Source of the DNA: Deltaproteobacteria bacterium IMCC39524
GTDB lineage: Bacteria; Desulfobacterota; Desulfuromonadia; Desulfuromonadales; BM103
DNA: 64,000 bases
Direction: 5' to 3'
NCBI GenBank assembly: GCA_029667085.1
Contig: JARUHJ010000005.1
Span: forward strand, 124,001-188,000
Shown here: one piece after another, positions 1 to 64,000 of the stretch
How positions within the stretch are numbered: position 1 is the first letter of the stretch
Layout of the letters: each line of letters begins with the position of its first letter
Made by a program: the position numbers and the translations under genes
Notes under the pieces: model-generated
What the model saw: only the letters and a program-made list of their open reading frames with translations
What the model was told of the DNA's origin: nothing
The model's database searches: none

Positions 1-72
1 GTCGATCCGGTTATAAATAAGCTCCTGAATACTTGTCTGCATCCTCTTCCTTTTTTGGGAGTTATCTCTTAA

Positions 73-972
73 ATGAATCTCCTTGTTCTGCTCGGGCCGA
101 CGGCTTCGGGGAAAACTCATCTGGCCGTTCAGGCCGCCCACCAGCTTGATGGCGAGATCATCTCGGCTGACTCGCGGCAGGTTTATCGTGGTCTGGATAT
201 TGGCAGCGGCAAGGACCTCGAAGAATACGGATCAACACTCTATCATCTTATCGATATAACCAATCCCGGCTACGAGTTCAGTCTGTTCGACTTTGCCCAG
301 GCTTTCAGCCAGGCGTTTAGCGAGATCAAGAGCCGCAATCATCTACCGATCCTGTGCGGAGGGACGGGTCTCTACCTTGACGCCGTGCTGCAAGGATATG
401 AGTTGGTGAAAGTCGGTGAGAACAAGGTATTACGTCAGGAGCTGGAGCCTCTGCCCCTTGCCTCTTTGCAAGAACGATTACAAGCCCTGCGCCCGGAGCA
501 GCACAACACAACGGACCTCGAGGACCGCTGCCGCTTGATCCGGGCGATTGAAATCGCGGTCGGTGAAGAGCAGGCGACGGCCAGGGCCCTGGAACTTCCT
601 GATTTAAACCCCAGAATTTTCGGCCTGCGCTGGCCACGGGAGCTGTTGAGGAAACGTATCACGCAACGGCTGCGGCAGCGTCTCGAACAGGGCATGATCG
701 AAGAGGTCGAGGGCCTGCATAAGGCTGGCGTCACCTGGGAGACGTTAGACTTTTACGGCCTGGAATACCGTTTCGTCGGCCAGTACCTGCAAGGGCAACT
801 GAACCGCAACGACCTTTTTCAGAAGTTGAACAGCGCCATTCAACAATTTGCCAAACGTCAGGAGACCTGGTTTCGTCGCATGGAACGTCAGGGTGTTGTG
901 ATCCACTGGCTGGAGGGTGAAGCCGATCCCGTCGCCGAGATGCTCGCCGCCTGTCAGGATTATGCCAGATGA
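73..972 (+). CDS. miaA: tRNA dimethylallyltransferase MiaA
   Basis: MiaA transfers a dimethylallyl group from DMAPP to N6 of A37 in tRNAs that read codons starting with U, the first step of the (ms2)i6A modification. The 299-residue length is normal for the family. The P-loop GPTASGKT lies at residues 8-15, followed by SADSRQVYRGLDIGSGK, typical of MiaA, and by GGTGLYLDAVL. The C-terminal part ends with the usual FAKRQETWFRR segment. The start ATG is the first residue before the P-loop and fits the family. The stop overlaps the ATG of the next gene by 4 bp, so the two are translationally coupled. miaA often follows mutL, but the window begins too close upstream to tell. High confidence. Confidence 0.97.
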   Translation: MNLLVLLGPTASGKTHLAVQAAHQLDGEIISADSRQVYRGLDIGSGKDLEEYGSTLYHLIDITNPGYEFSLFDFAQAFSQAFSEIKSRNHLPILCGGTGLYLDAVLQGYELVKVGENKVLRQELEPLPLASLQERLQALRPEQHNTTDLEDRCRLIRAIEIAVGEEQATARALELPDLNPRIFGLRWPRELLRKRITQRLRQRLEQGMIEEVEGLHKAGVTWETLDFYGLEYRFVGQYLQGQLNRNDLFQKLNSAIQQFAKRQETWFRRMERQGVVIHWLEGEADPVAEMLAACQDYAR

Positions 973-2255
973 GCCATTTCCCTGCAGCTGTTCAGCGTTA
1001 CCTGGACAAGCGTGTCGCCAAAGGCCCCTGGACTGTTACCGGCGCTGAGAACAGCTCTTTTACCGGCGCCGTAGTGATTCCGTCTCTGGCAGAAGCGGAC
1101 AGTCTCTTTGCCACATTACAAAGTCTGGAGGCGAACCCGGCACAATGGAGAGACTCTTTCCTGGTGCTGGTGGTTGTCAATCATGGCGAGCAGGCTTGCA
1201 ATGAAGAGAAGCAACAAAACCTTCAGGATTTGACCCGACTTATCGAATACTCTGCAGAGTCCACGCTTCCCCTGGCCTGGATTGACGCCGCCAGTCCAGC
1301 CCTTGAAATCCCGGCCAAGCAAGCCGGTGTGGGCTTTGTCAGAAAGCTGGGGATGGATCTTGCCCTAACCTGTCTGGACTGGCAGAAGGAACCACTGTTG
1401 GTCTGCCTCGATGCTGACACCCTGGTGGAGCCGAATTACCTGCAGACCATCGTGACTCATTTCCAGCAATCACCCCTGGGTGCGGCTGTCCTGCCCTTTC
1501 GCCACCAGAAAGCAGAAGACGCTCTGCAACAGGCAGCGATCGAGCGTTATGAGCTGTTTATGCGCAGCTACGTTTATGGTTTGCGCCTGGCCGGATCACC
1601 CTATGCCTTCAACAGCGTAGGGAGTGCTATCGCCTGTCGGGCAGAGGCTTATGTGCGCTGCGGCGGGATGAACAATCGAAAGGCTGGAGAAGATTTCTAC
1701 TTCTTGCAAAAACTGGCCAAAACCGACGGCGTTGACCGGATGACCGGCACCAGGGTGTTTCCGGAGCCGCGTGTTTCGTCGCGGGTCCCCTTCGGTACCG
1801 GCCGCAGCATGGGCCGCCTGCTGGAGGGGGACACAGAAGGCGTGCTCTTTTATCCTGTTGCTGCGTTCGAGGTTCTGTCGGGCTGGTTGCTTAACGTCAC
1901 GCAGAATCTTGCCGCTGATGCGAACCTGCTGTTCAGCCGTGCCGAAAAGATCTCTGCTGTCCTGGCTGATTATCTTGTGCAGATCGACTGGCATGCAACC
2001 TGGCCGAAATTACAGAAAAACCACCCGACTGAAAAAGGGCGCGCAGAAGCTTTCCACTCCTGGTTTGATGGTTTCCGGACCCTGCGACTGATTCACCTGC
2101 TTTGCGATGCAGGCTTGTCGCGCGGTGAACCGCAAGAGATGCTGCCTGATTTTTTCACCTGGGATGGTCGCGACTGCCCAAAAACTGTGCCCGCCATGCT
2201 GGAAGAGCTGCGCCTTTGCGATCAGCCTTCGTTTACAACCTCAGATAACGACTGA
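969..2255 (+). CDS. Family 2-like glycosyltransferase
   Basis: This 428-residue protein has a GT-A glycosyltransferase fold. After a short N-terminal segment comes the strand-loop 'GAVVIPSLAEADSLFATLQSL', then a DAD motif near residue 147 (VCLDADTLVEP) expected to bind the metal and nucleotide-sugar, and 'GGMNNRKAGEDFYFLQKL' with the acidic ED motif of inverting GT2 enzymes. There are no clear membrane segments, so it is probably cytoplasmic. The acceptor and sugar cannot be read from sequence. It starts within the last codons of miaA (ATGA overlap), so it is likely co-transcribed. Family assignment is secure, function is not. Confidence 0.8.
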   Translation: MSHFPAAVQRYLDKRVAKGPWTVTGAENSSFTGAVVIPSLAEADSLFATLQSLEANPAQWRDSFLVLVVVNHGEQACNEEKQQNLQDLTRLIEYSAESTLPLAWIDAASPALEIPAKQAGVGFVRKLGMDLALTCLDWQKEPLLVCLDADTLVEPNYLQTIVTHFQQSPLGAAVLPFRHQKAEDALQQAAIERYELFMRSYVYGLRLAGSPYAFNSVGSAIACRAEAYVRCGGMNNRKAGEDFYFLQKLAKTDGVDRMTGTRVFPEPRVSSRVPFGTGRSMGRLLEGDTEGVLFYPVAAFEVLSGWLLNVTQNLAADANLLFSRAEKISAVLADYLVQIDWHATWPKLQKNHPTEKGRAEAFHSWFDGFRTLRLIHLLCDAGLSRGEPQEMLPDFFTWDGRDCPKTVPAMLEELRLCDQPSFTTSDND

Positions 2256-2341
2256 CAAGTTTTAAAAAAAATCTAAAAAGCTGTGCTATTATTGATACGA
2301 ATGACACCAAGCTCTGGCTGAGAGCCCACGGGGAAGAAGAG

Positions 2342-2734
2342 ATGTCGATGAGTGAGTCTGAAAACACCGATTACACCGAGGAACAGAAGAACAAACGCCG
2401 GGCCGTAAGGGCACCGTTAATCGTGGAAAAAATCCCCTGTGGAGATGGTTACAAAACCCTCTTCGGCTACGCCAAGAATGTCAGCCGCGGGGGTCTGTTC
2501 ATCACGACGGTGAAGCCTCGAGAGCCAGGAGATACATTCCTCATCGAGTTGACCTTGCCGACCAAACCGCCATGCAAGGTGCGTTGCCAGTGCGAAGTGG
2601 TCTGGAAACGCCTCTTCAAGCGCAAGGACCACCATGAACCTGGAATGGGCCTGCGTTTTCTTGATCTTGCCAAGGGCGATGGTGACAAAATTGAAGCATG
2701 GGTCGAGGAACAGACGACGAAGTTTACAGGGTAG
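2342..2734 (+). CDS. PilZ domain protein (c-di-GMP receptor candidate)
   Basis: A single-domain PilZ protein of 130 residues. Both c-di-GMP-binding motifs are present: the RxxxR arm (RRAVR, about residues 19-23) and the D/NxSxxG loop (NVSRGGLFI, about residues 48-56). PilZ proteins bind cyclic di-GMP and alter motility, exopolysaccharide or adhesion, usually by contact with a partner. No output domain is fused to it. The ATG follows a GGGAAGAAGAG ribosome site. It is preceded by an AT-rich 80-bp gap with a possible extended -10 (TGCTATTAT, 2284-2292), so it may have its own promoter. Target unknown. Confidence 0.88.
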   Translation: MSMSESENTDYTEEQKNKRRAVRAPLIVEKIPCGDGYKTLFGYAKNVSRGGLFITTVKPREPGDTFLIELTLPTKPPCKVRCQCEVVWKRLFKRKDHHEPGMGLRFLDLAKGDGDKIEAWVEEQTTKFTG

Positions 2735-2824
2735 TCTGTCACTTGTAGAGCATGAATAACTTTTGCTCGGCATTGTGATTTTCCCTTGAGCGGCCCCCAG
2801 GTGCTGCAAAGAAAGGAGAGTGTT

Positions 2825-3322
2825 ATGCCCCAGGAAATGAAAATGATTGAGGCGATCAAGATGGCTATCCAGACCGAAAAAGACGTTATGGATTTTTATC
2901 TCAAAGCAGCGGCCTTAACGGAAAACGAACGTGGCAAGAAGGTGTTCGAGCAGTTGGCCAGTGAAGAACGCGAGCATGCCGGACATTTTTTCAAGATCTA
3001 CACCGGCAGTGATCTTGGTTCCTTTGAAGATTTTATGGCTCAACCGCCTTCAGCCAGCCATTCCATGCTTAAGCAACTGGAGAAAGCTCTTGATGAAAAT
3101 GTCCATGAGCGCAAAGCGATGGAACTGGCCATGCAGGAAGAGGAGGATCTTCTCAAAAACCTGCGCATGACTGCTTCCCGAATTGTTGACCCCGGCGTAC
3201 GTGCCGTCTTCGACCGCATGGCCGAGGAAACGGAAAATCACTACGCTATCATTGAATCGGAGTATGCTCACATGATGGGCATGGTCCACGAAACGGATAT
3301 TGATACCTATGTACGAGAATAA
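2825..3322 (+). CDS. Ferritin-like (rubrerythrin-type) di-iron protein
   Basis: This 165-residue all-helical protein carries the ferritin-like signature: E in 'QTEKDVMDFY', then 'ASEEREHAGHF' (ExxH), and a second half with 'EERKAMELAMQ'-like and 'AEETENHYAII' helices giving the remaining carboxylate/His ligands. Rubrerythrin-like proteins of anaerobes reduce peroxide or handle iron; there is no rubredoxin FeCys4 domain here. The start at 2825 was chosen because GAAAGGAGAG lies just upstream; a longer frame from 2786 lacks a ribosome site. The last 14 bp overlap the start of the cytochrome gene that follows, suggesting coupled expression and possibly electron delivery between the two. Exact substrate unknown. 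Confidence 0.85.
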   Translation: MPQEMKMIEAIKMAIQTEKDVMDFYLKAAALTENERGKKVFEQLASEEREHAGHFFKIYTGSDLGSFEDFMAQPPSASHSMLKQLEKALDENVHERKAMELAMQEEEDLLKNLRMTASRIVDPGVRAVFDRMAEETENHYAIIESEYAHMMGMVHETDIDTYVRE

Positions 3323-3641
3323 TTATTTGCAAAGTCTGCTTTTGCTGGCGGGGCTATTGCTCCTGCCTGTTACCGCTATTGCTGTGCCGGGGGCTGTGCA
3401 TGATGTACATCGTCTCCCCGCTAATGACGAGTTCCAGAGTACGATAGAGAACCGTTGCACCATCTGCCACACCCGTGGCCGGGTCGACAAGGCCCTTGGG
3501 CAGGAGGAAGACCTGGATGTCCTGCTCCAGCGCATGATCGAACGTGGGGCCATTATCAGCGAGCGCGACCGGAATGTGCTTGGGACCTTCTGGGGTTCAC
3601 CCCTCAAAGAAGAGGAGCCTTCTTCTCCGCCTACACAATAA
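3309..3641 (+). CDS. Small exported monoheme c-type cytochrome
   Basis: A 110-residue protein with a clear signal peptide (a Leu-rich core of about residues 8-21, then VTAIAVPG) followed by one CTICH heme-attachment motif near residue 50. A Met in 'LLQRMIERGAIIS' is a plausible distal heme ligand; this 'M..RGA.IS..E/D...V...' pattern is common in small periplasmic c-type cytochromes. The ATG at 3309 overlaps the ferritin-like gene by 14 bp; a TTG at 3300 in the same frame is an alternative start. The gene ends just before a strong terminator. Redox partner unknown; the ferritin-like protein next door is cytoplasmic by sequence, so a direct partnership is doubtful. Confidence 0.75.
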   Translation: MYENNYLQSLLLLAGLLLLPVTAIAVPGAVHDVHRLPANDEFQSTIENRCTICHTRGRVDKALGQEEDLDVLLQRMIERGAIISERDRNVLGTFWGSPLKEEEPSSPPTQ

Positions 3642-3670
3642 AACTTTCCTCTTTAACTCCAAGAAACAAA

Positions 3671-3702
3671 AAAAGTCCGCCTCACATATGAGGCGGACTT
3701 TT
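3671..3702. terminator. Bidirectional intrinsic terminator
   Basis: A perfect 14-bp stem (AAAAGTCCGCCTCA / TGAGGCGGACTTTT) with a CATA loop lies between the convergent cytochrome and response-regulator genes. The T-rich flank on each strand (CGGTTTTT on plus, TTTGTTTC on minus) lets it serve both. Confidence 0.9.
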
Positions 3703-3728
3703 CGGTTTTTAATTGAAAATCTCAGGCT

Positions 3729-4367
3729 CTACACCAGACCTCTCTTCTGTGCATAAAGTGTCAGATCAACGCGATTGGTAATGCCCAGTTTACGGTAAAT
3801 ATTGTGGACATGAATCTTAATCGTACCCTCACGGACAATGAGCTTTTCTGCAATCTGCTGGTTACTCAGACCGCCGGCGACACAGCGCATGACCTCAGTC
3901 TCCCGGGCCGTGAGAATTGTCGCAAGACGCCTCATCCCCGCCTCTCGATGCAGCATTTTCTCAAAGGCATGACCAATAGACTCTTTCTCCATCCACAAGC
4001 CCCCGGCAGCCACTTTTTGCAGACACTGCAACAACAGGTGGGCGGGCATGTCCTTCAGGACCACACCTTTGACCCCATAACGAAGGGCATCAATCGTCTG
4101 ATCTTCATCCATGGCCGTTGTCAGGATAACGACCATGACCTCAAGCGAGCTGTTTTTCAGCTCGTTTATCAGATCAAGTCCTTTGCGATCAGGCAGGTTG
4201 ATATCAAGAAGCAGGATATCAGGTTGCTCTTTCCACACCGCCTTAATGGTCTCTGCCGCTGTCGTGCAACTGGCAAGAAGCTCAAGTCCAGGTTCTGATT
4301 TCAATAGCTGGGCCAAACCGAGAAGAGAGAGTGGGTGTGGATCCGCAGCAACCAATTTAATGGCCAT
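3729..4367 (-). CDS. NarL/FixJ-family response regulator
   Basis: A 212-residue two-domain response regulator. The receiver domain (residues 1-120) has the acidic pair after 'KLVAAD', the phosphoacceptor Asp55 in 'ILLLDINLPD' and a conserved Lys in 'VVLKDMP'. A LuxR-type helix-turn-helix (about residues 145-205) contains 'LTARETEVMRCVAGGLSNQQIAEKL' and 'TIKIHVHNIYRKL'. It is expected to bind DNA as a phosphorylated dimer. No sensor kinase lies beside it, so it is an orphan in this window. A GGAG site precedes the ATG. It is convergent with the ferritin/cytochrome pair and divergent from the PilZ/adhesin genes, either of which could be a target; that is only inference from position. Confidence 0.93.
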   Translation of the reverse strand: MAIKLVAADPHPLSLLGLAQLLKSEPGLELLASCTTAAETIKAVWKEQPDILLLDINLPDRKGLDLINELKNSSLEVMVVILTTAMDEDQTIDALRYGVKGVVLKDMPAHLLLQCLQKVAAGGLWMEKESIGHAFEKMLHREAGMRRLATILTARETEVMRCVAGGLSNQQIAEKLIVREGTIKIHVHNIYRKLGITNRVDLTLYAQKRGLV

Positions 4368-4630
4368 ATAAACTCCAAAGGGACATCGCAGTTAAGGAAT
4401 CGGCAACCAAGTCTAACTCAATTTCGAGAATTTGACAAAGAGAGAGGGTCGAGAAGCTCAAGCGGGCCATCCCCTCCGCCCCTTTGCGAAGGGCGTTAAA
4501 AAACAATAAATTCTTATGTTTCAGGCTCTTTTCAAACAAAAGTATAACCAATGTTATAGGTAATACAATCTATGGATAAATTGTTACTAAACGAAAAAAG
4601 GATAAAATTGGTAACCATAAGGAGAAGACT

Positions 4631-4921
4631 ATGACCCATCCCTCAGAAAAAAGAGCTTCGCAGCGTATTCAGGTTGAGGTTCCAGTTTACATCGGACAAG
4701 AGAAAGCCGTTACGCGTGACGTCAGTTGGACGGGGATTTTTTTCCTGACTGATCAAGCCTTTGTTCAAGGGGGGTCGTTAAATTTCTCATTGGATCTTAG
4801 TTATGCTGTGCCGGGAAAGCCGATCAAGTTGGACTGCCAGGGCGAAGTTATTCGCATAGAGCAGTTCGGCGAAAAGTTTGGCATCGCAGCAAGGATAAAT
4901 GATTTTCAGTACCTTCACTAA
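4631..4921 (+). CDS. PilZ domain protein upstream of adhesin
   Basis: A minimal 96-residue PilZ protein. RASQR (residues 8-12) gives the RxxxR motif and DVSWTGIFF the D-x-S-x-x-G loop. An AAGGAGAAG ribosome site lies 5-6 nt before the ATG. The next gene, 48 bp downstream on the same strand, encodes a giant type-1-secreted adhesin, so the natural reading is that cyclic di-GMP influences production, secretion or retention of that adhesin through this protein. This link rests on gene order only. The 263-bp upstream gap is AT-rich and holds no other gene. Confidence 0.87.
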   Translation: MTHPSEKRASQRIQVEVPVYIGQEKAVTRDVSWTGIFFLTDQAFVQGGSLNFSLDLSYAVPGKPIKLDCQGEVIRIEQFGEKFGIAARINDFQYLH

Positions 4922-4969
4922 AGACTGCAACAAATATTACCCGCAAGCAGGGTTAAGGGAGATAGAGCC

Positions 4970-7900
4970 ATGGCAAACGAAGACACCACCAATACCCAAG
5001 CCGAAACAACAGCAGCCAACACGGTTGTCGTACCGGTCCCCGAACCAGGGCAAGTTCTGACCGTCACGGTAGACGCAGAGCAAATTCCTCAACTCAACTT
5101 CGACCCAGGCACAGAGAGCACCCAGGAATTTGTGGGCACTGATCTCGTTTTCACATTGGACAATGGTGCGGTTCTGACCTTCGAAGATTTTGCTGCAAGC
5201 ATCAACGACGGTGCAGTCACTTCCATCATGCTGGAGGATGGCAGCATCATTCCGATCGATGCATTGATTGCGGCCTGGAACCTCGAGGTTCCGGAGACGG
5301 CAGCGGGCGAAGCGGCTGCGAGTGGCGGCGGCAGCGCATACGGCGATGACATGGGTGATGCGCTTGGTGGCATCGATAAGCTTGGTACTCAAAACCCGGA
5401 CCCGTTTGGTGCGGCAGCCCTGGCTCCTGTTGAGGATGAGCAGACACCTGTATTGGACCCCGTGAACCAGCCACCGGTTGCCCTTGACAACATCTACAGG
5501 ATTGAAGCCGGGGGAAAGTTCGACATCGATGAATTCATGGGGCTCCTTACCAACGACTACGACCCCGACGGAGACCCTATAAGCATTACCTTTGCCGAGG
5601 CCCCGTCTAATGTCATGGTTAATCTTGCAGACGGTTCACTGAAGATCGACGCTAATGGCGCAAGCACTTACGAAGAGCTTGACGAAGGTGACACGGTCGA
5701 GATCGAGTTCCCCTACACCATCACTGATCCGAGTGGTGCGACATCCACAGCGACCGTTACCATCATTATTGAAGGCGTGAACGATCCTCCTGTAGCAACC
5801 GACAATGTGAATGAAGTCATCGCCGGGAGCACTTTTTATTATGGTGAAGGCAGTGAGCAGTCTTCCGTGGAAATTGCCGAAGCACCATTTGTTGAAGGCG
5901 ATATGATCGCCGACGATGATGGTTTTGGCGCCGACAGTGACCCTGATGACATCGTTCCTGATGAAGTTCCTGTCACGCAAATCTCTTTTGAAGGAGGCGC
6001 AGCAGTTCCTACCTCAACAGGCAGCATTGATGGTAATTTCGGCACATTGACCTGGAACCCGGATGGCTCATATCGATACACCGTTGACCCTGAGAAAGTT
6101 GCTGAGTTTGGCGGCAATGACTCAGAGGAAGAAGTATTTACTTATACGATCACTGATGATAATGGTGCGAGCAGTCAAGCGACTCTCGTTATCACAGTCT
6201 ATGGAAACAACGACCCACCAGCAGTCGACCTGGATGGTTCGGCAGACGGAACAGGATTCTCCACAACCTTCACCGAAGGCAACGGCGCGGTAACCATCGC
6301 GGATACCGATTCTGACATCACTGATGTCGACAGTGCCAACCTGACACAGATGACTGTCACTCTGACCAACGCCCTAGATGGCAGCGCAGAGAGCCTCTCC
6401 ATCGCTGCAGACGACGTGCCAGATGGCATGACAGCCACACCAGCAGTCGACGGTCACAGTATCACTTTCTCCGGTTCCTTTACTCTTGATCAGTACGAGT
6501 CTGTTCTTGAAGCAGTCAAGTACGATAACAGCAGCCAAGACCCGGATACGACAACCCGCACAGTCAACGTTCAGGTTACCGACGACACCAACCTGACCTC
6601 CAACATCGCCGTCGCCTCCATCGCCATGACACCCGAGAACGACCCACCAGCAGTCGACCTGGATGGTTCGGCAGACGGAACAGGATTCTCCACAACCTTC
6701 ACCGAAGGCAACGGCGCGGTAACCATCGCGGATACCGATTCTGACATCACTGATGTCGACAGTGCCAACCTGACACAGATGACTGTCACTCTGACCAACG
6801 CCCTAGATGGCAGCGCAGAGAGCCTCTCCATCGCTGCAGACGACGTGCCAGATGGCATGACAGCCACACCAGCAGTCGACGGTCACAGTATCACTTTCTC
6901 CGGTTCCTTTACTCTTGATCAGTACGAGTCTGTTCTTGAAGCAGTCAAGTACGATAACAGCAGCCAAGACCCGGATACGACAACCCGCACAGTCAACGTT
7001 CAGGTTACCGACGACACCAACCTGACCTCCAACATCGCCGTCGCCTCCATCGCCATGACACCCGTTGACGATGTCCCATCAATTATGGCAGACGACACAA
7101 CTGTCTCAGAAGAAGGACTCGACGGCGGCAACAAGGACACTCTACCAGATGATAACGATCCTCCAGTCTCTGCCAACGACAATATAGACTTGGCAGCCAA
7201 CTCCGGAACCATCACGGTCACGGATGTTGACACAGCCTATACAGTTGACAACATCACCCTAGCGCTGTCTGCCAACCAATCACTGAAAACCGCAGATGGA
7301 GACGATGTCGTCTTCAACTGGGTCGAATCTCAAGATGCACTGATCGGAACCCGGGACGGCACGACAGATGAAATCGTTCGCATATCTATCGACAGTGTAC
7401 AAACTCCTCAGACGGGTGACGAATATGTCTTTAACTACACCGTAGAGCTCTCTGAACCGGTTTATCACTCCGACTCAAGTGTTGAAGACGAGCTCTCCTT
7501 CTCACTTGATGTCACCGCCGGCAGTAAGACCTTCACAGCTGCCGTGTTAATAACCATTGAGGATGACAGCCCGCTGATCGAAGGGACTTTCGACGGATTG
7601 ATGGCGAATGTTGCCGGCAATAGCCTCACCGCTGATCTCGGCATCGAATATGGGGCCGACGGCCCAGAAAGTGCCCAAATAACTGGCTACAACGACGGAA
7701 CGAACGATGTTGATCTTACGGGCCTGGTCGATGGAGTAATTTCAGATATCGCTGTACTGGGCAATGATGGAAATCAACTCACCGCCGATGGCATAGGCCT
7801 GGTCTACAAGTTGTCAGGTGGCACCCTTCAAGCAGTTATGGATCCGGACTTCACTCCACCAGAAGGCAGTACATATGTCGACACTCACGTTGCCTTCACT

Positions 7901-9010
7901 GTCTCCCTCGACTCCTCTGTAGGGACCTACTCGGTAAGCATCGTAGACGGCCTCGACGGTGGGCCTGTGACAACGACCGTCGGGTTGGCATCAGGAGGAG
8001 TCCCTGGAAACACTTCTTCCGGCGGAGAGTACTACCTTGAATTCAATGACAACAGCGTACTTGTTGTTGCGGGTGACACAGATGGGCAAGACACTGTAAA
8101 CAGAAACATACATGGGATGGGGGCTGGCAACCCATTCGTAGACGTTGGCGACAAATTAACAGTTGAACTCTATGACACCCCAGGAGGCACAAGGATTGAT
8201 TTTGGCACCGTTACAGTAGGAACATATAAACTGCTTGCCGGTGAGGAAGGATTTTACCAGCTTTACAATGATGGTGTTGCCGTTACAGGTGAGATCGCAT
8301 TCTCTCACTCAACCGCGAATTTCACACAGGACCCGAATGACTCCAACTTGGGAGAACTGACCATAACTAACAGCGGTGACTTCGACGGAATAGTGTTCGG
8401 CAGCACTATTGGTGAATACACACTTTCGACCTTTAGCGCGACCGACACCTCTGCGGCTTATGACAATTCTGTTACGTATAACTTCTCCGCAACTGACAGC
8501 GACGAAGACTCTACAACCGGAACCTTCGATGTAACCTTTGATGGCGATGGCACCCTAGAACTCCCAACTGGGGCCGACTCCTTGGCTCTCAGCAACGGAG
8601 ACGACGTTATCGACCTTGGCGACATTGCCGGTGCAAGCATCACGATAGATGGTGGCGCTGGTTTCGACACTGTCGCTTTTGATAATGATCTCGATTTAGG
8701 TGACGGACCGCTGTCGCTGACCAACATTGAAGCTCTCGATTTCACCGGAACGGCTGGCAACACCTTAACAATAAACTACCAAGACGTTTTGGATGCCACG
8801 GAGGAAGGAGATACGAGCTTAGAAATCTATGGCAATGCCGACGACATTGTAAACTTGGTCGATCCAGAGGAAGGGGATCTCGGAACATGGGTCGAAGGTG
8901 ACCCAGTCGACAACGGAACGGCCTGGCACTATGAGAGTGGCAACGACGTGTTAGCGACGGTGGTTATCGATGACGCTATCCTGAGTATTAACACCGACAA
9001 CATCCCATAA
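4970..9010 (+). CDS. Giant type-1-secreted adhesin with LapA-like retention module
   Basis: A 1346-residue, acidic, Thr/Asp/Gly-rich protein without a Sec signal peptide. Residues 1-108 form a compact N-terminal module (…DLVFTLDNGAVLTFEDF…MLEDGSIIPIDALI) followed by TAAG at residues 110-113 and a Gly/Ala linker. A TAAG after a ~110-residue retention module is where the periplasmic protease LapG cuts LapA-type adhesins. Then come cadherin/VCBS-like repeats, including two copies of a 143-residue unit identical at DNA level. The C-terminus (about 1190-1346) has 'NGDDVIDLG…GGAGFDTVAF…LEIYGNADDIVNLVD', typical of type I secretion signals. It probably tethers cells to surfaces or to each other. No LapB/C/E transporter or LapD/G is in the window. 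Confidence 0.88.
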   Translation: MANEDTTNTQAETTAANTVVVPVPEPGQVLTVTVDAEQIPQLNFDPGTESTQEFVGTDLVFTLDNGAVLTFEDFAASINDGAVTSIMLEDGSIIPIDALIAAWNLEVPETAAGEAAASGGGSAYGDDMGDALGGIDKLGTQNPDPFGAAALAPVEDEQTPVLDPVNQPPVALDNIYRIEAGGKFDIDEFMGLLTNDYDPDGDPISITFAEAPSNVMVNLADGSLKIDANGASTYEELDEGDTVEIEFPYTITDPSGATSTATVTIIIEGVNDPPVATDNVNEVIAGSTFYYGEGSEQSSVEIAEAPFVEGDMIADDDGFGADSDPDDIVPDEVPVTQISFEGGAAVPTSTGSIDGNFGTLTWNPDGSYRYTVDPEKVAEFGGNDSEEEVFTYTITDDNGASSQATLVITVYGNNDPPAVDLDGSADGTGFSTTFTEGNGAVTIADTDSDITDVDSANLTQMTVTLTNALDGSAESLSIAADDVPDGMTATPAVDGHSITFSGSFTLDQYESVLEAVKYDNSSQDPDTTTRTVNVQVTDDTNLTSNIAVASIAMTPENDPPAVDLDGSADGTGFSTTFTEGNGAVTIADTDSDITDVDSANLTQMTVTLTNALDGSAESLSIAADDVPDGMTATPAVDGHSITFSGSFTLDQYESVLEAVKYDNSSQDPDTTTRTVNVQVTDDTNLTSNIAVASIAMTPVDDVPSIMADDTTVSEEGLDGGNKDTLPDDNDPPVSANDNIDLAANSGTITVTDVDTAYTVDNITLALSANQSLKTADGDDVVFNWVESQDALIGTRDGTTDEIVRISIDSVQTPQTGDEYVFNYTVELSEPVYHSDSSVEDELSFSLDVTAGSKTFTAAVLITIEDDSPLIEGTFDGLMANVAGNSLTADLGIEYGADGPESAQITGYNDGTNDVDLTGLVDGVISDIAVLGNDGNQLTADGIGLVYKLSGGTLQAVMDPDFTPPEGSTYVDTHVAFTVSLDSSVGTYSVSIVDGLDGGPVTTTVGLASGGVPGNTSSGGEYYLEFNDNSVLVVAGDTDGQDTVNRNIHGMGAGNPFVDVGDKLTVELYDTPGGTRIDFGTVTVGTYKLLAGEEGFYQLYNDGVAVTGEIAFSHSTANFTQDPNDSNLGELTITNSGDFDGIVFGSTIGEYTLSTFSATDTSAAYDNSVTYNFSATDSDEDSTTGTFDVTFDGDGTLELPTGADSLALSNGDDVIDLGDIAGASITIDGGAGFDTVAFDNDLDLGDGPLSLTNIEALDFTGTAGNTLTINYQDVLDATEEGDTSLEIYGNADDIVNLVDPEEGDLGTWVEGDPVDNGTAWHYESGNDVLATVVIDDAILSINTDNIP
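6209..7066 (+). repeat. Perfect tandem duplication, 2 x 429 bp, inside adhesin gene
   Basis: Two head-to-tail copies (6209-6637 and 6638-7066) of 429 bp encode the same 143 residues. I see no nucleotide difference across about 425 bp; they diverge only at the last codons (ACACCCGAG versus ACACCCGTT). The period is a multiple of three, so copy-number change would keep the frame. Confidence 0.95.
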
Positions 9011-9025
9011 AAAACCGTAAAAGAA

Positions 9026-9051
9026 GCAGGGGCAACAAAGGTTGCCCCTGC
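9026..9051 (+). terminator. Hairpin downstream of adhesin gene
   Basis: An 11-bp perfect stem (GCAGGGGCAAC / GTTGCCCCTGC) with an AAAG loop lies 15 bp after the adhesin stop. There is no run of T after it, so it may be a weak terminator or an mRNA 3'-end stabiliser. A second hairpin follows at 9070-9106. Confidence 0.6.
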
Positions 9052-9069
9052 ATGTGCTCTACTAGAGCA

Positions 9070-9106
9070 AGCTATTACCAACAAGCAGACCCTGTTGGCA
9101 ATAGCT
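9070..9106 (+). other. Second hairpin in adhesin 3' region
   Basis: Arms AGCTATTACCAACA (9070-9083) and TGTTGGCAATAGCT (9093-9106) pair over 14 positions with one mismatch. It sits in the 276-bp gap between the adhesin stop and the convergent DUF4139 gene, in which I see no credible gene. Confidence 0.5.
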
Positions 9107-9286
9107 GCACAATAGTTTCACTGAAGCTAACAGCAAGGTATAACGGCAAGGCAGAAAACAACCCAGAGGGAAAGAAATGGTTAACAATCCTCATGGACCT
9201 GTTCAAGCTGAGGCAGAGACAACTGGAGACTATACCCTGAGAAGCTCACAAGGTTATTGTCACCACCCGTCACACGCTACGTGTTA

Positions 9287-10729
9287 TTAGTATTTCACCT
9301 CAACCCGATAACTCAGCACTGAATCGCCTTTAGCAGGAACCTTAATCTTCCAAAGCGCCGTACCTGCCGAAGGCTTGCTGTGCTTATGGCTCTCACTGAG
9401 CATACGCCAATCACCAGGCACCGGTTCAGCAACAGTCACCGTCACCTCTTCATCCTTGGCATTTTTGAGCGTAATCTCATAGGCACTCTCAAATTGATAA
9501 TTGTAACGACTATCACCACCCAACTTACGAAAGTCCGTCTGCTTGCGATCTGCAGTCACATCAAAAGCATCACCAAGTTTGAGGCGCACCGTTTCGTTTT
9601 CCGGGGTGTGGTCGATATGGTCTTCGCCAACAAACTGAGGACTGCCTGACTTATCCTGCTTGTAGACCCGCACGATGCCCTTTGGTAGCGGCATGCCGAG
9701 GTTATCCTCTTTACGATTGTCAACTTCGACAAAAACCCCGACTTTGAGTTTCTGCCCCAAATCACCTTGCTTGCCACGATAGTAATAAGGGCTGCCCTGG
9801 AGACGGAATTCTTTGTGCACAGGAACGCTGGAAGCATTTAGGAGGGAGACCTGCTTGGTTTGGTTATTACGAATTGTGGTCGGTCGCTGCAGTGAGTAAA
9901 GATGATATTCGAAGAGACTTTCTTCCCGCATCGGCGCTAACGCCGCCATGGAGACAGCATCCTCCATCATCACCGCCTTGCGAACCCGCATTTGCTCCTG
10001 CACGCGATTGACATCACCGGCAACCAGTTGCAGTAAGGCGTTGCCATAAGTTGTGCCGCTCTGATTCGTCAAGGTAACCCAACCGGACAGATCCAGTGCG
10101 GTATCTTCAGCATTCAGTTCGGCAACATAGTCCGCCCGCCAACCCAGACCGCTGGTCAGGTAGCTGAGCTCCAGTGTCTGCTGACCGGCCTGTTCATTAT
10201 CGAGCGAAACGACCAGGGTCGGACGATCACGCAGATTTTTCGGCACATCAGGAAAAACCAGTCGACCAGGGGCTCCCGTCTCGATACGATCGCCAACCTG
10301 CAGAACGACACCACTATTTGCTGAGAGAACACGGGCCGTTTCAAAAATATCCTTGCCCGTCTCGGGGTGCGTACGGACCAGTTGCACGTCTTTACCGACA
10401 TATTTTTCCAGTAGTTTTCCTGGTGTCAACAAGTCAAAATCAAAGTTCTGCTCCAGAATCGTCAAGCCACCGGGGCGCGTCAGACTACTCAAAAGAGCCG
10501 TCTCCGGACGAATACGGGCACTGACTTCACGCAGCGCCAGGTCAATAGTTCCTTCCGGTATATCAACTTGACGTTGATCACGAACCAATGCCAGGTCCTC
10601 GTTGTAAATGGTGACCGCCACTTCCTTCTGGTCAACCATGGCGCTGACAATTTCATCGGCAAAAACGACTGCGCCTGTCAGAAAAATTGATAGACAAGTC
10701 ATCGCAATAGTACAGATCCACTTCGACAT
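9287..10729 (-). CDS. Exported DUF4139 protein
   Basis: A 480-residue protein with an N-terminal signal peptide (MSKWICTIAMTCLSIFLTG, cleavage near VFA-DE). It begins with 'VTIYNEDLALVRDQRQVDIPEG', contains 'LSYLTSGLGWRADYVAEL' and 'GWVTLTNQSGTTYGNALLQLVAGDVNRV', and ends with a beta-sandwich segment, all characteristic of DUF4139 proteins. These are periplasmic or surface proteins of unknown function. The ATG at 10729 was preferred over one 12 bp upstream because GGAGG lies 7 nt before it. It is a monocistronic unit, convergent with the adhesin gene; a dispersed palindrome (10761-10868) separates it from pcrA. Confidence 0.82.
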   Translation of the reverse strand: MSKWICTIAMTCLSIFLTGAVVFADEIVSAMVDQKEVAVTIYNEDLALVRDQRQVDIPEGTIDLALREVSARIRPETALLSSLTRPGGLTILEQNFDFDLLTPGKLLEKYVGKDVQLVRTHPETGKDIFETARVLSANSGVVLQVGDRIETGAPGRLVFPDVPKNLRDRPTLVVSLDNEQAGQQTLELSYLTSGLGWRADYVAELNAEDTALDLSGWVTLTNQSGTTYGNALLQLVAGDVNRVQEQMRVRKAVMMEDAVSMAALAPMREESLFEYHLYSLQRPTTIRNNQTKQVSLLNASSVPVHKEFRLQGSPYYYRGKQGDLGQKLKVGVFVEVDNRKEDNLGMPLPKGIVRVYKQDKSGSPQFVGEDHIDHTPENETVRLKLGDAFDVTADRKQTDFRKLGGDSRYNYQFESAYEITLKNAKDEEVTVTVAEPVPGDWRMLSESHKHSKPSAGTALWKIKVPAKGDSVLSYRVEVKY

Positions 10730-10760
10730 AACGACCTCCAAAATAGTTGATCAGCTTATT

Positions 10761-10868
10761 TTAACGCAAAGACGCAAGGGTTAAAGAAAAAGACGCAAAG
10801 AAAAAGTTTATCTCAAAAAAGATTTACCCTTTGCGCCTTTACTGGCTTTTCTTAGCATCTTTGCGTTA
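10761..10868. repeat. Dispersed intergenic palindrome (copy 1)
   Basis: An imperfect inverted repeat starting TTAACGCAAAGACGCAAG and ending CATCTTTGCGTTA, with inner arms AAAGACGCAAAG and CTTTGCGCCTTTACTGG. It fills the gap between pcrA's stop and the DUF4139 gene. The same sequence recurs near 22.0, 23.6, 28.5, 34.5, 37.0 and 38.9 kb. Confidence 0.85.
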
Positions 10869-10885
10869 CGCAATTGCTTTAAACT

Positions 10886-13078
10886 TCAGGCAGGCTCAAG
10901 TCCGGCAAACTTGACAAGGAGTTTCTTCGGACCAAAACGGTGGAAATAAATCGTGACCTTCTGGTTGTCGCCCTCTCCCTCGATGCGACGAACGGCACCG
11001 ACACCAAACTTGATGTGTCGAACCTGCAAGCCGATACGCAGTCCCTCTTCGGCATCAGGCACGATACGAACGTCATCGTCATCGATAAAGGGGTCTTCTT
11101 CTGAAAAATCAGGTTCAGACTGGTCGAAAAGGGAGGCAAGGTTGTGGCTGGCCGGCTTCTGCAAGCCGCTTAAGGCAGGCTGAGCAAGCAATTGATCAGG
11201 GATTTCAGCCAGAAAACGACTGGGTGGGTTGAACTGGTAATCACCAAAGATCCGTCGGCGACGGGCGTGGGTCAGGTAGAGCTTCTCCATGGCACGGGTC
11301 ATGCCGACGTAGCAGAGGCGGCGCTCTTCTTCGAGCTCTTCCGGGCCATTGGCGGAACGGCTATGGGGGAAGAGGTCCTCTTCCATGCCAACCATGAAGA
11401 CCAGGGGAAACTCAAGGCCTTTAGCCGCATGCAAGGTCATCAAGGTCACCCGGTCGAGACTCTGATCATAAGCATCGAGATCGGTAATCAACGCGACCTG
11501 CTCGAGGTAATCCTGCAAGGTGCCTTCTTTGGCAAAGTGTTCTTCCATGCCCGCCAGAAGTTGCTGCAGGTTGTCCATGCGGTTGCGCGATTCTTCGGTT
11601 TTCTCCGTGCGCAACTGCGGACCGTAACCCGTCTCTTCGATCAATTCAGCGGTGAGCTGCGGATAGGGGGTTTCGATGGCGCGTTGTTGAAAGTCGTCGA
11701 TCAGGTCAACAAAAGCTTTGACCTTGGTTGCGGCAGCGCCTTTTAAAGCACTGCGCTCCAAAGCCTTTTTGCAGGCAGGCAAAAAGCCTCCGGCTTCTGT
11801 TTCAAAGGGAGCGATCTTATTGACGGTAACACCACCGATGCCACGCGCGGGAACATTGATGATGCGCCGGGCCGAGACCGAATCCGCCGGGTTACTGATA
11901 ATCCTCAGGAAAGCGAGGATATCCTTGATCTCCATGCGCGAGTAGAACTTCACCCCGCCAAACATCACGTAAGGAATCCGCTCGTTGCGCAACGACTCCT
12001 CGATCACCCGCGACTGGGCATTGGTGCGATAGAAGACAGCGATGTCGCGCAAGTGCCTGCCGTTGAGCTTAAGGCGATTGATTTCACCGGCCAGGTAACG
12101 CCCTTCTTCGAGGTCGTCAGGCAGGGTTTCGAGGGTCACACCTTCTCCGACATCATTCTCGGTCCAGAGCTTCTTTATCTTGCGGCCGGTGTTATTGGCA
12201 ACCACGGCATCAGCAGCATCAAGAATCGTCTTGGTTGAGCGGTAATTCTGTTCGAGGCGGATCGTTTCACAACCTGGATAATCGCGTTCAAAACCGAGGA
12301 TGTTGCCGACTTCGGCGCCACGCCAGCGATAGATCGACTGATCATCATCACCGACCACGCAGAGATTGCCGTGTCCTGAGGCGAGCAGATGCACCAACCG
12401 GTACTGCACCTGGTTGGTGTCCTGGAATTCGTCAACGAGGATATAGTGGAAACGCTGGCGATATTTTTCCAACACCTCGGGATGATCTTCGAAGAGCCGG
12501 ACCACCTGCATCAACAGATCACCAAAGTCGAGCGCATTGGCCTGCTTCAGGCGCTCCTGGTAAAGAGCGTAGATGCGAGTGATCTGCTCCGCCTGGTAAT
12601 CACCGTCATCCAACTGATCCGGCCAGACGCCACGGTTTTTGGCCCGGTCGATGGCGGCAGCGACCGCCCGCGGCTTGAGGGCCTTATCGTCGATGCCGAG
12701 TTCCTGCAGCAGGGTTTTCAGCAGACGTTCCTGATCCTGATCATCGTAGATCGTGAAATTACGCTTGAAACCGAGAACCTCGATCTCCTGGCGCAAAATC
12801 CGCACACAGGTCGCATGAAAGGTGCTGACCCAGAGTCCCTTGGGATCACCGAGCAGTTCTTCGAGACGCTCCCTCATCTCACCCGCGGCCTTGTTGGTAA
12901 AGGTCACGGCGAGGATCTGCCAGGGGTCAACCTTGTATTGGGTAATCAACCAGGCGATCCGGTGCGTGAGGGCACGGGTTTTACCGGAACCGGCCCCGGC
13001 CAGCAACAGCAGCGGGCCGGTATCGTGTTTGACCGCCAGCTGCTGCATCGGGTTGAGTTGGGCGAGAAGATCTGTCAC
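10886..13078 (-). CDS. pcrA: UvrD/PcrA superfamily-1 DNA helicase
   Basis: A 730-residue SF1A 3'-5' DNA helicase acting in repair and in removal of proteins from DNA. Walker A AGAGSGKT (residues 28-35), motif II DEFQDTN, motif III 'VVGDDDQSIYRWRGAEV', motif IV 'EQNYRSTKTIL', motif V 'TLMTLHAAKGLEFP' and motif VI 'EERRLCYVGMTRAMEKLYL' are all in order. The C-terminal tail ends in a Tudor-like 'GLQVRHIKFGVGAVRRIEGEGDNQKVTIYF' segment as in PcrA/UvrD. It starts with GTG. It lies 32 bp after the ClC gene in a same-strand run glmU-glmS-ClC-pcrA, so it may be the last gene of that operon. Whether to call it pcrA or uvrD is a matter of convention. Confidence 0.95.
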   Translation of the reverse strand: MTDLLAQLNPMQQLAVKHDTGPLLLLAGAGSGKTRALTHRIAWLITQYKVDPWQILAVTFTNKAAGEMRERLEELLGDPKGLWVSTFHATCVRILRQEIEVLGFKRNFTIYDDQDQERLLKTLLQELGIDDKALKPRAVAAAIDRAKNRGVWPDQLDDGDYQAEQITRIYALYQERLKQANALDFGDLLMQVVRLFEDHPEVLEKYRQRFHYILVDEFQDTNQVQYRLVHLLASGHGNLCVVGDDDQSIYRWRGAEVGNILGFERDYPGCETIRLEQNYRSTKTILDAADAVVANNTGRKIKKLWTENDVGEGVTLETLPDDLEEGRYLAGEINRLKLNGRHLRDIAVFYRTNAQSRVIEESLRNERIPYVMFGGVKFYSRMEIKDILAFLRIISNPADSVSARRIINVPARGIGGVTVNKIAPFETEAGGFLPACKKALERSALKGAAATKVKAFVDLIDDFQQRAIETPYPQLTAELIEETGYGPQLRTEKTEESRNRMDNLQQLLAGMEEHFAKEGTLQDYLEQVALITDLDAYDQSLDRVTLMTLHAAKGLEFPLVFMVGMEEDLFPHSRSANGPEELEEERRLCYVGMTRAMEKLYLTHARRRRIFGDYQFNPPSRFLAEIPDQLLAQPALSGLQKPASHNLASLFDQSEPDFSEEDPFIDDDDVRIVPDAEEGLRIGLQVRHIKFGVGAVRRIEGEGDNQKVTIYFHRFGPKKLLVKFAGLEPA

Positions 13079-13110
13079 TTTGCTAGCCTGTAAAGCATAA
13101 CGTTTGCTGC

Positions 13111-14898
13111 CTATTTTTCCTCAAAGGTACGGGACATCAGAGCCCGGTTATACGCGGCGACAATGTCGCGCCGTGAGATAATCCCCACCAGCTTGCGGTG
13201 AGTTTCGCGGTCGACCACCGGCACCTGTTCAATATTGCGGTAACCGATCTTGCGCATGGTCTGATCAAGATCCTCATCGGCATGGGCCGTGATCACCTTG
13301 GTCGTGGCCAACTCCTTGACCACGACCAGATCCATCAGGTCGTGCTCAAAAACCACACCCATAAAATCCTGCACCGAAATGATGCCGGTCAGTTCACCCT
13401 GGGTATTCACCAGGGGGAAATTGGTGTGCTTGGTCTGCTCTATAAAGCTGGCAAACTGGCCCAGCGTCATATGCTCAGGGATGGTCTCTACTTCACGAAC
13501 CATGACGTCGCCAACCTGCAGCGATTTCATAATATTTCGTTCTTTACCTGCCTCAAGATCAATTCCAAGCCTGGAGAGCTCAACGGTTTCCAGGCTGTCC
13601 TTTATGAAATGCCGCGCAACAGCTGTGCCAATCACACAGGTCAGCATGATCGGCACGATAACTTCGTAGGAGTCGGTAATCTCAAAGAGGAGGAAGATCG
13701 CCGTCATCGGTGCGTGGGTCGCTGCCGCAAGGAACGCCCCCATGCCGACCAGGGCGTAGGCCCCCGGGGTAATACTAGCGGCCGGAAACAATTTGGCAGC
13801 GATATGTCCGAAGGCGCCACCGGTGACCGCACCCAGATAAAGGCAGGGCGCGAAGAGTCCGCCCGGCAGCCCTGAGCCGAGGGTAATCGAGGTTGCAATT
13901 GCTTTGGCGACAACCAATCCTGCCAGCAGGTACCAGGTCTCCTTGCCAAAGAGGACATCCCCCATAAATTCGTAGCCGTTGCCGAAGACCTGGGGGAAAC
14001 CAAGACCGATAATACCGACCAGCAGGCCGCCGATGGCCGGCTTGGCCAATCGGTGGATTTTCAGTGCTGCGAAGCGGTCCTTGATCTTGAAATGGGTATC
14101 AATGAACAGCGCCGCCAGGGCGCCGATCAAAAGCCCAAGCAGAACATAGAGAACCAGCTCCCAATAGTTTCGCACCATGTAAGCCGGGGCGAGGAGTTCC
14201 GGCACGTTCCCCAGCAACGCCCGGGAAACAACCGTCGCCATACCGCTGGCGATAACAATCGAGGTAAAACTGGAGAGTTCAAAAGAAGAGAGCAGGACGA
14301 TTTCCTGGGCAAAGAAGACCCCGGCGATCGGCGCGTTAAAGGTGGCCGCAACACCGGCCGCGGCACCGCAAGCGACCAACACCTTGAGACGGTCACCGCT
14401 CATCTTGAAGAGCTGTCCGAACTGAGAACCGATCGCACCACCGATCATGGCTATCGGGCCCTCCTGTCCAGCCGAACCACCGCTGCCGATGGTCACAGCA
14501 GCGCCGAGGCCACGGGTAAAGATAGGCCGCAGACGCAATTTGGCACCACGCAGGTTGACACGCTCGAGAAAAGCCGAGAAGCCCCCTTTAAGATCTTCAC
14601 CAAACCAGTACCAGATCGGGATAACCAGCAAACCACCGATCAATGGGCAAAAGATCACAGCCAGGCGTGACCAGCTCCATTCCTCGAGGGAATAGCCGAA
14701 AAAGTGCTCACTCTGTTCGAAAACCCCCCAGTGAATCAGTTCAATGGTTTTACGGAAAGCATAGTTTCCCAGACCACCCAGAAGGCCGATCATAACGGCC
14801 AGAATGATCAGGAAAGTATTTTCGCTGATGCGAAAAGAACGTTGCAACGCGATCAGGCGAAGGCGCAAACGTTCAAAAAGTTTTTTCTTGTAAGTCAA
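13111..14898 (-). CDS. ClC-family chloride channel/antiporter with CBS domains
   Basis: A 595-residue ClC protein with about ten membrane helices (residues 25-440) and a cytoplasmic pair of CBS domains (about 465-590). The selectivity-filter motifs are visible: GSGGSAGQEGP (138-148), with Glu146 in the position of the gating glutamate, and 'GSGLPGGLFAPCLYLGA'. Presence of the gating Glu fits either a fast-gated channel or a H+/Cl- exchanger; a second proton glutamate was not assigned. The start is TTG, only 3 nt after the glmS stop, with GTGGAG as ribosome site, so translation is coupled to glmS. CBS domains usually sense adenine nucleotides. Confidence 0.93.
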   Translation of the reverse strand: MTYKKKLFERLRLRLIALQRSFRISENTFLIILAVMIGLLGGLGNYAFRKTIELIHWGVFEQSEHFFGYSLEEWSWSRLAVIFCPLIGGLLVIPIWYWFGEDLKGGFSAFLERVNLRGAKLRLRPIFTRGLGAAVTIGSGGSAGQEGPIAMIGGAIGSQFGQLFKMSGDRLKVLVACGAAAGVAATFNAPIAGVFFAQEIVLLSSFELSSFTSIVIASGMATVVSRALLGNVPELLAPAYMVRNYWELVLYVLLGLLIGALAALFIDTHFKIKDRFAALKIHRLAKPAIGGLLVGIIGLGFPQVFGNGYEFMGDVLFGKETWYLLAGLVVAKAIATSITLGSGLPGGLFAPCLYLGAVTGGAFGHIAAKLFPAASITPGAYALVGMGAFLAAATHAPMTAIFLLFEITDSYEVIVPIMLTCVIGTAVARHFIKDSLETVELSRLGIDLEAGKERNIMKSLQVGDVMVREVETIPEHMTLGQFASFIEQTKHTNFPLVNTQGELTGIISVQDFMGVVFEHDLMDLVVVKELATTKVITAHADEDLDQTMRKIGYRNIEQVPVVDRETHRKLVGIISRRDIVAAYNRALMSRTFEEK

Positions 14899-14901
14899 CA
14901 G

Positions 14902-16731
14902 CTACTCCACGGTAACGCTTTTGGCGAGGTTACGGGGTTGGTCAACGTCGGTGCCCTTAAGAACGGCGACGTGATAGGAAAGCAACTGCAGAGGAATTGT
15001 GGTCAACACCGGCATCAGGTCATCGATAGTCTGTGGAACGACCAGAACGGTTTCTGCTTTGTCCGCCAGACCGGTTTCCGCCTGATCGGTAATCGCCACA
15101 ACACGGCCACCGCGTGCCTGCACTTCTTCCATGTTGGCGGCCACTTTCTCAAAAGTTTCATTGTGTGGAGCAATCACCACCACCGGCAGCTGTTCATCGA
15201 TCAGGGCAATTGGACCATGCTTCATCTCACCCGCAGGATAACCTTCAGCATGGATGTAGGAAATTTCCTTGAGCTTGAGCGCCCCCTCCAGAGCAATCGG
15301 ATATTGGTTGCCGCGACCAAGATAAAGGAAATCTTGAACATGCATAAGTCCGTGTGAAGCTTTCTCTATGGCTTCGTCCAACTCGAGACATTGCTCGACC
15401 TTGCGCGGCAGGCTGATCAGTTCATCAAGCATCTGGCGGCAGGCTTCCTGATCCAGCAGACCACGAACGCGCCCGATATGGAGAGTAAAGAGATAAAGAG
15501 CAATCAACTGGGTGGTAAAGGCCTTGGTCGAGGCGACCCCGATTTCCGGCCCGGCGTGGGTATAGATGACGCCATCACTCTCACGGGCAATTGAAGACTC
15601 GACCACATTGCAGATAGCCAGAACCTTGCCGGCCTTGCCATGGGCTTCACGTAGAGCAGCCAGAGTGTCAGCCGTTTCACCACTCTGACTGATCAGGATC
15701 GTCAGAGTCCGTTCGTTGACCAGAGGGTCGCGGTAACGGAACTCGCTGGCAATATCGACTTCGACGGGAATCCGGGCATGCTTTTCGATCATGAACTTTC
15801 CAACCAGGGCCGCATGCCAGGAGGTGCCGCAAGCTACGATATAGATGCGCTCCAGACCTTTCAGGGTGGCATCATCGAGGTTGAGGCCTTCGAGAAAGAC
15901 TTCGCCATGGTCTTCACGGATACGCCCGGCAATGGTGTCGGCAATCGCCCGCGGTTGCTCATAAATTTCCTTGAGCATAAAGTGCCGATAGCCGTCTTTT
16001 TCGGCCATGACCGGACTCCAGGTGATGGTCTTCGGGGTTTTCTCAACCGGGATCCCATCCAGGGTCGTAATTTCCATCCGCTCGGCGGTAAACACCACCA
16101 GCTCGCCATCTTCGAGAAAAATCATCTCTCGGGTATGCGAGAGCATGGCCGGAATATCAGAGGCCACAAAGTATTCACCCTGGCCTTGTCCGACCACCAG
16201 GGGTGAGCCCTGCTTGGCGGCGATCAACTTGCCGGGTTCTTTTTCAGAGAGAATCGCGACGGCATAAGCCCCCCGAACGTCAGAGAGTGCATTACGCACA
16301 GCCGCTTCAAAATCACCACAGTCCTGATAATGTTGCTCCACCAGGTGAGCAATAATCTCTGTATCCGTCTCAGAACTGAAATTATGACCCTGCTCACGCA
16401 GTCTGCTTTTAAGGTCAAGATAGTTTTCAATGATGCCATTATGGACAACGACAAAACCACCGGCATAGTGAGGATGGGCATTGATCTCAGAAGGGCGCCC
16501 ATGGGTCGCCCAACGGGTATGACCGATACCGGTCTGCCCGGTCAGGGGCTTCTCGCGCAACTTCTTTTCCAGGTTGATCAGCTTGCCCTCGGCACGAGAG
16601 ATATTAATTTTACCCCGATCGAGGGTTGCGATTCCGGCGGAATCATAACCACGATATTCAAGCTTGCGCAGACCGTCCAGAACGATGGGGGTTGCTTCCT
16701 GGGGACCTATATAACCAACAATGCCACACAT
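14902..16731 (-). CDS. glmS: Glutamine--fructose-6-phosphate aminotransferase GlmS
   Basis: GlmS makes glucosamine-6-phosphate from fructose-6-phosphate and glutamine, the entry to UDP-GlcNAc for peptidoglycan and LPS. The 609-residue length is standard. The mature N-terminus exposes Cys2 (MCGIVGYIG), the glutaminase nucleophile, followed by 'RGYDSAGIA'. Two SIS isomerase domains follow ('[17 protein letters not shown]', '[16 protein letters not shown]', '[26 protein letters not shown]'), and the end is the conserved NLAKSVTVE. It lies 33 bp after glmU on the same strand, a logical operon since both enzymes serve the same pathway. No glmS ribozyme is recognisable in the short gap. Confidence 0.98.
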
Positions 16732-16764
16732 AAAAACCTCGTTATGATGAATGTGAAGAGACGT

Positions 16765-18159
16765 CTATTTTTTCTGCTTCTGTAATTTTTGACGATTCCG
16801 AATCGCCCAACCGGCGACGTTTTTCTGCTCAGCCCGGGTAATCGCAAGAGCATCCTCGGGGACATCCTTGGTAATCGTCGATCCGGCGCCGATCAAGCTG
16901 CCGCGACCGATAGTAACCGGGGCAACAAACTGGGTGTCACTGCCAACGAAAACATCATCACCGATAATCGTCTGATGTTTGTTAACACCATCGTAGTTGC
17001 AGGTAATTGTGCCACAGCCGATATTGACATTTTTACCAAGGCTGGCATCGCCGATGTAGGTTAAGTGACTGGCCTGCGACTTCTCGCCAAACACGGCCTT
17101 CTTGGTTTCGACAAAGTTGCCGATCTTGTTATTGCCGTTCAGAACCGTTCCCGGACGCAGGTGCGCCATCGGCCCCACGGCACAGGAGTCACCCAGGGAA
17201 GATTCACTGAGTACGGAACCCGGCTTTAAGTGGACCTGATCTGCAATGCTGCAATCGGTCACCACAACGCCAGGCTCGATTTCACAACCGCTGCCGATGG
17301 TCGTCTTGCCACGGAGATGAACATTGGGGTGCAGCAGGGTGTCAGGGCCGATCACCACATCCGGCTCGATGTAGGTCGTCGCCGGATCAACCAGCGTCAC
17401 ACCAGCCCGTTGATGCCCCTCGTTGATCCTCTGCCGCATGATGGCTCCGGCTTCGGCCAACTGCACACGATCATTGATACCCATGGCTTCCGCGGCATAT
17501 TCAATCAGCAGAGCTTCAATCCGCTCGCCGGCTTTGCGGGCCGCAGCGACGATATCGGTTAGATAATATTCCCCCTGGGCATTGCTGTTATCCAGACCCC
17601 GCAAGAATTCAAACGCTTCCGGTGCACGAAAGACGTAGATGCCGGTGTTGATCTCATCAACCTGGCGCTCGCTTCTCGATGCATCCTTCTCCTCAACGAT
17701 CCGCTCAACCCCGTTCTCGCCGCGGATAATGCGTCCGTAACCGGTGGGGTCTTGCATTTGAGCCGTCAAGATGGTGACACTGGCAGCCGTTTTTTGATGA
17801 TGCTGCAGAAGCTCCCGCAAGGTGGTTTCGCGCAACAATGGGACATCACCACAGAGCAGGAGCAGGTCTCCTGTAAAGCCTTGCAGAGAGTCTTCCGCGC
17901 AGAGTAAGGCGTGCCCCGTTCCCAACTGTTCTTCCTGCAAGGCAAAGGTCAGTGGCTCTTCGGCAAGAACCTGTCTCACCTGCTCAGCGCCATGACCAAT
18001 CACCGGGACAATCGGCGTAGCACCAAGGGAGCCGGCCGTTTTGACCACGTGGCTCAGCATCGGCCTGCCGGCAACAGGATGAAGAACCTTTGGAAGTTGC
18101 GATTTCATACGAGTTCCCTGGCCTGCAGCCAGGATTACAGCAGCGAGTTTTTTTGACAT
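16765..18159 (-). CDS. glmU: Bifunctional GlcNAc-1-P uridyltransferase/GlcN-1-P acetyltransferase GlmU
   Basis: GlmU acetylates glucosamine-1-phosphate and then couples it to UTP, giving UDP-GlcNAc. The 464 residues include an N-terminal nucleotidyltransferase (LAAGQGTRMKSQLPKVLHPVAGRPM, residues 11-35; 'GTGHALLCAE'; 'LLLCGDVPLL') and a C-terminal left-handed beta-helix of hexapeptide repeats (about 255-440) with 'VETKKAVFGEKSQASHLTYIGDASLG' and 'CNYDGVNKHQTIIGDDVFVGSDTQFVAPV'. A GGAGGG ribosome site precedes the ATG. It is first in the glmU-glmS-ClC-pcrA run and diverges from the MXAN_5187-like gene, so the 190-bp gap upstream should hold the operon promoter. Confidence 0.98.
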   Translation of the reverse strand: MSKKLAAVILAAGQGTRMKSQLPKVLHPVAGRPMLSHVVKTAGSLGATPIVPVIGHGAEQVRQVLAEEPLTFALQEEQLGTGHALLCAEDSLQGFTGDLLLLCGDVPLLRETTLRELLQHHQKTAASVTILTAQMQDPTGYGRIIRGENGVERIVEEKDASRSERQVDEINTGIYVFRAPEAFEFLRGLDNSNAQGEYYLTDIVAAARKAGERIEALLIEYAAEAMGINDRVQLAEAGAIMRQRINEGHQRAGVTLVDPATTYIEPDVVIGPDTLLHPNVHLRGKTTIGSGCEIEPGVVVTDCSIADQVHLKPGSVLSESSLGDSCAVGPMAHLRPGTVLNGNNKIGNFVETKKAVFGEKSQASHLTYIGDASLGKNVNIGCGTITCNYDGVNKHQTIIGDDVFVGSDTQFVAPVTIGRGSLIGAGSTITKDVPEDALAITRAEQKNVAGWAIRNRQKLQKQKK

Positions 18160-18348
18160 TTGTTCCCTCCATTATCTCAACTCGCCATTATTTCGAAATG
18201 CCTCGTAAAGGTCAAGCTGAGACAAGGTGAAATCACAGTATTTCAAAGGAAAATGCAGCTTAACAGAGATTTAAGGTTTCTCTTTACCTTCCCGCACGGC
18301 CTCCAGTATATTGGTCGGGCAAATTCACAAGGAGGTCGAACTGAGAAA

Positions 18349-18900
18349 ATGGGCAGCCGGGAACAAATAACCGAACTTCTAAATCAGCTGACGCATGACT
18401 TAAAGACCCTTGAAATTGCTTATGAGAAGTATTTTCTCGGCACGGAAAAACGTGCCCCCGAAAAGGAACGGCAGAAGATCACTTTGCGGATGCGCAAAAT
18501 GATCACGCACTATATTCCGCAAACTGACCTGCGCTACAAGCTGCAAAGTATTGCCAGTCGATTCAACAGTTACTGCGGCTACTGGGATCGCATCCTGCGT
18601 CTGATTGACGAAGGCAGGTACGAACGCCACACCTCACGGATCCATCGCTCTGAAAGCTTTAAGCCGCCGACAGATACCGTTTCAGCAGAAAAAATCGGCA
18701 ACCCCGTGGACAACCTCTACGAAGAGCTGGTGACTGCTCACAGGGATTGCGAGCTTCGTCCTCCCAACAGAGAACAGGTTGCCAGTTTCCTGTCCAAGCA
18801 GAAAGAAGCCATCCAGAAACGCTTTGGTGATAAAGAGGTCGACTTTGTGGTCGTCACAGAGGCGGGTAAACCCAAGATCAAGGTACGCGCCAAACGGTGA
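18349..18900 (+). CDS. MXAN_5187-C-terminal-domain-like protein
   Basis: A 183-residue, charged, mainly helical cytoplasmic protein. The segment 'LKTLEIAYEKYFLGTEKRAPEKERQKITLRMRKM' followed by 'LRYKLQSIASRFNSYCGYWDRILR' resembles the domain named after Myxococcus MXAN_5187, whose role is unknown. I recognise this from memory and cannot align it. The start ATG at 18349 lies 13 nt after GGAGG, a long spacing; an in-frame start upstream has no better site. The patatin gene follows after 9 bp, so the two are probably co-transcribed. Function unknown. Confidence 0.7.
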   Translation: MGSREQITELLNQLTHDLKTLEIAYEKYFLGTEKRAPEKERQKITLRMRKMITHYIPQTDLRYKLQSIASRFNSYCGYWDRILRLIDEGRYERHTSRIHRSESFKPPTDTVSAEKIGNPVDNLYEELVTAHRDCELRPPNREQVASFLSKQKEAIQKRFGDKEVDFVVVTEAGKPKIKVRAKR

Positions 18901-18909
18901 GTTAAGATC

Positions 18910-20025
18910 ATGAACGAGCAACGCAGCAAAACAGCTATGGTTCTGGCCGGCGGCGGCATCATGGGCGCTGCGTACGAGATCGGTTGCCTGTCCGCCCTCG
19001 ACCGTCTTTTCAACCCGGGCTTTTCCACCCGCCGCTTCGACACCTACATCGGCATCAGCGCCGGTTCTGTGATCGCCGCCCTGGTCGCCAATCGCATTGA
19101 TCCCGGCGGACTTTTCAGAACAATCGCCCGCAATGAAAGCACGGTTTTCAACTGGCGGCGACGTGATGTTTATCGCGTTGACTGGTGGGCAACGATTCAT
19201 TCTCTCGCAGGCTTGCCATTCAATATTCTGCGGGTCCTCAAGCACTATCGAAAAAATAACTGGCAAGTTAGTCTGAGTGATTTGCCACATCTCATCCATG
19301 AACAGTTTCCAGCGGGGCTCTTTTCTCTGGAGCCTCTACAATCCTACCTTTGTAAAGCCTTTCACGATGAAGGCCTCTGCGACGACTTCAAAGAACTCTC
19401 CTGTGAGCTCTTTATCCCGGCTTACGATCTTGATTCCGGAGAGCGCATCATCTTCGGCAAGCCCGGGCACCAGGAGATGCACATCTGTCAGGCCATCACA
19501 GCATCCAGCGCTATTCCTTTCTTCTTTCAGCCACACCGGATTAACCAGCGCGCTTACCTTGATGGCTCGACAGGCAAAATGACCCATATTGACATCGCCA
19601 TCGAGAATGGCGCTAAACTGATTGTTCTGATCAATCCCCGGGTCCCTTTCTGCAACGATCAGATCACGACCTGCCTACCATCTCTATCCTACGGCAAATG
19701 CTCACAGATTGATGAGCTTGGCGTGCTCTTTACATGGGAACAGGCAAAACGGATCGAGAGCCGCGAGAAAATGATTATGGCTCTCGAGCACTATCGCCAT
19801 AAACATCCCGATGTCGATATTCTGCTCTTCGAACCTGCGGCTGACGAAGCACTCCTTTTCTTCCAGGGACCCATGTCGATTACGGCGCGCAACCAGGTGA
19901 TGCAACGCGGTTACCAGTTGACCCTCGAAGGCCTGAAGAACAACTACGACGAGCTTTCCGGAATCTTCTCCAGGCATGGTATTCAGACAACAAGCAAGAA
20001 TCTTGGACAGGCGTCCCCCTCTTGA
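18910..20025 (+). CDS. Patatin-like phospholipase
   Basis: A 371-residue patatin-family serine hydrolase. The oxyanion loop GGGIMG is at residues 14-19, the nucleophile elbow GISAG at 48-52 (Ser50) and the catalytic Asp in 'YLDGSTGK' (Asp218), so the Ser-Asp dyad is intact. Such enzymes release fatty acids from glycerolipids or act as thioesterases. There is no signal peptide, so it is probably cytoplasmic or peripheral. It is preceded by the MXAN_5187-like gene (9 bp gap) and followed 77 bp later by a radical SAM gene. Substrate not predictable. Confidence 0.9.
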   Translation: MNEQRSKTAMVLAGGGIMGAAYEIGCLSALDRLFNPGFSTRRFDTYIGISAGSVIAALVANRIDPGGLFRTIARNESTVFNWRRRDVYRVDWWATIHSLAGLPFNILRVLKHYRKNNWQVSLSDLPHLIHEQFPAGLFSLEPLQSYLCKAFHDEGLCDDFKELSCELFIPAYDLDSGERIIFGKPGHQEMHICQAITASSAIPFFFQPHRINQRAYLDGSTGKMTHIDIAIENGAKLIVLINPRVPFCNDQITTCLPSLSYGKCSQIDELGVLFTWEQAKRIESREKMIMALEHYRHKHPDVDILLFEPAADEALLFFQGPMSITARNQVMQRGYQLTLEGLKNNYDELSGIFSRHGIQTTSKNLGQASPS

Positions 20026-20102
20026 TTTCAATCAGGCCTGGGCTGTGCGCTGGTTGACGAAGGCAAGGCTGGCCGGTAAAGTTAATTCACGGCGGGATCT
20101 TT

Positions 20103-21971
20103 ATGAAAATTGTATTTTGCACCCTCCACGTTCGCCGCTCCACTCAGGCTATTTCACTGGCAGCCGGCTGTCTGGCCTCCGCCCTGCCTGAACCCTTATC
20201 TCAAACCAGCACCCTGGTTGACGCTTTTCCTGACCAGTCCGACCAGGAAATTCTCACCATGATTTTACAGACACAGCCGGACGTCGTCGCCTTCCCGGTT
20301 TATGTCTGGAACCGTTTGCGGCTCATCGTAATCGCTAAAAAGCTGCATAAACAGGCACCCCATATTCGCCTGATCGCCGGCGGCCCTGAAGCAACCGGCG
20401 ATGCCAACGGCCTGCTTGCGGCAGCCCCCTGGACGGCGCTCGTCCACGGTGAAGGGGAAGCCGCATTTAGTGGACTGATTAATGCCCTGGCAGAAAACCT
20501 GCCTGCGCAACCGTTACCCGGTGTTAGCTGGGTGTCGCAAGAAAACATCTTTTCCGGCCCGGAGTGTTGTCCGCACGACCTCGACAAAGCTCCCTCGCCC
20601 TGGCTCACCGGCGCCCTCAAGCCTGAAGCCTCTGGTGGCGTTCTCTGGGAGGTTGCCCGGGGCTGCGCTTTCTCTTGCGATTACTGCTTCGAAGCACGCG
20701 GCCATGGCGGAGTCCGTGGCATCGAACGAAAACGCCTGGAAGAGGAGCTTGCTCTCTTTGTCGCTGCCGGAGTCACCCAGGTCTGGGTTCTTGACTCAAC
20801 CTTTAATCACCCTCCGCAGCGCGGCATTGCCCTGCTGGAACTCCTGCTCGAACATGCACCACATATGCACTATCACCTGGAAGCCAAGGCGGACTTTATA
20901 GATCGCCGCACCGTGGCCCTGTTAAGCCAGCTGAACTGTTCCGTGCAACTGGGTTTGCAATCGATACATGAGCAGGTCCTGAAAGCAGTCCATCGCCCCC
21001 TTGGCCTGGACACTCTGACCGAGAAGGTCCGCCTCCTTGCAGCAGAAGGGATCATCTACGGCTTCGATCTTATCTATGGCCTGCCACAGGACAATTACGC
21101 AGGCTTCCGTGACAGCCTTGATACCGTGCTCAGCTTTGCACCAAACCACATTCACATTTTCCCTCTGTCGATACTGCCTGGAACCCGCCTGGCACAACAG
21201 CGTGACCGTTACGGCATCGAAGCTCAGTCGGAGCCTCCCTATGAGCTGACTTCATCAAGCAACTGGACAGTCGAAGAGATGGAGCTCTGTCGCCGGCTTT
21301 CTGCAGCCGTCGACCTCTTCTATAATTCCGGGCGAGCCGTCGCTTTCTTCCCGGCGATCATGCACGCCCTGCAAATTCCACCCAGCGAACTCTTCGAGGA
21401 TTTTTTCAAGTGGGTTTTACAGCAAGAAGGTGTCGAATACCATGACCTGATGCTCACCGATCGGTGGGCCGCCGATGATGTCTATCGCATGCTGCAGGGC
21501 TATCTCTGCAGTCAGCTGGAAAGAACCGGACAAGGTCACCTGACCAGTGTTTTTCTTGACCTGCTCTGCTATCACTTTCATTACGCAGAGACGATCCTTG
21601 GGGAAGAGCTGCTCCCGCCCCAGGAGCCGTTCGAGCCACAAACAAACCTCTGGGAAACCCCCTGGCAGCGTTCCAGCAAATGCCGCCTGGTACCCTTTGC
21701 ATATGAGATTCTGGATCTGCTGGAAGTCGAAGAGATGCAACTGGACGAATTCGCCAGCCTGTTCCGTCCGGTTGGCTCGGTGGCTCTATTTATGCGGCGT
21801 GACAATGAAGTTTTTTGTGAATCATTGAGCGAAGAGATGTTGAAATTACTGCGAGAGAGCAACAGCGGGCTCAGCCCGAAAGACATTTTCGCCGGCAGCC
21901 TGTCGCAGGCAACCGGGGAAGAACTGGTCGAGTTTGCGGTTTATGAAGGATTGTTACAGCCGGTTCAATAG
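20103..21971 (+). CDS. B12-binding-domain radical SAM protein
   Basis: A 622-residue protein with three parts: an N-terminal Rossmann-like cobalamin-binding domain (residues 1-135, 'MILQTQPDVVAFPVYVWN', 'IRLIAGGPEATG', 'ALVHGEGEAAF'), a radical SAM TIM barrel with the 4Fe-4S motif CxxxCxxC (Cys188, Cys192, Cys195 in ARGCAFSCDYC) and 'CSVQLGLQSIHEQVLKAVHR', and a ~230-residue C-terminal region resembling the extension (DUF4080-type) seen in many of these proteins. The classical B12-binding DxHxxG is not evident, as is common for the group. Members methylate or rearrange unactivated carbons; substrate unknown. The gene ends beside a dispersed palindrome. Confidence 0.88.
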   Translation: MKIVFCTLHVRRSTQAISLAAGCLASALPEPLSQTSTLVDAFPDQSDQEILTMILQTQPDVVAFPVYVWNRLRLIVIAKKLHKQAPHIRLIAGGPEATGDANGLLAAAPWTALVHGEGEAAFSGLINALAENLPAQPLPGVSWVSQENIFSGPECCPHDLDKAPSPWLTGALKPEASGGVLWEVARGCAFSCDYCFEARGHGGVRGIERKRLEEELALFVAAGVTQVWVLDSTFNHPPQRGIALLELLLEHAPHMHYHLEAKADFIDRRTVALLSQLNCSVQLGLQSIHEQVLKAVHRPLGLDTLTEKVRLLAAEGIIYGFDLIYGLPQDNYAGFRDSLDTVLSFAPNHIHIFPLSILPGTRLAQQRDRYGIEAQSEPPYELTSSSNWTVEEMELCRRLSAAVDLFYNSGRAVAFFPAIMHALQIPPSELFEDFFKWVLQQEGVEYHDLMLTDRWAADDVYRMLQGYLCSQLERTGQGHLTSVFLDLLCYHFHYAETILGEELLPPQEPFEPQTNLWETPWQRSSKCRLVPFAYEILDLLEVEEMQLDEFASLFRPVGSVALFMRRDNEVFCESLSEEMLKLLRESNSGLSPKDIFAGSLSQATGEELVEFAVYEGLLQPVQ

Positions 21972-22021
21972 TCGATCAAGACCGACAACCAAAACAACAG
22001 TAAGAGCTAAAATCAAAAGCC

Positions 22022-22141
22022 CAACGCAAAGACGCTAAGAAAAGCCAGGAAAGGCGCAAAGGGTGTCTATTCTCGCTTTTTGAAGTTGTTTTCTTTGCGG
22101 GCCTTCTCTACCCATCTGCGTTCCTTGCGCCTCTGCGTTAA
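22022..22141. repeat. Dispersed intergenic palindrome (copy 2)
   Basis: Begins CAACGCAAAGACGCTAAG and ends TTGCGCCTCTGCGTTA, with inner arms 'GCCAGGAAAGGCGCAAAGG' and 'TTTCTTTGCGGGCC'. It lies just beyond the radical SAM gene, between two convergent units, and could act as a transcription end. Confidence 0.85.
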
Positions 22142-22174
22142 ACAATTTTTTTTGGATTATAGAACATAAACGAA

Positions 22175-22199
22175 AGGGGTCCTGCAGAACAGGACCCCT
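22175..22199 (-). terminator. Terminator of the thioredoxin-like gene
   Basis: A 9-bp perfect stem (AGGGGTCCT / AGGACCCCT) is followed on the minus strand by TTTCGTTT, 33 bp after the stop of the thioredoxin-like gene. Confidence 0.8.
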
Positions 22200-22232
22200 G
22201 ATTAGGTAAATGGTTGTAAGATTTTAGAGGGT

Positions 22233-22508
22233 TTAGGCAACCTCTTTCATGCGCTCAACATAGCGAGGCCGTTCAACAATAAATGACTTGATTTCATTGA
22301 CCTCGGGAACCCTTCCGGCAATACGAACGATATCGTCAATCACCAGGGCAGGAGCAACATAAACACGATTATCGACCAGCTTGCGACGGTCGCAAAATAG
22401 ATGAACTTCAGCACGCACATCCAGCTCGTTAAGAACTTCACGGACATTGGCAAGAACAAGTTCACAGCGTTGACCGCCGTCTGGGTTACAAAGAATATCT
22501 ATTCGCAT
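22233..22508 (-). CDS. Small thioredoxin-fold protein with CX7C
   Basis: A 91-residue protein predicted to have a thioredoxin/glutaredoxin-like fold: a beta strand MRIDILC, helix 'ELVLANVREVLNEL', strand 'RAEVHLFCD', and a cis-Pro loop 'VYVAPALVIDDIVRIAGRVPEVNEI'. Instead of CxxC the N-terminal strand ends in CNPDGGQRC (Cys7 and Cys15, CX7C), and there is a third Cys at 39. This spacing is not a usual dithiol active site, so redox activity is uncertain. The ATG at 22508 was chosen over the longer frame from 22547 because AGGAAG lies 6 nt upstream. It sits between two terminators, so it is a single-gene unit. Confidence 0.65.
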   Translation of the reverse strand: MRIDILCNPDGGQRCELVLANVREVLNELDVRAEVHLFCDRRKLVDNRVYVAPALVIDDIVRIAGRVPEVNEIKSFIVERPRYVERMKEVA

Positions 22509-22568
22509 GGTGACTTCCTTTCTGTTAATTGTGACTCTTTTGGTCAATTATATAATTCTAAATAAAAA

Positions 22569-22593
22569 AGGCAAGCATTTTCTGCTTGCCTTA
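22569..22593 (-). terminator. Terminator of the GspE_N/REC gene
   Basis: A 10-bp perfect stem (AAGGCAAGCA / TGCTTGCCTT) is followed on the minus strand by TTTTATTT. It closes the response-regulator gene that ends at 22621. Confidence 0.9.
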
Positions 22594-22620
22594 AATTTAT
22601 TGGATTGGATGAACAGGAGG

Positions 22621-23475
22621 TTAACGGGGAGGAGGACTGGTCCCGTAAATAATCCGCAAAGCGTGCCTGATACGCGCCACCAGGCGAACCGGGTTGATCG
22701 GCTTGGCAATGAAATCGAAGTAGCCCATCTCGAGCAACTTGGCTTCTTCCTCTGCCGTGGATTTTGAAGAGAGGGCAATGACGGGAATATGCTTGATCTC
22801 AAGGTTGGCTTGAATCGCCCGGAACATTTCATAACCGTCCATACGCGGCATAACCGTGTCGGCAATCACCAGGTGAGGTTTCTCCTGTAAAGTCACCTTA
22901 AGGCCATCAGCGCCATTGGCGGCTTCAAGCAGATTATAGCCTTCCCGTTTCAGGGCTGCAACAGCCGCAGAGCGAACCAGGGCCTGATCATCAACGACCA
23001 GGATTGTCCACCATGCTTCCGGCTCATGACTCTGCTCAACGATCTTCAGATAATGCCGGTTAACAGCAGATTGAATCTCCGAAGGTGTCGTGACACAGGG
23101 AATAACCCGCAGGCCATTCTTGAACGAAAGGTTTTCGATGACTTCTATATCGAGGGGGTTGACCATGGCCAGGAAGAGAGTTTTCCCTTCCTTTTTCAGC
23201 GGAAAGAGCATCTTGTTTGAGGCCGTGTCGCTGTCGAAAAGACCAAGGAGTTCGGCGCTGAAGCTGGCACGGGCAATGTTGGTAACGGTTTTGAAGCCGA
23301 ATTGACGGGCTAGCGCCGCTGCGATATCACGCTCGGTGACGACACCCATCTGCTCCAGAACCTCGCCAAGGCGACGGCCCGTCCCTTTCTGCTTTTCCAG
23401 GGCACGATCCAGCTGCTGCTCATCGACAACTTTGGCGTCAACAAGAATTTCACCGAAACGTTTACGCTTAGCCAT
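22621..23475 (-). CDS. GspE/MshE-N domain fused to receiver domain
   Basis: A 284-residue protein with an N-terminal T2SSE_N/MshEN domain (residues 1-150) and a C-terminal CheY-like receiver (about 160-280). The MshEN part has the tandem signature 'RFGEILVDAKVVDEQQLDRALEKQ' and 'RRLGEVLEQMGVVTERDIAAALARQ'; this RLGE…L…G…Q pattern is the cyclic-di-GMP-binding motif described for MshE ATPases. The receiver has 'ILVVDDQ', the phospho-Asp in 'HLVIADTVMPRMDGYE' and Lys in 'FIAKPINP'. It could therefore join second-messenger sensing to phosphorelay output; there is no DNA-binding domain. The domain reading is good, the role is inference. Confidence 0.85.
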   Translation of the reverse strand: MAKRKRFGEILVDAKVVDEQQLDRALEKQKGTGRRLGEVLEQMGVVTERDIAAALARQFGFKTVTNIARASFSAELLGLFDSDTASNKMLFPLKKEGKTLFLAMVNPLDIEVIENLSFKNGLRVIPCVTTPSEIQSAVNRHYLKIVEQSHEPEAWWTILVVDDQALVRSAAVAALKREGYNLLEAANGADGLKVTLQEKPHLVIADTVMPRMDGYEMFRAIQANLEIKHIPVIALSSKSTAEEEAKLLEMGYFDFIAKPINPVRLVARIRHALRIIYGTSPPPR

Positions 23476-23632
23476 AAAACCTCACCTGCGCAGAAGACAC
23501 CCCTCACTTTTTCAAACCATCTGGCATGTTAGCAAGGTTTAAACAAAAATCCTACTATTTCAGGAAATTGTACCATTTCCACGGTTCGAGAGTACGGTCT
23601 TTTTTTAGCGGTTCTATAACACCAAAAAATGT

Positions 23633-23710
23633 TTAACGCAGAGGAAAAACTCTTAAAACTTTTAAGATATGGTTCGATTTTGACTATTGCTCTCTGCGTC
23701 TTTGCGTTAA
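23633..23710. repeat. Dispersed intergenic palindrome (copy 3)
   Basis: Begins TTTAACGCAGAGGAAAAAC and ends CTCTGCGTCTTTGCGTTAA; the outer arms pair but the centre is degenerate. It occupies the gap between the GspE_N/REC gene and the end of clpB. Confidence 0.75.
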
Positions 23711-23769
23711 AAATAGCCTGAGTTTGCATTTTGGTTATAGGGCCGTTTTTTAACCAGAACAGACCCGCC

Positions 23770-26382
23770 TCAAGGAGTTGCGAATTGAACGCTTAGAGCT
23801 CCAGCCTCCTCGGTCACATTGATCATTCCTCCATCAACCACCTCTGCAGCAATCATGGCACGCCCGATCCTGGTTTCCAGATGATGCTGAAGATAACGCT
23901 TCAGCGGCCTCGCGCCATACACAGGGTCATAGGCCGCCCTGGCCACAAAACGGCGGGCTTCCGGAGTCAAATTCAGAGACAAACCACGAGCGGCCAATCG
24001 AGATCGCAACTCTTCAACCTGCAGCTCGACAATCTGTTCCGTCTCCTCCAAGGTCAGTGGCTTGAAGAGGATGATGTCATCAACCCGGTTGAGGAACTCG
24101 GGACGAAAGCCACTGCGCAATTCACGCATGACCGCTGCACGTGCACCTTCGACGATCTCTCCTTGGTCAGTGACGCCTTCAAGAAGGTGCTGAGAACCGA
24201 CGTTGGAGGTCATGATAATCACCGTGTTCTTGAAATCAACGGTGCGGCCGTGGCTATCGGTGATACGCCCGTCATCAAGAACCTGAAGCAGGACATTAAA
24301 CACGTCGGGATGGGCTTTTTCGATCTCATCAAAAAGCACCACACTGTAAGGACGACGGCGAACGGCCTCGGAGAGCTGCCCCCCCTCTTCGAACCCAACA
24401 TATCCCGGTGGCGCCCCGATCAGACGACTGACCGCATGCTTCTCCATATATTCGGACATGTCGATGCGCACCATGTTCTCTTCACTATCAAAGAGGGCTT
24501 CAGCCAAAGTTCTGGCCAGCTCGGTTTTACCGACCCCGGTCGGACCAAGGAAGATAAAGGAACCGATCGGGCGGCGAGGATCCTTGATCCCTGCCCGGGC
24601 ACGGATCACCGCGTCAGCAACCAGCTGTACGGCTTCATCCTGACCGATCACACGCTGGTGCAAGAGTTTGTCAATCTTGAGCAGCTTCTCCTTTTCACCT
24701 TCAACCAGCCGGGAGACGGGGATACCGGTCCAGTTTGCGATAATGCTGGCGATCTCATCTTCCGTCACTTCCTCGCGCAACAGACGCGAACCTTCATCAG
24801 CATCATTCAGCCTGCGATCTTCCGCCTGAAGTTGTTGTTCAAGCTCAGGCAGCTGACCGTGCTTAAGCTCTGCGGCGCGATTCAGGTCATATTCGCGCTC
24901 TGCTATGGCAATCTGCTGACGGACTTTTTCAATCTCTTCGCGCAAAGACTGAATTTTTTTAATCTCCTCTTTTTCCGTCTCCCACTGAGCTCGGTAAGTA
25001 TCCGATTGATGACGCAGATCTGCCAACTCCTTGCGCAGTTGCTCCAGGCGAAGCTGGCTCGGCTTGTCTTTCTCCTTCTTCAACGCAGCCTCTTCAATCT
25101 CCAACTGCATCACCCGTCTCGACACCTCATCAAGTTCGGCAGGCAAGGAGTCGATTTCGGTGCGGATCATTGCGCAGGCCTCATCAATCAGGTCAATGGC
25201 CTTGTCGGGCAGGAACCGATCAGCAATATAGCGATGGCTCAAAGTTGCTGCGGCAACCAGAGAATTATCCTGGATACGCACGCCATGATGAACTTCAAAG
25301 CGCTCTTTCAGACCGCGCAGAATACTAATGGTATCCTCGACCGTTGGCTGCTCAACCAGGACCGGTTGGAAACGTCGCTCGAGGGCAGCGTCCTTCTCTA
25401 TATACTGACGATATTCATCAAGGGTTGTCGCACCGAGACAATGCAGCTCGCCCCGCGCCAACATCGGCTTGAGCATATTGCCGGCATCAATGGCCCCTTC
25501 TGCCTTGCCCGTACCGACGATCGTATGGAGTTCATCAATAAAGAGTAGAATCCGGCCATCACTCTCACGAATTTCGCTGAGAACCGCTTTCAGCCTCTCC
25601 TCGAATTCACCACGGTATTTGGCTCCGGCAAGCAATGAGCCCATATCCAGAGAGAAAACCGTTTTATCTTTCAAACCCTCCGGGACGTCTCCCAGCACGA
25701 TCCGTTGCGCCAAGCCCTCAACAATTGCTGTCTTGCCAACCCCCGGTTCGCCGATCAGGACCGGGTTGTTCTTGGTCTTGCGCGAAAGGATACGGATCAC
25801 CCGACGAATCTCGGTGTCCCGGCCGATGACCGGATCAAGCTTGCCTTGCTGGACCTGTTTAACCAGATCGACTCCGTACTTATCCAGAGCTTCGTAAGTC
25901 GCCTCAGGATCAGCGCTTGTGACTCTCTGATGCCCACGCACTGCGGTCAGAACCTGCAGCAAACGATCTCGGGTCAGGTTGAATTGCTGAAGGATTTTGC
26001 CCGCGGCAGTCTTGCCACCCTCATCAACGAAAGCCAGAAGCAAATGTTCAACGCTGACGTAATCATCTTTCAGCCGCTTGGCTTCCGCCTCAGCCTTCAC
26101 CAGCAATTGGTTGAAACGCTGGGTGATATAAATCTTGCCGGGCTCAACACCGGGACCGGAAACCGCAGGTAACCTTTGGACTTCCGTGCGCAACGCTTCA
26201 GTAACGGTTTCGGGATCAATGTCGAGGCGCTGGACGAGACGCGCAACCAACCCTTCGGCCTGTTCAAAGAGAGCCAGTAGCAAGTGCTCGCCATCGACCT
26301 CAACATGGCCAAAGCGGGTTGCCAGAGCCTGCGCGGCCTGGATGGCTTCCTGGGATTTTTGGGTCATTCGGTTCATATCCAT
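23770..26382 (-). CDS. clpB: ATP-dependent disaggregase ClpB
   Basis: ClpB is the Hsp100 chaperone that, with DnaK, pulls proteins out of aggregates after heat or other stress. The 870-residue length is normal. An N-terminal Clp repeat domain (1-145) is followed by AAA-1 with Walker A GEPGVGKT (near 206) and '[27 protein letters not shown]', the long middle coiled-coil (about 405-525, rich in E/K/L), and AAA-2 with GPTGVGKT (near 604), '[15 protein letters not shown]' and '[12 protein letters not shown]'. An AAGGAG site lies 8 nt before the ATG. It is divergent from the AhpD-like/ATPase genes across a 341-bp gap; I could not make out a CIRCE or sigma-32 site there. Confidence 0.98.
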
Positions 26383-26723
26383 GAGCAGTTCTCCTTATAA
26401 AAAACTTCATGCAGAACAAGTGGCGACGACGCTTCCGCTGTAGCTAAAAGCATGGACCTGACTGAGCTGTTTCCCAAGTCTGCGCTCTCAATGTAGTAAC
26501 GGCAAAGGCCTATTACAAGAATAGCACCACGAATAAATTGCGCAGGATTATGCAACTGAAAAGTTGGCAAGGAAACAAAACCTCCAACGCCGCATACTGA
26601 GCCCCTTACGAACGCGACTCGAAGCCCGGCAAAGATCTCGACCAAAGTGACTTAAACAAGATGCAGAATTCACGTAACCTGCTATAAATATAGGTATTAA
26701 AGTTTTCACCGGAGAGAGAAACC
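26383..26723. other. Divergent promoter region, clpB / AhpD-like selenoprotein
   Basis: This 341-bp gap contains no gene I can support. It must hold the clpB promoter (minus) and that of the selenoprotein gene (plus). The only suggestive element is an AT-rich GCTATAAATATAGG near 26680 that could be a -10 for the plus-strand unit; no good -35 precedes it. No inverted repeat stands out. Confidence 0.4.
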
Positions 26724-26981
26724 ATGAAAAGTCGCAAACAGATCCTTGATTATGAATTCTCGGAAGTCCTCGATATCAAAACCCGAGAACTGATCAGGGT
26801 TGCCTGTGCCGTGGCGGTCAACTGCCCGGACTGACTCACCAAGCACTTCGCGGTCGCGAAGCAAGCCGGTGCCTCTGAGGATGAATTGCGTGAAGCAATG
26901 GCTTACGGAATTATCGCGCCATCGGGCCGCGCCAAGAACTTCGTTAAACGTATGCAACCAGAACTGGACGGCGAAGAATAG
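26724..26981 (+). CDS. AhpD-like selenoprotein (CxxU, UGA = Sec37)
   Basis: An 85-residue AhpD/carboxymuconolactone-decarboxylase-type protein whose reading frame is interrupted by a single TGA at 26832-26834. Reading it as selenocysteine gives N-C34-P-D-U37-L-T-K-H, i.e. CxxU in place of the CxxC-x-x-x-H redox centre of AhpD-like proteins. The frame before (LIRVACAVAVNC) and after (HFAVAKQAGASEDELREAMAYGI) fits the family without a gap, and the stop is TAG at 26979. GGAGAG lies 8 nt before the ATG. A SECIS-like hairpin follows the TGA (separate entry). It is expected to act in thiol or peroxide chemistry. The AAA ATPase gene begins 21 bp downstream. Standard gene callers would split or miss it. 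It needs selA/B/C elsewhere in the genome. Confidence 0.85.
26846..26861 (+). promoter_or_regulatory. Bacterial SECIS-like hairpin
   Basis: CTTCGC (26846-26851) pairs perfectly with GCGAAG (26856-26861) around a GGTC loop. The stem begins 11 nt after the TGA. E. coli fdhF also has 11 nt between the UGA and its SelB-binding minihelix, whose loop includes GGUC, so both spacing and loop match the known model. Confidence 0.75.
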
Positions 26982-27002
26982 ATTGCCACGGGAGAGGATA
27001 TA

Positions 27003-28421
27003 ATGAGCAGAAGAGTGAGCCAGCAGATGTTAAACAAACAGATTGTCAGCAAGGAGCAACTCAACGAAGCCTCCAACCGCCAACGCATGCACGGTGGTCG
27101 CTTGGGCCAGAACCTGGTTGCCTTAGGCTATATCAGCGAAAACCAGCTTGAGTCCTTCTTCAAACGCACGCCTCCGACCCCGGAAACCGTTGAGGAGACG
27201 GGCCTCGACCTGAACTTTATCGCCGACCTGTCTCTGAAACATCTTGTCTCCATGGGTGAATTTCGTCTGGGCGACCTGTCAAAACGTCTCGGATTACCAA
27301 TCAACATTCTGGACGAAGCCATTGAGCTGCTACGCCGCGAGAAGTTGGTGGAAGTGCGTGGCGCAAGCCAGTTCGTTAAGTCTTCTTTTAACTTCGTTGC
27401 AACTGCAACCGGTAAAAGAATCGCCGGCGAGCTGATGGAAGTCTGTCGCTACGTAGGCCCGGCCCCTGTTGTTCTCGAAGATTACAAGGAGATGGTTGAA
27501 AACCAGTCCATCCAGAATATCACCGTCGATGAGGTCGTCGTGCAGGCGGCGTTTTCCCACATCGTCATCAGCGACCATATGGTCAACCGCCTGGGCCCGG
27601 CGATCAGTTCCGGTGCTCCCATGTTTATCTACGGGCCTGCCGGCAACGGCAAGACCACTATTGCCGAAACCATCGGCCAGGTCCTGCCGGGAACAGTTTT
27701 TGTGCCTCACGCCCTCTACGTCGGCGGCCAGATTATTACGGTCTTCGATCCGGTCAACCACGTCGTGGTTGCAGAGCTGCCGGGTGATGACACGACCCCT
27801 GACAGCATCGACCAGCGCTGGGTCAGGGTGCAACGTCCCATCGTCATGGCCGGGGGAGAGCTGACCTTGCGCATGCTCGACCTCGAGTTCAACTCGATCG
27901 CCAAAATCTACGAAGCCCCCTTACAGATGAAGGCCAACAACGGTCTCTTTATCATTGATGACTTCGGCCGCCAGCAGATGGACCCACAAAGCCTCTTGAA
28001 CCGCTGGATCATCAACCTCGACAGGCAGATCGATTTCATGTCCATGCACACCGGCATGAAGTTCGAAATCCCCTTCGACCAGCTGGTTATTTTCGCCACC
28101 AACCTCGACCCCAAGAGCCTGGTTGATGAAGCCTTCCTGCGCCGCATCCGCTACAAGATAAAGATTGAGCACCCCACAGAAGCCGAATTCAAGCAGATCT
28201 TCGAGCGCGTCTGTGAGATGAACCGGATTGAATTCAAAGCAGACGTCTACGAGCACCTGCTTGAGCACTGGTATCGCCGGCACAACATTGCCTTCAACGC
28301 CTGCCACCCACGGGACCTGGTTGCCCACGTCACTGACCTGGCCCGCTTCTTCGATGAACAACCGGAGTTGCACAGGGCCAGCATCGACCATGCCTGTGAG
28401 AACTACTTTGTCGACGTATAA
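27003..28421 (+). CDS. AAA ATPase with N-terminal GspE/MshE-N-like segment
   Basis: A 472-residue protein. Residues 1-55 resemble half of a MshEN motif ('MHGGRLGQNLVALGYISENQLESFF'). Next is a winged-helix-like region (about 70-150, 'FRLGDLSKRLGLPINILDEAIELLRREKLVEVRG'), then an AAA ATPase with Walker A GPAGNGKT (211-218), Walker B 'LFIIDDFGR' and a sensor/arginine segment 'DEAFLRRIRYKIKIEHP'. Proteins of this build occur in Geobacteraceae and relatives without known role; the ATPase may be of chaperone or MoxR-like type. It is 21 bp downstream of the selenoprotein gene and has a GGAGAGG site before its ATG, so the two form an operon. Confidence 0.8.
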   Translation: MSRRVSQQMLNKQIVSKEQLNEASNRQRMHGGRLGQNLVALGYISENQLESFFKRTPPTPETVEETGLDLNFIADLSLKHLVSMGEFRLGDLSKRLGLPINILDEAIELLRREKLVEVRGASQFVKSSFNFVATATGKRIAGELMEVCRYVGPAPVVLEDYKEMVENQSIQNITVDEVVVQAAFSHIVISDHMVNRLGPAISSGAPMFIYGPAGNGKTTIAETIGQVLPGTVFVPHALYVGGQIITVFDPVNHVVVAELPGDDTTPDSIDQRWVRVQRPIVMAGGELTLRMLDLEFNSIAKIYEAPLQMKANNGLFIIDDFGRQQMDPQSLLNRWIINLDRQIDFMSMHTGMKFEIPFDQLVIFATNLDPKSLVDEAFLRRIRYKIKIEHPTEAEFKQIFERVCEMNRIEFKADVYEHLLEHWYRRHNIAFNACHPRDLVAHVTDLARFFDEQPELHRASIDHACENYFVDV

Positions 28422-28536
28422 CGCATTCAGCGTACCAGCATAAAGTTAGACTCCAAGGCTCCATGAGAAAGAATCCCTCTTTGCGGCTTTCTTGGTTTTT
28501 TTTCGGGCTTATGACCCAAACAAAGGCTGTAAGTAT

Positions 28537-28648
28537 TTAACGCAAAGGCGCGAAGAGGGAAAGAAAGTCCGCAAAGAAAACCACTTCAAAAAGCAAGGAT
28601 TGTCACCCTTTGCGTCTCTCCTGGCTTTTCTTAGCGTCTTTGCGTTAA
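28537..28648. repeat. Dispersed intergenic palindrome (copy 4)
   Basis: Begins TTAACGCAAAGGCGCGAAG and ends TTCTTAGCGTCTTTGCGTTAA; inner arms 'AAGTCCGCAAAG' and 'CCCTTTGCGTCTC'. The rest of the 368-bp gap between the ATPase and the helicase gene shows no gene or other structure. Confidence 0.85.
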
Positions 28649-28789
28649 TTTTTACCGTTTTTCTTACTTACAGTCCTTCTCTCGCAAGAACACATAAGAG
28701 CCAACATTTCACGCTGACCCCCTATGCATAAAATATATCCAGAAAGTCTTTCCACAAATGAGCCGGCGTCTCTATAATGCCTCTCACTT

Positions 28790-31333
28790 ATGGATAAATT
28801 TCTCTCGGCAAGATCACAGGAAAAGCTCAGACAGGAAATTCTCGAGTCTGGCGGCAACGAAGTCTTCTGCATTGGCCAGACCGATACAGACCAACTTGTC
28901 GTGGAGGTGGAAATCCTGGCCCGCGGTAGCCGTGACGCAGTTCCAGCCATCCTCCAGACCTGTCGGCCGGGTGATGTGATCATCCACAATCACCCGAGCG
29001 GCCACCTGGAACCTTCCGAGCCGGACCTGGCAATCGCCGGAAACCTCGGCTCCATGGGGGTCGGCTTCTATATCGTCAACAACCAGGTCAGCAAGCTTTA
29101 CCGGGTCGTCGAAGCCTTCAAGCCAACCGAGAACGCAACCGTCGAACATCAGCAGGTTGCAGACATGCTCGGCCCCGGCGGACAGGTCTGCACCAGCCTC
29201 TCGGGGTTCGAAGATCGCCCCGAACAGATGCGCATGGCCTTCGCCGTCACAGAAGCCCTCAACAATCACAGCATTGCCCTGGTCGAAGCCGGTACCGGCA
29301 CGGGGAAAAGCCTGGCCTACCTGGTCCCGGCAATCCTCTGGACCCTTGCCAACCGCGAACGCCTGGTGGTCTCAACCAACACCATCAATCTGCAGGAGCA
29401 GCTGATCCGCAAAGACCTGCCTTTCCTGCAACGGGCCACCGGCCTCGATTTTCGGGTTGAACTGGTCAAAGGCCGCTCGAACTATCTCTGTAAACGCCGG
29501 CTGGAAAGTGCCACGGCTGAACCCGGCCTGTTTGATGATGAACACGTCGGTGAGCTGACATCCCTGCGAGAATGGGCCGAACAGACAGGAGATGGCTCAC
29601 GCGAGGACCTCTCCTTCTTGCCCCATGCCACGCTCTGGGATGAAGTCTGCTGCGAAGCAGACCAGTGCAGTCGCAGCCAGTGCCCCTTTTTTGGCAGCTG
29701 CTTTTTTCACCAGGCCCGGCGCAGGGCCTCTCGTGCCGACATCCTGGTGGTCAACCACGCGCTACTGCTCGCAGACCTTTCCTTGCGCCAGCAGACCGAC
29801 AACTACTCAGCGATGGCTGTGCTGCCGCCATTTTCCCGGTTAGTGATCGATGAAGCTCACCACCTCGAAGAAGTCGCCACGCGCTACTTCAGCACCCAGG
29901 TCACCCGCTTCGCCTTCGCCCGCACACTCAACAGGCTTCGACACCCGCGCAAACCACAGCGCGGACTGCTGCCACGACTCATTATCCAACTGGGAAGATC
30001 TTTGCAGGATGATCAGGATGCTCTCTACCGTGAACTGCATGAGCGCATAGAAGCTTTGATCGGCCAACGCCAGGAGCTGCTTGATCGCTCAATAGCAGAC
30101 CTGGAGCAGTCAGGGACAGTGCTGGCAAAAGAACTCGGCGCGGAGATTCGTTCAACAGAAGAGATTCGCCAACGACTGGTGCCGGCCTTTGTCGAAAAAG
30201 CGGCCTGGGAAAGAACCGAAGGCGTATTGCGCAGCCTGTCGCGCAGCACCAGTGAGTACAGTGAGTCGCTGCGAGAGCTTCTCAAGGCCTTACGCAAACT
30301 CCCTGATGAAGCGGCCGAGGCCTGCCGCTCACTCGGTACCGACCTGGTGGGCGTCAGTGTGCGACTGCAAGTGCTCGCCGACAACCTGCAGACCTTTGTC
30401 GCCAGAGACCCGGGGACCTGCACCTGGTTTGAAGTCACCAAAGGGCGCATAGGCCGGGGTGAAGGGATTATCACCCGGCTTTGCACCGCACCCCTGGTGG
30501 TCGCGCCTCTGTTGCGACAGACCCTGATGGAACGCATGCAGACCGTCGTCATGACCAGCGCGACCCTGACTGTGGCCGGTCGCTTTGACTACCTGCGCCA
30601 CCGGGTCGGCCTGAATGAGTTAGAGCCGGGCCGGCTGACGGAACTGCTCCTGGAGTCTCCTTTCGATTTCGAAAAACAAGCCTTGCTCGCGATCCCGACC
30701 GATATCCCCGAACCGGGTCGTCCCGGCTACGCTGAGGCCGTACGTGACCTGACTGAGCAGGCCTTGCTGGCAGCCGATGGGCGCAGCTTTGTGCTTTTTA
30801 CCGCCTACAGCCTTTTACGCCGCATTCACGGCGAGCTCTCGCCGACCCTGGCTGCCCGCGGCTACCAGGTCTTGCGCCAGGGGGAAACCACCCGGCACAA
30901 CCTGTTGCAGAAGTTCAGCAAAGACCCGACCAGTATCCTCTTTGCCACCGACTCCTTCTGGGAAGGGGTCGATGTGCCCGGCCGTTCACTTGAGCAGGTC
31001 ATCATTGCCCGTTTGCCTTTCCGGGTACCGACTGAGCCGGTTCTTGAAGCACGCGCCGAAGCCATCACCAAGGCAGGCGGAGATCCCTTCATGGAGTACA
31101 CGGTTCCGCAGGCTGTGATCCGCTTTCGTCAGGGCTTTGGCCGCCTGATCCGGCAGCGCACTGATCGTGGGGTGGTCCTGATTCTCGACAGCCGGGTCGT
31201 CAGACGTGGTTACGGCCGACTCTTCCTGCACTCTTTGCCTAATGTCCCCGTTTTAACCAAGCCTCAAAACGAGCTTACTGAAGCCATCAAGGAGTTCTTC
31301 AAGAGCACAGATCCGGGCGTTACAGAGGATTAA
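28790..31333 (+). CDS. JAB/RadC-like domain fused to DinG-type helicase
   Basis: An 847-residue fusion. Residues 1-110 form a JAB/RadC-like domain with the JAMM metal signature HNHPSGHLEPSEPD ('VIIHNHPSG…SMGVGFYIV'). The rest is an XPD/DinG-like SF2 5'-3' helicase: Walker A AGTGTGK (about 168-174), an Fe-S domain with Cys in 'NYLCKRR' and 'CCEADQCSRSQCPFFGSC', DEAH box 'VIDEAHHLEE' (about 353), then 'MTSATLT' and the C-terminal 'RQGFGRLIRQRTDRGVVLILDSRV'. DinG helicases unwind R-loops and repair intermediates. Four cysteines that could hold the Fe-S cluster are present. The fusion makes it unlike E. coli DinG. The ATG at 28790 follows a dispersed palindrome. Confidence 0.9.
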   Translation: MDKFLSARSQEKLRQEILESGGNEVFCIGQTDTDQLVVEVEILARGSRDAVPAILQTCRPGDVIIHNHPSGHLEPSEPDLAIAGNLGSMGVGFYIVNNQVSKLYRVVEAFKPTENATVEHQQVADMLGPGGQVCTSLSGFEDRPEQMRMAFAVTEALNNHSIALVEAGTGTGKSLAYLVPAILWTLANRERLVVSTNTINLQEQLIRKDLPFLQRATGLDFRVELVKGRSNYLCKRRLESATAEPGLFDDEHVGELTSLREWAEQTGDGSREDLSFLPHATLWDEVCCEADQCSRSQCPFFGSCFFHQARRRASRADILVVNHALLLADLSLRQQTDNYSAMAVLPPFSRLVIDEAHHLEEVATRYFSTQVTRFAFARTLNRLRHPRKPQRGLLPRLIIQLGRSLQDDQDALYRELHERIEALIGQRQELLDRSIADLEQSGTVLAKELGAEIRSTEEIRQRLVPAFVEKAAWERTEGVLRSLSRSTSEYSESLRELLKALRKLPDEAAEACRSLGTDLVGVSVRLQVLADNLQTFVARDPGTCTWFEVTKGRIGRGEGIITRLCTAPLVVAPLLRQTLMERMQTVVMTSATLTVAGRFDYLRHRVGLNELEPGRLTELLLESPFDFEKQALLAIPTDIPEPGRPGYAEAVRDLTEQALLAADGRSFVLFTAYSLLRRIHGELSPTLAARGYQVLRQGETTRHNLLQKFSKDPTSILFATDSFWEGVDVPGRSLEQVIIARLPFRVPTEPVLEARAEAITKAGGDPFMEYTVPQAVIRFRQGFGRLIRQRTDRGVVLILDSRVVRRGYGRLFLHSLPNVPVLTKPQNELTEAIKEFFKSTDPGVTED

Positions 31334-31359
31334 AACACAGGGAAACAAACAACTATTGA

Positions 31360-31365
31360 TTGACA
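31360..31365 (+). promoter_or_regulatory. Candidate -35 element for the alanine leader transcript
   Basis: A consensus TTGACA lies 55 bp before the leader ATG. A partner -10 is weak: GATAAC at 31381-31386 is 15 bp away. This is compatible with transcription starting shortly before 31395, giving a short leader RNA. Confidence 0.4.
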
Positions 31366-31420
31366 AAAAATATCAGCCATGATAACTGACGAGACTCATA
31401 ATTAAGCAACGGGGAAACAC

Positions 31421-31528
31421 ATGTTCAAAGCAACCAATATCACCGCAGCAATCAAGGCAGCGCGAGCGAATAACGCGGCTGCAGCGGCGGCCGCTTGCCA
31501 TGAACTTGTCCATTGCCTTGAAAACTGA
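31421..31528 (+). CDS. Alanine-rich leader peptide (35 aa)
   Basis: A 35-residue open frame too short for most gene callers. It has an ACGGGGAAACAC ribosome site before ATG and contains 13 Ala residues, seven of them in one run (codons 19-25, 31475-31495, using GCG, GCT, GCA and GCC), then CHELVHCLEN. Its last codons overlap an RNA segment able to pair with the 5' arm of a terminator 20 nt downstream. This is the layout of amino-acid biosynthesis leader peptides such as those of his, trp and leu operons, with alanine as the sensed residue. The next gene is an aminotransferase, which fits. The peptide itself probably has no function beyond translation. That it could be a small functional peptide cannot be excluded. 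Confidence 0.7.
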   Translation: MFKATNITAAIKAARANNAAAAAAACHELVHCLEN

Positions 31529-31575
31529 TTCAAACTCTTAATTGATCAAGGCCATGGGCAAACGCTCATGGCCTT
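31452..31575 (+). promoter_or_regulatory. Putative Ala-responsive transcription attenuator
   Basis: Four segments can pair in alternative ways. Segment 1 TCAAGGCA (31452-31459) pairs 8/8 with TGCCTTGA (31514-31521). Segment 2 TTGTCCATTGCCTTGA (31506-31521) pairs with segment 3 TCAAGGCCATGGGCAA (31546-31561) over 16 positions with one G-U and one mismatch (antiterminator). Segment 3 pairs instead with segment 4 in the terminator at 31548-31575. A ribosome delayed at the Ala codons would be expected to free segment 2 and prevent termination. Confidence 0.7.
31548..31575 (+). terminator. Attenuator terminator
   Basis: AAGGCCATGGGC (31548-31559) pairs with GCTCATGGCCTT (31564-31575) around AAAC, 12 bp with one G-U, followed by TTTATTT. 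It lies 20 nt after the leader peptide stop and 62 nt before the aminotransferase ATG. Confidence 0.9.
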
Positions 31576-31637
31576 TTTATTTACCCTGAAGCAGATAACC
31601 GCAGGCAGATTCAGGATTAACGGGAAGGGAAAAACTC

Positions 31638-32957
31638 ATGCGCAACAATATCGTTCATATCGGTGCCGGAGAGCTGACCTACGAGATCCGCGCTATCGTG
31701 GAGATCGCCGACAAACTCAGATCGCTCGGCATCAAAACCAACATGGAGAATATCGGCGACCCGATCGCCAAAGGCGAGATCATTCCCCAGTGGATGAAGC
31801 AGATCGTCGCAGATCTCGCCATGAAGGACTGCTCCTACGGATATTGTGCGACCAAGGGTGTGCTTGAAACCCGCGAGTTCCTTGCCGAGATGACCAACAG
31901 ACGCGGCAAAGCGCAGCTCACCCCAGATAACGTTATTTTCTTCAATGGTCTGGGTGACGCCATTCAGAAGGTTTACGGCCTGCTGCGCCGTGAGTCCCGC
32001 GTCATCGGGCCATCACCGACCTACTCCACGCATTCCTCCGGTGAAGCCGCCCATGCCGGACAGAAACCGATCTGTTATCGTCTTGACCCGGCCAACAGCT
32101 GGTTCCCAGACCTTGACGATCTGCGCCTGTCGATCAAATACAACCCGACCATTTCCGGCATTCTGATCATCAACCCGGACAATCCTACCGGCGCCGTCTG
32201 GCCCGAGCGGATCCTCAAGGAGATGGTGGCGATCGCCAAGGAATATGACCTCTTCATTATTGCCGACGAGATTTATCAGAACCTGGTTTACAACGGCCAG
32301 TCGACCAAGCCGATTTCCGACCTGATCGGCGATGTCCCAGCGATCTCAATGAAAGGGATCAGCAAGGAATTGCCCTGGCCCGGATCCCGTTGCGGTTGGA
32401 TCGAGGTCTACAATGCAGACAAGGACCCGATGTTCCAACGCTACATTCAGAGCATCGTCGACTCGAAGATGGTCGAAGTCTGCTCAACGACCTTGCCGCA
32501 GAAAGCCATTCCGCCCATTCTCAGCCATCCGGAATATCCCTCCTGGCTCGAGGAGCGGATCAGACGTTACGAGAAGTTCTCCAATATCGCTTATGAGATT
32601 CTCAATAAGGTTCCCGAGATCAAGGTCAACCGAACAAATGGTGCCTTCTACATGAGCGTCGCCTTCCAGGAGGGACAACTCAACGACAAGCAGACCCTGC
32701 CGATAGAACTTCCCGAGGTCCGCGAACTGGTCGAGAATCTCGTCAACCAGCCGGACGTGTCACCGGACAAACGCTTTGTTTATTACCTGCTGGCCTCGAC
32801 CGGGATCTGTGTTGTGCCCCTGTCTTCGTTCTTCACTCCGGAGCAAGGCTTTCGCATCACTTTGCTTGAACGTGACGAAGAGACCTTCACCCGTATCTTC
32901 GAGAACATCTCGGAAAACATCACGAAATACCTGAGATCAGCGAACAGAAGAAAATAA
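31638..32957 (+). CDS. Class I/II PLP-dependent aminotransferase (alanine-forming candidate)
   Basis: A 439-residue fold-type I aminotransferase. The substrate/cofactor signatures are present: 'DNPTGAVWPERIL' (Asn contacting PLP), 'DLFIIADEIYQNLVYNG' (Asp/Tyr), 'SMKGISKELPWPGSRCGWIE' with Lys in the PLP-lysine position and the Arg-Cys-Gly motif. Substrate cannot be read from sequence alone. The attenuator upstream with an alanine codon run suggests that it makes alanine (for example from pyruvate and glutamate or valine), by analogy with other attenuated operons. GGGAAGG lies 8-9 nt before the ATG. A strong terminator at 32964 ends the unit, so it is a single structural gene. Confidence 0.9.
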   Translation: MRNNIVHIGAGELTYEIRAIVEIADKLRSLGIKTNMENIGDPIAKGEIIPQWMKQIVADLAMKDCSYGYCATKGVLETREFLAEMTNRRGKAQLTPDNVIFFNGLGDAIQKVYGLLRRESRVIGPSPTYSTHSSGEAAHAGQKPICYRLDPANSWFPDLDDLRLSIKYNPTISGILIINPDNPTGAVWPERILKEMVAIAKEYDLFIIADEIYQNLVYNGQSTKPISDLIGDVPAISMKGISKELPWPGSRCGWIEVYNADKDPMFQRYIQSIVDSKMVEVCSTTLPQKAIPPILSHPEYPSWLEERIRRYEKFSNIAYEILNKVPEIKVNRTNGAFYMSVAFQEGQLNDKQTLPIELPEVRELVENLVNQPDVSPDKRFVYYLLASTGICVVPLSSFFTPEQGFRITLLERDEETFTRIFENISENITKYLRSANRRK

Positions 32958-32963
32958 ACAGAC

Positions 32964-32993
32964 AAAGGGCCGGCAATATAATGCCGGCCCTTT
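32964..32993 (+). terminator. Terminator of the aminotransferase gene
   Basis: A 12-bp perfect stem (AAAGGGCCGGCA / TGCCGGCCCTTT) with an ATATAA loop, starting 6 bp after the stop. The following T-tract is poor (GCTATAC). Confidence 0.75.
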
Positions 32994-33077
32994 GCTATAC
33001 TGAACTTAAACAACAGTTTTAATCTTTTTAGGGCTGCTCCAGTACCTGCACCTGCCACTCAAGCCCCCGGGACCTGC

Positions 33078-34493
33078 ATGCTCATTCCGAACAAAAACAA
33101 GCGTAACGAGCTGATTACTTCGCGCGATCAACTGATCAGCTTCCTTAGTGCCGGAGCCCGCCCTGAAAGCGATTGGGGCATTGGCGCCGAGATGGAAAAG
33201 CTGGTCCTTGATATCCACACCGGAGAAGCCGCAGAATTTCACAGGGTCGAAGCACTGCTCTCTGCCTTGGCAAAAAGCGGTGACTGGCAGGAGGTCCGTG
33301 AAGGCACAAGACTGATTGGCTTGCAGGGAGAACATTCCTCCATAACCCTCGAACCCGGCAGTCAGTTGGAACTTTCAGGGCAACTCTGTGCCGACCTCTT
33401 CTGTAACTGCAATGATTTTTCCAAGCATATCGTCAACGCCGTCGCCGCCTGTAACGATCTTGGCTTGATTCTGGTCGGATTGGGAGTTCAACCATTCACG
33501 CCCCTCGATAAAATTGAGTGGGCACCGAAATCCCGTTACGAGATCATGGGGCCCTACATGCTGAAGACTGGTGACATGGGTCAACGTATGATGAAGCAGA
33601 GCGCAGGACTCCAGGTTAACCTTGATTTCTGCGATGAAGCAGACTGCATGAGAAAGCTGCGCCTTGCCCAGGCGCTCTCGCCGCTTATCTACGGGCTGTT
33701 CGCCAACTCACCGCTCCTTGAGGGAGAAGCGAGCGGATTTTTGACCACACGGGGAGAAATCTGGTCCCGCACAGACCCGGACCGTACCGGCCTCTTGCCT
33801 TTCCTGGACAATCCCGGCGCAGGATTCAGTGATTATGTCGATTACGCTCTCGACGTGCCGATGTACTTTATTATGCGCGATGGCCAATATGTCGATCTGA
33901 CCCAACGACCTTTCTGCTTCCGCGAGTACCTTACGTCGGGTTACAAGGGCCATCAGGCAACCATGGCCGATTGGGACCTGCACCTGTCCACGCTCTTTAC
34001 CGAAGTCCGCCTGCGACCGCAGGTCGAAGTCCGCTGCGCCGACAGCCTGCCACCTCACCTGGTCCTGACCGTCGCCGCCCTGCTCAAAGGCCTGATGTAC
34101 GATGAAGACTCCTTCCAGAAAGCCTGGGAGCATTGTCGTCCCACCTCCTCTGCAGAGGTCACACAAACTTCCCGACAGGCATGGAAACTCGGGCTGAAGA
34201 CTCCCTGGAGAGAGGGAACCCTGCAGGACCTGGCACGGACCTGCCTGACACTCGCTCGTGACGGCCTCGACCGTCAGCAATCACGACGCTGCCAGGAACG
34301 CAGCGAGAGTTACTTCCTTAATGGCCTTGATAGCTTGATCGAAGGCGGCGTGACCCTCGCCGAACAACTCTTACAGAATTGGCACGGCAGTCGGCAGGAC
34401 AAGGTCAAAGCGTTGATTCAACATTGCGGCTTTTTCGACGTCGCCTCAAACCGCACGGACGCAAACTGCAGCAATGAGCAGTTCAAATCTTAA
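33078..34493 (+). CDS. gshA: Glutamate--cysteine ligase (GCS2/plant-type)
   Basis: This 471-residue protein resembles the plant/alphaproteobacterial type of gamma-glutamylcysteine synthetase, the first enzyme of glutathione (or of gamma-Glu-Cys thiol) synthesis. Visible family segments are 'DWGIGAEMEKLVLD' (Mg/ATP glutamates), 'GLQGEHSSITLEPGSQLELSG', 'RYEIMGPYMLKTGDMGQRMMKQSAGLQVNLDF' and 'LFTEVRLRPQVEVRCAD'. EgtA-like enzymes have a related fold, so a different gamma-glutamyl amide product is possible. No gshB lies beside it. The ATG at 33078 starts 85 bp after the aminotransferase terminator; no strong ribosome site is seen. It is followed by dispersed repeats. Confidence 0.88.
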   Translation: MLIPNKNKRNELITSRDQLISFLSAGARPESDWGIGAEMEKLVLDIHTGEAAEFHRVEALLSALAKSGDWQEVREGTRLIGLQGEHSSITLEPGSQLELSGQLCADLFCNCNDFSKHIVNAVAACNDLGLILVGLGVQPFTPLDKIEWAPKSRYEIMGPYMLKTGDMGQRMMKQSAGLQVNLDFCDEADCMRKLRLAQALSPLIYGLFANSPLLEGEASGFLTTRGEIWSRTDPDRTGLLPFLDNPGAGFSDYVDYALDVPMYFIMRDGQYVDLTQRPFCFREYLTSGYKGHQATMADWDLHLSTLFTEVRLRPQVEVRCADSLPPHLVLTVAALLKGLMYDEDSFQKAWEHCRPTSSAEVTQTSRQAWKLGLKTPWREGTLQDLARTCLTLARDGLDRQQSRRCQERSESYFLNGLDSLIEGGVTLAEQLLQNWHGSRQDKVKALIQHCGFFDVASNRTDANCSNEQFKS

Positions 34494-34504
34494 ACTATTT
34501 ATGA

Positions 34505-34594
34505 CAGCAAAGACGCGAAGTCGCTGAGATAAGCCTTAAGTATGGAACCTTTCTTCGCTTGCTTTTCTCTGCGCCTTGGCGTCTCTGCGTGAAA
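34505..34594. repeat. Dispersed intergenic palindrome (copy 5a)
   Basis: Degenerate copy: CAGCAAAGACGCGAAGTCGC… at the left and GCGCCTTGGCGTCTCTGCGTGAA at the right. It follows the gshA stop. Together with copy 5b it fills most of the 384-bp gap before tkt, in which I see no gene. Confidence 0.65.
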
Positions 34595-34658
34595 TATGCT
34601 TTTGATTATCGGGTTATCCACTGCACTCCAGTAGCTGTTGTCAGGATTAATAATTCTC

Positions 34659-34747
34659 TTCACCACTCGTTCGTTTCTCTCACTAGAGACACAGAGATGA
34701 CCTGATTTTTTTGAATTTCTCTGTGTCCTCTGTGTCTCTGTGGCGAA
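34659..34747. repeat. Dispersed intergenic palindrome (copy 5b, variant)
   Basis: Left arm TTCACCAC…CACTAGAGACACAGAG and right arm CTCTGTGTC…GTCTCTGTGGCGAA. The 'GTTCG…CTCACTAGAGACACAG' stretch matches the one inside the element at 49098-49264, so this belongs to the GxxExxY-type subgroup of the family. Confidence 0.7.
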
Positions 34748-34877
34748 AGGTTTTCTCTGAACGACCCTCACTTAAGCGAGATTGATAACCAGATTTCATC
34801 GCATTTCCGCTTGTCTTGCCGGCGGCGGGTCAGTATAGTGACCTCTTCAATAAAACCGTTATCCGAGGAGCTTTTTA

Positions 34878-36860
34878 ATGGCACAAACACTAGACATGCA
34901 ACAGGCCCAGAGGGCCATCGACACAATCCGCCTGCTTTCCGCCGACATGGTTGAACAGGCCCAGTCAGGGCATCCCGGCACCCCCATGGAAGCCGCCCCG
35001 ATTGCCTACCTGCTGTACAAAAAGTACATGCGTTACAATCCAAAAAACCCGGATTGGGCAGGGCGTGATCGATTCATCCTCTCCTGCGGCCATGCCTCGG
35101 CGCTCCTTTACAGTATGCTGCACCTCTCAGGCTACGAACTCTCGTTGGACGACCTGAAAAATTTCCGCCAGATCGACAGCCCAACCGCCGGCCACCCGGA
35201 ATTCGGTCACGCGCCCGGCATCGAAACCACCACCGGACCTCTCGGTCAGGGTATCTCGGTTGGCGTCGGCATGGCCATGGGTGCTCGCTTCCTGCAGCAA
35301 CGCGTCAACCAAGAGCTGTTCGACTATACGACCTACGGGATCTGCTCCGATGGCGACCTGATGGAAGGCGTCGCCTCCGAGGCCGCTTCGCTGGCAGGCC
35401 ACCTGCGTCTGGGCAACCTGGTCTATCTCTATCTCGACAACAAGATCACCATCGAAGGCGACACTGACCTGGCCTTCACCGAAGAGGTTGCCACCCGCTA
35501 CCTCAGTTACGGCTGGCACGTTCAGCATGTTGAGGGTGAAAACGTGCAGGATCTTGACCGGGCCATTGCCAAGGCCAAGAGTTCACCCCGTCCTTCTCTG
35601 ATCATCGCCCGCTCGCACATCGGCTTCGGCGCACCGAACAAGCAGGACACTCACGACGCCCACGGCGCGCCACTCGGTGCTGAAGAGTTGAAGCTGACCA
35701 AGAAGTTCTTCGACCGCGACCCCGAGGCAACGTTCGTTGTCCCTGCAGACGTTATAGAGCACATGGGCGAAGCCATCAAGCGTGGTGCCGAACAAGAGGC
35801 AGAATGGCAGAAGGCTTTTGCCAAAGAGCTTCTTCAGAATACCGATCTTGCCGCATGGCAGAAAGTTGCGGCAGGGGAGCTTCCAGAAGGCTGGGACGAC
35901 CTGCCCAAGTTCGCTGCCGGGGAAAAGTTGGCGACCCGCCAGGCCAGCGGCAAAACCCTGAACGCGATTGCAGGCAAACTGCCTTTCCTGCTCGGTGGTT
36001 CAGCCGACCTCGGCCCTTCCAACAACACCACCCTCGTGGGCGAGGATTCCTACACACCGACCACCGTTGGCCGCAACATCCACTTCGGTGTTCGTGAGCA
36101 CGGCATGGCTGCCATTCTCAACGGCCTGGCGCACACGCCCGGGTTGATCCCCTTCGGCGGCACCTTCATGATCTTCGCCGACTACATGCGACCACCGATG
36201 CGCCTTGCAGCAATGATGGGGCTACAGACTGTTTATGTCCTCACCCACGACTCTATCGGCCTGGGCGAAGATGGCCCGACCCACCAACCGATCGAACAAC
36301 TGCCCAATCTGCGAGCGGTCCCTAACCTGACCGTGATCCGCCCCGGCGATGCCAACGAAACCCTTGAAGCATGGAAGGCCACGATTGCCAATCAGCAGGG
36401 TCCAACGGCTTTGATCCTGACCCGTCAGGGTCTGCCGACTCTCGATCGCACCCAGCTCGGTGCAGCAGAAGGCCTCCACCAGGGCGGGTATGTCCTCTCC
36501 AAAGAACAGGGCGATCTGCAGACGATCATCATCGCCAGCGGCTCTGAAGTGCCTCTGGCATTGGACGCACAGAAGCAATTGCAAGCGGATGGTATCGGCA
36601 CACGCGTTGTCTCCCTACCTTCATGGGAGCTGTTTGAAAAGCAGACTCAGGACTACCGCGACCAGGTTCTGCCTCCGGCTTGTCTGAACCGTGTTGCTGT
36701 TGAGGCGGCTTCGAGCTTCGGTTGGGAGCGTTACGTTGGTTTCAAAGGCAAGGTCGTCGGCATGCAGGGTTATGGTGCCAGCGGCCCGGCTGGTCAGCTG
36801 ATGGAGAAGTTTGGTTTTACCGTCGACAACGTCGTTGCTAAAGTTAAAGAACTTTTGTAG
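34878..36860 (+). CDS. tkt: Transketolase
   Basis: Transketolase moves two-carbon units between ketose and aldose phosphates in the non-oxidative pentose phosphate pathway, using thiamine diphosphate. The full 660-residue enzyme is present: N-terminal 'IRLLSADMVEQAQSGHPGTPMEAAPIAYLLY', the ThDP motif 'GDLMEGVASEAASLAGHLRLGNLVYLYLDNKITIEG' (GDG…N-type, here GD…DN), the Pyr domain with 'GVREHGMAAILNGLA' containing the catalytic Glu, and the C-terminal domain ending FGFTVDNVVAKVKELL. CGAGGAG precedes the ATG. It is flanked by repeats upstream and a strong terminator downstream, so it is a single-gene unit. Some enzymes of this class act on other sugars, but the length and motifs fit transketolase well. 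Confidence 0.96.
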   Translation: MAQTLDMQQAQRAIDTIRLLSADMVEQAQSGHPGTPMEAAPIAYLLYKKYMRYNPKNPDWAGRDRFILSCGHASALLYSMLHLSGYELSLDDLKNFRQIDSPTAGHPEFGHAPGIETTTGPLGQGISVGVGMAMGARFLQQRVNQELFDYTTYGICSDGDLMEGVASEAASLAGHLRLGNLVYLYLDNKITIEGDTDLAFTEEVATRYLSYGWHVQHVEGENVQDLDRAIAKAKSSPRPSLIIARSHIGFGAPNKQDTHDAHGAPLGAEELKLTKKFFDRDPEATFVVPADVIEHMGEAIKRGAEQEAEWQKAFAKELLQNTDLAAWQKVAAGELPEGWDDLPKFAAGEKLATRQASGKTLNAIAGKLPFLLGGSADLGPSNNTTLVGEDSYTPTTVGRNIHFGVREHGMAAILNGLAHTPGLIPFGGTFMIFADYMRPPMRLAAMMGLQTVYVLTHDSIGLGEDGPTHQPIEQLPNLRAVPNLTVIRPGDANETLEAWKATIANQQGPTALILTRQGLPTLDRTQLGAAEGLHQGGYVLSKEQGDLQTIIIASGSEVPLALDAQKQLQADGIGTRVVSLPSWELFEKQTQDYRDQVLPPACLNRVAVEAASSFGWERYVGFKGKVVGMQGYGASGPAGQLMEKFGFTVDNVVAKVKELL

Positions 36861-36905
36861 TGGCGTGATGCACGTAGCGCGTAGCGCGAAATACGTTTAA
36901 ACCTT

Positions 36906-36936
36906 AAGGGGGCCGGAACTAAATTCCGGCCCCCTT
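36906..36936 (+). terminator. Terminator of tkt
   Basis: A 13-bp perfect stem (AAGGGGGCCGGAA / TTCCGGCCCCCTT) with a CTAAA loop, followed by TTATTTTTC. Confidence 0.95.
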
Positions 36937-36964
36937 TTATTTTTCAAACTCACAATCCACAAAG

Positions 36965-37002
36965 CCTGGTTTTCCTTTGCGGCCTTTTCGCCTTTGCGTT
37001 AA
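36965..37002. repeat. Solitary arm of the dispersed palindrome (copy 6)
   Basis: Only the right half is seen (TTTCCTTTGCGGCC…TCGCCTTTGCGTTAA), next to the stop of the M3 peptidase gene. No left arm is found within 200 bp. Confidence 0.6.
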
Positions 37003-37018
37003 ATATCATTCTTTTTAT

Positions 37019-38836
37019 TCACGACTTCAGCACTTTCTTGTCCGACTGAATCAGCCCTTTAAGCTCATCAATCAACTCCCCAACCAAACCATACCCCTGT
37101 GCCCAGAAATCCGGATCCGCAAGATCAATCCCCAACGGCTTAACCAGAGCATCAGGCCTTACAGAACCACCGGCACGCAGGATCTTCATGTACGCAGGAA
37201 TAAAGCTAGCCCCTTCCGCACGGTATTTCTGATAGAGCGCAAGCACCAGGAGTTCACCAAAGACATAGGAATAGCAGTAGAAGCGAGCATGGATAAAATG
37301 GCTGATATAACTCCAACCCCAACGATACGAAGGGATCATCTCAACGTCATCGCCGAGCAGTTTGGCATTCTCGGCAAGCCACAGTTCACAGATCTCGTCA
37401 GCGGCCAGAAGGTCCTGTCCACGCCTGGTGTGTGCCGCCAACTCAAAACGGGTCAAGACCGTCTGGCGAAAGGTTGTGGCGATTATTTCTTCAATTTTTG
37501 TGCAGAGCAGGCTTATGCGGGTCTGCCGATCCGGTTCACCCTCCAACAGCGCACGGGTCAGTAGCATCTCGCCGAAGACACTTGCCGTCTCAGCCAGGGG
37601 CAAAGGTGCATGATAATGAAAAAAGTTCTGTTCTCCAGAGAGGACATAATGAACCGCATGCCCTAATTCATGGGCCAAAGTAGAGACATCACGGAGGGTG
37701 CCGGTGAAATTGAGAAGCACATAGGGATCAGCGCCGGGGTAGAGGCCCATGCAGAAGGCGCCACCTGACTTGCCGGAGCGGGGGGTGACATCGAGTTTGC
37801 CCTCGACGACCAGGCGTTCAACAATCTCAGCCATTTCTGGGGAAAAACCGCGAAAAGCATCAATCACCAGGTCAAGGGCTTCAGGAAACGTATATGTCCT
37901 GGGCTCTACCCCCACGGGAGCGTAGAGATCGGTGTTCTTCAGTTTGTCGAGCCCGAGCAAGCACCGCTTCAACTCAAAATATTCCTGGGCCAGCGAGTAG
38001 TGCGCTTCAGTCACGGTCAACATCTGCTCGACCATCTCCGGGTCAGTTTCACTGCTCAGGTGGGTTGGTGTCATCAGGTCAGGATAATGTCTCAGCTCTG
38101 CTTCCTTACCGTGATCAAGCAGCAGGTTGTTAAAGCAGCTGGTCAGCACCAGCGCATTGTCAGCATGCTTGGCGAGAAAGGTCGCAAATGCCGTTTCGCG
38201 AACCTGACGATCCGGGTGGTAAATCAGCGACAGCAACTCCTCGCCTGTGGCCTCGCGTTCTTCCGTTTCGCCTGGAAACCGATAAGCATAGGAAAAGCCG
38301 GAGGTCAGTTCATCAAAAAGCTGCACGAACGCCTCTTTGCCGGAGAGGTCCTTGCGTTTCAGGGCCTGCTCTACGGCTTCGCTCTGGGTATATGCAGCAT
38401 GAGCCCGGACCGTTGACAGGTAGTGAGCAAACGGGACAACTGCTGCATTTTCCAGGAGAGTTCTATACACATCCTCCTCAAGGGCGAGGATTTCCAATTC
38501 AAAAAAGAGCGTCAGTTCGTGAATCGCCTGCCAGGCTTCACGCACCCTTGCCACGAGAGAGGTATGTCCCGGGTTATCGCTCTCAGAATAGAAGAGGAGC
38601 TGTGCAAAAAGGTAGGGCTTGAGAACTAGAAGTTGCAGAGCCTCATATTCTTTTAAGGCCTGACTGAAGCTTGCAGGATTTATTTCCGGATGATCGATCC
38701 TGCCGTGGAAAGCGTCCCGGAACTGTTCTGCCTGTTGGTGAGCAGCACCCAGATCTGCTTGCAGCTTTTCATCATCGAGGTCGGCATAGAGTGAGGTGAG
38801 ATCCCAACGGATTTTATCTGGTGATATTTGTGACAT
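37019..38836 (-). CDS. pepF: M3-family oligoendopeptidase (PepF-like)
   Basis: A 605-residue zinc metallopeptidase of the M3B group that degrades oligopeptides in the cytoplasm. The HELGH motif (about residues 386-390, 'TLAHELGHAVHYVL') supplies two His ligands and the catalytic Glu, and 'ETASVFGEMLLTRALLEG' the third ligand. The N-terminal oligopeptidase_F-type helical domain is present ('WDLTSLYADLDDEKLQADL'). TGCTCCTTGG on the plus strand gives a CAAGGAGCA ribosome site before the ATG at 38836. It has its own unit between dispersed repeats. Peptide substrate unknown. Confidence 0.94.
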   Translation of the reverse strand: MSQISPDKIRWDLTSLYADLDDEKLQADLGAAHQQAEQFRDAFHGRIDHPEINPASFSQALKEYEALQLLVLKPYLFAQLLFYSESDNPGHTSLVARVREAWQAIHELTLFFELEILALEEDVYRTLLENAAVVPFAHYLSTVRAHAAYTQSEAVEQALKRKDLSGKEAFVQLFDELTSGFSYAYRFPGETEEREATGEELLSLIYHPDRQVRETAFATFLAKHADNALVLTSCFNNLLLDHGKEAELRHYPDLMTPTHLSSETDPEMVEQMLTVTEAHYSLAQEYFELKRCLLGLDKLKNTDLYAPVGVEPRTYTFPEALDLVIDAFRGFSPEMAEIVERLVVEGKLDVTPRSGKSGGAFCMGLYPGADPYVLLNFTGTLRDVSTLAHELGHAVHYVLSGEQNFFHYHAPLPLAETASVFGEMLLTRALLEGEPDRQTRISLLCTKIEEIIATTFRQTVLTRFELAAHTRRGQDLLAADEICELWLAENAKLLGDDVEMIPSYRWGWSYISHFIHARFYCYSYVFGELLVLALYQKYRAEGASFIPAYMKILRAGGSVRPDALVKPLGIDLADPDFWAQGYGLVGELIDELKGLIQSDKKVLKS

Positions 38837-38872
38837 GGTTGCTCCTTGGGGTTTGTGATAGTGACCGGTATT

Positions 38873-39038
38873 TTAACGCAAAGACGCAAAGAAAAGCCAA
38901 GAAAGTCGCAAAGGGGAAGGCATTATCGAACGAAGATAACTTCTGATAAAAGTTGATCAAGGTCAGCGCTTAACAACTTAACCTCATGCAGTTGGTTTTC
39001 TTTGCGACTTGCCTCTCAACTTTGCGCCTTTGCGTTAA
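38873..39038. repeat. Dispersed intergenic palindrome (copy 7)
   Basis: Begins TTAACGCAAAGACGCAAAG and ends TTTGCGCCTTTGCGTTAA, with inner arms 'AAGTCGCAAAGG' and 'TTTCTTTGCGACTT'. This is the best-preserved pair of ends. It lies between the divergent pepF and ECF sigma genes. Confidence 0.88.
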
Positions 39039-39103
39039 GCGTTAAGTAAACCATTTTGAATCCTGCTCGTCTAACCAACAAAGACAGCCATCAGGAGAAA
39101 CAC

Positions 39104-39748
39104 GTGCCATCAACTACGGCAGCAATCGTTGACACGCCAGCGGGGAGTCGCTACCCTCGGCGGATGGTCAACACCGATGAAAAAGCCCTGCTGGAAAGAG
39201 TCCTCAAGGGTGACGAATCCGGTTTCGAGGAGATCGTCAGGGAACATACCGGCAAGCTTGTCGGGCTGGCCTGGCGCCTGGTCGGCAGTCGTGAAGATGC
39301 CGAGGAACTGGCCCAGGAAGCTTTTTTGCGACTACATCGCTCCTTGCCTGGCTTTCGAGGAGACAGCCTTATCGGCACCTGGCTTTATCGGACGACGACC
39401 CGGCTGGCCATCGACTTTCTGCGCAGGGAGCGCATCAAGCGCAAAGTCTTCTTCTTTCGCCAGGACAACGACTCTGCCGATCCGGTGGAACTGGCAAGAG
39501 ATGGCCGTCAGACTCCGGGAGAAATTTTCCAGACCCAGGAGGCCATGCGAACGCTGAGGAAAAGCCTGCAGAATCTTTCCTCACGGCAACAGGTTATTTT
39601 TATGTTACGCCACTACGAAGGCTTGGCGTTGAAAGAGATTGCCGAACATCTTGGCCTGGAGACGGGAACCGTAAAAGCGCACCTGCATCGAGCCGTAACC
39701 CAATTACGCAAAGACCTGGTTCAGTTTCGCGGGGGAGATCATGAATAA
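39104..39748 (+). CDS. ECF-type RNA polymerase sigma factor
   Basis: A 214-residue sigma-70-family ECF factor. Region 2 is 'EIVREHTGKLVGLAWRLVGSREDAEELAQEAFLRLHRSLPGFRGDSLIGTWLYRTTTRLAIDFLRRER'; region 4 is 'LSSRQQVIFMLRHYEGLALKEIAEHLGLETGTVKAHLHRAVTQLRK'. The start was set at GTG 39104 because CAGGAG lies 6 nt before it; the in-frame ATG at 39164 lacks a good site and would still keep region 2. The next gene, an anti-sigma factor, overlaps by 8 bp. These three genes (sigma, anti-sigma, DUF3106) probably form an autoregulated envelope-stress-type unit. Target promoter unknown. Confidence 0.92.
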   Translation: MPSTTAAIVDTPAGSRYPRRMVNTDEKALLERVLKGDESGFEEIVREHTGKLVGLAWRLVGSREDAEELAQEAFLRLHRSLPGFRGDSLIGTWLYRTTTRLAIDFLRRERIKRKVFFFRQDNDSADPVELARDGRQTPGEIFQTQEAMRTLRKSLQNLSSRQQVIFMLRHYEGLALKEIAEHLGLETGTVKAHLHRAVTQLRKDLVQFRGGDHE

Positions 39749-40193
39749 CAAGCATTGTTTGAGTGAGCAGGACCTGGTCCTGCACTATTACCAAGAGTTT
39801 TCCGAGTCAAGTGCAGAGACCTTGCACCTGGCCAACTGCCCGGAGTGTGAAGAACGTCTGAACGCTCTAAGCAGGGAGATGGCAGACCTTCCGGACTTGC
39901 CAGGGGTTATCGATCCGCACGCGGCAACACGCATGGCGGCTCGCGTCTCAGAGCAGCTCAAGCGCCCCCGCAAGAAGTGGTTGCCTGCCATCGGCACAAC
40001 CGCTATTGCCAGTGTGGTCTTGGCCCTCGCCATCACGCTCTGGAGTCCACAACAGGAGCTGCTTCAAACGTCCAGCATCATCTCAGGACCACTGGCAGAC
40101 AACCTTGATGGAGAAATGTCTGATATCGATTTTCTTGAGGACCTGGAACTGCTCAAAGAATTGGAGCTTCTGAGCCAGATTGAGGGAGTCTGA
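39741..40193 (+). CDS. Membrane-anchored zinc-finger anti-sigma factor
   Basis: A 150-residue single-pass membrane protein. Residues 28-38 hold the ZAS motif HxxxCxxC (HLANCPEC), the usual sigma-binding zinc site, with an N-terminal His/Cys also nearby. One membrane helix follows (about residues 85-100, 'TTAIASVVLALAITLW'), then an acidic, Leu/Glu-rich periplasmic tail ('DFLEDLELLKELELLSQ'). It overlaps the ECF sigma gene by 8 bp, so the two are made together and it should sequester that sigma factor. The periplasmic tail may receive the signal. Confident on architecture; the signal is unknown. Confidence 0.88.
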   Translation: MNNKHCLSEQDLVLHYYQEFSESSAETLHLANCPECEERLNALSREMADLPDLPGVIDPHAATRMAARVSEQLKRPRKKWLPAIGTTAIASVVLALAITLWSPQQELLQTSSIISGPLADNLDGEMSDIDFLEDLELLKELELLSQIEGV

Positions 40194-40194
40194 C

Positions 40195-40662
40195 ATGACA
40201 CGATTGAGTATTATTATCAAAGTTACGACCCTACTCGCCTTCACCTGCCTTATTACAACTCCCGCCTTTGCGGGTAAAGGCCCGGGCAAGCATTCAGGCC
40301 AGGGTGATCTGCAGCAGTGGTGGCAAAGCCTGCCACAAAATGAGCAGCAGATGCTTCGCGATCGCTACGAAATATTCAAGAGCCTGCCGGAGGAAAAGCA
40401 GCAACGCCTGCAGAAACGTTGGCAGGACTACCGGGATTTGCCACCTGAAGAACGCAAGCAGATGCACAAGAAGTTCAATCGCTGGCAGGATATGGATCCG
40501 CAAGAACGTGAGCGACTGCGCGGAACCTACCGCAAATTTCAGGACCTGCCGAAAGATCGACGCAGGCAATTAAAGGAAGAGCTTTATCAGCTGCGCGGCC
40601 TTCCTCCCGAAGAGAAAGAACAACGTCGCAGGGAGATCCACCGACGGTATTTCCCGGAATAA
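40195..40662 (+). CDS. Exported DUF3106-like protein
   Basis: A 155-residue secreted, highly charged protein. A signal peptide (residues 1-25, 'TLLAFTCLITTPAFA') is followed by repeats of about 12-15 residues, e.g. 'WWQSLPQNEQQMLRDRYEIFKSLPEEKQQRLQKRWQDYRDLPPEERKQM', a pattern of L-P-x-E-x-(K/R) typical of DUF3106. The repeats resemble those of CpxP/ZraP/RsxA-type periplasmic sensors of metal or envelope stress. It starts 1 bp after the anti-sigma stop with GGGAGTC upstream. In such operons a protein of this type is thought to feed back on the anti-sigma; that is inference. Confidence 0.8.
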   Translation: MTRLSIIIKVTTLLAFTCLITTPAFAGKGPGKHSGQGDLQQWWQSLPQNEQQMLRDRYEIFKSLPEEKQQRLQKRWQDYRDLPPEERKQMHKKFNRWQDMDPQERERLRGTYRKFQDLPKDRRRQLKEELYQLRGLPPEEKEQRRREIHRRYFPE

Positions 40663-40682
40663 TACCCGCGAGTTAACCCTTC

Positions 40683-40721
40683 AAAAAAGCCAGCAAATTC
40701 ACCCGATATGCTGGCTTTTTT
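40683..40721 (+). terminator. Terminator of the ECF sigma operon
   Basis: A 13-bp perfect stem (AAAAAAGCCAGCA / TGCTGGCTTTTTT) around a 13-nt loop. The remainder of the 300-bp gap up to the porin gene holds no gene; it is AT-rich and should contain the porin promoter. Confidence 0.92.
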
Positions 40722-40962
40722 ACGCCCTCATCTTTACAAAGTATCACGACATGATAGAAGTTTATTGGTGTTAAGGATGAACTTTCACTTGAATCAAAGC
40801 CATCACTTTCTACCCCCGCACTTTCAAGCTTAAGAGACAGTTTTAAATATTTGCAGTCCGGGTGTGAGGAAGCATGTTTTTCATTTTTAAAAAATACCTT
40901 ATGTCTACGTCGTACCGATGTGATTTTATATCGACACTTAACCGGGTACAGGAGGTAACTCC

Positions 40963-42258
40963 ATGAGACGTGTTTTCTGCAATTTGGTATTTGCCATAAC
41001 GATAACCGGGTTCATAATCGTTAACTCCATTCAACCCGCCGCAGCCGCCAGTATCGATGAAAAGCTCGAGCGACTCGAGAAACTACTCCAACAACAGCAG
41101 CAACAGATCGAATCACAATCCCGAACGATTCAACAATTAGAGAACAAACTGGGGAAGATGACAACATCATCTCCCGCAGCCACTGGCACGGCTGAACAGC
41201 AAACAACTCATTCGGGCAAGCCAGCCGTACAATCCGGCAACGAGAAGGTCAGTGTCAAACTGTATGGCCAACTCAACAGAGGCGTACTGCTGGTGGATGA
41301 CGGCGACAGCACCAACACCTACCAGGTCGACAACGACAACTCCTCGACCCGCGTTGGTCTGCTAGGAAGCGTGAGCACCATTAAAGATTGGACGATTGGT
41401 ACCAAGTTCGAGCTCGAATTCGAATCTAACTCCAGTAGTGCTGTTAACCAGGACGAGCAGAACGGCGTCGGCGGCGACAGCTTCAACGAACGTTGGGCAG
41501 ACATTTTCATCAATTCCCCCTACGGCATGCTCTCTCTGGGCCAGGGAGACACGGCGTCGAACAACACTTCAGAAATTGATCTTTCAGGAACGACTGTGGC
41601 CGGCTATTCTGATCCCAACTCCCAGGCCGGTGGGCATTTCTTCTATGACAACTCGACAAAAAGCCTCGATAAAAACACAAAAATCAAGGACGTTTTCAGC
41701 AACCTTGACGGCCTCAGCCGCGATGACCGTATCCGCTATGACACTCCCGAATGGCGTGGTCTGAAACTGGCAACCTCGGCAACTTCTGGAGATGGTGGCG
41801 ACGTAGCCTTGTTCTACACCTACAAGTCAGATACGCTCAAGTTGGCTGCGGGTGCGGCGTACTCCAACCCGGGCAACACCTCTTCAGCAATTGACGAGAC
41901 GATAAACGGATCGGTGTCACTGTTGCACTCAAGCGGAGTGAACTTGACCTTAGCCGGTGGCGTTCGTGAATTGAAAGATTCACAACGGGACGATCCGACT
42001 TTTTTCTACACCAAGCTGGGCTACAAGAACACCTTTTGCACACTTGGCGAAACAGCGATGTCTATCGATTTTGGCATTAACGAAGATGTCAATCTCGATG
42101 GCGATGAAGCACAAATATTCAGTGCTCAACTGGTACAATATATCTCACCCTGGGCGACCGATTTCTACCTGACCTACCGTAATTATGAACTGGATCGCTC
42201 CGGCACCGATTTCGAGAACATTCATGCTGTACTGTCCGGCCTGCGGGTCAAATTTTAA
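40963..42258 (+). CDS. Outer-membrane porin with N-terminal coiled coil
   Basis: A 431-residue beta-barrel porin. A signal peptide (about residues 1-28, ending PAAAAS) is followed by a short coiled coil 'LERLEKLLQQQQQQIESQSRTIQQLENKL' (SLH-less OprP/Gbp-like stalk), then 'VSVKLYGQLNRGVLLVDD' where the barrel begins, and a C-terminal strand ending LSGLRVKF with the terminal Phe recognised by the BAM machinery. The strands alternate hydrophobic residues as in Gram-negative porins. An AGGAGG site precedes the ATG. A small lipoprotein gene follows 9 bp downstream, so the two are co-transcribed. Substrate unknown. Confidence 0.88.
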   Translation: MRRVFCNLVFAITITGFIIVNSIQPAAAASIDEKLERLEKLLQQQQQQIESQSRTIQQLENKLGKMTTSSPAATGTAEQQTTHSGKPAVQSGNEKVSVKLYGQLNRGVLLVDDGDSTNTYQVDNDNSSTRVGLLGSVSTIKDWTIGTKFELEFESNSSSAVNQDEQNGVGGDSFNERWADIFINSPYGMLSLGQGDTASNNTSEIDLSGTTVAGYSDPNSQAGGHFFYDNSTKSLDKNTKIKDVFSNLDGLSRDDRIRYDTPEWRGLKLATSATSGDGGDVALFYTYKSDTLKLAAGAAYSNPGNTSSAIDETINGSVSLLHSSGVNLTLAGGVRELKDSQRDDPTFFYTKLGYKNTFCTLGETAMSIDFGINEDVNLDGDEAQIFSAQLVQYISPWATDFYLTYRNYELDRSGTDFENIHAVLSGLRVKF

Positions 42259-42267
42259 TCGAGCATT

Positions 42268-42480
42268 ATGAAGAGTGTAGCTGCCATAGCCCATACCTTT
42301 TTCTTGGCACTGTCCATCTTGACGCTCACGGCCTGTGCTTCCGGCTCGGAGTCTTTCGTCTACACCGCGGCCGACGACCCCAGGCCGGGGCCAGGTCTAT
42401 TTTCAGGACCTGATGGTGTATTTACGGTCTATAAAAGTTCAGACACGGAAGAAAGTTCAGACTCAAACAAAGAGCTATAA
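42268..42480 (+). CDS. Small putative lipoprotein
   Basis: A 70-residue protein with a signal peptide and lipobox LTAC (Cys near residue 23), then a Ser/Pro/Gly-rich mature part without recognisable domain. It starts 9 bp after the porin stop and ends 47 bp before a strong terminator, so it belongs to the porin transcript. It may be a porin accessory or just a surface lipoprotein. There is no good ribosome site (AATCGAGCATT). Function unknown. Confidence 0.6.
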   Translation: MKSVAAIAHTFFLALSILTLTACASGSESFVYTAADDPRPGPGLFSGPDGVFTVYKSSDTEESSDSNKEL

Positions 42481-42527
42481 TCAAATCCTCAAAAAATACT
42501 GGTCAGAGCATAATCACCTTAAACAAA

Positions 42528-42559
42528 AAAAGCCCCACATCTCCTGATGTGGGGCTTTT
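42528..42559. terminator. Bidirectional terminator
   Basis: A 14-bp perfect stem (AAAAGCCCCACATC / GATGTGGGGCTTTT) with a TCCT loop, flanked by A-runs on the left and TTTTC on the right. It lies between the convergent lipoprotein and FG-GAP genes and can serve both. Confidence 0.93.
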
Positions 42560-42646
42560 CAATAATCTACAGGCGGTTCAATCAATAGCCCGTCTGTCTA
42601 TGGCGTCGAGCTAAAAACATAAAGGTGCGCCATAATAAGGCGCATT

Positions 42647-44368
42647 TTATTCAAGTTCATAGGTCACAATAGATGACCGGGCATCCTCAAGCACGTTCTT
42701 GGTCCGGAAGCGGATCGCCTGGACCAGTTCTGGGCTGCCGTCATTATCGGCATCGGCGACCACGAAATCAGCGAGATAACCAGACTGACTGGCAGTCCGC
42801 CAACTTTCCAGCAGAGAATAACCATCCCAGCCCAGGGCAACGAGACGACTTCTCTTGAACTGGCTCAATTTTTTCATGACACGCTGACCATCATTTTGGG
42901 CAACCAGGATTTCACCGCCAGGCATCAGGGTCATCCGCTGTGGCACACAGATCGGCCACAACATTTCATCCTTGAATTCGGCGCGAGGCAAGTAACAGGT
43001 ATCCGAACCGCCAAAATAATCGGCAGAGTCCCAAAGGGTGTCTCCTTCAGCTGAAGCCACCTTGAGATAATCGCCCTGGCTCAGGTAGGCATAGTTGAGT
43101 TGTTGTTTTTCATCCATAAAGGGCAGAAAATTGAAGATATTCAGTTTCCTGGGAAGTGACACTTCATCCCCTTTAAGCAACTGATTGCCCTCGCGTATGA
43201 CTTTAAAAATACTGCCATAGAAGGAGTCTACCTCCGCTACTTTTCTCTGGGCAAACAAGAGGGCTTCTTGCTGTCCGGGAAAGGCAATAGAGCGAAACAA
43301 CCAGCGGACCCGCCTGACAACAATTTCATAGTTTTCACCGGTATACTCGACAACCAAAGATTCTGCGTCAAATTTATTCAGTGCAGACAGGTAAAGTTCT
43401 GCCCGGCCATTGCCATCGAGGTCAACGGCATCCATGGTCAGGAATTGCAATCTTTTGGGCAGTTCGAGTTCAGCAAGTTCAGTTAATTCCTCGTCAACGA
43501 TACGCGTAACCAGGAGCTTGTTGTCGAGAAGAACGGCTGTCTCCTGCTGGCCGTCTCCATCCAGGTCGGCCACCGAGACCGCTCTCACCCGGCCGACAAG
43601 ACCTGGCCCCATCCAGATGCCCTCGCGATCCATCTGTTTCTGACGGAGAATAGCTTCATCCATTTCAGCAAAGCGGCTTTCGTTGCCCCCACCGAAGGTC
43701 CCCATGACATTGTTAGCGAGTTGCTGAAGCAACTTCGGCTTAGGTTTAACCTGTCGTGCTGCAGTACCACTGGGCGTGGTGCTGACAGTACCGGTAAGTT
43801 GCTCGTCAGCAGTGACCATGTACTTATGTAATTGCTCACCCTGCTGGTTATGGATCGTGAGGGCCTTCTCCTCCAGAGTGAACGTCAGAAGAGCGCTGTC
43901 AGCTTCTCCAGCCGCCAACCATTTAAACTGGGGCAGGTCAACCTTAACCTGTTGAGCCAAAGCGCTGGCCTCTTCCGAGTTATCAACAAAGAGTGCGGGA
44001 ACCTGCTCGAAGCGCTTAATCGGCGCACCATCTTCCAGTGCCAGGTTTTCACTGAGGACCTTGGCGTAGGAATAACCGGAATAAATACGGGTGACCTGGA
44101 GGAAACCAAGGACATTGTCTATGGAACCAAGCACCTTGCCCGTCTCAGGGTGGAGGATCTTTTTCCCGGGAGCAACAACAGTCAGGATATCGCCAATGTT
44201 CAGGTTGTTGCGGTCATCGAGATCAACGATGTACTCCTCGTTGATCGGCATAACCACGGTACCGCTAACTACGGAGAAATCGGCGGCGACATCAGCAGAA
44301 ATCTCAGCGTAAGCCATTATTGGCAGGCAAAGAAAGACTAGCACGAGCAATTTTACAGTGAATTTCAT
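42647..44368 (-). CDS. Secreted FG-GAP/VCBS-repeat protein
   Basis: A 573-residue exported protein. It has a signal peptide (MKFTVKLLVLVFLCLPIMAYA), then a ~140-residue domain ('EEYIVDLDDRNNLNIGDILTVVAPGKKILHPETGKVLG') reminiscent of the FlgT/CsgG-type accessory domains, then FG-GAP repeats with 'VADLDGDGQQETAVL', 'VDLDGNGRAELYLSAL' and 'VVADADNDGSPELVQA', calcium-binding-like turns of beta-propellers. It is probably periplasmic or on the outer face. The start at 44368 was taken from the signal peptide; 44380 (MGIL…) is an alternative. Unique in the window; no function known. Confidence 0.75.
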   Translation of the reverse strand: MKFTVKLLVLVFLCLPIMAYAEISADVAADFSVVSGTVVMPINEEYIVDLDDRNNLNIGDILTVVAPGKKILHPETGKVLGSIDNVLGFLQVTRIYSGYSYAKVLSENLALEDGAPIKRFEQVPALFVDNSEEASALAQQVKVDLPQFKWLAAGEADSALLTFTLEEKALTIHNQQGEQLHKYMVTADEQLTGTVSTTPSGTAARQVKPKPKLLQQLANNVMGTFGGGNESRFAEMDEAILRQKQMDREGIWMGPGLVGRVRAVSVADLDGDGQQETAVLLDNKLLVTRIVDEELTELAELELPKRLQFLTMDAVDLDGNGRAELYLSALNKFDAESLVVEYTGENYEIVVRRVRWLFRSIAFPGQQEALLFAQRKVAEVDSFYGSIFKVIREGNQLLKGDEVSLPRKLNIFNFLPFMDEKQQLNYAYLSQGDYLKVASAEGDTLWDSADYFGGSDTCYLPRAEFKDEMLWPICVPQRMTLMPGGEILVAQNDGQRVMKKLSQFKRSRLVALGWDGYSLLESWRTASQSGYLADFVVADADNDGSPELVQAIRFRTKNVLEDARSSIVTYELE

Positions 44369-44519
44369 AAGTATTCCCATTGCGTAGACATCTTCATAAT
44401 TCTTTCTTATTCGAGTCCGCATTTTATCGGCTTTTAAGGCAAAAGCAAAGCGCTAAACGGTAAATTACAGAGACATAATCACGATTGTCACAAAGCCACT
44501 TCTACGGATTAAAAAATGG

Positions 44520-44549
44520 AAAAGCCCGCTGCGTTAGCAGCGGGCTTTT
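44520..44549 (-). terminator. Terminator of the second porin gene
   Basis: A 13-bp perfect stem (AAAAGCCCGCTGC / GCAGCGGGCTTTT) with a GTTA loop; on the minus strand it is followed by CCATTTTTTAA. Confidence 0.92.
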
Positions 44550-44586
44550 CAGGTCGAGCTTGTAACGTGTCGCGCTCTAAAGAATC

Positions 44587-45861
44587 TTAGAACTTGACGA
44601 ACAGGCCTGTACCAAATTCGGTAACATCACCGTCAGTATTGGACAGGTCGTCGTCGACTGAAGTGAACTGAGCTTGCGCCTGGAAGGTGGTGTTTTCCAT
44701 CACAGGGTAAACCAGACCGATAGCAAAGGCTTGAGCCTCAGCTTCAGTGAACTTGTCTTCCTCAACTTCCAGCCATGCAGCGGATGCGGCTACCTTGGCA
44801 TCTCCCAGCATCATGCTGGCATAGAGACGACCGCCAACAACACCGGCACTCTTGCCAGAGAAGTCAAACGGGCTGGGGCCAGAAAGGCCCTTGTTGTCGT
44901 TCAAACGCATGTTCTCGTTGCTCAAGCTGGTGCCGACATCATAGATTGGATCCCAACCACCGAACTTGGTGCCGATACCGCTGTACTGCGTGTCTTCGTC
45001 ATCGCCAAGAGCGTAGAAGAGCTGACCACCGACGGTAAAGGTGTCTGAAACAGCGCCAGAAAGGTCGAGAAAGAGCTGGGTACCGAAAGCATCAACAGTA
45101 TCAGTTGCATCACCATCGAAGAAATCCGCTTCAGCATCGAGCTTAAGAGGACCTAAATCGAAAGAACCGCTGGCACCAATCACGAAGACTTCCTCGCCTT
45201 CGGCGTAGTAATCAGTCTGGCCGGCAACAAAGACATTAACGTCTTTGATCGGCTTGACATGAGCACCGAAGATGAATGCATCCGTGGTGTCTAAGCCAGA
45301 GTTACCAGCAGAAGCAGCAGGATTAGCAACGATTGCGCCTGTGGTTTGATCGATAATGAAAGCAGGCGCAGCTGCCTGAGCATTGTCGTCAATCAGGAAT
45401 GCGAAGACATTGACAGGCACGTCGCCCTTAATGTCAAAAGAGAGACCGTTGCTCTGTACGTCAACAGCATAGGTCTTGCCATAGGCTTTGAACTGCTGAC
45501 CGGCACGCAGGTGGAAGTTGCCTTTGGTGAGGTCGATGTGAGCACGATCCCAGTGCTGGGACTGGAAGTTGCTACCGCCGACAGAAGTACGACCGGAACC
45601 GTTTGCGTTGCCGCTACCCCAACGAGACTCAGTGATGTCAGTACGGAAAGTGATGCTGACGCCTTCAGCAACGGCAATCTTGCCGCCGATACGCAGACGC
45701 TGGTCACCATAGGTGTCAGTACTGTCGTTTTCGTTGTCGGTGTCTACATACCAACCACGAACACGCATTTCGCCGTTCAGGCTGAGACGATCTTCCGCGA
45801 TGACTGGAGTCACCATGGCCACCATGACCAATGCTGCCAATACTACCTTTAACATTTTCAT
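44587..45861 (-). CDS. Outer-membrane porin-like beta-barrel protein
   Basis: A 424-residue exported beta-barrel. The signal peptide ends at 'VTPVIAE', and the mature protein starts 'DRLSLNGEMRVRGWYVDTDN', a pattern of alternating strand residues, with 'RAHIDLTKGNFHLRAGQQFKAYGKTYAVD' resembling porin family proteins of Geobacter relatives. The C-terminus ends TEFGTGLFVKF with a terminal Phe as required for BAM insertion. It is larger than the common 16-strand porins and rich in Gly/Asp/Ala. It is a single-gene unit followed by a terminator, preceded by a small lipoprotein gene on the same strand. Substrate unknown. Confidence 0.85.
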   Translation of the reverse strand: MKMLKVVLAALVMVAMVTPVIAEDRLSLNGEMRVRGWYVDTDNENDSTDTYGDQRLRIGGKIAVAEGVSITFRTDITESRWGSGNANGSGRTSVGGSNFQSQHWDRAHIDLTKGNFHLRAGQQFKAYGKTYAVDVQSNGLSFDIKGDVPVNVFAFLIDDNAQAAAPAFIIDQTTGAIVANPAASAGNSGLDTTDAFIFGAHVKPIKDVNVFVAGQTDYYAEGEEVFVIGASGSFDLGPLKLDAEADFFDGDATDTVDAFGTQLFLDLSGAVSDTFTVGGQLFYALGDDEDTQYSGIGTKFGGWDPIYDVGTSLSNENMRLNDNKGLSGPSPFDFSGKSAGVVGGRLYASMMLGDAKVAASAAWLEVEEDKFTEAEAQAFAIGLVYPVMENTTFQAQAQFTSVDDDLSNTDGDVTEFGTGLFVKF

Positions 45862-45952
45862 CTTTTTGCCTCCTGAATGTAATTACTCTCAGTTTACAAC
45901 CTGCACCCACTACCACAGTGAGCCAAGCCTTTTAAAATAAAACTGCTTAAGT

Positions 45953-46090
45953 TTACTCGGTCGGTGCATCAAATTCATAGCCACAGGCCGGACACTTGAC
46001 GCGAATCTTCTGATCACCACTTGTGCCAGCGCATGCTACCAAAGAGAGGATCATCATAACCGCAAGTGCTCCGGTAAAAACCTTCTTCAT
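45953..46090 (-). CDS. 45-aa lipoprotein with CPxCG zinc-ribbon half
   Basis: A short gene with an ideal ribosome site (GAAAGGAGGTAAGTG upstream). It encodes 45 residues: a signal peptide with lipobox (MILSLVAC, Cys20), then 'AGTSGDQKIRVKCPACGYEFDAPTE'. CPACGYEF is a zinc-ribbon-like half site; two such proteins or a disulfide could complete it. It lies 91 bp upstream of the porin gene and may be co-transcribed with it. It is too short for default gene callers. Function unknown. Confidence 0.7.
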   Translation of the reverse strand: MKKVFTGALAVMMILSLVACAGTSGDQKIRVKCPACGYEFDAPTE

Positions 46091-46388
46091 TCACTTACCT
46101 CCTTTCGTAGATTTATTTGATTGCACCATTAAAACTGTTGCGACTTTTAAAGATTATATCTTTTCGGGCGCACAGCCCGACTAGTTGCAATACTTCAACA
46201 ATGATGCCAATTTAGCTAATGCTACACAAGATAACCAAAGAAGCCCTCAATTCCAAGCATTTTCTAACTTTGGTAACGAAATAACGTTATTTTTTCTGCT
46301 CGTTCCCCAGCAAAAGAGTGTTGCGGCGCAACCACACTGTCGCATTTTTCACACGGCTTTGACCGAAACCAAACAAGCATTCACTTTT
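46091..46388. other. Gap upstream of the small lipoprotein gene
   Basis: This 298-bp stretch holds no gene I can support. It is AT-rich and should contain the promoter for the minus-strand lipoprotein/porin unit. On the minus strand it follows the TlpA-like gene's stop; I see no clear terminator for that gene in it. Confidence 0.5.
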
Positions 46389-46937
46389 TCATTCCATCTT
46401 CCCTGAAGTCTCTTGTGCCAGAGGATGATTGTACTCCTGAACCATGGCACGAATATCGTCAGCCATCACGTTACGGCCGGAGCTGTCAAAACGTACAACC
46501 TGCTCTTTATCGACAACCAGGAATCTCGGGATCAGGTAAACATTGTAAGCTTCATAAGCCTGGCCATCATCGAGCAAGGCATGAAAAACCATGGGCGGCT
46601 CATGATCACCTAGATACTCGAGAATCGTCTCCTTGCTGTCCTGAACAAAAACTTCCAGGACCACAACATTCTGTTCCTTAAGAAAAGGACCGACTTTTCT
46701 GATCTCTGCCGATAGGAGCTTGCAGGTCGGGCACCAGGTGGTTGCCAGCTTGAGCAGAACCAGGCTTCCTTTGAAGTCGGAAAGGGAGACCTCTTCGCCC
46801 GTCAGTGACTGTAGCTTAAAATCTGGAGCAGGCTCGCCCGCCTCGATGGCGAAGCCAAGGGTTGGAGCCACAGAAAAAAGCGCCAGAAGAAAAACAGCAC
46901 ACAGCCACTTAACAGGTTTTAAATGATCAACGCACAA
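46389..46937 (-). CDS. Periplasmic TlpA-like thioredoxin
   Basis: A 182-residue exported thioredoxin of the AhpC/TSA-TlpA class. A signal peptide/anchor lies at residues 8-30, followed by 'GEPAPDFKLQSLTGEEVSLSDFKGSLVLLKLATTWCPTCKLLSAEI' with the redox motif WCPTC (near residue 70) and a cis-Pro loop 'YLIPRFLVVDKEQVV'. Such proteins keep periplasmic cysteines reduced, for example for cytochrome c maturation. It has a TTG start with AAGGGGAAG upstream; the frame has no ATG before the signal peptide. Partner unknown. Confidence 0.88.
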   Translation of the reverse strand: MCVDHLKPVKWLCAVFLLALFSVAPTLGFAIEAGEPAPDFKLQSLTGEEVSLSDFKGSLVLLKLATTWCPTCKLLSAEIRKVGPFLKEQNVVVLEVFVQDSKETILEYLGDHEPPMVFHALLDDGQAYEAYNVYLIPRFLVVDKEQVVRFDSSGRNVMADDIRAMVQEYNHPLAQETSGKME

Positions 46938-47150
46938 AGGTCAGCTTCCCCTTCTCACAATAGAACAGCTTTTTGCAGTGTAGAAACGTTGTTTTTATTT
47001 GTCAAGCGCAAACAACTCAGGGCCTTCATTTAGTGTCCTAGATTAGAGTAGGCCTAATAAGTACACAGCAATAAAACATCGTTACTTTTTTGGGCAAGGC
47101 CCCCGAAGAAGCCTTTCACCCGCGACAGCAGCCCGGTGTTCAAACTCAAC

Positions 47151-47558
47151 CTAATGATCGCCGGGCTGGCAAAGCTCGGTCAATACGCCACCGCTCGCCT
47201 TGGGATGCATGAACGCTATTTTCGTTTTATGGGCCCCGGTACGCGGCGTCTCATCAATCAAACGCACACCCTCAGCCTTGAGCTGCACCAGCCGCGCCTG
47301 AAGATCCGCAACCTCATAAGCCACGTGATGCACTCCCGGACCGTTCTTTTCCAGGAACTTGGCAACCGGCGAATCGTCAGAGGTTGCCTCCAAAAGCTCA
47401 ATGCGGCTTTCACCAACCACAAAAAAAGCGACCTTGACCTTCTGCTCTTCGACGACTTCCGTACCTTCAAACTCCATCCCGAGGACATCCCGGTAAAAAG
47501 CTGTGGACTCTTCGATGCTCTTGACGGCGATACCGATGTGACTGATTTTTTTTGGCAT
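47151..47558 (-). CDS. mce: Methylmalonyl-CoA epimerase
   Basis: A 135-residue vicinal-oxygen-chelate protein that interconverts (S)- and (R)-methylmalonyl-CoA. It opens with 'KISHIGIAVKSIEESTAFYRDVLGMEFEG', has 'RIELLEATSDDSPVAKFLEKNGPGVHHVAYEV' and ends 'IAFMHPKASGGVLTELCQP'. The metal ligands (His7, His in GVHHVAYE, Glu in VLTELCQ) are all there. It is the last gene of the propionate module on this strand. Without the GxxExxY element inserted between them it would sit about 56 bp after meaB, a normal operon distance. High confidence. Confidence 0.95.
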   Translation of the reverse strand: MPKKISHIGIAVKSIEESTAFYRDVLGMEFEGTEVVEEQKVKVAFFVVGESRIELLEATSDDSPVAKFLEKNGPGVHHVAYEVADLQARLVQLKAEGVRLIDETPRTGAHKTKIAFMHPKASGGVLTELCQPGDH

Positions 47559-47603
47559 AAGTATAAACCTCTTTAAGTTAGTCTTAGTTAAATCTCTAAA
47601 ACA

Positions 47604-48089
47604 TTATTCAACACGGAGGCGCGGAGACGCGGAGGTTGTCTTTTGGGGAGAGTTCATTAATGACACGACGCACGCCTTGCCTGACTTGTGTCTCACCGAA
47701 GTTTATCAGCAAACCAACATTCAGTTGAGTCAAGCGCAGATACGTTAGCAGTTGAGATTCAAACAACTTAGATGCTTTTTCAACCGCTTTGACTTCAATT
47801 ATCACACGGCCTTCAACAAGGAGATCCAGGTAATGCTGCTTCTTGATATTATGGCCTTTGTATAGCACTGGAACAGCAACTTGCCTCTGAACGCTCAATC
47901 CCCGTAATTCAAGTTCACAAACCATTGCTGATTCATAAATTTCTTCCAGCAGCCCTGGCCCACCTAATTCACGATGCACCTCAATCGCAGCGCCAACAAT
48001 CTCCCCCGTTAAAACATTCAGTTCCATTTGCCCCTCCATAAAATCTCATAATAATATTTTCAGCGCCTCCGTGCCTCCGCGTTGAATAA
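47604..48089 (-). mobile_element. GxxExxY-encoding element with terminal inverted repeats
   Basis: A ~486-bp element: TTATTCAACACGGAGGCG… at 47604-47630 and its inverted counterpart CGCCTCCGTG…CGCGTTGAATAA at 48063-48089. The arms match at about 24 of 27 positions. The only gene inside is the GxxExxY protein, whose last codons lie within the left repeat. The element separates meaB from mce. Confidence 0.75.
47608..48027 (-). CDS. GxxExxY family protein
   Basis: A 139-residue protein of the GxxExxY family: 'LTGEIVGAAIEVHRELGGPGLLEEIYESAMVCEL' gives the name-giving motif (G…LEEIYE), and 'VPVLYKGHNIKKQHYLDLLVEGRVIIEVKAVE' has D…E-x-K of PD-(D/E)xK-type nucleases. The family is common in environmental bacteria and lacks a proven function. 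The start at 48027 was chosen because GGAGGGG lies 4 nt upstream; the ATG at 48039 has no site. The C-terminal 'RVSAPPC' is encoded by the element's terminal repeat. Confidence 0.88.
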   Translation of the reverse strand: MELNVLTGEIVGAAIEVHRELGGPGLLEEIYESAMVCELELRGLSVQRQVAVPVLYKGHNIKKQHYLDLLVEGRVIIEVKAVEKASKLFESQLLTYLRLTQLNVGLLINFGETQVRQGVRRVINELSPKDNLRVSAPPC

Positions 48090-48099
48090 ATTACAACTA

Positions 48100-49077
48100 T
48101 TAATTCCTCTTAAACGCCTCCAGCAATCTCCGAGCTGCGGCGCTGGGTGTCGTCACACCCATCGCAACGGCCTCCTGCACCTGCTCCACCAGGCTCTCAA
48201 CGTTTCTGTCGCGCAGGAACATCTCTTTCAGGTCGTCTAAGAGCAGCGTCCACATCCAGTCGCTGGCCTGCAGGTTTCGTTTCTCTTGCAGTTCGCCCGT
48301 CTCGCGCATCCGGGTTCCGAAGTCTTCGATGGTGCTCCAGACTTCGTCAACGCCTTCATTGTGCAGGGCACTGCAGAGGAGAGCGGGGACTTGCCAGTTG
48401 AGGCTCTTTGGCTTGAGCATGTGCAGGGCATTGGCGTACTGCTGACGGGCCAGTTCGGCACGGGGACGGTTCTCCCCTTCGGCCTTGTTGACGACGATGG
48501 CGTCGGCGATCTCCATGACTCCGCGCTTGATGCCCTGCAGTTCATCACCGGCGTTGGGGATCTGCAGCAGAAGGAAAAAATCTACCATGGATGCGACGGT
48601 AATCTCGGACTGGCCGACACCGACCGTTTCGACGATGATGACATCGTATCCGGCCGCTTCACAGACCAGCATTGTCTCGCGGGTCTTGCGAGCCACGCCA
48701 CCCAGGGTTTGCCCTGCCGGAGATGGCCTGATGAAGGCGCCATCCTCCCTGGCAAGCTCTTCCATACGGGTTTTGTCACCGAGGATGCTACCGCCGGAAA
48801 TTTGAGACGAGGGGTCAACGGCCAACACCGCAACCTTGTGGCCGAGGCTGAGCAGATACATGCCAAAGGCTTCGATAAAGGTACTCTTGCCTGCACCGGG
48901 GACACCTGAGATACCGATACGAATCGAGTTACCGGTGTCTGGAAGAAGCTCGTCGAGTAGCGTGGTCGCAGCCAGAGAGTGATCGAGGTTGCGGCTTTCG
49001 ATCAGGGTGATGGCCTTGGCGAGGGCGCGGACATTGCCAGCGCGGACGCCATCTGCGATATCTTGGATTTTGATCAT
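48100..49077 (-). CDS. meaB: Methylmalonyl-CoA mutase-associated GTPase MeaB
   Basis: MeaB (ArgK-like) is a G3E GTPase that loads and protects the cobalamin of methylmalonyl-CoA mutase. The 325 residues include Walker A GVPGAGKST (about 58-66, 'IRIGISGVPGAGKSTFIEAFG'), 'VLAVDPSSQISGGSILGDKTRMEEL', switch-like 'IIVETVGVGQSE' and the NKxD-like 'IVVNKAEGEN'. Length is typical. It follows the mutase gene with one repeat element in between and precedes the epimerase gene on the same strand, as expected for a B12-dependent propionate operon. Confidence 0.95.
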   Translation of the reverse strand: MIKIQDIADGVRAGNVRALAKAITLIESRNLDHSLAATTLLDELLPDTGNSIRIGISGVPGAGKSTFIEAFGMYLLSLGHKVAVLAVDPSSQISGGSILGDKTRMEELAREDGAFIRPSPAGQTLGGVARKTRETMLVCEAAGYDVIIVETVGVGQSEITVASMVDFFLLLQIPNAGDELQGIKRGVMEIADAIVVNKAEGENRPRAELARQQYANALHMLKPKSLNWQVPALLCSALHNEGVDEVWSTIEDFGTRMRETGELQEKRNLQASDWMWTLLLDDLKEMFLRDRNVESLVEQVQEAVAMGVTTPSAAARRLLEAFKRN

Positions 49078-49097
49078 ATGCTAAACCTGGAAAAACG

Positions 49098-49264
49098 TTC
49101 AACGCCCGTTCGCTGTGCTCACTCGAGACGCAGAGACACAGAGAAAACATTTAAAGCGATGCTTGATTGTTGAAAACACAAAAGCTGACTTAAAATCCTA
49201 ACCTTGGGAACTGAGGAAAAAACACTTCAAGAGTCTCTCAGCGTCTCCGTGTCTCCGCGTTGAA
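49098..49264. repeat. Dispersed palindrome of the GxxExxY type (copy 9)
   Basis: Ends are TTCAACGC (49098-49105) and GCGTTGAA (49257-49264). Inner arms: ACGCAGAGACACAGAG at left and GCGTCTCCGTGTCTCC at right. The left arm has a 20-bp insert beginning CCGTTCGCTGTGCTCAC. It has no gene and lies between the mutase and meaB genes. Confidence 0.8.
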
Positions 49265-49287
49265 TCGCTTTTGAGTACCACAAAAAA

Positions 49288-49310
49288 GAGGGCAGGCTAG
49301 CGCCCGCCCC
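49288..49310 (-). terminator. Weak terminator after the mutase gene
   Basis: On the minus strand GGGCGGGCGCTAGCCTGCCC forms an imperfect stem followed by TCTTTTTTG, starting about 20 bp after the stop. It may limit read-through into meaB. Confidence 0.55.
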
Positions 49311-49331
49311 CCATTCACATTGACTGATCAT

Positions 49332-51476
49332 TTATTTCTGTTTTTCTTCGATCGCATCCAGAGTCTGGGTGGCCGAAGTGACGATCGGTGTTCCCGGGCC
49401 GAAGATTCTGGCGGCGCCAGCAGCGAGGAGTTCGTCGTAATCCTGGCGCGGGATAACCCCACCGCAAACGATCGCGATATCTTCCGCACCAAGCTTCTTC
49501 ATTTCAGCAGCAAGCTGCGGAACAAGGGTTTTGTGTCCCGCCGCAAGGCTGGAGACACCAACCACATGCACGTCGTTCTCTACAGCCATCTTGGCTGCTT
49601 CTTCAGGGGTCTGGAAGAGTGGACCGACGTCCACGTCGAAACCGGCATCAGCGTAAGCCGTTGCTACAACCTTGGCGCCGCGGTCGTGACCATCCTGGCC
49701 CATCTTGGCGATCAGGATTCGCGGGCGTCGACCGTCTTTGGCAGCAAAGGCGTCGATACGCGTCTTCAATTCGGCAAAGTTAGCATCTTTATCTACCACG
49801 GATCCGTAAGCTCCTGAGACCAGTTTGATTTGTGCCTTGTGACGCCCGAAGACCTTCTCCATGGCATCGGAGATCTCACCGACGCTGGCCCGCAGGCGGG
49901 CAGCATCCACACAGAGACCCAGCAGATTCTGCTGCTCATCTTCGCATGCAGCAGTAATTGCGGCAAGGGACTTCTGACAAGCCTCCTCGTCGCGATCGGC
50001 GCGCATTTTTTCGAGACGAACAATCTGCGACTTGCGCACCGCAGTGTTGTCGACATCAAGGACTTCGATCTCATCTTCTTCAGCCATCTGATACTTGTTG
50101 ACGCCAACGATGACGTCGCGACCGCTATCGATAGAGGCCTGCTTCTTGGCTGCCGACTCTTCGATGCGCAGCTTTGGCATCCCTGTCTCGATCGCCTTGG
50201 TCATACCACCGAGGCCTTCGATTTCATCAAGAATCGTCCGGGCCTCTTCAATCAGTGACGCGGTCAGAGACTCAACATAATAGGAGCCGGCGAGAGGATC
50301 GACAACGTTGGTGACACCGGACTCTTCCTGGATAATCAACTGGGTATTACGGGCAATCCGCGCCGAATGCTCGGTCGGCAGGGCAATCGCCTCGTCCAGT
50401 GCGTTGGTATGCAGCGATTGTGTTCCACCCAGCACGGCAGCCAGAGCTTCGAGAGTTGTCCGCACAACATTGTTGTAGGGGTCCTGCTCGGTCAGGCTCC
50501 AGCCTGAAGTCTGGCAATGGGTGCGCAGCATCAGCGACTTTGGGTTCTTCGGCTCAAAGCGCTTCATCAGGTGCGACCAGAGGTAGCGGGCGGCACGCAG
50601 CTTGGCTGCTTCCATGAAGAAGTTCATGCCGATGGCGAAGAAGAAAGAGAGTCGCGGGGCAAAAGCATCAACATCCAGCCCCTTGTCGATCGCCGTTTTC
50701 ACGTACTCAATGCCATCAGCCAAGGTAAAAGCCAACTCCAGGGCATTATTGGCACCGGCTTCCTGGATATGATAGCCGGAGATCGAGATCGAGTTAAAAC
50801 GTGGCATCTTCTCGCTGGTGTATTCAATGATATCGGCGATGATGCGCATCGAGGGTGCCGGAGGATAGATATAGGTATTACGAACCATGAATTCTTTGAG
50901 AATATCGTTCTGAATGGTTCCGGCCAACTGCTCCTGCGAAACACCCTGCTCTTCGGCGGCGACAATGTAGTTGGCCAGAATCGGCAGAACCGCACCGTTC
51001 ATAGTCATAGACACGGAGACCTTGTCGAGAGGAATATCACCGAAGAGGATTTTCATGTCCTCGACAGAATCGATGGCAACACCGGCCTTGCCAACATCGC
51101 CGACCACACGGGGATGATCGGAATCGTAGCCACGGTGTGTCGCCAGGTCGAAAGCAACCGACAAGCCTTGCTGACCAGCAGCCAGATTCCGCTTGTAGAA
51201 GGCATTGGATTCTTCAGCGGTCGAGAAACCGGCATACTGACGAACGGTCCAGGGACGCCCAGCGTACATGGTCGCCATGGGGCCACGGGTGAAAGGGGCC
51301 AAACCGGGCATAGAGTCGGTGGTTTTCAAACCCTCAACATCTTCAGCCGTATAGAGAGGCTTAACGTCAATGCCTTCCGGAGTTTCCCATTTGAAACCGG
51401 AGAGGTCGTCGGTCTTCTTTTCCTTTTTGGCCTGTGCTTCCCAATCAGCCTTGGTCTTTTTTTCAAAACAGCTCAT
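49332..51476 (-). CDS. Methylmalonyl-CoA mutase, single-chain
   Basis: This adenosylcobalamin enzyme interconverts methylmalonyl-CoA and succinyl-CoA. The 714 residues combine the TIM-barrel substrate domain ('[60 protein letters not shown]', '[13 protein letters not shown]') and a C-terminal B12 domain with '[29 protein letters not shown]' (DxHxxG, lower-axial His) plus '[10 protein letters not shown]' and 'VCGGVIP'. It is the single-subunit large form (as human MUT or E. coli ScpA). It lies 112 bp downstream of the XRE-cupin regulator gene, with a long hairpin in between, and upstream of meaB. Function very secure. Confidence 0.97.
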
Positions 51477-51510
51477 TACGGTTGTCCTTTCAAAAACTAT
51501 TTTAATGCAG

Positions 51511-51577
51511 GGGCTGGAGACTTGGGACTAGGGGCTGGTTAGTACACGAGCCAGACCCCAGTCCCAAGCCCCCAGCC
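51511..51577 (-). other. Long hairpin in the leader of the mutase gene
   Basis: GGGCTGGAGACTTGGGAC… (51511-51538) pairs with …GTCCCAAGCCCCCAGCC (51550-51577): 23 of 27 positions match, loop 11 nt. It lies between the regulator's stop and the mutase ATG, so it would be in the mRNA leader of the mutase if read from the regulator promoter. Confidence 0.7.
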
Positions 51578-51588
51578 TCGGACTTGAC

Positions 51589-52149
51589 CTATCGTGTGAC
51601 GATCGCCAGAACCTGAGTTTCTTCGCCGCCGTATGAGAGCAGACGGTGCTTCAAGGTTGCGTCAAAATAAACTGCATCCCCTTCATCCAGGAAGATGCGT
51701 TCATCATCGAGGATAACTTCGGCCTGGCCTTTGAGAATCAGGAGAAACTCTTCTCCATCATGATTGTAAAGGGTTTCTTCCTCCGGACGTTGCGACACAG
51801 TCACGACAAACGGTTCCATCTTCTTGTTGCGCTTACGGAAAGAGAGCGCCTCATAAGCATAGCCATGGCCGGTTCCGGCGACGGAAATGACCCGACTGAC
51901 TTCCCGACGATCAGCCTTACGAACGACTTCGTACTTGCAATCGACTTCATCCTCCTCGAAAAAAAGACCGATTTTGACGTCAAAAAAGCGGGCGATCTTG
52001 GAGAGTGTCGCGATAGGAGGAGAAACATTATTGTTTTCGATCTGCGAGATCAACGCGGGCGAGAAGCCGGTTTCACGGGCCACAGCCTGTAAAGTCAGCT
52101 TGCGTGCCTTGCGCAGTTCCTTGATTTTTGCACCGATGTTGTATTCCAC
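51589..52149 (-). CDS. XRE-family regulator with cupin domain
   Basis: A 186-residue regulator: an N-terminal XRE helix-turn-helix (residues 1-65, 'GAKIKELRKARKLTLQAVARETGFSPALISQIENNNVSPPIATLSKIARFF') and a C-terminal cupin (about 105-185, 'HDGEEFLLILKGQAEVILDDERIFLDEGDAVYFDATLKHRLLSYG'). Such proteins regulate metabolism by binding a small effector in the cupin. It starts with GTG and has GGAAGG 6 nt upstream. It lies between the carboxylase genes and the mutase gene of the propionate module, which are its likely targets. Two inverted repeats upstream (52177, 52240) suggest autoregulation. Confidence 0.9.
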   Translation of the reverse strand: MEYNIGAKIKELRKARKLTLQAVARETGFSPALISQIENNNVSPPIATLSKIARFFDVKIGLFFEEDEVDCKYEVVRKADRREVSRVISVAGTGHGYAYEALSFRKRNKKMEPFVVTVSQRPEEETLYNHDGEEFLLILKGQAEVILDDERIFLDEGDAVYFDATLKHRLLSYGGEETQVLAIVTR

Positions 52150-52176
52150 GGCAGGCCTTCCAAACGAAAATAGAAT

Positions 52177-52192
52177 AAGGTTTTAGAACCTT
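52177..52192. promoter_or_regulatory. Inverted repeat, candidate operator of the XRE-cupin gene
   Basis: AAGGTTTTAGAACCTT, a 6-bp half-site AAGGTT with a TTAG spacer, 28 bp upstream of the regulator start codon. A GGTTTTA core also occurs twice near the carboxyltransferase promoter (57814, 57877). Confidence 0.55.
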
Positions 52193-52239
52193 TAGGATAT
52201 AACCGATACAAGGCACAATTGTCAATTAATTTTCAATGA

Positions 52240-52259
52240 AGGTAAAAAGCCTTTTACCT
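52240..52259. promoter_or_regulatory. Second inverted repeat upstream of the XRE-cupin gene
   Basis: AGGTAAAAAGCCTTTTACCT is palindromic at 18 of 20 positions. It lies 90 bp upstream of the regulator start codon, beyond the first repeat; a plausible second operator or part of the promoter. Confidence 0.45.
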
Positions 52260-52261
52260 AT

Positions 52262-52945
52262 ATTAAACGACTACCTAGCCTCCTGAGCCCCTCCTGAGAA
52301 CAGCAAGGACTCAGGAGGCTGACAAAGGTCAATTTTGTCACTATAAATGAAGGCAGTAGCAACAGATTGTTAATCTGTTGCTCTTTAAAGTCTTTGTTGA
52401 GAATTAAAAGCAGAACCGGCGGGTCGCGTCCCGCCAGACGCCATCCTTTTTGTCCAAGCGGCCACAAAAAGGATGCAAAAAAGGCCTTACTCCTTGCGGA
52501 GGGCAACTCCTTTGCCAGACTTCATAGCCTTTAAGATGCGACATAAATAAAGAATCCGGCCCTGGTCGAGGGCCTTCCAGATCGTGGTCTTTTGCAGCAA
52601 AAAGCAAAAGCACACATAAATAACACAAACCAGAGTCATAGAGGTCCTAAAGGGCCTCGGGGCTAGCGGGGGATGTGTAGACTACCAAAGATTTATTCCA
52701 ATAATATTTGCCACCAGAATGAATCGAGTAAAACATGCCAAGCGCAGCACCAAGCTTTCTTTTGCTTCGTTTTCTTTGTCGCTACAAAGAAAATGACGTT
52801 GCTGTCGGGCAACCCCGACGGTTTTGCTTTTGTCTCGGAGGTTAAAAGTTCAACAAGGAGAGCAACAGATGAACGATCTGCGGCTCTCCCGTTGAACGAA
52901 AAAACAGAGAAAAACTCAAGTTGTCGAACAAACAAAAAACAAACG
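52262..52945. other. Hairpin-dense gap without genes
   Basis: No protein gene is supported here. It contains a series of perfect inverted repeats: AGCCTCCTGAG (52277/52310), TGACAAA (52320/52334), AGCAACAGATT with a GTT loop (52358/52372), GGCGGG (52418/52430), CATCCTTTTTGT (52442/52464), and TTTTCTTTGT with a CGCT loop (52770/52784). The 16-bp CAGAACCGGCGGGTCG at 52411 recurs at 60887. Open frames across it (e.g. 52673-53245) are low-complexity and lack family likeness. Confidence 0.6.
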
Positions 52946-52973
52946 AAGCCCCGCCTGAGAACAGGCGGGGCTT
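52946..52973 (-). terminator. Terminator of the carboxylase operon
   Basis: A 12-bp perfect stem (AAGCCCCGCCTG / CAGGCGGGGCTT) with an AGAA loop, followed on the minus strand by CGTTTGTTTTTTG. Confidence 0.93.
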
Positions 52974-53016
52974 ATTTTCACAACCAATCAAAAGGAACGA
53001 GACTGCATCTTCGCCA

Positions 53017-55890
53017 TCAAATGATAGCACTCAGGTATTCCGAAGTTGCGGCACGCCGCTCTTGCTCAATTTGCTTTGGATCGACCTCCACAAACTTCTC
53101 ATCCGGGGTGACCTTGAAGATCGGCTGGCCCTTTTGCACGATAACGCCGTCACCACCTTCAATCAGAATCTTGTCCACAGTGCCTGAGAAAGGAGCCGGA
53201 ACCTTGTTGAACATCTTCATAACTTCAAGGATGAAGAGTGGCTGACCTTTTTCGAAGTGCTCACCCTCTTTAACGAACATCGGCATGCCTGGCGCTTCCT
53301 GGGCATAGTACATGCCGCCGCCCGGCGTAACGATCTCGTCGGCCTTGGTCGCAGGAGGCGGCACCAGAATCTTCTTCATGGCTGCCTGCAGGTCAGGATC
53401 ATTAAGGTAATCAGGAATCGTCACCTCGAGGTCTTCTTCAACCTTGAAGGCGTAGAAATCTGTCTTCTCGGCGATCATGAAGAGCAGACCGAAGAGCTCG
53501 TTACCGACCTCGAAACCAAGGTGTGCAGATTGGATCTCTGCCCAGGTCTCTGCGTCGAAGCCACCCTGCGGCTTGTCCTTGCCAAGGATATCGTTAAGCT
53601 TGACGAATTCATCCTTACTCAAGCCGAACTTCTCGCGCAGTTCAGCATAGAAAGCCAGGGCATTCTGCAACAGGTCGCGGTCATGAGTCCAGATCACCTC
53701 GGCAGCCGGAGCATCATTACGCCAGGTCATGTTGAGGAACTCGTAAGTTTCCTCGAGAATAACCAGAGGATTGCGCAGCCAGACCAGTTTACCATTTTTG
53801 AATGTGAAGTTTTTGCGATTCAGGCTCAACCAGCCTGAAAGCATATGCGGATCGGCCAGCAGCAGCTCCATTGGACGGGTTAACAGGGTTCCCTTGCGGT
53901 CGAGGGTTTCTGAAATGGCCTTATTGATCTCCGGGCTATCACTATAGAGTTTAGCCAGGTGTTTTTTCATCGAGATGAAAGCATAGACAACATCCAACTT
54001 GCTGGCTTCTTCTTTCAGCTTACCCACCAGGGTCAGGTAAGGAACAACAAAACGGGTGGTTGGCTTGGCCATAACGTTCTGACCGAGGAACCAGTTCACC
54101 AGACCATAATGGAACTCGAGGTTTGTCGCCAGATCGGTACCGCGCAGAACGGTGCTGCGTAGAACCTTGGAGAGATGATTGTAGCTGTCGAGGCGATCGT
54201 CACCTTTGGTCAAGAGCAGGGCGATATTGGAATCGTAGGCTCCGGCCACCGTGTAGCGCATGAACTGGCCGGTGTCCGGGTTGACCATACAGATGCCCTG
54301 GTCATCACGAATCTCGCCATCAATCGGCTTCGACCAGTAACGAATGACGCCGCCGGCACTTGGCGAAAGAGAACAATCGGTCGCGTTGAGACGCGCTTCG
54401 GCGCCAGCACCAAATCGTTGCTGACGCTCAGGACGCGGCAGCCGCTCTTTGTGCATAGCCAGAAGAGCCATAGCTTCAACCAGTGACTCGACGACAAAGA
54501 ACTCTTTCTTGTTCTTTGGATTGGTGAACTTCAGGTTGTACACCAGCTCGGTAACCCTGTGCTCAACCTGGATACGCGTGTTGACTTCCATGAAATAGTG
54601 GCGGGCGCCATCAACAATACATTCAAAAGTTGATGCGGAATCAAGGCCGACGGCCATACCGAAACGCTCGGATTCCTCTTCCATGCGCTTGAGAACTTGC
54701 AGATCGCTTTCGAGAGCCTTGGCTTGAGCTTTCTGGCCAGCTTTTTTCGCTTTCTTGATTTCATCGCTCAGCGCTTCCTGAGTCACAGAAATCTCGAGAA
54801 GCTTCTGCTCATGCATCTGCAGCGAGCAGTCACGCCCACCGAGGGCGATGGCCCACTCACCGTTACCGAGCAACTGGATCTCGTTGTGACGAGTCTGCTC
54901 GATATTCAGCTCAACGAGAACGTTTTTATTGTCGCCAACGCCGTTGGCCTTGACCTCAAGCAGAACCTCGCGAACCAGCTCGGGCGCGACTTTTGCAGCT
55001 TTTTTGATGTCGGCATCGGAAGGGTTCTTCTTGGTCAGAAGCGAAGCGCCGAGGATACGCTGGCCTTTACCACCGCCACCACCGATCGCCTTGAGACGGA
55101 TCCGGGCGCCTGGGTAGTTCTTGAACATATCGAAACATTCTTTTTCAACCTGGGCTCCGAGTTCATCGATAGAAAAAAGATCAATCCCTTTTTCATAAGA
55201 AGCCATGAGGATGTGACCGGCCAGGTCGACAAGCTCGATCTTCTTGTCTGCGAGGATTTTTTTATCACAGTTAAGCCCTTCCGCCTTGGCCACAGCCAAC
55301 AAAGCCTCACGGCTCGGGTGCTTGCTGATCAGGGTGCGTGAAGTCGCGTTGTCAATACCAGGTGTTACAGATACGTCAACACTCAGTGCGGTACGCTTGG
55401 CTTCGTCTTTCTTGCCTGCGCCACGCTGGGTAGCCGCACAAGGGCCGATAAATTTCAGACCAGCATCCTCGATCGCCGCAACAAACTCGTCATCCTCAGC
55501 CATGAAGCCATAACCGGCAAAGATCGCATTGTAACCGTTATCTTTGGCAATCTGGATGATCTGGCCGATCCGCTCAACACGTTCCTCTTTTGAGGCGCCG
55601 GTATAGTCGGGCACCCGGTGTACACGGCTGTTGTCGGTCAGCAAACGCAGTTCAGGGGAAAGCGCATTGGGATAAACGATCGAATCCTTCTCCGAGAGCA
55701 GGATACCGTAGTGGCTGATCCCCATTTCCTCGTAGACGGTCATCGCTTCCAGACGGATCGGGCCGCGGCAAACGATCAACGGGCAAAGTTCTTCACAAGA
55801 GAAAGAACGGACCCATTCCGAGTCAGACTGACTCAAGCGACGATCGCTGTGGATCAGTGGATTATTTGTGTAGTTATTATTCTGTGCCAT
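53017..55890 (-). CDS. Biotin carboxylase/carrier subunit of acyl-CoA (propionyl-CoA) carboxylase
   Basis: A 957-residue fusion of biotin carboxylase and biotin carrier. The ATP-grasp core shows 'IRLKAIGGGGGKGQRI' and 'HYFMEVNTRIQVEHRVTELVYN'; the carrier domain at the C-terminus has the biotin motif EVMKM (Lys near 892). The protein is longer than common PccA/AccC-BCCP fusions (about 670 residues): it has an N-terminal extension, a Lys/Glu-rich helical insert near residues 385-425 and a long middle region. It carboxylates biotin for the carboxyltransferase encoded just upstream (58 bp). Propionyl-CoA as substrate is inferred from mutase, meaB and epimerase beside it. GGAG precedes the ATG. 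Confidence 0.9.
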   Translation of the reverse strand: MAQNNNYTNNPLIHSDRRLSQSDSEWVRSFSCEELCPLIVCRGPIRLEAMTVYEEMGISHYGILLSEKDSIVYPNALSPELRLLTDNSRVHRVPDYTGASKEERVERIGQIIQIAKDNGYNAIFAGYGFMAEDDEFVAAIEDAGLKFIGPCAATQRGAGKKDEAKRTALSVDVSVTPGIDNATSRTLISKHPSREALLAVAKAEGLNCDKKILADKKIELVDLAGHILMASYEKGIDLFSIDELGAQVEKECFDMFKNYPGARIRLKAIGGGGGKGQRILGASLLTKKNPSDADIKKAAKVAPELVREVLLEVKANGVGDNKNVLVELNIEQTRHNEIQLLGNGEWAIALGGRDCSLQMHEQKLLEISVTQEALSDEIKKAKKAGQKAQAKALESDLQVLKRMEEESERFGMAVGLDSASTFECIVDGARHYFMEVNTRIQVEHRVTELVYNLKFTNPKNKKEFFVVESLVEAMALLAMHKERLPRPERQQRFGAGAEARLNATDCSLSPSAGGVIRYWSKPIDGEIRDDQGICMVNPDTGQFMRYTVAGAYDSNIALLLTKGDDRLDSYNHLSKVLRSTVLRGTDLATNLEFHYGLVNWFLGQNVMAKPTTRFVVPYLTLVGKLKEEASKLDVVYAFISMKKHLAKLYSDSPEINKAISETLDRKGTLLTRPMELLLADPHMLSGWLSLNRKNFTFKNGKLVWLRNPLVILEETYEFLNMTWRNDAPAAEVIWTHDRDLLQNALAFYAELREKFGLSKDEFVKLNDILGKDKPQGGFDAETWAEIQSAHLGFEVGNELFGLLFMIAEKTDFYAFKVEEDLEVTIPDYLNDPDLQAAMKKILVPPPATKADEIVTPGGGMYYAQEAPGMPMFVKEGEHFEKGQPLFILEVMKMFNKVPAPFSGTVDKILIEGGDGVIVQKGQPIFKVTPDEKFVEVDPKQIEQERRAATSEYLSAII

Positions 55891-55948
55891 TGCTTTATAT
55901 CTCCAAGTCGAAACCTTGATTCGCTTATGTCAATAGTATCCGCAGTGA

Positions 55949-57673
55949 TTAATGGAATTCGCGTTGGACATCCTGCCAGGACGAAGCCTCGTAGTGACGC
56001 AACAGGAAGTTCATGTTCTCACCAAGAACCTGGCGCAGATCAGTCGGCATAACCAGTGAGGAGATAGACCCAAGGGCGAGACCCTCTTTCGGGTTCATCA
56101 ATTCTTTCTCGTAACGCAGGTTAAGCTCTGCTTCCTGAAGCTTTAGCCATTCTGCGGCCTCGGCCTCGGCGTCCTTCTTGGCTTCCGCTCCGTCCATGCC
56201 TGCCTTGGTTCGTGTCAGGATTCCGTCGGCGACCATTTTCTTGATCGCGCCACGGACCTTGCGCAACTCACCTTTATAGACAAACTCCTTACCGGCCGGG
56301 CCCATAACAGCGAGACGGGTGGTCGGTAGGGCCAGAACCAGATCGGCACCGGTGGGATAGTTATTGTAAGACGCGTAGGCGCCCCCATAAGCGTTACGTA
56401 GAATCAGCAGGATACGCGGTGTGCGGACATCGATGATCGAATCAAGCATCGAGCGTCCAGCCTGAACGATACCGCGCGCTTCCTGCTCACGCCCCGGCAG
56501 GAAGCCGGTCGTGTCTTCCATGAAGATCAATGGAATGTTGTAGATATTACAGAAGCGCACAAAACGGGCAATTTTGACCGCCGAGTCGCAGTCAATCTGA
56601 CCAGAAGAAACGGCGCTGTTGTTTGCAACAAAACCGACAACATTGCCGCCCAGACGACCCAGGGCGGTGATCGCCTCGCGGGAACGCTCGGGCTGCAACT
56701 CGAAGTAATCACCATGGTCACAAATCTGCTGAATGATAATTGAGACATCAAAAGGAGTATTGAAACCGGTTGGCGAGTTGAAAGCCTTCTTCAACAGGGT
56801 ATTGATCTCCCAGGTTTTACGATCGAGTGGATCGCTGGTCTCCTGGAAAGGAGCCATGCTGTAGTTGTTATCAGGGAGATAGCTCACCAGGCGGACTGCC
56901 GTGCGCAACGCTGCAGTTTCATCAGCGACCATCAGGTCGGTCACGCCAGAGGCGCTGTGAACCTTGGGGCCACCAAGCTCTTCGGGAGTAATGTCTTCAC
57001 CAAGCACCGACTTGACAACACCGGGGCCGGTCAGACCGAAGAAGGTGTCTTTGGGCTGAATGAGGAAGCTACCCTGGCGAGGCAGATAAGAACCACCGCC
57101 GGCATTGAAACCGAACATGCACATGACGGTCGGCACCACACCACTGATCTTACGCAGGGCGGTAAAGGCTTCAGCGTAGCCATCTAGGCCACCGACACCG
57201 GCAGGAACAAAAGCGCCTGCGGAGTCGTTCATGCCGATCAAAGGCAGGCCTTTCTCACCACACATTTTAAAGAGACGGGCCAGTTTGTTGCCATTGGTTG
57301 CATCAATAGAACCGGCTCGTACTGTGAAATCGTGTCCATAAACACCAACGTCACGGCCATTTATGTTGAGAATGCCGGTGACCAGCGACGCGCCATCAAG
57401 GTTCTTGCCCCAGTTCTGGAACAAAATGTTGGGCTTGGCCTGGGTCAGAACATTGATCCTCTCCCAGACAGTCATCCGCTTTTTGAAATGTTGCTTTTCA
57501 ATCTGACCGACGGCAACGGACTTGATGGGCCGCTGGATCAGGTCATGGCCTTCCTGCATCACCTCTTCGTAGCCGCCGCGCACGCCGGCAACCTCACCAG
57601 GAATGGTGAATTCAACTTTCTCAGGTGGATCAAATGGATTCTTCAGTGACGGTGTAATCGTTTTTTTTGCCAT
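55949..57673 (-). CDS. Acyl-CoA (propionyl-CoA) carboxylase carboxyltransferase subunit
   Basis: A 574-residue carboxyltransferase of the crotonase-like type. Both halves are present: '[70 protein letters not shown]' and '[58 protein letters not shown]', each with the oxyanion-hole glycines. The start at 57673 is supported by AGAGGAA upstream; earlier in-frame ATG at 57718 would add an unlikely tail. It is first in the operon with the biotin carboxylase, preceded by a TTGACA-17-TATATC promoter. Together they carboxylate an acyl-CoA, most likely propionyl-CoA by context. Confidence 0.92.
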
Positions 57674-57831
57674 CTTTGGATTCCTCTGCTTGCTGGAGTT
57701 TTTCAGCCGGCAGAACACTCTCGCCTGCCAGCCGGTTGCTATGAAAAATGCTTTTCTGTTTTTGATTTAATCCAGAGGCGGATAACACATGAAGTCTACC
57801 TACAATAGAATAGGGTTTTATCCACCGCATG

Positions 57832-57860
57832 GATATAGCCCAAGTGGCACTCCATGTCAA
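57832..57860 (-). promoter_or_regulatory. Sigma-70-like promoter of the carboxylase operon
   Basis: On the minus strand TTGACA (57855-57860), a 17-bp spacer and TATATC (57832-57837). Just downstream, near the expected start site, lies GGATAAAACCC (GGTTTTATC on plus at 57814-57822), and upstream GATAAAACC on plus at 57877-57885. These share GGTTTTA with the XRE-cupin upstream repeat. The remainder of this 431-bp gap (57674-58104) has no gene. Confidence 0.6.
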
Positions 57861-58104
57861 CGGAAAATTCATTTTAGATAAAACCAGTTTACTTAGATTA
57901 AACGCCAATTTAGCGTGACTGCAAACCTTTTCATAACCGCTTTATGCGCCCACCACAAAAGGGTTTTCACTGAATACGCCAAACTTCAGGAAGAACAACA
58001 AAGCCCCCTTTCGCCACTTAATGTTGACTTCACAAAGATGATTGCCGCATCATAAGCAGGTAATCAAAAAGGTGCCGGGCTCAACCCGGCGGAAGAGGTT
58101 CTCA

Positions 58105-59181
58105 TTGTCTGACATTTTCAAAACTTTTCCTGCAGGACTACAGCTCTGGCCACAAGCACGACTCAGGTCACGCAACCTGCAGGAAGGTTATAATTTTTCT
58201 CTTCTGGAGAATTCTAGCGACACCTACCATTTTTCCGTCCTGGCCGGCCCTTGTCATGTACGCACAATCTTTGACGAATTTGCTGAGAACATGCCTGAAG
58301 AGGCTTTCTTCATCCTCGAGTTTTACACCACCGAACCTAACGCCAAAGATACGGACCCACCGGCACCGACCATTCACTATTCGCCCTATATGCCAACGGT
58401 TGAGATCCTCGAGATCATCGCACCTTACTGGGACCGCCTGATGCATGATGGTTTTGTCGGTTTTGGCCTGGCCAACAATCGCTCCAGCCAGGAGATGTTT
58501 TATTCGGAGGAAAAAGTCCTGACCTTTTTCACCGACAACCATCTGCGCCTCACTAATCAGTTGGCCAAATCCAGGGTTCCCCATCGACCAGACCTGCTAC
58601 TGCACACGGAGCTCGGCCACGACCATCTTTCACTCCTCTGCCTGGAGCGAGAAAACCTTCCCGAAGAGCTAAGGGGCTTCAGCGATCGCGATCTCGATTA
58701 CGCCCACTTTTGTCGTGAGCTGATCGATCGACTCGACATGTACCCGGTTGAAGAGAGCCTGTCCTTTTTCTTTTCGCGCAAAGAGCAGAAGATGATCGAA
58801 GAGATTCTCAGCCAGCATCCGGACTATGAAGAGTTTGCCGAGGATGATTTTGGCGCCCTCCTTCTCGACTGGAATGAATTTGTCCAGGAATGCTGCACCA
58901 ACTTTGATGGCGATCTCTGGGAATACCGCATGGGACTGCAGCTGCGCGACATCCTGCACCATGTTCTCTGCGCCTGCGAAGACCCCCTGAAAAGTCGCAT
59001 TCTAGAAGTCCTCAAAGAACCAGACGAAAAGTTTCGCCAGCTTCTCATCGACAATCGCAAGCGACTGGACGGCCCAGGCACCAGCACCACTGAGGAACAT
59101 TTCTGGTACAACGGCGTGATCCGCAATGCCGGCCACGAGCTGCGCCGCGACCTGATTCGCGACGGCTGGTATAAACCTTAA
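58105..59181 (+). CDS. Conserved hypothetical protein
   Basis: A 358-residue soluble protein without a domain I recognise. It is rich in Asp/Glu/Leu with aromatic clusters ('GPCHVRTIFDEFAENMPEEAFFILEFYTTEP', 'FFFSRKEQKMIEEILSQHPDYEEFAEDDFGALLLDWNEFVQECC'). No signal peptide or membrane helix. The TTG start at 58105 was chosen because GGAAGAGG lies 6 nt upstream; the in-frame codons before have no site. It is followed by mqnB on the same strand after 90 bp but with a repeat in between. Role unknown. Confidence 0.7.
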   Translation: MSDIFKTFPAGLQLWPQARLRSRNLQEGYNFSLLENSSDTYHFSVLAGPCHVRTIFDEFAENMPEEAFFILEFYTTEPNAKDTDPPAPTIHYSPYMPTVEILEIIAPYWDRLMHDGFVGFGLANNRSSQEMFYSEEKVLTFFTDNHLRLTNQLAKSRVPHRPDLLLHTELGHDHLSLLCLERENLPEELRGFSDRDLDYAHFCRELIDRLDMYPVEESLSFFFSRKEQKMIEEILSQHPDYEEFAEDDFGALLLDWNEFVQECCTNFDGDLWEYRMGLQLRDILHHVLCACEDPLKSRILEVLKEPDEKFRQLLIDNRKRLDGPGTSTTEEHFWYNGVIRNAGHELRRDLIRDGWYKP

Positions 59182-59223
59182 CCGTTGGTAGTTGGTTCAG
59201 GGCAAAAGGTCAAGGGAAGCCCC

Positions 59224-59265
59224 TTAACCCTTAACCCTTAACCCTTAACCCTTAACCCTTAACCT
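59224..59265 (+). repeat. TTAACCC heptamer tandem array
   Basis: Five perfect TTAACCC units followed by TTAACCT, ending 6 bp before the mqnB ATG. It occupies the place of the ribosome site; no Shine-Dalgarno sequence is seen. Slippage could change its length. Confidence 0.95.
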
Positions 59266-59271
59266 GACCCT

Positions 59272-60012
59272 ATGATCGCTCTCCTCGCAGCAGTCCCTGA
59301 AGAAACCAACCTGATCAGAGCCGCGCTTCAGGATTTTGCGCAGGAATCCGTCAATGGCATCGCCTTGATCTCCGGCACCATCTCAGGTAAGAAGATCACC
59401 CTTGCACACAGCGGCATCGGCAAAGCCGCGGCAGCAGCCACTGCCGTCAGTCTCTTGAGCAGCTGCCAACCTGAAGCGCTGCTTCTGTTCGGTTGCGGCG
59501 GTGCCTATCTTGGCACAGACCTGGCTTTGGGCGACCTAGCACTTGCCAGTGGCGAAATTTTTGGCGACGAAGGCGTCGCTACCCCTAAAGGCTTCCGGGA
59601 TCTTGCTGAGACAAGGTTGGCCATGCGCCGTACCCCTGAAAAATTTTACAACAACTGGCCGGTTGACAATGAGCTGCACGACTGGGCGAAACCCCTCCTG
59701 CAGGCCCACGCTACAGAGAATAAGATAAAGCTGCGCAGCGGTCCTTTTGTCACCGTCTCCACCTGTACAGGATCGACGGTTGTTGCAACCGAAATCGAGC
59801 AGCGCACCAAGGGCATCTGTGAGAACATGGAAGGAGCGGCGGTCGCCCTGGCCTGTCAGCAGCTCTCGACGCCATTGCTTGAAGTCCGCGGCATCTCCAA
59901 CCTGGTGGAAGACCGCGAAACCAGCCGCTGGGATCTCCCCGCCGGCATTGCTGCTGCGCAACGCGCCATCCTTGAGCTTCTCAAATCCTGGCCGGAGCAA
60001 CAACCGCAATGA
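59272..60012 (+). CDS. mqnB: Futalosine hydrolase MqnB
   Basis: MqnB removes hypoxanthine from futalosine in the alternative (futalosine) menaquinone pathway. This 246-residue nucleosidase of the PNP/MTAN fold has 'MIALLAAVPEETNLIRAAL', 'HSGIGKAAAAATAVSLL', 'LLFGCGGAYLGTDLALGDLALASGEI' and 'CENMEGAAVALACQQL' with the catalytic Glu. Its partner mqnD begins inside its last codons (4-bp overlap), which makes the assignment safe against other MTAN-type nucleosidases. The ATG is preceded by a heptamer array instead of a ribosome site. Confidence 0.93.
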   Translation: MIALLAAVPEETNLIRAALQDFAQESVNGIALISGTISGKKITLAHSGIGKAAAAATAVSLLSSCQPEALLLFGCGGAYLGTDLALGDLALASGEIFGDEGVATPKGFRDLAETRLAMRRTPEKFYNNWPVDNELHDWAKPLLQAHATENKIKLRSGPFVTVSTCTGSTVVATEIEQRTKGICENMEGAAVALACQQLSTPLLEVRGISNLVEDRETSRWDLPAGIAAAQRAILELLKSWPEQQPQ

Positions 60013-60842
60013 AGAGCTTAAGCCTGGGATATTCTCCCTGCCCCAATGACACCTATATCTTTTACGCCCTCACCCACAACAAGGTTGCGATTCCTGGCCA
60101 TAGGATTGAACAGCGCCTGGAAGATGTCGAGACCCTCAACCAGCTGGCTCTCGACGGGCTGCTTGACCTGACAAAAATCTCCTACCACGCCCTGGGCCAT
60201 TTACGCGATCGTTACGCCTTGCTTCACAGCGGTGGCGCGCTTGGCCGCGGTTGCGGACCGCTGGTCATTGCTGCAGATTCGACAGATATGCAGGCTCTTC
60301 GCGGCAAACGGATCGCCGTTCCGGGCAAACTGACTACGGCCAACCTGCTGCTGCAACTACATGGGTCGGGTTACGAGAATCTGCTCATCCTGCCCTTCGA
60401 CCAGATCATGAGCGCACTGCAAAGCGGCGCAGCAGACGCCGGAGTCATTATCCATGAATCGCGCTTTACCTATCAGCAGGCGGGCTTCCATGAGGTTCTG
60501 GACCTGGGAGCATGGTGGGAAGCTGACAGTGGTCTGCCGATACCCTTGGGGGGGATTCTCGCCAGAAGAGACCTGGGAGAAACAACGATCAGAATGGCTG
60601 ACGAAGCGATCCGGAGGAGCCTTGAATACGCCAAACTTCATCCGCAAGAACCGCGCAGCTACATCAAGCAACACGCGCAGGAACTTGAAAATGAGGTGAT
60701 CGACGCGCACATCAATCTCTACGTCAATGATTTCTCGCTGACTCTGGGTGACGAAGGGATCATGGCCGTAGAGACTCTTCTGAGCCGAGCGGAGAAACGT
60801 GGACTAGTCCCGAAATGCGACAAGCCCCTCTTCCTGTCCTGA
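60009..60842 (+). CDS. mqnD: 1,4-dihydroxy-6-naphthoate synthase MqnD
   Basis: MqnD turns cyclic dehypoxanthine futalosine into 1,4-dihydroxy-6-naphthoate in the futalosine route to menaquinone. The 277 residues have the two-lobed periplasmic-binding-like fold: 'LSLGYSPCPNDTYIFYAL', 'LEDVETLNQLALDGLLDLTKISYHALGHLRDRYALLHSGGALGRGCGPLV' and 'GLPIPLGGILARRDLG'. It overlaps mqnB by 4 bp. mqnA, mqnC and mqnE are not in the window. High confidence. Confidence 0.95.
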   Translation: MKSLSLGYSPCPNDTYIFYALTHNKVAIPGHRIEQRLEDVETLNQLALDGLLDLTKISYHALGHLRDRYALLHSGGALGRGCGPLVIAADSTDMQALRGKRIAVPGKLTTANLLLQLHGSGYENLLILPFDQIMSALQSGAADAGVIIHESRFTYQQAGFHEVLDLGAWWEADSGLPIPLGGILARRDLGETTIRMADEAIRRSLEYAKLHPQEPRSYIKQHAQELENEVIDAHINLYVNDFSLTLGDEGIMAVETLLSRAEKRGLVPKCDKPLFLS

Positions 60843-60999
60843 TTTAAAGACAGGTTCCGGCAAAACAACTTTTCCTCAATCAAAAACAGAACCGGCGGGT
60901 CGTGAGGAGATTGCCTCCTCTCGCTACCCATATCAGCGTCAGTGCGTCATGATGGCAAAGTAGATATTTAACATCAACTTAGAACGAGAGGAGGCCAAG
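60843..60999. other. Gap after mqnD with short repeats
   Basis: Contains the 16-bp CAGAACCGGCGGGTCG (60887-60902) shared with 52411-52426, then GAGGAG…CTCCTC hairpin, and the ribosome-site region of an IS110 remnant. No gene. Confidence 0.5.
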
Positions 61000-61089
61000 T
61001 TGAAGGTTACCACTGTCGAGCTGGATTTGGCAAAGAACGTCTTTTACGTTGCATTCTTTAATGATCACGATATGTCAAAAAGCGCATGA
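61000..61089 (+). pseudogene. IS110-family transposase remnant (N-terminus)
   Basis: TTG start with GAGAGGAGG upstream, then 'KVTTVELDLAKNVFYVAFFNDHD', which matches the start of IS110 transposases (…IDLAKNVFQVHG…) with the catalytic Asp. It stops at TGA after 29 codons; the following codons (LDAAKTREFF) also fit the family, so the frame was broken by a nonsense change and most of the gene is lost. No inverted repeats are expected for IS110. Confidence 0.75.
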
Positions 61090-61149
61090 TTAGACGCGGC
61101 AAAAACACGTGAATTCTTCACTCTGACTCATCACGTTCCATAGTTACAA

Positions 61150-61183
61150 AAAAAATGGCCGGTCACTAGACCGGCCATTTTTT
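61150..61183. terminator. Bidirectional terminator
   Basis: A 15-bp perfect stem (AAAAAATGGCCGGTC / GACCGGCCATTTTTT) with an ACTA loop, A-rich on the left and T-rich on the right. It ends the large minus-strand CARDB gene and whatever reads from the left. Confidence 0.95.
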
Positions 61184-61200
61184 ACTAAAAAAGCAACACC

Positions 61201-64000
61201 TCATGGGACGTCAAAACTGTATGCAGCCGAAATGTTATCAGCCTCATTCGGTTCTACAAGCCAATTCGAGGAATCAGCAATAAAACCTAAATAATAAGTC
61301 ACCCCCGACTGAACCCAGGACGGCACCTTACCATTGAACGCTACGGTTACGTCACCGGGCATCATTGTTGAGACCCTTACATGCTTCAGTTTGGTGTCAT
61401 CGGCTGTAATCACAGCATCGGTAGAGAGATACAACGTCGCATAGATATCTCTCGGGGCCCTGCTTGTCCCGACGTTACTGACTGTCGCGGTTACGCTCAA
61501 GCTGTCACCGGCATTGGCGTTAGCAGGAACACCCGTTACAGAGCCGGCGACCAGATCATAGGGAGTGCCGGAAACAACAAACGCCTGCCCAGGTGAGGCA
61601 TTATTGACCTCATTCGATTCAGCAAGTCTATTTGAGGCATCGGCAATAAAACCCAAATAATAAGTCACCCCGGACTGAACCCAGGACGGCACCACAGCGT
61701 TCAACGCTACGGTTACGTCACCGACCTCCATTGTTTTGACTCTTGTATAGCTCAGTTCGGTATCATCGGTTGTAATCACGGCATCGGTAGAAATATACAA
61801 CGACGCATAGACATCTTTCGGGGCCCTGTTTGGCCCGACGTTACTGACTGTCGCAGTTATGCTCAAGCTGTCACCGGCATTGGCGTTAGCTGGAACGCCC
61901 GTTACAGAACCGGCGACCAGATCATACGGAATACCGGAAACCAAAAAACCCTGCCCCCCTGTAAAATTATTGGTCTCATCATGCTCATTGGAAGCGCGAT
62001 TACCTAAATCGGCATTCACGCCAATATAATAGGTCTCCCCAAGCATCACCCATGACGGCACCAAAAATGTGAAATCGGCTGTCTCTGCCTCCCCTGGCTG
62101 CATCGTAGTGAGCCTTATATAATCGAGGAGGATGTCATCACTTGTCACCTGGCAGTCGGTTGAAATGTAGATAGCAACATAATTGTCGAGCGGAACCTTG
62201 ATATTGCCGACATTACTGATGGTAACGGTCACCGTCATAAGGTCCCCGGCCTCTGCTGTCGCAGGGACCCCCGTAACACTATCGACGACCAGATCATAAT
62301 GATCGATCTGATCGAGGACGAAATCGACCGTTGCCACATTCGCTAAAAACTCAGAAGCCGCAATATTGGCTATTACAGGATCAACATAAACCACCCCCGT
62401 AACATCGACATGAATAGGTAAACCCTCTGCCTGCACTACCGGCACACGATAGAAACCGTCGGCATCTGTCTTCACCGACGAGTAAGCAACCGCTGACGAG
62501 TAAACTTCAATGCCTGCGAGAGGATTGGTTGTCACAGCGTCAGTCACAACACCTTCAACCCATCCATCAATGACGTTAAGATTAAAGTTCTGGCCCACCT
62601 GATCACCACCGGATGTATCGACGGCAATTTTGTTTCCGACGAAGCCAAGCGGGTTGACAATGCGCTGCTTCGGCATAACGTTCCAGTCGGCGGCTGAGGA
62701 GACATTCAGACTGTAGTTACCTGAAACGTCACTCACACCATAGGCACGCTCACCGCTACCGTTCGTGGCGACGACAGGAATCCCGCCGGTCGGCACAGCT
62801 GAAGCCAATACCTGACCACTGATGGTGGCCGTTGCAGCCGGCAGATCGAAATCAACCGCTCCGACACAGGCCGAAAGCTGCCGGGCTGCGCCATCATCGA
62901 CATACCCTTTCAAAGATGGGCTAAAATCGTCGTGCCCCGCCAGTTCAACATGGCCCGCTAGGACTGGGTCGAAACAAATGGCCGGTACAGCCAGGCTGTA
63001 GTTGCCGTTGAGGTCGGTCAGGCCAACGCTGTACACACCTGAACAGTTCGCAATAATTTCGACACCATCGATGCCACTACCGGAACTGTGCACCTGACCA
63101 TTGATGGCATCAACATCGCTGGCAAGGTTTATATTGTAGCTGCCAGCCGGCCCGCTGATTGTGATCGGAGCAGGTACATTGGCGGCATAGCCGTAGGCCA
63201 TCGGGTAGACCAGATAATCACCGGCAGCCGCTGCGTCGAAGACATAAAAACCAGAAGAATTAGTCAGGGCGTAGCCATAGATATTGCCCCATTTGTCTTC
63301 GAAGCGCAGGAACGCACCGGTCACCAGTGTGCTGCCATCCGATTCGTAAAGTAGTCCACTCAGGTTATCAGGCTGACCAACCTGGCTGACGCTGAATACC
63401 GAACTGTCCGTACCGGTACCGGCACCGACGGTGATGTCGGTAGCGCGGAAGGAGTAGTCACCAAAGGCATGGAAGCGATCGAGCGTATTGTGGTAATTAA
63501 GAGTTACTGTCGCAACGCCACTACCGTTGGCAACCGCCTGGACCGTGCGAACGACCATGTCCTCGCCACCGATCCCGCCCGGGGCGACATCGACCAGCTG
63601 CTCAAAGAAGATCGTACTCCCCGGAACAGCACCACTGGCCGTAACCACCAGGTCATCCTGGTAGTTGGCCGCAATTGAACCGGCTTGATCATCGCTGACC
63701 GTCAGGTCGTAGATCATGAAAGCGAAGCTGGCCGGTGTCGGATCAACATTCAGAGAAGGATCGGCCGCCCGCACCTCGAAAGTGTACGAGCCGGCGGCTA
63801 AGCCGTTATAGCTTTGCGGGCTGGTACATGTTGAGTAAATGCCACCATCGATCCGGCACTCAAAGGTTGCTGCCGCGTCGTCGCTGAACGAATCGTTGGC
63901 GCTGAAGGTAAAGGTTATATCGGTGACATAAGGAGTAGGTTCCGCACCGCTGTCAATCGACGTTTCTGGCGGAATAGTGTCAACTACATAGACTGTCCGG
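61201..64000 (-). CDS. Large secreted CARDB/Ig-like repeat protein (5' end outside the window)
   Basis: The frame stays open to the window edge, so the N-terminus is missing; at least 933 residues are seen. From the edge inward there is an Ig-like domain ('FECRIDGGIYSTCTSPQSYNGLAAGSYTFEVRAADPS'), an unassigned beta-rich region, several carboxypeptidase-regulatory-like beta domains ('LSGLLYESDGSTLVTGAFLRFEDKWGNIYGYAL', 'SGQVLASAVPTGGIPVV') and three tandem CARDB domains at the C-terminus ('YDLVVDSVTGVPATAEAGDLMTVTVTISNVG…', each about 120 residues, the last two nearly identical). It is likely a surface or extracellular adhesive protein. An internal GTG at 63774 is not the true start. Confidence 0.85.
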   Translation of the reverse strand, partial: RTVYVVDTIPPETSIDSGAEPTPYVTDITFTFSANDSFSDDAAATFECRIDGGIYSTCTSPQSYNGLAAGSYTFEVRAADPSLNVDPTPASFAFMIYDLTVSDDQAGSIAANYQDDLVVTASGAVPGSTIFFEQLVDVAPGGIGGEDMVVRTVQAVANGSGVATVTLNYHNTLDRFHAFGDYSFRATDITVGAGTGTDSSVFSVSQVGQPDNLSGLLYESDGSTLVTGAFLRFEDKWGNIYGYALTNSSGFYVFDAAAAGDYLVYPMAYGYAANVPAPITISGPAGSYNINLASDVDAINGQVHSSGSGIDGVEIIANCSGVYSVGLTDLNGNYSLAVPAICFDPVLAGHVELAGHDDFSPSLKGYVDDGAARQLSACVGAVDFDLPAATATISGQVLASAVPTGGIPVVATNGSGERAYGVSDVSGNYSLNVSSAADWNVMPKQRIVNPLGFVGNKIAVDTSGGDQVGQNFNLNVIDGWVEGVVTDAVTTNPLAGIEVYSSAVAYSSVKTDADGFYRVPVVQAEGLPIHVDVTGVVYVDPVIANIAASEFLANVATVDFVLDQIDHYDLVVDSVTGVPATAEAGDLMTVTVTISNVGNIKVPLDNYVAIYISTDCQVTSDDILLDYIRLTTMQPGEAETADFTFLVPSWVMLGETYYIGVNADLGNRASNEHDETNNFTGGQGFLVSGIPYDLVAGSVTGVPANANAGDSLSITATVSNVGPNRAPKDVYASLYISTDAVITTDDTELSYTRVKTMEVGDVTVALNAVVPSWVQSGVTYYLGFIADASNRLAESNEVNNASPGQAFVVSGTPYDLVAGSVTGVPANANAGDSLSVTATVSNVGTSRAPRDIYATLYLSTDAVITADDTKLKHVRVSTMMPGDVTVAFNGKVPSWVQSGVTYYLGFIADSSNWLVEPNEADNISAAYSFDVP

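Follow-up and report, generated by a model that had tools for sequence, protein, structure and literature searches.

Ribosome-mediated attenuation is a classical mechanism, and leader attenuators normally control the pathway of the amino acid that they sense. Some attenuators have been described without an anti-antiterminator or pause hairpin. For alanine, Firmicutes have T-box riboswitches, which would likewise sense uncharged tRNA-Ala and control read-through. They differ from the leader described here in binding the tRNA directly and in having no leader peptide, and covariance models of Rfam gave no match of any kind at the gathering threshold in the window (the whole 64,000-nt stretch of DNA that was analysed). 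The original report on the whiB7/wblC uORF and alanine starvation is said to be that of Poulton et al. in 2024.

The trp, his, leu, ilv, phe and thr leaders of Enterobacteria, treated theoretically in PMC1183508, share with the present locus a short ORF in which codons for the product amino acid form a run, a terminator, and an antiterminator overlapping the ORF end. Unlike them, the locus has alanine codons, a single aminotransferase gene and no conserved 1:2 hairpin, and it belongs to the Desulfobacterota. A codon run for an amino acid outside the classical set is also found in the leader peptides of actinobacterial cys operons, for which no conserved terminator is reported (PMC1262725), whereas both terminator and antiterminator are kept among the present leaders. 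In bacilli, the His leader peptides that precede hisS/hisZ (PMC2965389) likewise carry a codon run in a new lineage and were discovered by a search for premature terminators, but they concern histidine, and the words ‘alanine’ and ‘aminotransferase’ are absent from the main text of that paper.

The nearest precedent found is the whiB7/wblC uORF of Actinobacteria, an indirect alanine response. According to three papers (PMC13236596, PMC13370626, PMC11550727), the mycobacterial whiB7 uORF answers alanine starvation via the transcription factor WhiB7, which is reported to act on the alanine biosynthesis gene aspC/alaA. As proposed here, stalling prevents a Rho-independent terminator and there is a tie to an alanine biosynthesis gene. 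The whiB7 uORF differs in that it answers antibiotics and controls a transcription factor that then activates the enzyme, whereas in the present case the enzyme gene immediately follows the attenuator, which contains a dedicated run of Ala codons. The ‘Ala codons’ of PMC8092293 concern alanine substitutions in mgtQ and not an alanine leader. An earlier note on this DNA knew of no described alanine leader peptide. This stands for dedicated ones, none of which was recognised in searches of an open-access library (most subscription papers fall outside this scope), and needs qualification for the indirect whiB7 uORF of the same three papers. New here would be the regulatory amino acid for a direct leader peptide, the gene and the lineage.

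The leader and its competing pairings

A 304-nt gap between the gene of a DinG/YoaA-type helicase (28790-31333; DinG/YoaA-like by profile match, with a score under curated cut-offs) and the aminotransferase gene (31638-32957) is the site of the leader. The features are as follows.

31360-31387, plus strand: promoter-like TTGACA ... (TG)ATAACT, read by eye, directly 5' of the leader
31411-31415, plus strand: Shine-Dalgarno-like GGGGA, a modest site by its sequence, before the leader ORF
31421-31528, plus strand: putative leader peptide ORF, 35 codons, MFKATNITAAIKAARANNAAAAAAACHELVHCLEN (ORF call; Ala-rich ORFs in relatives)
31452-31459, plus strand: segment 1, the anti-antiterminator strand of the earlier note, an exact complement of 31514-31521 (inverted repeat)
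31463-31479, plus strand: CGAGC-D-ANNANCGCGGC, a conserved motif of nucleotides common to leaders, where the Ala run begins
31475-31495, plus strand: seven consecutive Ala codons, the proposed regulatory codons (sequence; single (GCN)x7 place in the genome)
31506-31521, plus strand: segment 2, predicted 5' strand of the antiterminator, encoding the end of the leader peptide (fold, inverted repeat; kept in relatives)
31546-31561, plus strand: segment 3, predicted 3' strand of the antiterminator, overlapping the 5' arm of the terminator (fold, inverted repeat, comparative pairing)
31548-31582, plus strand: predicted intrinsic terminator, hairpin 31548-31575 and T-rich tail (scan, fold, comparative pairing)
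31638-32957, plus strand: presumed regulated gene, PLP aminotransferase PRK06855, probable alanine aminotransferase (NF005334, 749.9 bits)

The 35-codon frame, the run of seven Ala codons, the ribosome site and the terminator past the stop codon, all described in the earlier note, were confirmed. A short ORF with a probable ribosome binding site thus precedes the gene, as in an attenuator, and SD-like motifs, when scored, precede most leader ORFs of relatives. The seven-Ala run is not due to chance, because (GCN)x7 has one place in the 3.78-Mb genome, the leader, where the pattern matches on both strands; runs of six GCN triplets were counted 6 times on the forward strand, overlapping matches included. 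The promoter-like site was absent from the consensus scan output for the window. Among 27 upstream regions inspected, 19 have TTGAC[A/T] 225-291 nt before the gene, mostly followed by a GATAAC/GCTAAC-like box; the motif is not present at that distance in the other 8, which include all 5 inspected loci of group B (defined below).

The terminator-like hairpin at 31548-31575 has 12 pairs, a 4-nt loop and the tail TTTATTT, and begins 19 nt past the stop codon; its arms (31548-31559 and 31564-31575) are 92% complementary in an inverted-repeat search. As expected of an attenuator, this probable intrinsic terminator lies between ORF and gene, and it is predicted to be mutually exclusive with an antiterminator whose 5' strand stands at the ORF end (31506-31521 with 31546-31561; 16 nt, 88% complementary in the same search). 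Segment 1 (31452-31459) is complementary to 31514-31521 at 8/8 positions, and with it the search recovered all three pairings of the earlier note. Against 200 shuffles, the fold of the whole leader has a z of -3.61. That of 31500-31579 reaches -3.72 (-23.0 kcal/mol, as good in 0/200 shuffles) and that of the antiterminator part, 31500-31558, -2.84 (-15.5 kcal/mol, as good in 3/200). Compared with the leader itself, Rfam gave one chance-level match (E=8.2).

Distribution of the leader among orthologs

Orthologs of the aminotransferase were taken from a contig scan, with the best 80 of 236 kept, and from 58 related genomes, which yielded 30 loci. After removal of 3 partial loci, 5 that were too short and 14 duplicates, the 111 loci gave 89 distinct upstream regions. 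A small Ala-rich ORF (at least 4 Ala in 8 residues) lies upstream of the aminotransferase (PRK06855) in 63 of these. A strict leader, defined by at least 5 Ala in 8 residues, an SD and a terminator within 60 nt, was found in 54/89 regions, versus 1/328 upstream regions of other gene-like ORFs (180 codons or more) from the same loci.

On a tree of the enzyme built from 85 of the 89 rows, those under 350 residues being left out, the leader occurs in 42/43 rows of a Desulfuromonadales/Deferrisomatales branch and in 17/18 rows of a Desulfobacteria/Syntrophobacteria branch. It was found in 0/14 rows of a mostly Desulfobulbaceae branch and 0/9 Bacteroidota rows, and not in the sole Syntrophaceae row (L070). 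The presence of the leader requires 4 changes on this tree, against a mean of 22.6 for shuffled labels. Some rows labelled ‘Myxococcota’ are titled ‘Deltaproteobacteria bacterium’, which is taken as a taxonomy artefact. The earlier note had staked its proposal on conservation of the small ORF and the stems, and Ala-rich ORF, terminator and antiterminator do recur in the two large branches.

In a phylum-wide sample, 82/395 genomes have a homolog at E<=1e-100. A wider set was drawn from 40 of the 52 phylum-wide matches without a locus and from 16 stretches from related-genome matches; its 82 loci (L122-L203), less 6 duplicates and 1 short one, gave 75 further distinct upstream regions. At least 5 Ala in 8 residues were found in 30/75 and a strict leader in 24/75, while the 45/75 under that Ala threshold come mostly from more distant relatives. 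Within the same class but another order, 6/8 genomes have an Ala-rich ORF (L139, L143, L147, L156, L160 and L161), often shorter and with the core [A/V]RAxxAAA, and none was found in the other two (L150, L151).

Several loci vary in arrangement. At L010, L016 and L065 additional sequence separates the terminator from the gene, and the whole attenuator stands ~230-490 nt before it. In 14/17 loci of group B (L033, L036, L040, L041, L051, L054, L056-L058, L061, L062, L064-L066) the terminator scan shows two similar tandem terminators before the aminotransferase, and two are seen by eye at L055 and L060 as well. The leaderless L039, L044, L059 and L144 have, ~140-205 nt before the aminotransferase, an ORF ending in GGNKSEAARRLGITRKTLQNKLxKY, which by eye reads like the end of an NtrC-type regulator; control of the aminotransferase may differ in these relatives.

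Conservation of the terminator and the antiterminator

The loci with a leader fall into two groups. Group A comprises 46 loci, most often with the terminator arm AAGGCCATGGGC and a segment 2 reading GYCCRTNGCC; the 17 loci of group B typically combine the arm AGGGCTGCGGGC with a segment 2 similar to CCTGCGGTCCTG. The two large branches thus have different terminator arms, each together with an antiterminator strand that fits it. Complementarity of segment 2 with the terminator arm, summed over the 63 loci, is 1493, against 1040.7 +/- 22.6 (maximum 1112) in 300 dinucleotide shuffles. Locus by locus, an ungapped test gives p<0.05 at 16/17 loci of group B and 19/46 of group A, the 2:3 pairing not reaching this level at 27/46 group A loci. 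An RNA duplex test allowing internal loops gives p<0.05 at 14/17 and 16/46 loci, respectively; it is insensitive for group A, and the ungapped and folding tests were added. Swapping arms between groups weakens the pairing moderately (medians from -17.4 to -15.0 in A and from -23.1 to -18.3 in B), and a locus's own arm beats the median foreign arm in 32/46 loci of group A and 14/17 of group B. At L051, L053 and L062 the first terminator arm was located by motif for the pairing and folding tests.

Across 50 distinct aligned group A rows, 97.8% of terminator cells are paired, with 16 two-sided cells versus 3.9 in shuffles, above every one of 500 shuffles. The antiterminator is 72.9% paired in the same rows, compared with 29-43% when slid and 71.2% when shuffled (4/500 as high). 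Its extra pair types within group A are matched by 254/500 shuffles, and slid versions carry more two-sided cells at 3/6 offsets. Covariation of the 2:3 and 3:4 stems, which the earlier note had called for, is seen in two-sided changes of the terminator, but the antiterminator shows little of it within group A, where its columns vary too little. Support for the putative antiterminator thus comes chiefly from conservation, from the fit of each group to its own arm and from the group B loci, and less from covariation inside group A. A mismatch at the seventh position of the antiterminator recurs in 44/50 group A rows and may keep it weaker than the terminator.

Pairing of segments 1 and 2 behaves otherwise. 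The anti-antiterminator of the earlier note (31452:31514) is matched 8/8 in the window but is not conserved in most relatives: 1:2 pairing beats shuffles in only 9/46 loci of group A and 5/17 of group B, and among genes at least 85% identical only in L001-L004. Beyond the nearest relatives it was rejected as a conserved element. Neither an anti-antiterminator (1:2) nor a pause hairpin emerged as a feature of these leaders, and both were treated as optional. In general, the ‘off’ state more probably comes about when a ribosome that has reached the stop codon masks segment 2.

Alanine codons and the CGA motif

In ten leaders of 35 codons, from genes at least 90% identical, codons of the Ala run differ by 0.025, 0.050 and 0.158 per site at positions 1, 2 and 3. 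Leader Ala codons (n=665) comprise GCC 24%, GCG 33%, GCA 27% and GCT 15%, against GCC 60%, GCG 20%, GCA 9% and GCT 11% in the aminotransferase genes of the same loci (n=1882). This avoidance of GCC fits sensing through one isoacceptor, a reading that draws on the assignment of Ala isoacceptor tRNAs to codons, or could reflect avoided pairing with the GGCC arm. A selected (pause) hairpin inside the Ala run was rejected, Ala-codon shuffling giving a mean z of -0.07 (n=89 leaders).

The leader ORFs compared for a common core come from 97 of 164 regions, a few chance-like ORFs included (L131, L158, L171). Among the 72 leaders with an A-R-A-x-x-A core, 63 encode the Arg by CGA. Conservation near this codon seems to concern nucleotides and not residues (pattern CGA-GCN-ANN-ANC-GCN); many group B leaders, judged by eye, retain A as third base even where the residue is a different one. 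The pattern CGAGC-D-ANNANCGCGGC has one forward match in its own genome, the leader itself, and was dropped as a general attenuation element. Across 13 genomes it has 10 matches, of which 7 are at the leader, 1 is on a contig without the gene (G003) and 2 are elsewhere, away from the gene (L211, L212); 3/13 genomes have no match, and a reversed control pattern gives 0-2 matches per genome. When shortened, the pattern matches the window once more, at 37954. The CGA motif might be a place where RNA polymerase pauses, or a slow codon keeping ribosome and polymerase in step.

The aminotransferase behind the leader

The aminotransferase matches NF005334 (NCBIfam PRK06855) at 749.9 bits, over a cut-off of 443. 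The family names no substrate, and we know of no tested member of PRK06855. Against the alanine aminotransferase model NF006230 the enzyme scores 182.5 bits, under the cut-off of 534, and another aminotransferase of the genome (C7) outscores it (234 vs 181 bits, both under the cut-off). Among solved structures, the closest relatives of the leader-preceded enzyme are 1xi9, a putative transaminase by its listing, and the glutamate-pyruvate aminotransferase AlaA of E. coli (4cvq); the next match to it within the genome reaches 45.8 bits. The genome also has a gene for an alanine dehydrogenase, which scores above cut-off. Two genes of the genome were inspected by eye as positive controls for attenuation: no Ala leader is visible before the alanine dehydrogenase gene, and no Trp-codon leader before trpE. 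A role of the aminotransferase in alanine synthesis is suggested by its kinship to AlaA and by the leader itself. The Ala run is present and conserved; the match between codon and product rests on the kinship of the enzyme to AlaA.

Proposed mechanism

Read from its sequence, the leader is, with a probability of about 0.85, a ribosome-mediated transcription attenuator with alanine regulatory codons that senses Ala-tRNA. Most likely it lets the cell make the aminotransferase only when alanine runs short, an arrangement that recurs in many sediment bacteria. RNA polymerase would start ~30 nt upstream of the leader ORF, as judged from the promoter-like site. With plentiful Ala-tRNA, charged Ala-tRNA being the presumed signal, the ribosome would cross the Ala run and reach the stop codon (31526), where its footprint would cover segment 2 (31506-31521). 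Segments 3 and 4 would then form the terminator, and transcription would end before the aminotransferase. With uncharged Ala-tRNA, the ribosome would stall in the Ala run and leave free segment 2, which starts 11-13 nt past the last Ala codon. Segment 2 would capture segment 3, the terminator would not form in time, and the enzyme would be made, presumably forming alanine from pyruvate.

The placement of the stop codon is consistent with this direction of the switch. Between the last Ala codon of the densest window and the start of segment 2 the median distance is 13 nt (A) or 7 nt (B); between the end of segment 2 and the stop codon it is 6 nt (A) or 12 nt (B). The stop codon usually stands just past segment 2, which would thus be hidden under a ribosome completing the ORF and exposed when the ribosome stalls on Ala codons.

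A static folding model, made of equilibrium calculations with assumed ribosome footprints rather than kinetics, was applied to the window. For RNA ending at 31566, the antiterminator is predicted to form with a probability of 0.91-0.98 in all stalled states, and of 0.00 once the ribosome has come to the stop codon. At full length (31576), with no pairing across the ribosome, the antiterminator persists (0.97) when the ribosome is halted at Ala codons 9-22, but the terminator is favoured when it is halted at Ala codons 4 and 23-25 (0.89-0.97) or stands at the stop codon (0.98). When pairing across the ribosome is allowed at full length, the terminator wins in all states (0.67-0.98). Over the 63 loci, the probability that upstream RNA holds the terminator arm is 0.81 for a ribosome in mid-run; it is 0.56 when the upstream sequence is shuffled and 0.12 for a ribosome that stands at the stop codon. 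This holding exceeds the shuffle mean at 59/63 loci, with p<0.05 at 33/63; L071, L096, L098 and L110 are not above shuffled sequence.

Alternative explanations

Three alternatives place the signal elsewhere than in the charging of Ala-tRNA. The leader might be a general sensor of slow translation, like the ermC or whiB7 uORFs, in which any stall, whether caused by antibiotics or by lack of whatever amino acid, opens the gene and the Ala bias is secondary. The predicted folding logic does work for any stall before segment 2, and codons other than Ala are also common to the leaders, above all CGA for Arg (63/72 A-R-A-x-x-A cores). Yet Ala is retained in two large branches across which the remainder of the peptide varies, and the controlled gene is kin to alanine aminotransferases, which makes this explanation quite improbable. 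An Ala-rich nascent peptide that arrests the ribosome on a small molecule would account for the recurrence of the short core A-R-A-x-x-A-A-A over large distances. It is very improbable, however, as residues around the Ala run vary, the runs themselves vary in length, and the conservation of the core lies partly in third bases and in nucleotides whose residues differ. Such conservation at the nucleotide level, together with the one forward match in the genome, at the leader, would suit a riboregulator that binds RNA or protein via the conserved CGAGCUANNANCGC motif, with the ORF merely as carrier. That idea is hardly credible given that codons of the Ala run preserve their first two bases whereas the third one drifts, that the Ala run has no selected hairpin (mean z -0.07, n=89) and the leader no Rfam family match, and that the motif stands away from the gene in two relatives and is missing from 3/13 genomes.

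A further alternative accepts an alanine signal and concerns the enzyme, which might use alanine as amino donor or make another amino acid, the leader then reporting alanine for another purpose. The NCBIfam family has no named substrate, a second aminotransferase of the genome gets the better score with the model for alanine aminotransferase, and alanine dehydrogenase is encoded as well. Against these points stand the closest solved relatives, E. coli AlaA and the putative transaminase 1xi9, and the general rule that leader attenuators control the pathway making the sensed amino acid; we consider this alternative unlikely.

Implications

The preferred reading, an attenuator answering to Ala-tRNA, can be extended to a fuller picture to which we give slightly better than even odds. 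It would be a dedicated, alanine-specific leader-peptide attenuator directly before an alanine-forming enzyme. If inherited with the gene, it would already have existed before Desulfuromonadia parted from Desulfobacteria/Syntrophobacteria, and the strands of terminator and antiterminator would have been replaced together. The CGAGCUANNANCGC motif beside the Ala run would be a further working part, either an RNA polymerase pause site or a deliberately slow CGA codon.

If true, alanine would join the amino acids sensed by dedicated leader peptides, and alanine synthesis would be suggested as the function of a widespread unnamed aminotransferase family of metal- and sulfate-reducing bacteria. The two large branches would also constitute a natural experiment on attenuator evolution, because the layout is kept while both RNA strands differ between them. 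The avoidance of GCC in the leaders would make the isoacceptor-sensitivity theory of regulatory codons testable for alanine.

Downstream neighbourhood

A strong GC-rich hairpin (32962-32995) lies between the aminotransferase gene and the next gene. It was dropped as a candidate terminator of the aminotransferase, its T-rich tail being on the minus strand only. The product of the next gene (33078-34493) is a glutamate-cysteine ligase similar to those of the plant-type family, although its TIGR01436 score of 398 bits stays under the cut-off of 463.
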